From Gammaproteobacteria bacterium UBA2955 (GTDB lineage Bacteria; Pseudomonadota; Gammaproteobacteria; Pseudomonadales; Azotimanducaceae): a DNA stretch of 21,906 bases. The stretch is taken from positions 4,696 through 26,601 of the forward strand of contig DEBN01000160.1 of the NCBI GenBank assembly GCA_002348825.1. Direction: 5' to 3'. The notes below the pieces were generated by a model. It made no database searches. It worked only from the letters and a program-made list of their open reading frames with translations, and was not told the DNA's origin. This document shows positions 1 to 21,906 of the stretch, one piece after another (the first letter of the stretch is position 1; each line of letters opens with the position of its first letter). The position numbers were made by a program, and so were the translations under genes.

Positions 1-127
1 TACACCGCGGTAAACTCTGCGCGCAAAGAATGTGGTGTCGAGATATATTTCGCCTATCGGTATTGATACTTATGCGCCGAGGCTGAAACGGACCGCCATA
101 GAACGACAGGTAAAGGGGAGCTGGGTA

Positions 128-1096
128 ATGACAGATTTTGTGCGGACTGCAGAAGAAAATTTTCAAAATTTGCAGGACTTTACCTATGCGCCTAATTATC
201 ACATGTGGCAGGACTTGCGCATGCATTATGTGGATGAAGGCCCGAAAGACGGGCCGGTAATGTTGCTCATGCATGGCATGCCGACTTGGTCGTATTTGTA
301 TCGCAACATGATCCCCGGGTTGGTGGCCGCCGGATACCGCTGCATTGCGCCGGATCACCTTGGTTTTGGCCGCTCGGATAAACCCACGGATGTGCATTGG
401 TATACGATCGCGCGGCATACAGAGGTGTTAACGTCGCTCATCGTCGAACTGGACTTACACAATATTTCCCTAGTGTGTCAGGACTGGGGCGGGCCCACTG
501 GGTTAGCTCAGGCGGCAATGATGCCCGAACGTTTTGATCACTTGGTAATCATGAATACCTGGCTGCACCATCCGGAGTATGAATATTCCGAGGGCATAGC
601 GCGTTGGAACGCGAACTGGCACGAGGGCGGCAATTTCGATCGAGCAGAGCCTGATTTGGCGCTAATGATGGTCATGTCTGCTGGACTTATGTCCCGAGAA
701 CAATACGTGCCTGCGTTTATGCACGGTAAAGATCCTAAATTGAGTGGTGCGGCGGCGGCTATGTATCGGGGTTTTTCTGCGCCATATAAGGGTTTGCCGG
801 ACGCGGGATACAACGGGTTTAGGCGTTTTCCCTTGTCGATCCCGTTGGACAGCTTGGATAACGGCAACGCCGCCGCACAAACCTTGCACTATAAAACGCT
901 CTTGAGCTGGAACAAGGGCTGCCATTTTATTTGGGGTTGTATGGATGATGTCTTTGTTGAGAGTTGGGGTCGGCAATGGGCGCGGCAAATGAATGCGCCC
1001 TTCGACGCTGTTGCGGAAGCCGGCCATTTTCCGCAAAACACCCATGGCGAAAAACTGGTTGAACTGATTCTGCAGGGTCGTCGCAAGGTCGCGTGA
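128..1096 (+). CDS. Haloalkane dehalogenase, HLD-I (DhlA-like) subfamily
   Basis: An alpha/beta-hydrolase of 322 residues that should hydrolyse carbon-halogen bonds in haloalkanes to an alcohol plus halide, in the cytoplasm. Visible motifs are HGMPTWSYLYR at about residues 49-59, the nucleophile elbow CQDWGG with Asp119 followed by halide-binding Trp120, acid Asp273 (GCMDD) and His300 (AGHF). The order Asp-Asp-His with the acid after the cap matches HLD-I, and length is close to DhlA (310). Cap Trp160 or Trp164 could be the second halide ligand. The start at 128 is chosen because AAGGGGAG lies at 113-120; an in-frame GTG at 32 lacks such a site. One oddity is Met51 where DhlA has Glu56. It heads a plus-strand run and overlaps the next gene by one base. 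An epoxide hydrolase is the main alternative, but the PTWSYLYR and QDWGG context favours a dehalogenase. The natural substrate is unknown. Confidence 0.85.
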   Translation: MTDFVRTAEENFQNLQDFTYAPNYHMWQDLRMHYVDEGPKDGPVMLLMHGMPTWSYLYRNMIPGLVAAGYRCIAPDHLGFGRSDKPTDVHWYTIARHTEVLTSLIVELDLHNISLVCQDWGGPTGLAQAAMMPERFDHLVIMNTWLHHPEYEYSEGIARWNANWHEGGNFDRAEPDLALMMVMSAGLMSREQYVPAFMHGKDPKLSGAAAAMYRGFSAPYKGLPDAGYNGFRRFPLSIPLDSLDNGNAAAQTLHYKTLLSWNKGCHFIWGCMDDVFVESWGRQWARQMNAPFDAVAEAGHFPQNTHGEKLVELILQGRRKVA

Positions 1097-2559
1097 TGAC
1101 GCATCCCGCACTTCCAGATTGGCTTAAATACCAAGCTTTGATCAACGGCGCTTGGGTGCCCGCCGAGGATGGCCGTTGTTTTGATGTGGTCAATCCGGCG
1201 AGTCAAAGCGTGATCGCTCGGGTTGCTAATTGTGGTGCTGCGGAAACAGTCGCAGCCATTGATGCCGCCAGTAATGCACAAGCGCGATGGGCGGCACGGC
1301 CGGCTAAAGAGAAGGCGGCGTTATTGCGACGCTGGTTCGATTTGGTCATGGCGCAACAGGAGCAGTTGGCTCAGCTGTTGACTTTAGAACAGGGTAAGCC
1401 GCTGGCTGAGGCTAGGGCGGAGATTGCCTATGGTGCCAGCTATATCGAATGGTTTAGCGAAGAGGCGAAACGCATCTATGGCCACACGATTCCCGGGCCA
1501 AGTGCCGACAAGCGTGTCATAACGCTAAAGCAGCCTGTTGGGGTTGTGGCGTGTATTACGCCGTGGAATTTTCCGAATGCCATGTTGACACGAAAAATTG
1601 CGCCGGCCTTGGCCGCTGGATGCACTGTGGTGTGCAAGCCCGCGAACGAGACGCCGTTATCAGCACTGGCGTTAGCGGATCTCGCCATGCAGGCGGGTAT
1701 TCCAGATGGTGTCATTAATGTCCTTTGTGGCGAAACAGAAGCGATCGGCCAGGCGCTGACGCGTAGCACCAAGGTGCGCAAGCTGACTTTTACGGGTTCT
1801 ACCCGTGTGGGCAAAATGCTCGCAGCGGACTGTGCGGCCACTATGAAGCGAACAACAATGGAATTGGGTGGCAACGCGCCGTTTATCGTCTTCGCCGATG
1901 CGGATCTGGACGCCGCGGTGGCTGGAGCGGTTGCGTCAAAATACCGCAATGCCGGACAGACCTGTGTTTGTGCTAATCGTATTCTTGTTCACGATGAAAT
2001 TTATGACGCGTTTGTCGAGAAGCTGGCACGTAGTGTCGAGGCGTTTGAATTAGGCGACGGCAGCCAAGCCGGCGTGACGATGGGTCCATTGATTCATCGA
2101 GGTGCGGCGGAAAAAGTTGCCAGTTTGGTGAGCGACGCTGTGGCGCAGGGTGCGCGCGTGCGCAGTGGTTGTGGCCCGTCGAGCTTGGGCGCAGGTTTTA
2201 TAGAGCCCGGGGTGTTGACCGATGTGACCCCACTGATGCGCGTCGCTCAGGAGGAGATCTTCGGCCCCATCGCGCCGCTATTGCGTTTCAGTTCGGAGGC
2301 CGAGGCGATACATCTTGCGAACGACACTCAGGCTGGTTTGGCAGCGTATTTTTATACCGCTGACGCGGCGCGCATGGTGCGGGTCGCCGAGGCGCTGGAA
2401 TACGGTATTGTCGGCGTTAATGAGGGTATTGTGTCGAATGAAATGGCGCCGTTTGGCGGGATCAAAGAATCGGGCAACGGGCGCGAGGGGTCGCGTTACG
2501 GACTGGATGACTATTTAGAGATCAAGTACCTCTGTGTAGGGGGGATCGGATCGATTTGA
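1096..2559 (+). CDS. gabD: NAD(P)-dependent aldehyde dehydrogenase, succinate-semialdehyde dehydrogenase type
   Basis: Aldehyde dehydrogenase superfamily enzyme of 487 residues, oxidising an aldehyde to the carboxylate with NAD(P)+. The family signature is complete: ITPWNFP near residues 154-160, FTGSTRVGK near 232-240, general base Glu256 in MELGGN, and catalytic Cys290 in GQTCVCANR. The paired Cys290/Cys292 and the C-terminal PFGGIKESG...GREGSRYG are typical of GabD-type succinate-semialdehyde dehydrogenases (E. coli GabD, 482 residues). The start is ATG 1096, which shares its A with the upstream TGA stop (TGATG), implying translational coupling to the dehalogenase; a GTG at 1093 is also possible. 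The symbol reflects family only. In this operon the substrate may be an aldehyde from the neighbouring pathway rather than succinate semialdehyde. Confidence 0.87.
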   Translation: MTHPALPDWLKYQALINGAWVPAEDGRCFDVVNPASQSVIARVANCGAAETVAAIDAASNAQARWAARPAKEKAALLRRWFDLVMAQQEQLAQLLTLEQGKPLAEARAEIAYGASYIEWFSEEAKRIYGHTIPGPSADKRVITLKQPVGVVACITPWNFPNAMLTRKIAPALAAGCTVVCKPANETPLSALALADLAMQAGIPDGVINVLCGETEAIGQALTRSTKVRKLTFTGSTRVGKMLAADCAATMKRTTMELGGNAPFIVFADADLDAAVAGAVASKYRNAGQTCVCANRILVHDEIYDAFVEKLARSVEAFELGDGSQAGVTMGPLIHRGAAEKVASLVSDAVAQGARVRSGCGPSSLGAGFIEPGVLTDVTPLMRVAQEEIFGPIAPLLRFSSEAEAIHLANDTQAGLAAYFYTADAARMVRVAEALEYGIVGVNEGIVSNEMAPFGGIKESGNGREGSRYGLDDYLEIKYLCVGGIGSI

Positions 2560-2629
2560 GCGTGGTTGAACGCAGGGCACGAATACGACTTGTGCGCACC
2601 GACGCGTTGTGGGTTTTTGGGAGAGACCG

Positions 2630-3835
2630 ATGGATATAGGGTTTGCGCCGCACTACGAAAAGTTCCGCGATGAGGTTCGGCGATTTCTTGACGACAACCT
2701 GACGGATGATCTTAGGGATGCGCAACGCCTGTGTCCTGGGATTTTTCTAGACTACGAGCACAACATTGTCTGGCACCGCATTTTGCACAAACAGGGCTGG
2801 ATCGCTCCCAGCTGGCCTCAAGAGTACGGTGGTACCGGATGGGATTTAATGCAGCGCTACATCTGGTCTATTGAGAAAGCTGAGGCCAACGCACCAGACA
2901 CCGCCCCCATGGGATTGGGTATGTGCGGCCCCATGTTGATTGGCTGTGGTACCCAAGCGCAGAAGGACGAATACCTGCCGCGTATTCTCTCAGGCGAAGA
3001 CTATTGGTGTCAGGGTTACTCGGAGCCCGGCTCTGGTTCCGACTTAGCCAGTCTAAAATTACGCGCGACGTCGGATGGCGATGATTTTGTGCTTAATGGC
3101 AGCAAAATCTGGACCTCTCATGCGCATTACGCGAACAAAATGTTTTTACTCGTGCGCAGTGACGACAGCGGTAAACCGCAAGAGGGCATTACCTTTCTGC
3201 TGATGGATATGCACACCCCAGGTGTGCGGGTAGAACCCATCGTCTTTGCGTCGGGCAGCCACGAGGTGAATCAGGTTTTCTTTGACGACGTCAGAGTGTC
3301 CAAGCGCAATATCGTGGGCGCAGAGAATAAAGGCTGGCAGGTCGCGAAATATTTGTTGGAGTTTGAGCGCGGCGGTTCCACCGGCGGCAATGCGGCGCGA
3401 AAAGTGGCGTTGCAAAGGGTGCGTAAACTGGCTGAGTCGATCGCTCTGGATACTGGCACGGTTGCGGAAGATCCAGCGTTTAAGCGTCAACTGGAAGAGG
3501 CCGAAGTGCAGTTGGAAGCGATCCAGTACACAGAATTTAGATTGATGGCCGCGCTGTCGAAAGGCCAGAACCCGGGACCAGAGTCGTCGGTAATGAAGGC
3601 GTTATCGGCCAAGGTGCAACAGCAGATAAGCGAATTAGCGGTGACCGCAACGGGCCACTACGCGGGAGTGCACCAGCCGCAAGCGCGCTCGGTAGGCAGT
3701 AATGTCGCAATGGTCGGCCCAGAAGCCGGCGTGATGGCGTTTACCAATTACTTTAACTTTCGTGCCAGTTCCATTGCCGGTGGTAGTGACGAGGTGCAGA
3801 GAAACATTATGGCTAAGTTGGTGCTCGGACTGTGA
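2630..3835 (+). CDS. Acyl-CoA dehydrogenase family protein
   Basis: FAD-dependent flavoprotein of 401 residues that introduces a 2,3-double bond into an acyl-CoA and passes electrons to ETF. The N-terminal helical domain runs to about residue 120. The FAD/substrate signature SEPGSGSDLASL is at 131-142, KIWTSHAHYA follows in the beta domain, and the C-terminal helical domain ends with GGSDEVQRNIMAKLVLGL, equivalent to the classical GGTxEIQRNIIAxRVLG. The start at 2630 is preceded by GGGAG at 2619-2623; an upstream in-frame GTG at 2609 has no site. Sequence style resembles the FadE branches of steroid, terpenoid and branched-acid degraders rather than short-chain Bcd enzymes, so the substrate may be bulky. 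It lies 70 bases after the aldehyde dehydrogenase and overlaps the next gene by four bases. The exact acyl-CoA is not predictable. Confidence 0.88.
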   Translation: MDIGFAPHYEKFRDEVRRFLDDNLTDDLRDAQRLCPGIFLDYEHNIVWHRILHKQGWIAPSWPQEYGGTGWDLMQRYIWSIEKAEANAPDTAPMGLGMCGPMLIGCGTQAQKDEYLPRILSGEDYWCQGYSEPGSGSDLASLKLRATSDGDDFVLNGSKIWTSHAHYANKMFLLVRSDDSGKPQEGITFLLMDMHTPGVRVEPIVFASGSHEVNQVFFDDVRVSKRNIVGAENKGWQVAKYLLEFERGGSTGGNAARKVALQRVRKLAESIALDTGTVAEDPAFKRQLEEAEVQLEAIQYTEFRLMAALSKGQNPGPESSVMKALSAKVQQQISELAVTATGHYAGVHQPQARSVGSNVAMVGPEAGVMAFTNYFNFRASSIAGGSDEVQRNIMAKLVLGL

Positions 3836-6294
3836 ATCATCCTTTTTCTCCAGAGGCGCTCGCCGCCGCTGAGGCTTTGGTAGGCCAGATGACCTTGGTC
3901 GAAAAAGCCGATTTTTGTTCCGGCCAGAATTTTTGGCACCTGGCGGATCTGCCGCGACTGGGTATCGAAAAAATTATGGTCACGGATGGTCCCCATGGAC
4001 TGCGTAAGCAGGCGCAACAGGCAGACCACCTCGGCGCTCATCGCAGCGTTGCAGCGACCTGTTTTCCGACCGCGTCGGCTCTGGCCAGTTCCTGGGATAT
4101 GGAGCTCATTCAGCGCGTTGGCGAGGCCTTAGGCGAGACCTGTGTTGATGAGGACGTCAGTGTGCTATTGGGCCCGGGTTTGAATATCAAGCGTAACCCG
4201 CTGTGTGGGCGTAACTTCGAATACTTTTCCGAGGACCCGTTCTTAAACGGTCACATCGCCGGCAGTTTAGTTCGAGGTATTCAATCTCAGGGCGTTGGTG
4301 CTTGCTTAAAGCACTTTGCGGTAAACAACCAAGAGCGCGGCCGCATGTATATGGACGCCATCGTCGATGACCGTACCCTTCGCGAGATTTACCTAAAGGG
4401 TTTTGAGATCGCGGTTAAGACGTCAAAGCCGTGGACTGTAATGTGTGCATATAACCGTTTAAACGGGGTCTATTGCAGCGAGCATGACTGGCTATTAAAT
4501 CAGGTGCTGCGCGAAGAGTGGGGTTTTGACGGCGCAGTTATGACGGACTGGGGCGCGACCAACGATCGAGTACTTGGCGTTAAAGCTGGGCTTGATTTAG
4601 AGATGCCCAACAGTGGCGGTATCACCGATGGTCTGGTGGCTGCAGCAGTGCAGGCTGGCGAATTAGACGAGGCCGCATTGGACCGGGTCGTTGTGCGCAA
4701 CGTCGCCTTAAGTCTGTCGGCGAAGCACCGACAAACCCGGTCAATAGCCGCTGATCCCGACGTTCAGCACCAACTGGCCCGAGATACTGCGGCGCAATGT
4801 TGTGTGTTGCTGAAGAACGACGATGGGTTGCTGCCACTGACGACTCGCCAGTCTATTGCACTGATCGGCGCATTTGCAGAAAAGCCGAGATTTCAGGGCG
4901 CAGGCAGTTCCCAGGTACGTCCGACAAAGGTCGACACGCTCGCTGCCGTGTTGGCTGAGTACACGCAATCGATCACCTACGCCGCAGGATACGACCCCGT
5001 TTACAGCGAACCGAATCAAGCGCTCATCGACGAGGCCGTGAATGCCGCCGCTGTTGCTGATGTTGCCGTAGTGTTTGCGGGACTGCCGGGAATTTACGAG
5101 TCTGAGGGCTTCGACCGCGAGCATATGCAGTTGCCACCGCAGCACGATGCGTTGATTCAGGCAGTGGCAGCGGCTAACCCACGCACTGTTGTTGTGCTCG
5201 CCAACGGCGCGCCGGTAGAAATGCCCTGGGTGGCTGAGGTTGGTGCGGTGCTCGAGGCTTATCTCGGCGGTCAAGCCGCGGGTGGCGGTATCGCCGACGT
5301 GTTGATGGGAAAGCAGAACCCCAGCGGTAAATTAGCAGAAACCTTTGCTGAGCAACTGGCAGATATTCCTTCGCAGCCCTGGTTCCCGGGTGCGTATCGA
5401 CAGATGCAGTATCGCGAAGGCTTGTATGTGGGCTATCGTTACTTCGATACCGCCCAGAGATCGGTGTTGTTCCCGTTTGGCCATGGGTTGAGCTATACCC
5501 GATTCGATCTGCCACAGGCTATCTTGTCAAACGATACATTGACTGCCCAGGGCTCGGTCACCTTAACTGTGGAGGTGCAGAACACGGGTGCCGTGGCGGG
5601 TGCGGAGGTCGTACAAGTTTATCGCCACATGAAGAACAGCACAGTGCACCGCCCCGAACAGGAGCTTTGCGGATTTGCCAAGCTGCACTTGGCCGCGGGT
5701 GCCAGCGGGTCGGTGAACATTCAGTTAATGCCGGAAAGCTTTCAGATCTTTGACCACGGCGCACAATGCTGGGTTTTGGAAGCCGGCGCGGTGGAGTTGC
5801 GTGTCGGCGTCTCCAGTCGCGACATTCGGGTGACAAAAATGTTGAACGTAGCCTCGGTGGATGTGCCCAGCAGTCTGGCGACTGCAGTTTCGGCCCCCGA
5901 GTTTCTGCCTGCAGATGCGTCTCAGGGATTAGCCGTCTCGGATTTGGCGTTTGCGCAAATGTTGAATGCGCCGATACCTCGACGCGAAGCCGCACGCCCT
6001 TTCCACCGCAATTCGTCTGTGGGTGAACTGGGTGCGACATGGCTCGGCTCACAGCTTCGAGCGAAGCTCACCAATGCCTTTTTGGGGGGTATGGGCTTGG
6101 CTAAGGCCGACGCGACCACGCGCAAAATGTTCACTGAAATGGCCGAAAATATGCCGTTACGGGCGATTGTGCTATTTCAGCGCGGTAAAGTCAGTTTCGC
6201 GCAAATCGATTGTTTGTTGGCGTTGTTGAATGGCCGCTATGTCGAGGCCCTGCGGCGTGGCTGGACGATCTGGCGCGACCGCAGAGGTCACTGA
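3832..6294 (+). CDS. Glycoside hydrolase family 3 beta-glucosidase, cytosolic
   Basis: A retaining beta-glycosidase of 820 residues. The TIM barrel carries TDGPHGLR near residues 51-58, the conserved LKHFAVNNQE around 159-168, and nucleophile Asp239 in VMTDWGA. A second alpha/beta sandwich domain (roughly 330-540) and a C-terminal fibronectin-III-like domain (roughly 575-665, HRPEQELCGF) follow. An additional helical tail of about 130 residues contains MPLRAIVLF and LLNGRYVEALRRG, as in some bacterial Bgl enzymes. There is no signal peptide, so it acts in the cytoplasm on an imported glycoside. It starts with GTG overlapping the upstream TGA (GTGA), so translation is coupled to the acyl-CoA dehydrogenase. 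A cytosolic glycosidase inside a dehydrogenase operon suggests the substrate enters as a glycoside, but the aglycone is unknown. Confidence 0.9.
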   Translation: MNHPFSPEALAAAEALVGQMTLVEKADFCSGQNFWHLADLPRLGIEKIMVTDGPHGLRKQAQQADHLGAHRSVAATCFPTASALASSWDMELIQRVGEALGETCVDEDVSVLLGPGLNIKRNPLCGRNFEYFSEDPFLNGHIAGSLVRGIQSQGVGACLKHFAVNNQERGRMYMDAIVDDRTLREIYLKGFEIAVKTSKPWTVMCAYNRLNGVYCSEHDWLLNQVLREEWGFDGAVMTDWGATNDRVLGVKAGLDLEMPNSGGITDGLVAAAVQAGELDEAALDRVVVRNVALSLSAKHRQTRSIAADPDVQHQLARDTAAQCCVLLKNDDGLLPLTTRQSIALIGAFAEKPRFQGAGSSQVRPTKVDTLAAVLAEYTQSITYAAGYDPVYSEPNQALIDEAVNAAAVADVAVVFAGLPGIYESEGFDREHMQLPPQHDALIQAVAAANPRTVVVLANGAPVEMPWVAEVGAVLEAYLGGQAAGGGIADVLMGKQNPSGKLAETFAEQLADIPSQPWFPGAYRQMQYREGLYVGYRYFDTAQRSVLFPFGHGLSYTRFDLPQAILSNDTLTAQGSVTLTVEVQNTGAVAGAEVVQVYRHMKNSTVHRPEQELCGFAKLHLAAGASGSVNIQLMPESFQIFDHGAQCWVLEAGAVELRVGVSSRDIRVTKMLNVASVDVPSSLATAVSAPEFLPADASQGLAVSDLAFAQMLNAPIPRREAARPFHRNSSVGELGATWLGSQLRAKLTNAFLGGMGLAKADATTRKMFTEMAENMPLRAIVLFQRGKVSFAQIDCLLALLNGRYVEALRRGWTIWRDRRGH

Positions 6295-6329
6295 ACGAGT
6301 TACGTAAATTATTTCTTGGAGGGTTAAGC

Positions 6330-7424
6330 ATGTCTGCTCATAAATACGCGGTGTCGCCGGCGGATGGACCGATCGCGGTAACCGGCGCCAGCGGCTATAT
6401 CGGTTCTTGGATTGTTTACGATTGTATGCAGCAGGGCTACGAGGTGCGCGCCTGCGTGCGCGATGCCAGTAATCCGGCCAAGACCGCTCACTTGCTCGAT
6501 CTGAACAATGACGGTTTGCGTGGTCAGGTGTCGCTGTACGAGGCGGATTTGTTTAAGCCGAGTAGCTACGACGAGGCCTTTAAGGGTTGCTCCGCAGTGA
6601 TCCATGCGGGGGCAACGGTGGGTTTTAACCGCGAAACGCCACAACAAGTCTACGACGGCTGTTTCAAAGAAAACGCCCATGTGATCGAGTCGGTCAAACG
6701 CTCAGGGAGCGTAAAACGATTTGTCTTTACTTCGTCTTTTGCGGCCGTTGGACATCCGCGTCCCGAAGGTTATGTGTTTACTGAGAAAGATTGGTGTGGC
6801 GATAACGTAGATGCCTATAAAGGCCGCTGGAGCGAAGAGCAGATTGCTAAAGATCGCGATATTGCTTATGCCATGGCCAAAGCCAATACCGAGAAACTCA
6901 TCTATGCGGAAGCCGAGGCCGACGGCGGTTTTGAAGCACTGGCGATTCTGCCGTTACACGTTATTGGGCCGTTGATCGCGAGCAACAATGACCAAGGCTG
7001 GAGCTGGCAAAATCACATCAAGCGCATGATGCAGGGGCAGCCTTACAAAGGCGGGCGCGAAGGGCGCATGTTATGGAATTGTGTGGATGTGCGAGATGTC
7101 GCCCGTGCGCACCGTTTGTGTATGGAGACCACCGAGGGCGCGAACGGCAGTCGTTATATCCTCGCGGCGGCGGATCGCAGCGGCGAGTTATTTACCTGGC
7201 AGTTGCAAGCGCTGCTGCAATCCCTGTTCCCTATGGTTGACGAAATCGGCGGCGAGCCGATGCAGGCAGACAATGATGAAGTACCGGCTAAGCCGACCTA
7301 TGACGCGCCGCGCGCGTATTGCCTGCTGGCGAAGCAAGAACTCGGTCTGGAGACCTTCGATCTAGAAACCACTGTCAGAGATACCGTGGATTCCTACTAT
7401 GCGGTCGGTTTGCTGGGTGACTGA
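6330..7424 (+). CDS. NAD-dependent epimerase/dehydratase, extended SDR of dihydroflavonol-reductase type
   Basis: Extended short-chain dehydrogenase/reductase of 364 residues. The Rossmann motif TGASGYIG gives Gly19, Gly22 and Gly25. The catalytic Ser is in FTSSFAAVG (about 135-136), and Tyr180 and Lys184 come from YAMAK. The overall pattern, including ADLFKPSSYDEAFKGCSAVIHAGA and VDVRDVARAH, is that of the dihydroflavonol-4-reductase, cinnamoyl-CoA reductase and 3-beta-hydroxysteroid dehydrogenase group, which interconvert hydroxyl and carbonyl groups on ring or phenylpropanoid substrates with NAD(P)H. The start at 6330 is set by TTGGAGGG at 6317-6323; a longer in-frame opening from 6210 lies inside the GH3 gene. 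It follows the GH3 gene by 35 bases and is probably the last gene of the plus-strand run. The substrate is not identifiable. Confidence 0.83.
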   Translation: MSAHKYAVSPADGPIAVTGASGYIGSWIVYDCMQQGYEVRACVRDASNPAKTAHLLDLNNDGLRGQVSLYEADLFKPSSYDEAFKGCSAVIHAGATVGFNRETPQQVYDGCFKENAHVIESVKRSGSVKRFVFTSSFAAVGHPRPEGYVFTEKDWCGDNVDAYKGRWSEEQIAKDRDIAYAMAKANTEKLIYAEAEADGGFEALAILPLHVIGPLIASNNDQGWSWQNHIKRMMQGQPYKGGREGRMLWNCVDVRDVARAHRLCMETTEGANGSRYILAAADRSGELFTWQLQALLQSLFPMVDEIGGEPMQADNDEVPAKPTYDAPRAYCLLAKQELGLETFDLETTVRDTVDSYYAVGLLGD

Positions 7425-7443
7425 ACCGAGCGGTTAGTTCAGT
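7420..7443. terminator. Inverted repeat between convergent genes, possible weak bidirectional terminator
   Basis: ACTGAAC at 7420-7426 pairs perfectly with GTTCAGT at 7437-7443 around a 10-base loop. The repeat contains the stop codons of both the plus-strand SDR and the minus-strand carotenoid oxygenase, which are only nine bases apart. Neither side has a run of T residues, so intrinsic termination would be weak. The position is the main support. Confidence 0.35.
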
Positions 7444-8777
7444 TGCCGGTCCTCTATCCAGTTGCCGTGGGCGCCATAGGGTACCGGATAGGGCAGTTCA
7501 ATGCTGGCCACTGGCGCCGCTGCAAAGTTGTCGGCGTCAATGATGACGAGTTTCGATTTATTGGCGTGCTCGTTGTGCACTAAGCACATAACCCAACCAT
7601 CGTTTTCAGCTTTTGAAGATGGAACCGGTGCGTACACGGGTTCTGCGCCGCGGGTGCCCGCGCCCAAGTCGTGCTCATTACAGTGGCCGCTGATTAAATC
7701 GTACTGGTAGAGCTTGGGTCCATAGCTTGGCTCCTCGCTGTTGCCTTCGCCATCCAGGGCCATTAAGTAGCCAAATTGGCTTTGTTGGCCGACGAAGCGG
7801 TCGTTTACTCGGCCAAAGTCACCGGGACGGTCGTCGACCTTCTCCTCTGTAACTTGACCCGTGGCGAGGTTGATCTGCCAGCGGTGCAGACGTGACACTT
7901 CAGAAAAGTCCCCAGAGTCGGCGCCAAAGGCAGAATTCTGCTTCGATACGAACAAAGTGATGATGTCGCCCTGTTCCCAGGCGTTGACCTGATGAAATAC
8001 GTAGCAGGGATTGATCTCAAACCAACGAATATCCTCGGCGCAACCGTTGCGGGGCATAACGCCCAGACGCGCCTGATTTTCGCGCTTGAAGCGGAACGGG
8101 ATGCCGCTGGCCAGTAAGTTGAGATCCAACGCCAGAGGCAAATCCATAAAAATGACGTAGTTCTCGGTGATGTTGAAGTCATGCATCATGACCATTTCGG
8201 GCAGTTCGATACCCTCGATCTGTTTCAGTTTGCCATCCGCTCCAACTCGAATGTACTGCAAATAAGGCTGTTCAAAGGAGAAATAACTGAACGCCAGCAA
8301 CTCGCCGGTAAGCGGGCAAATTTTTGGGTGTGCGGTCATCGAGCAGGTCAGAGCGCCATCGAAGTTTTCATACCCAACGGTGTTTAGGTCGGCATCAATT
8401 GTCCAAGGCCAGTGCGCCTCTTCCAGACATAGAATTTTTTTGTTGTGGGCCATGATGTGGGTGTTGCCCTTACCACGGCGTAAATCTCCCAGTCCGGCCA
8501 TTGGATCGGTGAGTGGATCGGTGATGTCGGGTGTCTGCACAAAGCGGTTGCGATACCACAGGGCGTTGCCATTTTGGATGCGAATGCCATGCACCATGCC
8601 GTCTCCGAGAAACCAATGATCGCCGCTGCCCGATGCAGGATTAGGCCCAGTGCGCACATAGACGCCGTTCAGTTCAGGTGGAATGCTGCCTTCAACTTTG
8701 AGTTCAGTGGTGTCGTGCTCTTGCTGGGTTGGCGCCCAATTGCCGCGCAGGAACCAGGCCGTTTTTTGCTTTTCCAT
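7434..8777 (-). CDS. Carotenoid cleavage oxygenase family protein (RPE65/CCD fold)
   Basis: Non-heme Fe(II) dioxygenase of 447 residues that cleaves a carbon-carbon double bond of an apocarotenoid or stilbene-like substrate to two carbonyl products. The seven-bladed propeller family is marked by GVYVRTGPNP near the N-terminus, HWFLGDGMVHGI, and four metal His: His150 (MTAHPK), His199 (MMHDFN), His262 (FHQVNAWE) and His437 (YGAHGNW). The start at 8777 is chosen because GGGGAG lies six or so bases upstream on the minus strand; an ATG at 8807 lacks a ribosome site. By eye, the Lys used by lignostilbene-cleaving members for a phenolic hydroxyl is Glu here (LEEAHW), which mildly favours an apocarotenoid-like substrate. 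It lies about 100 bases downstream of the desaturase gene on the same strand. Confidence 0.88.
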   Translation of the reverse strand: MEKQKTAWFLRGNWAPTQQEHDTTELKVEGSIPPELNGVYVRTGPNPASGSGDHWFLGDGMVHGIRIQNGNALWYRNRFVQTPDITDPLTDPMAGLGDLRRGKGNTHIMAHNKKILCLEEAHWPWTIDADLNTVGYENFDGALTCSMTAHPKICPLTGELLAFSYFSFEQPYLQYIRVGADGKLKQIEGIELPEMVMMHDFNITENYVIFMDLPLALDLNLLASGIPFRFKRENQARLGVMPRNGCAEDIRWFEINPCYVFHQVNAWEQGDIITLFVSKQNSAFGADSGDFSEVSRLHRWQINLATGQVTEEKVDDRPGDFGRVNDRFVGQQSQFGYLMALDGEGNSEEPSYGPKLYQYDLISGHCNEHDLGAGTRGAEPVYAPVPSSKAENDGWVMCLVHNEHANKSKLVIIDADNFAAAPVASIELPYPVPYGAHGNWIEDRQLN

Positions 8778-8874
8778 ACTCGCTCCCCAACGATATTTAA
8801 TCGACATATTGAGGGGAGTTGAGCGCGAATGCCAGCGCCTAATTATTGCTTGCTAGACGAGCCTTGTTGTTGGT

Positions 8875-9747
8875 TTATAAACCACCGAGATCGCAACCAC
8901 GTTGCTGCAGTATGGGTCTTAGCTCTCTGTACGCAGCCGGTGTTTTGCTCAGCGGAATGCGCGGGTACAGATGATGAACGATGTGGTACTGCATGCCTAA
9001 CGACAGTAGATTGCCCAGTTGGCTTTTGAACGCCCGAGTGTTCTGATAGCGACCCTGAGCGCTGCCCGGATGGTGAGGCGCCCAGCTTAAATAGTACTCG
9101 ATGTAGGTGAGCCCAATATGCCGCGGTAGCCACCACAGTAGCGCCGCCTCGAGAGCGTAGCCACTCCAAGCCATACCCGCCAGAAAGCCTAGATACACAA
9201 AGTTATAAATCAGCGCATCTACAAGTACGTGACCTTTACCCTTGCGAATCAGGGCGTTTGCATAATCCTCACTAGCGTCGGAGCCCGGTTGGCGGCGCCT
9301 AATGCTGTTAATCAAAAATGCGAAGTCATTCGGTGCATGAACTGAATAATCTGGGTCCAACTGCGGGTTGTTGGTATGAGCGTGATGCTCCATATGGGTG
9401 TCGCGCAGGACGCGATAGGGCTGCGCTAAAGGAATAACTGAGGCATGTCCTACCAGTTCGTTAAGCCACCGTAGGCGCTGGCCTTTACGGGCAATAATGT
9501 TGTGCTGGGCTTCATGAGAGGGTAGGTAGCAAAGGCTGACGTTGATCGAGGCGATGATGAAGCCCAGCCAAAGCGGCATGATATCAAGTAGCACCAGAGG
9601 CCATAGCGACAGCCAGATGGTTAAATTACTGAAGGCCCAAACCACAGCGCCCCAAGGCACAATTCGCGTGTACTTGGCAGCAATTAAGCGCTCGGCTTTG
9701 TCGATATCGGTAATGTCGGATAGATTCGAGTAGTCGAGATTGCGCAT
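8875..9747 (-). CDS. Membrane fatty-acid desaturase / carotenoid hydroxylase-type di-iron enzyme
   Basis: Integral membrane di-iron oxygenase of 290 residues. Three histidine boxes are present: His78-His82 (HEAQH), His118/121/122 (HMEHH) and His255/258/259 (HIVHH), plus a His225-His226 pair. Hydrophobic segments lie around residues 30-75 and 175-220, as expected for a four-helix desaturase fold with cytosolic boxes. The C-terminal VHHLYPRIPL is typical of the acyl-lipid desaturase and beta-carotene hydroxylase/ketolase families. The start is ATG 9747, overlapping the TGA of the upstream small membrane protein by one base (TGATG). A longer in-frame start at 9867 would lie within that gene. Proximity to a carotenoid oxygenase makes a carotenoid or terpenoid substrate possible, but a fatty acyl chain cannot be excluded. 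Confidence 0.83.
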   Translation of the reverse strand: MRNLDYSNLSDITDIDKAERLIAAKYTRIVPWGAVVWAFSNLTIWLSLWPLVLLDIMPLWLGFIIASINVSLCYLPSHEAQHNIIARKGQRLRWLNELVGHASVIPLAQPYRVLRDTHMEHHAHTNNPQLDPDYSVHAPNDFAFLINSIRRRQPGSDASEDYANALIRKGKGHVLVDALIYNFVYLGFLAGMAWSGYALEAALLWWLPRHIGLTYIEYYLSWAPHHPGSAQGRYQNTRAFKSQLGNLLSLGMQYHIVHHLYPRIPLSKTPAAYRELRPILQQRGCDLGGL

Positions 9748-9938
9748 CACTTTACCCAGAACCAGGAACCACGAAGGTGCGCCATCAGCCCGAGGCCGCC
9801 ACCCAGTATAAGGCCAACCCAGATCGTGTCGACGCCGGGAATTTGCCAGTTCAGCGCGACTAAACACTGGCTGATTAGGGGCGTTAAAAATGCCACTCCA
9901 AACACCAGAGGTGAAAAAATAAAACCCAGTAGCTTCAC
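9747..9938 (-). CDS. Small two-helix membrane protein coupled to the desaturase
   Basis: A 63-residue, strongly hydrophobic protein starting with GTG (MKLLGFIFSP...) and ending WFWVK. It has two predicted membrane segments, roughly residues 4-28 and 38-53, separated by a short loop containing Trp and Asp. No family is recognised. Support for a real gene comes from its stop overlapping the desaturase start (TGATG), from its membrane-protein composition, and from its position directly downstream of a divergent intergenic region. No strong ribosome site is visible before the GTG. It might be a partner or stabiliser of the desaturase; this is a guess from linkage only. Confidence 0.55.
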   Translation of the reverse strand: MKLLGFIFSPLVFGVAFLTPLISQCLVALNWQIPGVDTIWVGLILGGGLGLMAHLRGSWFWVK

Positions 9939-9958
9939 GCCAGCGTTGCCTGTGTTGG

Positions 9959-9987
9959 TGAATAACAGCGAGTTAGTATATGGTCAA
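9959..9987 (-). promoter_or_regulatory. Possible sigma70-type promoter for the desaturase genes
   Basis: On the minus strand TTGACC (plus coordinates 9982-9987) is separated by 17 bases from TATTCA (9959-9964), about 20 bases upstream of the GTG at 9938. The -35 box is good and the -10 box is poor. The 99-base divergent gap 9939-10037 must also hold the signal for the plus-strand gene at 10038; TTGGTG (9955-9960) and TATATG (9977-9982), 16 bases apart, are a weak candidate. Confidence 0.3.
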
Positions 9988-10037
9988 CGTAAAAGTATGG
10001 CCACAATAGTTGCCCGAGTTACTCAGGGGTTTTTGCG

Positions 10038-10322
10038 ATGAATGTGCTGTCTGCGCGCTGGTTCCGAGGGCTGGCGATATTCGTGCTCTTACTCGTTTTG
10101 CTGAGCCTGAATACCAACCGCTTAATCGTATTGGTAGACCGGAACTTTTTTGAACCCACTTACCACGGCTGTGTACGTATTATGGGTTGGATTGCAGAGG
10201 ATGTGACCCAGCTAGAGCGCCAAATCGTTTGCAACATCACTATGGTCAGCCTTATCGCTGATGCGGAAAGGGCACTGGCGTCAGAGTTAGCAGAAGACCG
10301 CGTCAAGGAACCGTCAGCTTAG
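10038..10322 (+). CDS. Hypothetical membrane-anchored small protein
   Basis: A 94-residue protein with an N-terminal hydrophobic segment at about residues 10-32 (LAIFVLLLVLLSLNT...), likely an uncleaved signal anchor, followed by a soluble part with Cys residues in YHGCVRI and IVCNIT that could form a disulfide in the periplasm. The C-terminus is an acidic, helical stretch (ADAERALASELAEDR). CAGGGG about eight bases upstream supports the ATG at 10038. It is divergent from the small membrane protein and desaturase genes, and convergent with the FAD oxidoreductase. No family was recognised and no function is proposed. Confidence 0.6.
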   Translation: MNVLSARWFRGLAIFVLLLVLLSLNTNRLIVLVDRNFFEPTYHGCVRIMGWIAEDVTQLERQIVCNITMVSLIADAERALASELAEDRVKEPSA

Positions 10323-10376
10323 GCGTTGCGTGAATAAAGAGCCTTCGGCTGAGGCGCTCGCAGCTCATAAAACCTG

Positions 10377-11303
10377 CTACTCGGCGCCCAGCAGTGCCAT
10401 GGCCAATGCTTCGCCGCTGCGATAGGCGCCGCCGGCACCTTCCCCAAAACACCAATCGCCGGCCGCCGCCAGCTGGAGTTTTGGATCGAAGAGGTAGGGT
10501 TGGTCCAGCGGCTGCTCGGTTTGCGCATAACGCCACCTGTGAACGGCGCAGTGCAGCGGATTAAACGAAGTCTTGGCAATAGACTGCAGTGCGCTAAGGA
10601 TGCTTGTCTCCACTGCAGCAGGGCTGTCCTCTTCGTGCTGTCTACTCCACTCGTCCGTAGCCTCCACCACGTAGCCGTATTCTCCTGTGTCAAGTGCGCG
10701 CCCGGGCTTGGAAGATTCAGCGCTGATGCGCCGAATTAAACGGTGATTCGGGCGCAGTTCTGGGGCCGCGATAATCGGTTCTCCGGTGACGAGCATCATC
10801 GCCCACGCAGGACTCATGCGGACTGTGGACAATTGCTCGAATAAAGTTGAATCGACAGCTTTTATTAGAGCGTGGGTTTGCGGGCAGGGAGCGGTGACGA
10901 TCAGCGTTGGAAAGGGGCCGTATGTGACTGCGCGTTGGTCGATTAAATGCCATCCATGGCCACGGTGTTCGATACTGTCGATTTGACAGTTCAATTGAAC
11001 ATGAAGTTGACCGGCCAGATCTTTCGCCAGCTGGTTGATGCCGCTTGTAGGTAGGTGGTGCCAAGTCGTGTTGTCGCCGCAATGCCAGCGTGGATAGCGA
11101 CTTATTCTGTCGCCCCATCCGTCGCCGTCGCCGTGCAGACTTGGGGCGCCGTGATCGAAGCGCCAATGTGCGTGGCGGCGTGTCGCCAGGCGGCCACCAA
11201 CCCCTCGGCCCTTGTCAAAAATTTTTACCGTAATGCCGGCGTCCTGCAATACCTCGGCGCAACGCAGGCCGCAAATTCCAGCACCAATTATGGCAACACC
11301 TAA
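10377..11303 (-). CDS. NAD(P)/FAD-dependent oxidoreductase, renalase-like
   Basis: A flavoprotein of 308 residues with an N-terminal dinucleotide-binding motif IIGAGICGL (Gly8, Gly10, Gly13), an acidic residue after strand two (IFDKGRGVGGRLATRR, about 28-43) and the C-terminal FAD motif GDWCFGEGAGGAYRSGEALA. The RGVGGRxATRR segment is characteristic of the renalase-like amine oxidase branch, whose bacterial members oxidise dihydro-NAD(P) isomers or unknown substrates. The start at 11303 follows GGAAGGA at about five bases; an upstream in-frame start at 11336 has no such site. No signal peptide is seen. The gene stands alone on the minus strand, convergent with the 94-residue gene and 54 bases from it. 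Confidence 0.82.
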   Translation of the reverse strand, partial: LGVAIIGAGICGLRCAEVLQDAGITVKIFDKGRGVGGRLATRRHAHWRFDHGAPSLHGDGDGWGDRISRYPRWHCGDNTTWHHLPTSGINQLAKDLAGQLHVQLNCQIDSIEHRGHGWHLIDQRAVTYGPFPTLIVTAPCPQTHALIKAVDSTLFEQLSTVRMSPAWAMMLVTGEPIIAAPELRPNHRLIRRISAESSKPGRALDTGEYGYVVEATDEWSRQHEEDSPAAVETSILSALQSIAKTSFNPLHCAVHRWRYAQTEQPLDQPYLFDPKLQLAAAGDWCFGEGAGGAYRSGEALAMALLGAE

Positions 11304-11392
11304 CATAGTCCTTCCGATATCAAAGGCCACGGTCAACTTACGGTTTTAGCCGTCAAAGGTTCGTGAGCGTTGCTAGGGCATTAACGCTGTGG

Positions 11393-11419
11393 CGCAGCCG
11401 TTTTGGGCTGGGCGTTTTT
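11393..11419 (+). terminator. Hairpin followed by five T residues, terminator-like
   Basis: CGC-AGCC at 11393-11399 pairs with GGCT-(GG)-GCG at 11406-11414 around a six-base loop with a two-base bulge, directly followed by TTTTT at 11415-11419. Orientation is plus, although no plus-strand gene ends nearby, so it may end a small RNA or a decayed gene, or be chance. Confidence 0.3.
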
Positions 11420-11779
11420 GCGATTTCTGGCAGCGGCTTGGGTACAGCCATGGTCGAGCGGAACTTGGCTACTCGGGAGAGAGCAACGCCTTGATCCAGA
11501 GTCCACTCGCACCTTTGCCATTGTGTCAAAACCGTGTGAATTTCGAAGATTTTGAAAAGCGCTTATGGTATAAATCCGCCGCGGAATTGGGGTCGCCTCA
11601 TGGCCGCCGGGAGCGCCAGCAAGCAACGGGAAACGACACCGAACCGTGTTCTGGCAGATGGCAATGTCTTCTTGTTGGCACAAGGCTAGACTAAGGCTAA
11701 CAGCCGTTTAAAAAAGCGCGTTTGGCGTGCAAGCGTAAGCGAATAGGGCATGATAGAGCCATCGCCCGAGGGGTTTTCA

Positions 11780-11811
11780 TGGGGTCTCAAATGGCACTCA
11801 CAAGGACCCCA
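11780..11811. other. Perfect 7-bp hairpin in the cytochrome c upstream region
   Basis: TGGGGTC at 11780-11786 is perfectly complementary to GACCCCA at 11805-11811 with an 18-base loop. A smaller bulged hairpin (GGGC..GAT with ATCGCCC, 11746-11767) sits just upstream. The arrangement would suit a structured leader or small RNA but does not match any RNA family that I recognise. Confidence 0.3.
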
Positions 11812-11949
11812 AGAACGAGGAATGGCAGAGCTAGTCCCACAGGTTGGAACGCGCGGCTTCCTGATGCGGGCGCTGAATGTGCGGCAGCCTAGTGGTCGGG
11901 TTTGTTGCACAGCGCGAAAGAACGGTATAACTCTGAGGAAAAAAACAAG

Positions 11950-12288
11950 ATGGCAGATTTTGACCTTAGTGGTCTAAAGAAAAATCTCTTTCCAATCTGG
12001 GCTGTAGCCGCATGCATGCTCCTGGGTTCGACGACTGGGGCTTGGGCAGACGAGGACCTGGAGCTCGCATGGAAGTATCACTGTGTAACTTGTCATGGCG
12101 TAACGGGCTTAGCCGATTCGGATCGCTATCCGAATATTGCCGGCCAGAACGTAGGTTACCTGGTTAGTCGCCTAAACTATTTTCGCGATGGCCAAGAGCC
12201 GGGAAATCAGATGAACGCCCAAGCCGCTGCACTGAGTGATGAAGACATACAAAGACTGGCTGAATATTTTAGTCGTCAAGCGAATTGA
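11950..12288 (+). CDS. Class I c-type cytochrome, periplasmic
   Basis: Small monoheme cytochrome c of 112 residues. A signal peptide (hydrophobic core about 13-27, likely cleavage after AWA at 31-33) exports it to the periplasm. Heme attachment is Cys45-x-x-Cys48-His49 (CVTCH), and a likely distal Met lies in GNQMNAQA near residue 85. The C-terminal helix LSDEDIQRLAEYFSRQ is typical of cytochrome c4/c5-type halves. The start ATG 11950 has GAGG at 11935-11938, with a somewhat long spacing of 11. An in-frame ATG at 11902 would add a polar extension before the signal peptide. It is followed immediately by a second cytochrome gene. It probably carries electrons between periplasmic dehydrogenases and a terminal oxidase; the partner is not in this window. 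Confidence 0.85.
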   Translation: MADFDLSGLKKNLFPIWAVAACMLLGSTTGAWADEDLELAWKYHCVTCHGVTGLADSDRYPNIAGQNVGYLVSRLNYFRDGQEPGNQMNAQAAALSDEDIQRLAEYFSRQAN

Positions 12289-12296
12289 GGTTGGCC

Positions 12297-12605
12297 GTGA
12301 ATACATCGAAATCAATTTTCCGAGTAGCGTTGATTGGCGCAGTGCTCTCGTTGTGCGCTTGTTCCGGTGAACCCGTTGACGGTGGCGCTTTGGCTGCGGA
12401 GAAGGGTTGTATCGCCTGTCATGGTGCGGACGGTAAGGCTATTGCTGACATCTACCCGAATCTTAACGGCCAATGGGAGCGCTACTTGCGTTTACAGTTG
12501 AAGGCATATCGATCAGAAAAGCGTGCCAACCCGATCATGTATGGCATGGCTAAGGACCTTACTGACGAGGAAATTCGTATTCTCGCGGCACACTATGGAA
12601 GATGA
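12297..12605 (+). CDS. Class I c-type cytochrome, lipoprotein
   Basis: Monoheme cytochrome of 102 residues. The N-terminus is a lipoprotein signal (VALIGAVLSLCAC), with the lipidated cysteine most likely Cys22 in L-C-A-C, so it should be membrane-tethered in the periplasm. Heme motif Cys38-x-x-Cys41-His42 (CIACHG) is followed by YPNLNGQW and a Met-rich distal segment (NPIMYGMAKDL). It closely parallels the preceding cytochrome (YPNIAGQN, LSDEDIQRL versus LTDEEIRIL), suggesting an old duplication. The start is taken as GTG 12297, with GAGG at 12287-12290 inside the end of the upstream gene; a TTG at 12285 is the longer alternative. The two cytochromes are eight bases apart and surely form one transcript. 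Confidence 0.82.
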   Translation: MNTSKSIFRVALIGAVLSLCACSGEPVDGGALAAEKGCIACHGADGKAIADIYPNLNGQWERYLRLQLKAYRSEKRANPIMYGMAKDLTDEEIRILAAHYGR

Positions 12606-12776
12606 AATCGCGTTTTGATCGCGCGTTGAGATCGTGGTGCACGAGCTTGCGCGGCGCCATTTCTGTTGCCGGCGTGACGAGGCAAACGACTGAGCGATAG
12701 GTTGGTTATTGCTGCGGTGTTGCGCCACTTCTGTGAGCGTGGTTTGCTCTGAACTGCCCACTTCAATTGCTCAGTT

Positions 12777-14342
12777 ATGTACGATCCAAATCTACCTTAT
12801 GCCTCTGCCCGCGCCCCGGTTGCTGCCGCCAATTTAGTTGCCACGTCTCAGCCGTTGGCAGTGCAGGCGGGCTTGCGGGCTATGCACAAGGGCGGTAACG
12901 CCATGGATGCCGCGCTGGCGGCCGCCATCACCTTGGCGGTGGTTGAGCCGAATAACAATGGCCTGGGGAGCGACGCCTTTTGCTTGCTTTGGGACGGCAC
13001 CGCGGTAGTGGGGCTTAACGCCTCAGGCCGGGCGCCTGCAGGGTGGACGACCGATCGTTTTAGCGGTTTAAGCACGATGCCGGAGTTAGGTTGGGACAGC
13101 GTCACCGTCCCTGGCGCGGTCAGTAGTTGGGTGGCACTCAGCGACAGATATGGTCGACTGGCGTTCGCCGATCTGTTCGAGTCGGCCATTGACTACGCTG
13201 AGGGTGGATTTTTAGTCGGTCCTGAAACCGCGTTCTACTGGCAGTTGCTCGAATCCCACTACGCAGAGTTTGATGCGTTCGGAGAACATTTTCTTCCTGC
13301 GCCGAAGGCCGGTGAACTGTTCAAGCGTCCAGATATGGCACGTTCACTGCGGCTGATTGCGGAGTCCAAGGGCACTGCGTTTTATCAGGGAGAATTGGCT
13401 GAAGCGATTGTTGCGGCAAGCGACGCTCAAGGTGGTTGTTTGACCCTGCAAGATCTGGCTGACCACTCTGCCGACTGGGTGACGCCGATTAGCCAGCGCT
13501 ATAAGCATATTGAGCTGCACGAAATTCCACCGAATGGGCAGGGTTTGGCGGCACAAATTGCGTTGGGCTTGTTGCAGCATTTGCCCGATCAAGCGCTGGA
13601 CTCGGTGGCAGAGGTGCATCAGCAAATTGAGGTTATGAAAATTGCCACGGCGACGGCCGCGAAGCGCTTCGCGGACCCTGCGGCCATGACGGTGAGTGTC
13701 GAAGCATTACTGGACGAAGCCAGTTTGCGAAGGGCGGCTGCCGCCGTGACCGAGCGTGCGATGACGTTGCCACCGGCTGTATTACCGGTCGGGCACGATA
13801 CGGTGTACCTCGCCACCGCGGACGCTAGTGGCATGATGGTGTCGTTTATTCAATCGAACTTTCGCGCCTTTGGGTCGGGAATTGTAATTCCCGGAACCGG
13901 CATCGCTATGCAGAACCGCGGCAGCGGTTTTGTACTCGATGCGGATCACGTCAATTCAGTTGGCCCGAATAAGCGGCCGTTCCATACAATCATCCCTGGC
14001 TTTGTGACCGCACAGGGTCTGCCGGAAATGGCGTTCGGGGTGATGGGTGGACACATGCAACACCAGGGACATGTGCAAATGATCTCTCGAGTTTTCGGCC
14101 ATGGCCAGAACCCGCAGGCCGCCAGCGATGCGCCGCGTTGGCACGTCTTTGAGGACTTTAGTGTGGGTCTCGAACCGGGCTTTGATCCCGAGGTCGCCAA
14201 ACAGCTGAGCGCGCTTGGGCACAAAGTGCGCTTTGATAAACGCACCAGTACCTTTGGCGGCGCGCAACTGATCCAACGGTTAGCCCATGGCTATGTAGGA
14301 GGATCAGATCATCGAAAAGAAGGCCTAGTCGCGGGCTTCTGA
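12777..14342 (+). CDS. Gamma-glutamyltransferase family protein (Ntn hydrolase), cytosolic
   Basis: A protein of 521 residues in the gamma-glutamyltranspeptidase / cephalosporin acylase family. Such proenzymes self-cleave before a Thr that becomes the N-terminal nucleophile; here this should be Thr342 in GHDTVYLATAD, giving chains of about 341 and 180 residues. Other family marks are HKGGNAMDAALAAAITLAVVEP (part), VTVPGAV near 109-115, NGQGLAAQIAL near 253-263 and SNFRAFGSG near 360-368. Unlike secreted E. coli Ggt there is no signal peptide, so it resembles cytosolic YwrD-like members. The usual glycine-rich GGGGF-type loop reads GLGSDAF (62-68). It follows the cytochromes by 171 bases with no clear ribosome site. 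The substrate may be glutathione, a gamma-glutamyl compound or another amide. Confidence 0.85.
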   Translation: MYDPNLPYASARAPVAAANLVATSQPLAVQAGLRAMHKGGNAMDAALAAAITLAVVEPNNNGLGSDAFCLLWDGTAVVGLNASGRAPAGWTTDRFSGLSTMPELGWDSVTVPGAVSSWVALSDRYGRLAFADLFESAIDYAEGGFLVGPETAFYWQLLESHYAEFDAFGEHFLPAPKAGELFKRPDMARSLRLIAESKGTAFYQGELAEAIVAASDAQGGCLTLQDLADHSADWVTPISQRYKHIELHEIPPNGQGLAAQIALGLLQHLPDQALDSVAEVHQQIEVMKIATATAAKRFADPAAMTVSVEALLDEASLRRAAAAVTERAMTLPPAVLPVGHDTVYLATADASGMMVSFIQSNFRAFGSGIVIPGTGIAMQNRGSGFVLDADHVNSVGPNKRPFHTIIPGFVTAQGLPEMAFGVMGGHMQHQGHVQMISRVFGHGQNPQAASDAPRWHVFEDFSVGLEPGFDPEVAKQLSALGHKVRFDKRTSTFGGAQLIQRLAHGYVGGSDHRKEGLVAGF

Positions 14343-14365
14343 TTTGTCGCAATATGCTATGCCAG

Positions 14366-14388
14366 TGAATTATTTTCGGAATAATTCA
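14366..14388. promoter_or_regulatory. Perfect 9-bp inverted repeat upstream of cysD
   Basis: TGAATTATT at 14366-14374 and AATAATTCA at 14380-14388 are perfect inverted copies around a five-base spacer TTCGG. The repeat ends about 30 bases upstream of a consensus -10 box (14419-14424). There is no following T tract, so a regulator-binding operator is more likely than a terminator of the preceding gene. Which regulator is unknown; a CysB-type site is not recognisable. Confidence 0.4.
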
Positions 14389-14418
14389 TAAATTTCGCGT
14401 AAATCAAAGGCTATGGAT

Positions 14419-14424
14419 TATAAT
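14419..14424 (+). promoter_or_regulatory. Consensus -10 box upstream of cysD
   Basis: A perfect TATAAT at 14419-14424. The best -35 is poor (TTCGCG, 14394-14399, 19-base spacer). Transcription would start near 14431, downstream of the ATG at 14423 but upstream of the in-frame ATG at 14489. If the promoter is real, it therefore decides in favour of the shorter CysD. Confidence 0.4.
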
Positions 14425-14488
14425 GTGCACATTGCGACAGCGTCGGCGAAAGGCGCGTCTCGTCACACAGGGCCTCACGGCTAACGTC

Positions 14489-15982
14489 ATGCCGGACTTT
14501 TTAAGCGCTTCACAGCAGCAACTGCTGCGCAACCCAGTCGGTGGTGGGTACTGGGATACGTCGGCGGTTCACGAATTAATGGCGTCAAGCACGGCGCGAT
14601 CAAAGCGTTCGACTGAACGTTTTTTAGCCGATCTCCCCTGGCTGCCAGATACGCTTGGTGTGAGCGAACTCAGCAATGAAGACGGCCGTGGTCTCGTTAT
14701 GACGGTAGCGGAGTCGTTTCAAACGCGGGCCAAACGCGCACGTACAGCGCAATGGATTGTACAAACCGTGGACGTTGGCACCTCGACACTGGTGATGTTG
14801 AACGATGGTCGGCACAGCCGTCGCTGGTGCTGGATTGATGGCGGGTTGGATTTATCCAGTTGGTGTAACGCGCTAACGACGCTGGTAGATGGTCGCGATG
14901 CTGTGCTTTGGCCCCATGCCGCCGCCGTAGTCTGGATGCGGCAATGGGCAGCGGAGCAGGGCGATCATAAATTACATACTCATGCTGGAGTTACCCTAGA
15001 ACTGCCTTTAGGCGCTTACGTACAGCCGCTTCGGGCGACCGTTGAAAGTCTGGCGCGAGGTCCGGAGTTGGCAGCAGAAACAAACGAGTTTGACCATCTC
15101 GGGCGTTTAGAGGCTGAGAGTATTCATATAATGCGCGAGGTCATAGCCCAAGCCGATAACCCGGTGATGCTCTACAGCGTTGGTAAAGACAGTGCCGTGA
15201 TGCTGCATATTGCCCGGAAAGCCTTTTATCCAAGCCCTCCGCCGTTCCCACTCCTGCATGTGGACACGCGCTGGAAGTTCCAACAAATGTACGATTTTCG
15301 CGACCGCATGGCGCAAGCCAGTGGCATGCCATTAATTGTGCATGTCAACCCCGAGGGCGTGGCGCGTAATATCAATCCTTTTGATCATGGCAGCGCCGTA
15401 CATACAGATGTGATGAAAACCCAAGGCTTGCGTCAGGCGTTAGAGCAGCATGCTTTCGATGTGGCCTTTGGTGGTGCACGCCGCGATGAAGAAAAAAGCC
15501 GAGCCAAAGAGCGGGTGTTCTCGTTCCGTACGGAAGCGCATCGTTGGGACCCAAAAAACCAGCGGCCGGAGTTGTGGAATATTTACAACGGCTACAAACG
15601 CTCCGGAGAGAGCATTCGAGTGTTCCCGCTGTCGAATTGGACGGAATTGGATATTTGGCAATACATCCGGCGTGAGGGCATTGCCATTGTGCCGTTGTAT
15701 TTTGCTGCGAAACGGCCGGTTGTCGAGCGCGATGGATTAATCCTGATGGTCGATGATGATCGATTCCTGTTGCACCCCGGAGAGCAAGTGCGCATGCAAC
15801 AGGTGCGCTTTCGCACCCTTGGTTGTTATCCACTTACCGGGGCAGTGGTGTCCGCAGCCAAAACATTGGATGACATTTTGCTGGAGTTGCTGCAAAGCCA
15901 CACCAGCGAACGCCAGGGTCGGGCGATCGATACTGACGAATCGTCGTCGATGGAGAAAAAGAAACAAGAGGGATACTTCTAA
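14489..15982 (+). CDS. cysD: Sulfate adenylyltransferase subunit 2 (CysD) with unrecognised N-terminal domain
   Basis: Small catalytic subunit of ATP sulfurylase, which with CysN makes adenosine 5'-phosphosulfate from sulfate and ATP. The last 297 of 497 residues (201-497) are a full CysD (E. coli, 302): [12 protein letters not shown], the PP-loop SVGKDS at 230-235, [39 protein letters not shown] and the C-terminal KKKQEGYF. The first 200 residues are extra, Trp-rich (LPWLP, RRWCW, SSWCN, VWMRQW) and match no domain I know. One CysD core residue is changed: DTRWKF (Arg261) where the family has DTGWKF. The start is uncertain: ATG 14489 is preferred because a TATAAT overlaps the earlier in-frame ATG 14423, whose extra 22 residues are very basic. 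The stop abuts the cysNC start. Confidence 0.85.
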
Positions 15983-17869
15983 ATGCCTGCGCCGTCGCCC
16001 ACCAAACAGAGTGCAGCGGTGCAGCGGTACCTTGAGGCGCAAAGTAATCTCGACTTACTGCGCTTTATGACCTGTGGATCGGTTGACGACGGTAAAAGCA
16101 CGCTTATTGGTCGCCTGTTATTCGAGGCTCAAGTGCTCTTCAGTGATCAGGTTGAGGCACTAAAGGAAGAGTCGAAACGTCAGGGCACTCAGGCCGGAGC
16201 CATCGACTTTGCATTGTTGGTCGATGGCCTGGCGGCCGAGCGTGAGCAAGGTATCACGATCGATGTGGCGTATCGTTTTTTTTCGACCGCGCGACGTAAA
16301 TTTATCGTCGCCGACACGCCGGGCCATGAACAGTACACTCGCAATATGGCGACGGGAGCGTCGACCGCAGACTTGGCGGTTATCTTGGTGGATGCTGCGC
16401 AAGGTCTCTTAGATCAGACTCGCCGGCATTCTTTTATTGCCTCGCTGTTGGGCGTGCGGCACGTGGTTCTGGCGGTTAACAAAATGGACCGGGTGGACTA
16501 CGACTCAGCCGTGTTCGAAGAGATTCTGGCTCAGTACCACAGCTTCGCTAAGCGTTTGGACTTTACCGACGTTACCGCCATTCCGGTGTCTGCTCTGTGC
16601 GGTGATAATGTGGTTGAGTATTCAACGAATATGCCTTGGTATGAGGGTCCGGCGCTGCTGCATCACTTGGAGCATGTCGTCATCGCGCCTGCTCAATCCT
16701 CCCAAGCGATGCGGTTTCCAGTGCAGTGGGTGAATAGACCGAACGCGGATTTTCGTGGGTTTAGCGGCACCCTTGCCGAAGGCACCAGCAAACCCGGAGA
16801 TCAGGTTCAAGTGCTACCCTCAGGGCAGATCGCGTGTATTGAACGTATTCTGCTCGGGCACAGGGAACTGCCACAACTAGCGAAAGGTCAGGCCGCGACG
16901 TTGACCCTCGATCGAGCGCTCGATGTCTCTCGGGGCGACATCATCGTCGCCGCAGACAGTCCGTGTGCAATGGCCGATCAATTTGACGCTACTTTGGTGT
17001 GGATGGATTCAGCTGAGGGATTGGTCGGGCGCTCTTATTGGTTGTTGTTAAACGGTAATCGGGCTAACGGTTCGCTGACAGATATTAAGTATACGTTTAA
17101 CGTTAACGCGTTAGAGCCCACGCCGGCGCAGGTATTGCGGTTGAATGATGTGGCTCGAGTCGAAGTGAGTCTCGACCGGGCGGTTGCTTTCGCGGCCTAT
17201 AAAGACAGTCGTGCTCTGGGGTCCTTTGTGTTGGTAGATCGTTATACCCATGCGACGGTAGCGGCTGGAATGATTAACTTTGCCCTGCGTCGAGCGGACA
17301 ACATCCATCCGCAACGCAGCGAGGTAGACCGCAGTGCGCGTTGGCGGCTTTTAGGGCATCAGGGCAAAGTGGTTTGGTTTACCGGGTTGAGTGGTTCCGG
17401 CAAGTCGACCATTGCGAATGCGTTGGAACAGCAACTGCATCAGCGGGGGGTGCTGACGTATATCCTGGACGGCGACAATATTCGTCGCGGTTTGAATCGA
17501 GATTTAGGATTTACCGACGCCGATCGGGTTGAAAACATCCGTCGTACTGCCGAAGTTGCTAAATTACTTCTAGACGCAGGTGTCGTGGTAATCACCGCAT
17601 TTATATCGCCGTTCCGGTCCGAGCGGGATATGGCTCGTGACATGTTTGAGCCGGGCGAGTTCATCGAAGTGTATTTAGATGTGCCGCTGTCGGTTGTTGA
17701 GCAACGCGACCCTAAGGGCTTATATCGCAAGGCGCGGGCCGGTGAGTTGCCACACTTTACTGGTATCGATTCGGTTTACGAAGCGCCGCCGACCCCTGAG
17801 GTCAGGTTAGACACAGATGTCCTGACTGTGGATCAGTGTGTCTCGCGGCTACTTGAGTTCGTTGGATAA
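15983..17869 (+). CDS. cysNC: Bifunctional sulfate adenylyltransferase subunit 1 / adenylylsulfate kinase (CysNC)
   Basis: A 628-residue fusion. The N-terminal part (about 1-440) is the CysN GTPase that drives APS synthesis by CysD, with P-loop GSVDDGKST at 32-40, [12 protein letters not shown] and NKMDRVDY. An EF-Tu-like beta-barrel region follows. The C-terminal part (about 445-628) is CysC, which phosphorylates APS to PAPS, with P-loop GLSGSGKST at 468-476, ISPFRSERD containing the kinase serine, and [17 protein letters not shown]. The ATG at 15983 follows the cysD stop directly, with AGAGGGA about 10 bases upstream. With CysD it forms a complete PAPS-making unit. No PAPS reductase or sulfotransferase gene is present here, so PAPS could serve either assimilation or sulfation. 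Confidence 0.94.
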
Positions 17870-17969
17870 CTGGCTGCGTCGCGTTGGTGTTGGCGAGGTG
17901 CTGTGCGGACGTTACTGTGTACGGTTGGAACGTGAAGTGGCTTGGAAACTAGTGATATTGTCAGCAAGC

Positions 17970-18938
17970 ATGTCGCAAAAAATACGCGGTTCGCGCGCCG
18001 TTTTGTTCGGGCTGTTGGGTTTTCTGCTGGGCGGCTGTGCTCAAGCGGATCGAACATTGTCTATTGCCACCGGCGGTCCCGCCGGCTTGTATTACCCGTT
18101 TGGGGGCGGCATGGCATCGGTGTGGTCGGCGCAGCTTGCCGATGTCAATGTCAAAGCCGAGGTCACGGGGGGGTCCATCACCAATGTGACTCAAGTTGCA
18201 CGGTTGGAAAGTGATCTAGGTATTGCGATGGCCGATGTGACTACAGACGCCTATCTCGGCGAGGGTCTATTTAACACCCCGTTGCCGCTGCGAGTGCTGT
18301 TTACCGCATATCCAAACATCGTTCATATACTGACGCTAGAAGGCAGCGGCATCACCAGTGTGGCCGACTTGCGCGGCAAGCGTGTGGCTATGGGCGCGCA
18401 GGGCTCGGGGACAGCGGTCGCGGCCGCAAACACGTTGCGCGGGCTCGGAGTGCAGATCGATACCATCGCGCCGCGCTACCTGAACTTTGCTGCCACCACT
18501 GCAGCGTTAAAAGATGGAACCGTCGATGCGGGATTCATTGTAGGTGGTCTTGGCATTGCTGCGGTCACGGAGTTGGCGGTGACGCGCCCACTGCGCTTGA
18601 TCAGCTTGAAAGCCGAAGAATTGGAGCAATTGGTAAGCCATTACCCAGCCTATAGCGGTTACCAAATACCTGCAGCGACCTATAACGGTGTGAATTCCGC
18701 GACCACCGCGCTGGGTATTTGGAGCGCTGTGGTTGTGCATGCAAGTATGCCCAGCGAATTAGCGTTTCGGCTGACCTGCACGGTGTATCAGCAGCGTCAA
18801 GCGCTGTTGCAGATTTCACCGGTTGTACAGGCCATGACCTTGGAAAACATTCATCGTCTGCCGGCGGTCCCATTACACGCGGGTACGCAACAGTACCTTC
18901 AGGACCCCACCCAGGATTGTGGAGGCGCTGGTGAGTGA
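17970..18938 (+). CDS. TAXI-family TRAP transporter solute receptor, lipoprotein
   Basis: Periplasmic binding protein of 322 residues that captures a ligand, usually an organic acid, for a TRAP transporter. The N-terminus is a lipoprotein signal with lipobox L-G-G-Cys23, so it is membrane-tethered instead of free. The mature part opens with LSIATGGPAGLYYPFGGGMA, the TAXI-family hallmark, followed by EVTGGSITNV and DLRGKRVAMGAQGSGTA. The start at 17970 places the signal peptide at the N-terminus; an in-frame opening from 17838 overlaps cysNC and would bury the signal. It lies 100 bases after cysNC on the same strand and overlaps the permease gene by eight bases. The ligand is unknown; linkage to sulfate activation may be incidental. 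Confidence 0.85.
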   Translation: MSQKIRGSRAVLFGLLGFLLGGCAQADRTLSIATGGPAGLYYPFGGGMASVWSAQLADVNVKAEVTGGSITNVTQVARLESDLGIAMADVTTDAYLGEGLFNTPLPLRVLFTAYPNIVHILTLEGSGITSVADLRGKRVAMGAQGSGTAVAAANTLRGLGVQIDTIAPRYLNFAATTAALKDGTVDAGFIVGGLGIAAVTELAVTRPLRLISLKAEELEQLVSHYPAYSGYQIPAATYNGVNSATTALGIWSAVVVHASMPSELAFRLTCTVYQQRQALLQISPVVQAMTLENIHRLPAVPLHAGTQQYLQDPTQDCGGAGE

Positions 18939-20847
18939 GACCCCCCAGCCTGCAGATCCAGAGCTAAGCCCGCGCCGCTGGCCTTGGGTTATTACGCTCT
19001 TGGCAGCGCTGTTGTCGCTGTTTCAACTGTGGCAACCGCTGGCCGGATTTGTGCCGCCGGGGGCCGTACCTTTTGAAGCGGTTCTCGGTATGCAGCCGGC
19101 GGTGTACTTTCGTCCGGTGCACTTGTGCTGGATTTTGTGTCTCGGGTTGTGGATTTACCCATTGCAGATTCGCGGTGCGAAATACCCTTGGGTTGATCTC
19201 TTGGTTTGTCTGCTGGTGCTGTGGGCGACTCTGCGGATCCTGCGATTTGATTACTCAGGCATTGAGCATTTACTCAATGGTCTCAGTCAGCCCGATTTTG
19301 TGGCGGGGTTGATTATTGTGGCAGCAACTCTGGAACTCGCACGTCGATCCATCGGGCCGGTGATGTGTGGCATTGGCTTGGTGTTTATTGTCTATGCCGC
19401 GTTTGGCAACGTTTTACCCGATGTGTTGGCGACGCGCGGTTTTAGTTTTGAACGCATCATCCGGTTTCAGGTCTTTACCGGCGCGGGTCTCTACGGAGCG
19501 CCACTTGGCATTGCTGCAGGCGCGGTGTTTAGTTTTGTCTTATTCGGAGCTTTTCTGCAGGTCACGGGGGCCGGCAAAATGCTGATTGACCTGTCTTTTG
19601 CTGCTGCCGGTAAGTCCAAAGGTGGCCCCGCCAAAGCATCGGTATTGGCCTCGGCGGCGATGGGTTCGATTTCGGGCAGCGCCATCGCTAACACCGTCAC
19701 CACCGGTGCCTTGACCATTCCAATGATGAAAAAACTCGGATATAAGCCGGCGCAAGCGGCCGGAATCGAGGCGGCGGCGTCTACTGGTGGTCAGATAATG
19801 CCGCCAATTATGGGCGCTGGCGCCTTTGTAATGGCGGAATTTACCAAGACACCCTACGGTGACATCGTATGGATGGCTCTGGTGCCAGCGCTGCTGTATT
19901 TTTTCTCGGTACTGTTGTACGTCCACCTTATGGCGACCAAGGCCGGTTTCGTGGCGGCCACCGAGCGGCCTGAGGTGCTGCCGATATTTCTCAACGGGCT
20001 GCATTTCTTTCTGCCGCTGGCGCTGATTACCGTGCTGTTGCTGCAAAATTACTCGCCGTTGCTGGTAGGCGCAGCGGGCTGTGCCGCAGTGGTTGTAGCC
20101 AGTCTATTGCGAACGCATACGCGTATTGGGTTTAGCGATATCGTAGCGGGTTTGAGACAGGGTGCGACGCTTGCGGTTCCCATTTCCGTGGCCTGTGCGG
20201 TGGCAGGGATTGTGGTCGGCACAATAGGGCAAACCGGTGTCGGCCTGCAATTTACCGAGTCGGTGGTGTCATTGAGCGATGGCCGCTTGTGGTTGGCGTT
20301 ACTGTTGGTTGCGATTGCGGCGTTGGTGCTGGGTATGGGGCTACCGGCCACGGCGGCCTACATCGTGTTGGCGGTGATGACGGGCCCAGCCTTACAGGAA
20401 CTCGGCCTTGCGCTGATCACCGCGCATATGATTATTTTTTGGCTAGCTCAGAGTTCCAACGTGACACCGCCGATTGCACTGGCTGCCTTTGCCGGTGCGG
20501 GGATTGCCGGCGCTCAGCCCATGGCGTCTGCGGTCTCGGCGCTGAAGCTGGCGAATGGCCTCTTCGTAATTCCGCTGATGATGGCCTATGCGCCGTTGCT
20601 GTTAACCGACACCCAAGGCTGGCCTATTGTGGTGTTGGCGGGGGCGGTGACCCTACTGTTGATTGTTATGCTGGCTATGGCGTTGGAAGGTTTTATGTGG
20701 GCGACCGTGCCAGGTTATTTGCGTCTTGCAGCCGTGCTGTCTGCAGGGTTATTGGTCTGGCCAGAGGCCACTGTGCGTTCGATTGGTGCGGTGTTGGCGG
20801 TTGTGCTGCTCGTGCTCAATTGGCTGGGGGCTCGGCGTTCTGTCTGA
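18931..20847 (+). CDS. TRAP transporter permease, fused 4TM/12TM (DctQM type)
   Basis: Inner-membrane permease of 638 residues combining the small (DctQ-like, N-terminal) and large (DctM-like) TRAP subunits in one chain. It has more than a dozen hydrophobic segments. The large-subunit core contains the conserved SGSAIANTVTTGALTIP and EAAASTGGQIMPPIMGAGAF around residues 250-290, and a second scoop-like motif LGMGLPATAAYIV near 470. It uses a cation gradient to import the ligand delivered by the TAXI lipoprotein. The GTG start at 18931 is chosen because GGAGG is at 18921-18925, five bases upstream, and the gene overlaps the receptor stop by eight bases (translational coupling). A GTG at 18919 is less likely. 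Its last 133 bases are overlapped antisense by the next gene. Confidence 0.92.
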   Translation: MSETPQPADPELSPRRWPWVITLLAALLSLFQLWQPLAGFVPPGAVPFEAVLGMQPAVYFRPVHLCWILCLGLWIYPLQIRGAKYPWVDLLVCLLVLWATLRILRFDYSGIEHLLNGLSQPDFVAGLIIVAATLELARRSIGPVMCGIGLVFIVYAAFGNVLPDVLATRGFSFERIIRFQVFTGAGLYGAPLGIAAGAVFSFVLFGAFLQVTGAGKMLIDLSFAAAGKSKGGPAKASVLASAAMGSISGSAIANTVTTGALTIPMMKKLGYKPAQAAGIEAAASTGGQIMPPIMGAGAFVMAEFTKTPYGDIVWMALVPALLYFFSVLLYVHLMATKAGFVAATERPEVLPIFLNGLHFFLPLALITVLLLQNYSPLLVGAAGCAAVVVASLLRTHTRIGFSDIVAGLRQGATLAVPISVACAVAGIVVGTIGQTGVGLQFTESVVSLSDGRLWLALLLVAIAALVLGMGLPATAAYIVLAVMTGPALQELGLALITAHMIIFWLAQSSNVTPPIALAAFAGAGIAGAQPMASAVSALKLANGLFVIPLMMAYAPLLLTDTQGWPIVVLAGAVTLLLIVMLAMALEGFMWATVPGYLRLAAVLSAGLLVWPEATVRSIGAVLAVVLLVLNWLGARRSV

Positions 20848-21263
20848 GGGTCTTCGCGCCCGGCGAGCCAGTGCTCGTTATGGATGAACTGCTCGTCCTC
20901 CCAAAACCCCCAATCTTTGTTTTTTACCCCGGTAATAATAAAAGTCCATACCGGTTTCTCTTGTTTTAGTTGCACGATGTGGCGATGACGCGACGAACGA
21001 AAATGCGGGCGCCACGCGCCAACGTGATTTTGCCCGGTTGGCGTCAGCTCGTTGTAGCTTTGCATTGGTAAAGTAACAAACCACCAGGGATGGTCATGAA
21101 AAGCGCGGTCATCGTCGCCCTTGTGGAATTTGTGCAGTCTAAGCGTGATGCCGCACCAAATGATCCAACGTTCTAGATAGGCTTCCTGGTTATCGTAAAC
21201 GAGGTCGTGGGTCCAGCCGAACCGCCAGCGCCCAAGCGAAAAAACGTATTCTTGAAAGACCAC
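20715..21263 (-). CDS. Cupin-like hypothetical protein overlapping the TRAP permease gene
   Basis: A 182-residue protein. The first 138 residues are aromatic and His-rich with a cupin-like pattern: LHKFHKGDDDRAFHDHPWW (His44, His47, His56, His58), then SSRHRHIVQL (His93, His95) and PVWTFIITGVKNKDWGFW. A similar small domain occurs in phage-derived and uncharacterised bacterial proteins; metal binding is likely, the reaction unknown. It starts with GTG at 21263 after AGGGA. The remaining 44 residues (Ser/Thr/Ala-rich, low complexity) are read entirely from the antisense of the TRAP permease 3' end because no stop occurs before 20715. The domain is probably complete by residue 138. No signal peptide. 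Confidence 0.7.
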   Translation of the reverse strand: MVFQEYVFSLGRWRFGWTHDLVYDNQEAYLERWIIWCGITLRLHKFHKGDDDRAFHDHPWWFVTLPMQSYNELTPTGQNHVGAWRPHFRSSRHRHIVQLKQEKPVWTFIITGVKNKDWGFWEDEQFIHNEHWLAGREDPQTERRAPSQLSTSSTTANTAPIERTVASGQTNNPADSTAARRK

Positions 21264-21322
21264 TGGTCGTGTTCCCTAATTGCTGCACGTTGCGGATGCT
21301 GTCGAATAGAGCAGCGGAGTCA

Positions 21323-21328
21323 GTATAC
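21323..21328 (+). promoter_or_regulatory. Possible -10 box of the P450 gene
   Basis: TATACT at 21323-21328, 40 bases before the P450 start, is a five-of-six match to the -10 consensus. The best -35 (CTGTCG at 21299-21304, 18-base spacer) is weak. It lies in the 104-base divergent gap between the cupin-like gene and the P450 gene. Confidence 0.3.
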
Positions 21329-21367
21329 TCTGCAGGCTTAGAAATACAGCACAAGTAGGGAGGTCTT

Positions 21368-21906
21368 ATGCCTGTGTTTACTCAATCGCCAGATCTAGAT
21401 AACGCGTTAGTTAACCCAGCAAACTGGGGTGACGAGGATTGGGTGCACGATCAGTTCAGTTGGTTGCGTGCCAATGAACCGCTCAAGCAAATCTCTCCCG
21501 AAGGCTTTGATCCGTTTTGGAACGTCACGCGCTACGCCGACATCAAAACCATCGAAGGCAATAGGCGGGTCTTCATCAACGATCCACGTCCGACTCTGGG
21601 CCAAAAGATGATGACGCAAATGCTGCAGCAGATCAGTGGGCGCAAGCATTTGGTGCGCTCGCTGGTGCAGATGGACGATCCTGATCACATGGGTTACCGG
21701 CGGCTGACCCAAGGGTGGTTTATGGGCGGCAATCTGCGCAAGTTGCAGCAGCGGGTAGACGAACTCGCGATGCACTATGTAGATCGGATGGGCGATATGG
21801 GTGGTGAATGCGACTTTGTCAAAGACGTCGCCATTTGGTTTCCGCTGCGGGTCATTATGTCGATATTGGGGGTGCCCGAAGAAGACGAACCACTCATGCT
21901 GAAACT
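21368..21906 (+). CDS. Cytochrome P450, N-terminal part (cut by window end)
   Basis: The first 179 residues of a soluble bacterial cytochrome P450, a heme monooxygenase that hydroxylates a hydrophobic substrate using ferredoxin-supplied electrons. The reading frame is open to the last base. ATG 21368 is preceded by GGGAGG at 21358-21363. Visible family features are ANEPLKQI...FWNVTRYADI (beta-1 region), FINDPRPTL, and the helix-C motif MDDPDHMGYRRLTQGWF with the conserved His and Arg that contact the heme propionates, then LRVIMSILGVPEED. The style resembles the CYP108 (terpineol) group and related terpene or alkane P450s, but the I-helix and Cys-ligand loop lie outside the window, so the subfamily is unproven. 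No membrane anchor. Confidence 0.88.
   Translation, partial: MPVFTQSPDLDNALVNPANWGDEDWVHDQFSWLRANEPLKQISPEGFDPFWNVTRYADIKTIEGNRRVFINDPRPTLGQKMMTQMLQQISGRKHLVRSLVQMDDPDHMGYRRLTQGWFMGGNLRKLQQRVDELAMHYVDRMGDMGGECDFVKDVAIWFPLRVIMSILGVPEEDEPLMLK

What the first reader, a model, noticed from the sequence alone, without database searches (positions are those of the whole stretch)
14489..15090. CysD carries an unrecognised N-terminal domain of about 200 residues
Ordinary CysD proteins begin at the equivalent of residue 201 here (LEAESIHI). The extra segment has an open frame, no internal stop and a protein-like composition rich in Trp, and it is fused in frame to a complete CysD. I know of no described CysD with such an extension. 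It could regulate ATP sulfurylase, tether it, or add a step to APS/PAPS use.
Basis: partly seen in the sequence, partly recalled or inferred. Interest (0 to 1): 0.7.

Follow-up and report, generated by a model that had tools for sequence, protein, structure and literature searches.

The report
Sulfur enzyme fused to captured transposase
In some Gammaproteobacteria the sulfate-activating enzyme CysD carries a front domain that looks like a tamed, inactive remnant of a jumping-gene enzyme, and its gene's promoter is bracketed by a pair of matching DNA sites, so the enzyme may control its own gene.

Summary
Confirmed: cysD (14489-15982) encodes 497 residues; about 200 precede a complete CysD. The extension is conserved: 26 of 27 other CysD-bearing genomes of the genus keep it open, further Gammaproteobacterial families carry it, and it is under purifying selection. 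No Pfam or NCBIfam family fits it.

Origin: a sister CysD form in genus g417 has a longer extension plainly related to IS630 transposases (NF033545, 4e-14). Profile comparison links ours to that form (E 2.5e-5); against IS630 alone the link is weaker (E 6.6e-4, probability 27%). AlphaFold predicts helices plus a core that only weakly resembles RNase H folds. The catalytic acids appear lost.

Mechanism (inferred): extended cysD genes have an inverted pair of a 16-bp motif, 79-83 bp apart, at the promoter: 25 of 25 genus loci (23 trained the matrix), 11 of 13 held-out loci of other lineages, 0 of 31 ordinary cysD rows, 0 of 10 g417 long forms. Best reading: a catalytically dead, captured transposase lets CysD bind and regulate its own operon. 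DNA binding is untested; the domain's slight negative charge and the missing pair in g417 speak against.

The parts
12777..14342 (+). gamma-glutamyltransferase-like ORF upstream; one base separates its stop codon from operator arm A
   Evidence: gene name by recall of the sequence type, not searched
14344..14359 (+). operator-like arm A, TTGTCGCAATATGCTA
   Evidence: inverted partner at spacing 81; 0 of 500 shuffles as high (this locus is also in the training set of the matrix)
14419..14424 (+). -10-like hexamer TATAAT directly before arm B
   Evidence: read; the sigma-70 consensus scan found no full promoter in 14250-14520
14425..14440 (-). operator-like arm B, CTGTCGCAATGTGCAC on the minus strand; would cover the supposed transcription start
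14489..15982 (+). cysD with N-terminal extension, 497 aa plus stop
14489..15094 (+). N-terminal extension, residues 1-202 (IS630-transposase-derived domain)
14546..14740 (+). residues 20-84: predicted helices 24-32, 39-47, 71-84; aligns with the second HTH region and linker of IS630 transposases; holds invariant W22, R40, R44
14741..15013 (+). residues 85-175: predicted beta-beta-beta-alpha-beta-alpha core; aligned places of the first two catalytic acids are not acidic (near Q92 and P142)
15095..15979 (+). CysD proper, residues 203-497
15983..17869 (+). next gene, CysN-CysC-type fusion of 628 aa
   Evidence: name by recall of sequence motifs, not searched

Best explanation
An IS630-family (Tc1/mariner-type) transposase was captured at the 5' end of a cysD gene in Gammaproteobacteria, most likely once. 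In the lineage of the window it lost its first helix-turn-helix and its catalytic acids and became a ~200-residue domain: a helical part (former second HTH) and an RNase H-like core. It keeps DNA binding and recognises an inverted pair of 16-bp sites, 79-83 bp apart, at the cysD promoter, one site over the transcription start. CysD therefore acts as a repressor (or at least regulator) of its own cysD-cysNC operon, probably as a dimer or larger complex bridging both sites, with binding tuned by the state of the enzyme (substrate or CysN partner bound). Shown: the fusion, its conservation and selection, the inverted pair and its co-occurrence with the short-form extension. Inferred with fair support: transposase origin and loss of catalysis. 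Inferred only: DNA binding by the extension, repression, the signal.
For: Fusion: 28 of 37 genus genomes have a CysD match; the extension is open in 27 of these 28, cut by contig ends or Ns in three. Other lineages: 9 of 390 genomes of the order, four of them in the genus; 2 more families among 369 genomes of the class; 7 of 99 in family f38 plus one long form. Origin: long form L183 hits NF033545 at 4e-14, 52.8 bits, under its cut-off of 100, HTH_29 at 1.1e-5; profile of 10 long forms vs an IS630 profile E 3.9e-22; our profile vs the long forms score 41.1, E 2.5e-5, probability 75%, best of 200 column shuffles 23.6; vs long forms plus IS630 46.0, E 8.1e-6, 84%; vs IS630 alone 33.3, E 6.6e-4, 27%, best of 100 shuffles 19.7, against 18.3 for IS3-type rve and 13.1 for MerR. 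Tree of 53 CysD: the one long form plus all 41 extended rows on one side of a 99/97 branch. Model of the domain alone pLDDT 89.8, pTM 0.85, top VIA rows integrase and RNase H cores. Operator: 25 of 25 genus loci, 11 of 13 other short-form loci, 0 of 31 ordinary rows; both arms read TGWCT in the six g93 loci and L142. Exact motif once in the own genome, at cysD.
Confidence: 0.6

Rival explanations
1. The extension comes from a transposase but now serves the enzyme (assembly with CysNC, stability, allostery or tethering); the inverted pair is bound by a separate transcription factor.
For: DNA binding by the extension is unproven and its charge is slightly negative. A shared operon history could carry both features together.
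Against: I recognise no regulator among the ORFs beside cysD in the window (read by eye, not family-searched), and in three loci with other neighbours only cysD and the CysN-type gene stay together. The pair tracks the short-form extension, not cysD as such. In 40 genus genomes the pattern pair occurs 40 times, 16 at cysD and 24 elsewhere, against 33 for the reversed control (my count). CysB is an unlikely binder: ordinary-cysD genomes have it without the pair, and G427 has a weak pair without a CysB match.
Confidence: 0.22
2. One reading: a domain that regulates ATP sulfurylase activity or adds a step to APS/PAPS use.
For: Fused to the catalytic subunit in the genome matches seen; nine invariant residues, five of them Arg, could bind a nucleotide or sulfate.
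Against: Transposase ancestry and a co-occurring promoter element favour a DNA partner; no nucleotide-binding family was matched.
Confidence: 0.1
3. The inverted pair is an RNA stem in the leader rather than a pair of DNA sites.
For: Arms pair with their own partner slightly better than with those of other loci, 0.796 against 0.767, 21 of 2000 reassignments as high.
Against: The gain is small and ignores kinship; some loci (L007, L011, L024) would have C-A mismatches; a -10-like box beside arm B would place arm A upstream of the transcript (by eye).
Confidence: 0.05
4. The extension is a decaying remnant without function.
For: Its dN/dS is several to about twenty times that of CysD; one genome has an in-frame stop.
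Against: dN/dS 0.10-0.33 in 13 of 14 pairs, nine invariant residues in 106 rows, retention across families.
Confidence: 0.03

Closest known systems
CysD, small subunit of GTP-regulated ATP sulfurylase (P. syringae, PDB 1zun)
   Same: The C-terminal ~295 residues match CysD over its whole length, and a CysN-type gene follows.
   Different: The ordinary CysD copies found are frames of 305-354 aa without the ~200-residue extension.
IS630-family transposases (NCBIfam NF033545; Tc1/mariner type)
   Same: Colinear profile match over 151-153 columns covering second HTH and core.
   Different: First HTH and the acidic catalytic residues missing, fused to an enzyme; a direct model match exists only for the g417 long form.
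Transposase-derived transcription factors and host-transposase fusions of eukaryotes
   Same: Transposase DNA-binding part captured by a host gene; listing and abstract starts seen for PMC10027918, PMC12062965 (Tc1/mariner HTH captured by F-box genes) and PMC11893794.
   Different: Those are eukaryotic; here a bacterial metabolic enzyme and its own promoter.
TldR, RNA-guided transcription factors of bacteria
   Same: Transposon-derived protein turned regulator (abstract start of PMC13418256 seen; derivation from TnpB recalled).
   Different: RNA-guided and, as far as I recall, not fused to an enzyme.
Enzymes that repress their own operon (PutA, BirA; recalled)
   Same: Proposed logic: an enzyme reports on its pathway by binding its own promoter.
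   Different: Their DNA-binding domains are, by recall, ordinary RHH or HTH domains, not a transposase remnant.

Membership tests
CysD (TIGR02039, NF009214) | Full-length match above the curated cut-off | tested here: met
   495.6 bits against 396.6 (TIGR02039, positions 2-294 of 294) and 524.7 against 413 (NF009214)
CysD (TIGR02039, NF009214) | Gene next to cysN | tested here: met
   628-aa CysN-CysC-type ORF starts at 15983 (gene name by recall)
CysD (TIGR02039, NF009214) | ATP sulfurylase activity | not testable with these tools
   none
IS630-family transposase | Match of the window protein to NF033545 or DDE_3 | tested here: not met
   no such match; the own genome has no DDE_3 or NF033545 match
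IS630-family transposase | Second HTH and RNase H-like core in order | tested here: met
   colinear hhalign match over 151 columns, E 8.1e-6, probability 84%, with the long-form plus IS630 profile; IS630 alone E 6.6e-4, 27%; predicted fold agrees only weakly
IS630-family transposase | Acidic DDE catalytic residues | tested here: not met
   non-acidic residues near the aligned places (Q92, P142), third acid region absent; the mapping is approximate and the catalytic roles are recalled
IS630-family transposase | Terminal inverted repeats around the transposase gene | tested here: inconclusive
   an inverted pair lies upstream only; it does not resemble the end repeats of the closest IS630 relatives in hand
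Self-regulating enzyme (PutA/BirA kind) | Operator-like element at the enzyme's own promoter | tested here: met
   inverted pair in 25 of 25 genus loci and 11 of 13 others, 0 of 31 ordinary rows, 0 of 10 long forms
Self-regulating enzyme (PutA/BirA kind) | Enzyme binds that element and changes transcription | not testable with these tools
   needs binding and reporter assays
IS3-type rve integrase core | Significant profile similarity | tested here: not met
   score 18.3, E 0.1 for our profile; the long form scores 27.9, E 0.0047; no shuffles were run against rve
MerR-type winged HTH | Profile similarity above controls | tested here: not met
   local score 11.6 against 16.1 for the best of 60 column shuffles

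The most novel reading that the evidence does not exclude
A bacterial metabolic enzyme gained its own transcription-factor domain by capturing an IS630 transposase; catalysis was lost, DNA binding kept, and a paired operator arose at its promoter, giving a self-regulating sulfate-activation operon. Protein and operator have since co-evolved: both arms switch together from TGTCG to TGTCT in the g93 lineage and in L142.
Probability: 0.5. Interest if true: 0.9.

Novelty: new variant of a known kind. Interest (0 to 1): 0.8.

Why it matters
If true, it is a bacterial counterpart of the host-transposase fusions known from eukaryotes, and it shows how a core metabolic enzyme can acquire self-regulation by fusing to a mobile-element protein. 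A likely intermediate survives (the long g417 form with both HTHs beside the short form without the first), so the path from transposase to regulator can be followed, and protein and DNA sites can be tested together in standard laboratory strains. The Pfam and NCBIfam copies used here have no model for the domain.

Tried and rejected

CysB replacement: not supported, CysB-like matches at E 1e-40 or better are in 38 of 40 genomes tested, extended or not, a few of them only 44-50% identical. RNA stem: weak. Independent second fusion for g417: I expected it, but the tree put the one long form included as sister to the extended clade at 99/97; a second fusion is not excluded. Terminal-repeat origin of the operator: two IS630 elements (L204, L210) have end repeats starting GTGTC that resemble the motif loosely, but the closest relatives of the long form (L201-L203) do not, so I do not claim it. 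E43 to D as a specificity switch: the g93 proteins have it with TGTCT, but L142 has E with TGTCT, so no simple rule. A sigma-70 scan found no full promoter at 14250-14520. The protein searches also returned two short pieces of 169 and 130 aa without a CysD domain, one named partial, not followed up.

Literature: searches and 112 of a partial open-access library showed no report of an extended CysD, nor of IS630 with CysD; only listings and abstract starts were seen, no paper was opened.

Full report
THE OBSERVATION. The cysD frame is open from 14423 to 15982. Homologs start at the equivalent of ATG 14489, and ATG 14423 lies where a -10-like box meets a conserved promoter element, so the protein is most likely 497 aa. 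CysD models start between residues 183 and 205 of the 497 (205-227 of the 519-aa ORF); LEAESIHI begins at 207. Residues 1-202 match no Pfam or NCBIfam family, and among 22 versions the best Pfam hit of any member is 0.008.

IT IS REAL AND CONSERVED. A protein search with residues 1-205 found three other proteins, 54% identical. An alignment search found 2230 proteins at 1e-60 or better, mostly to be expected as CysD; the 120 listed are mostly 480-520 aa, with source names such as Pseudomonadales bacterium and Candidatus Azotimanducaceae bacterium. Of 58 related genomes, 36 have a CysD match. In the genus, 27 of 36 other genomes do: 25 match with the extension (cut in some by contig ends or Ns), G004 has a divergent one, and G022 has an in-frame stop in it. 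The 8 matching genomes of other families have ordinary CysD frames of 305-346 aa. Over 390 genomes of the order, 9 carry the domain: four of the genus, one of another genus of the family (g26), and f15 (two), f38 and f41. Over 369 genomes of the class, two more families carry it, and 7 of 99 genomes of f38. In these three searches each match lay in a frame of 495 aa or more, and the ones read were fused to CysD. dN/dS of the extension is 0.10-0.33 against 0.010-0.036 for CysD in 13 of 14 pairs, one being undefined; dS exceeds 1 in several. Nine residues are invariant in 106 rows: W22, R40, R44, R85, Q92, R108, W113, P142, R151.

THE BRIDGE. In f38 a marginal hit (E 9.4e-4) was a CysD frame of 590 aa in genome G849, genus g417. 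Its front part matches the IS630 transposase model NF033545 at 4e-14, 52.8 bits against a cut-off of 100, and HTH_29 at 1.1e-5. Ten of 17 g417 genomes have this long form, and each of the ten also has a second, ordinary-length CysD match, one of them (G878) with a stop inside. A profile of the 10 long forms matches an IS630 profile (17 rows, three of them repeats of others) at E 3.9e-22. My profile of the window-type extension, 110 sequences, matches the long forms with score 41.1, E 2.5e-5, probability 75% (best of 200 column shuffles 23.6), and the merged long-form and IS630 profile with 46.0, E 8.1e-6, 84%, over 151 colinear columns. Against IS630 alone it scores 33.3, E 6.6e-4, 27% (best of 100 shuffles 19.7), while IS3-type rve and MerR profiles score 18.3 and 13.1. 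Plain hmmsearch over six-frame pieces of the loci fetched for transposases also ranks IS630 transposases first, E 5e-4 and 7e-4. Long and short forms share D-x-R-x4-W, which the IS630 rows shown lack. Where the IS630 rows shown have GDE and DN-like acids (catalytic by recall), the long form has KGGI and HS, and the window form non-acidic residues near Q92 and P142. In a CysD tree of 53 rows the one long form included and all 41 extended CysD share one side of a 99/97 branch, which fits one capture.

THE OPERATOR-LIKE PAIR. Upstream DNA of the loci showed a repeated inverted motif. A matrix from 23 genus loci has consensus TTGTCGTAAAATGCAA. In the window arm A is 14344-14359 and arm B 14425-14440. 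In one search I counted a pair as present if at most 5 of 500 shuffles score as high and the spacing is 79-83. It is present in 25 of 25 genus loci (23 of these are training loci; L028 and L076 are not) and in 11 of 13 short-form loci from other lineages, none used for the matrix. The two misses are L142 (6 of 500 shuffles, spacing 82) and L096 (best pair at spacing 71; a pair at 81 scores 10.4); L094 and L143 pass narrowly (3 and 4 of 500). It is absent from all 31 ordinary-cysD rows, two of which repeat others, and from all 10 long-form rows. The long forms have a different conserved promoter block. Both arms read TGTCT (TGACT in one arm of L178) in the six g93 loci, and TGTCT in L142. The own genome has one exact match of the pattern used, at cysD, with its one-mismatch partner beside it; with two mismatches allowed there are 315 matches against 243 for the reversed pattern. 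Across 40 genus genomes the pattern pair occurs 40 times, 16 at cysD and 24 elsewhere, against 33 for the reversed control (my count). In a number of loci an AT-rich -10-like hexamer abuts arm B by eye (TATAAT in the window), which would put arm B over the start of transcription, a usual place for a repressor (inference).

READING. A transposase-derived domain fused to CysD, and a promoter element that tracks its short form and not cysD: the simplest account is that the extension binds the pair and the enzyme regulates its own operon. I recognise no regulator gene beside cysD in the window, and CysB-like proteins are present with and without the extension (38 of 40 genomes). What is not shown: any DNA binding, the direction of regulation, the signal, and whether the pair descends from terminal repeats (argue against a simple link to the closest elements in hand). 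The slightly negative charge, the absence of the pair in the long forms and the modest profile probabilities are the main cautions.

NOVELTY. Open-access searches showed no extended CysD and no IS630-CysD paper; related kinds are eukaryotic transposase captures and bacterial TldR. It would be a new variant that combines transposase domestication with enzyme self-regulation.

Noticed in passing
L244-L253, upstream of long-form cysD: A conserved ~70-bp promoter block (AAGACA...ATGTTTAACA...TTGTCA...) in front of the ten long-form cysD genes; perhaps their own operator.
   Followed up: partly
G865:C17:51418-51960: A piece matching residues 1-176 of the long form in a separate 275-aa frame about 1.6 kb before the fused cysD: perhaps a standalone or duplicated copy of the domain.
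   Followed up: no
L029, genome G022: In-frame stop inside the extension just before the CysD part; may be a true break or an assembly fault (the stretch has Ns).
   Followed up: partly
L030 (genome G006) and L255-L271 (genus g417): Some genomes hold an ordinary cysD besides the extended one, so the two forms coexist.
   Followed up: partly
L254, genome G879: Ordinary-length CysD frame 88% identical to the CysD part of the long form: possibly a long form that lost its extension.
   Followed up: no
window 14489-15982: In the CysD tree the window row has a long end branch (0.35; nearest row 83% identical), longer than its genus kin.
   Followed up: no
window 17838-20847: Solute receptor and fused permease resembling a TAXI-type TRAP transporter directly after the CysN-type gene (names by recall); a similar receptor ORF lies at L001 13793-14863, behind other genes.
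   Followed up: no
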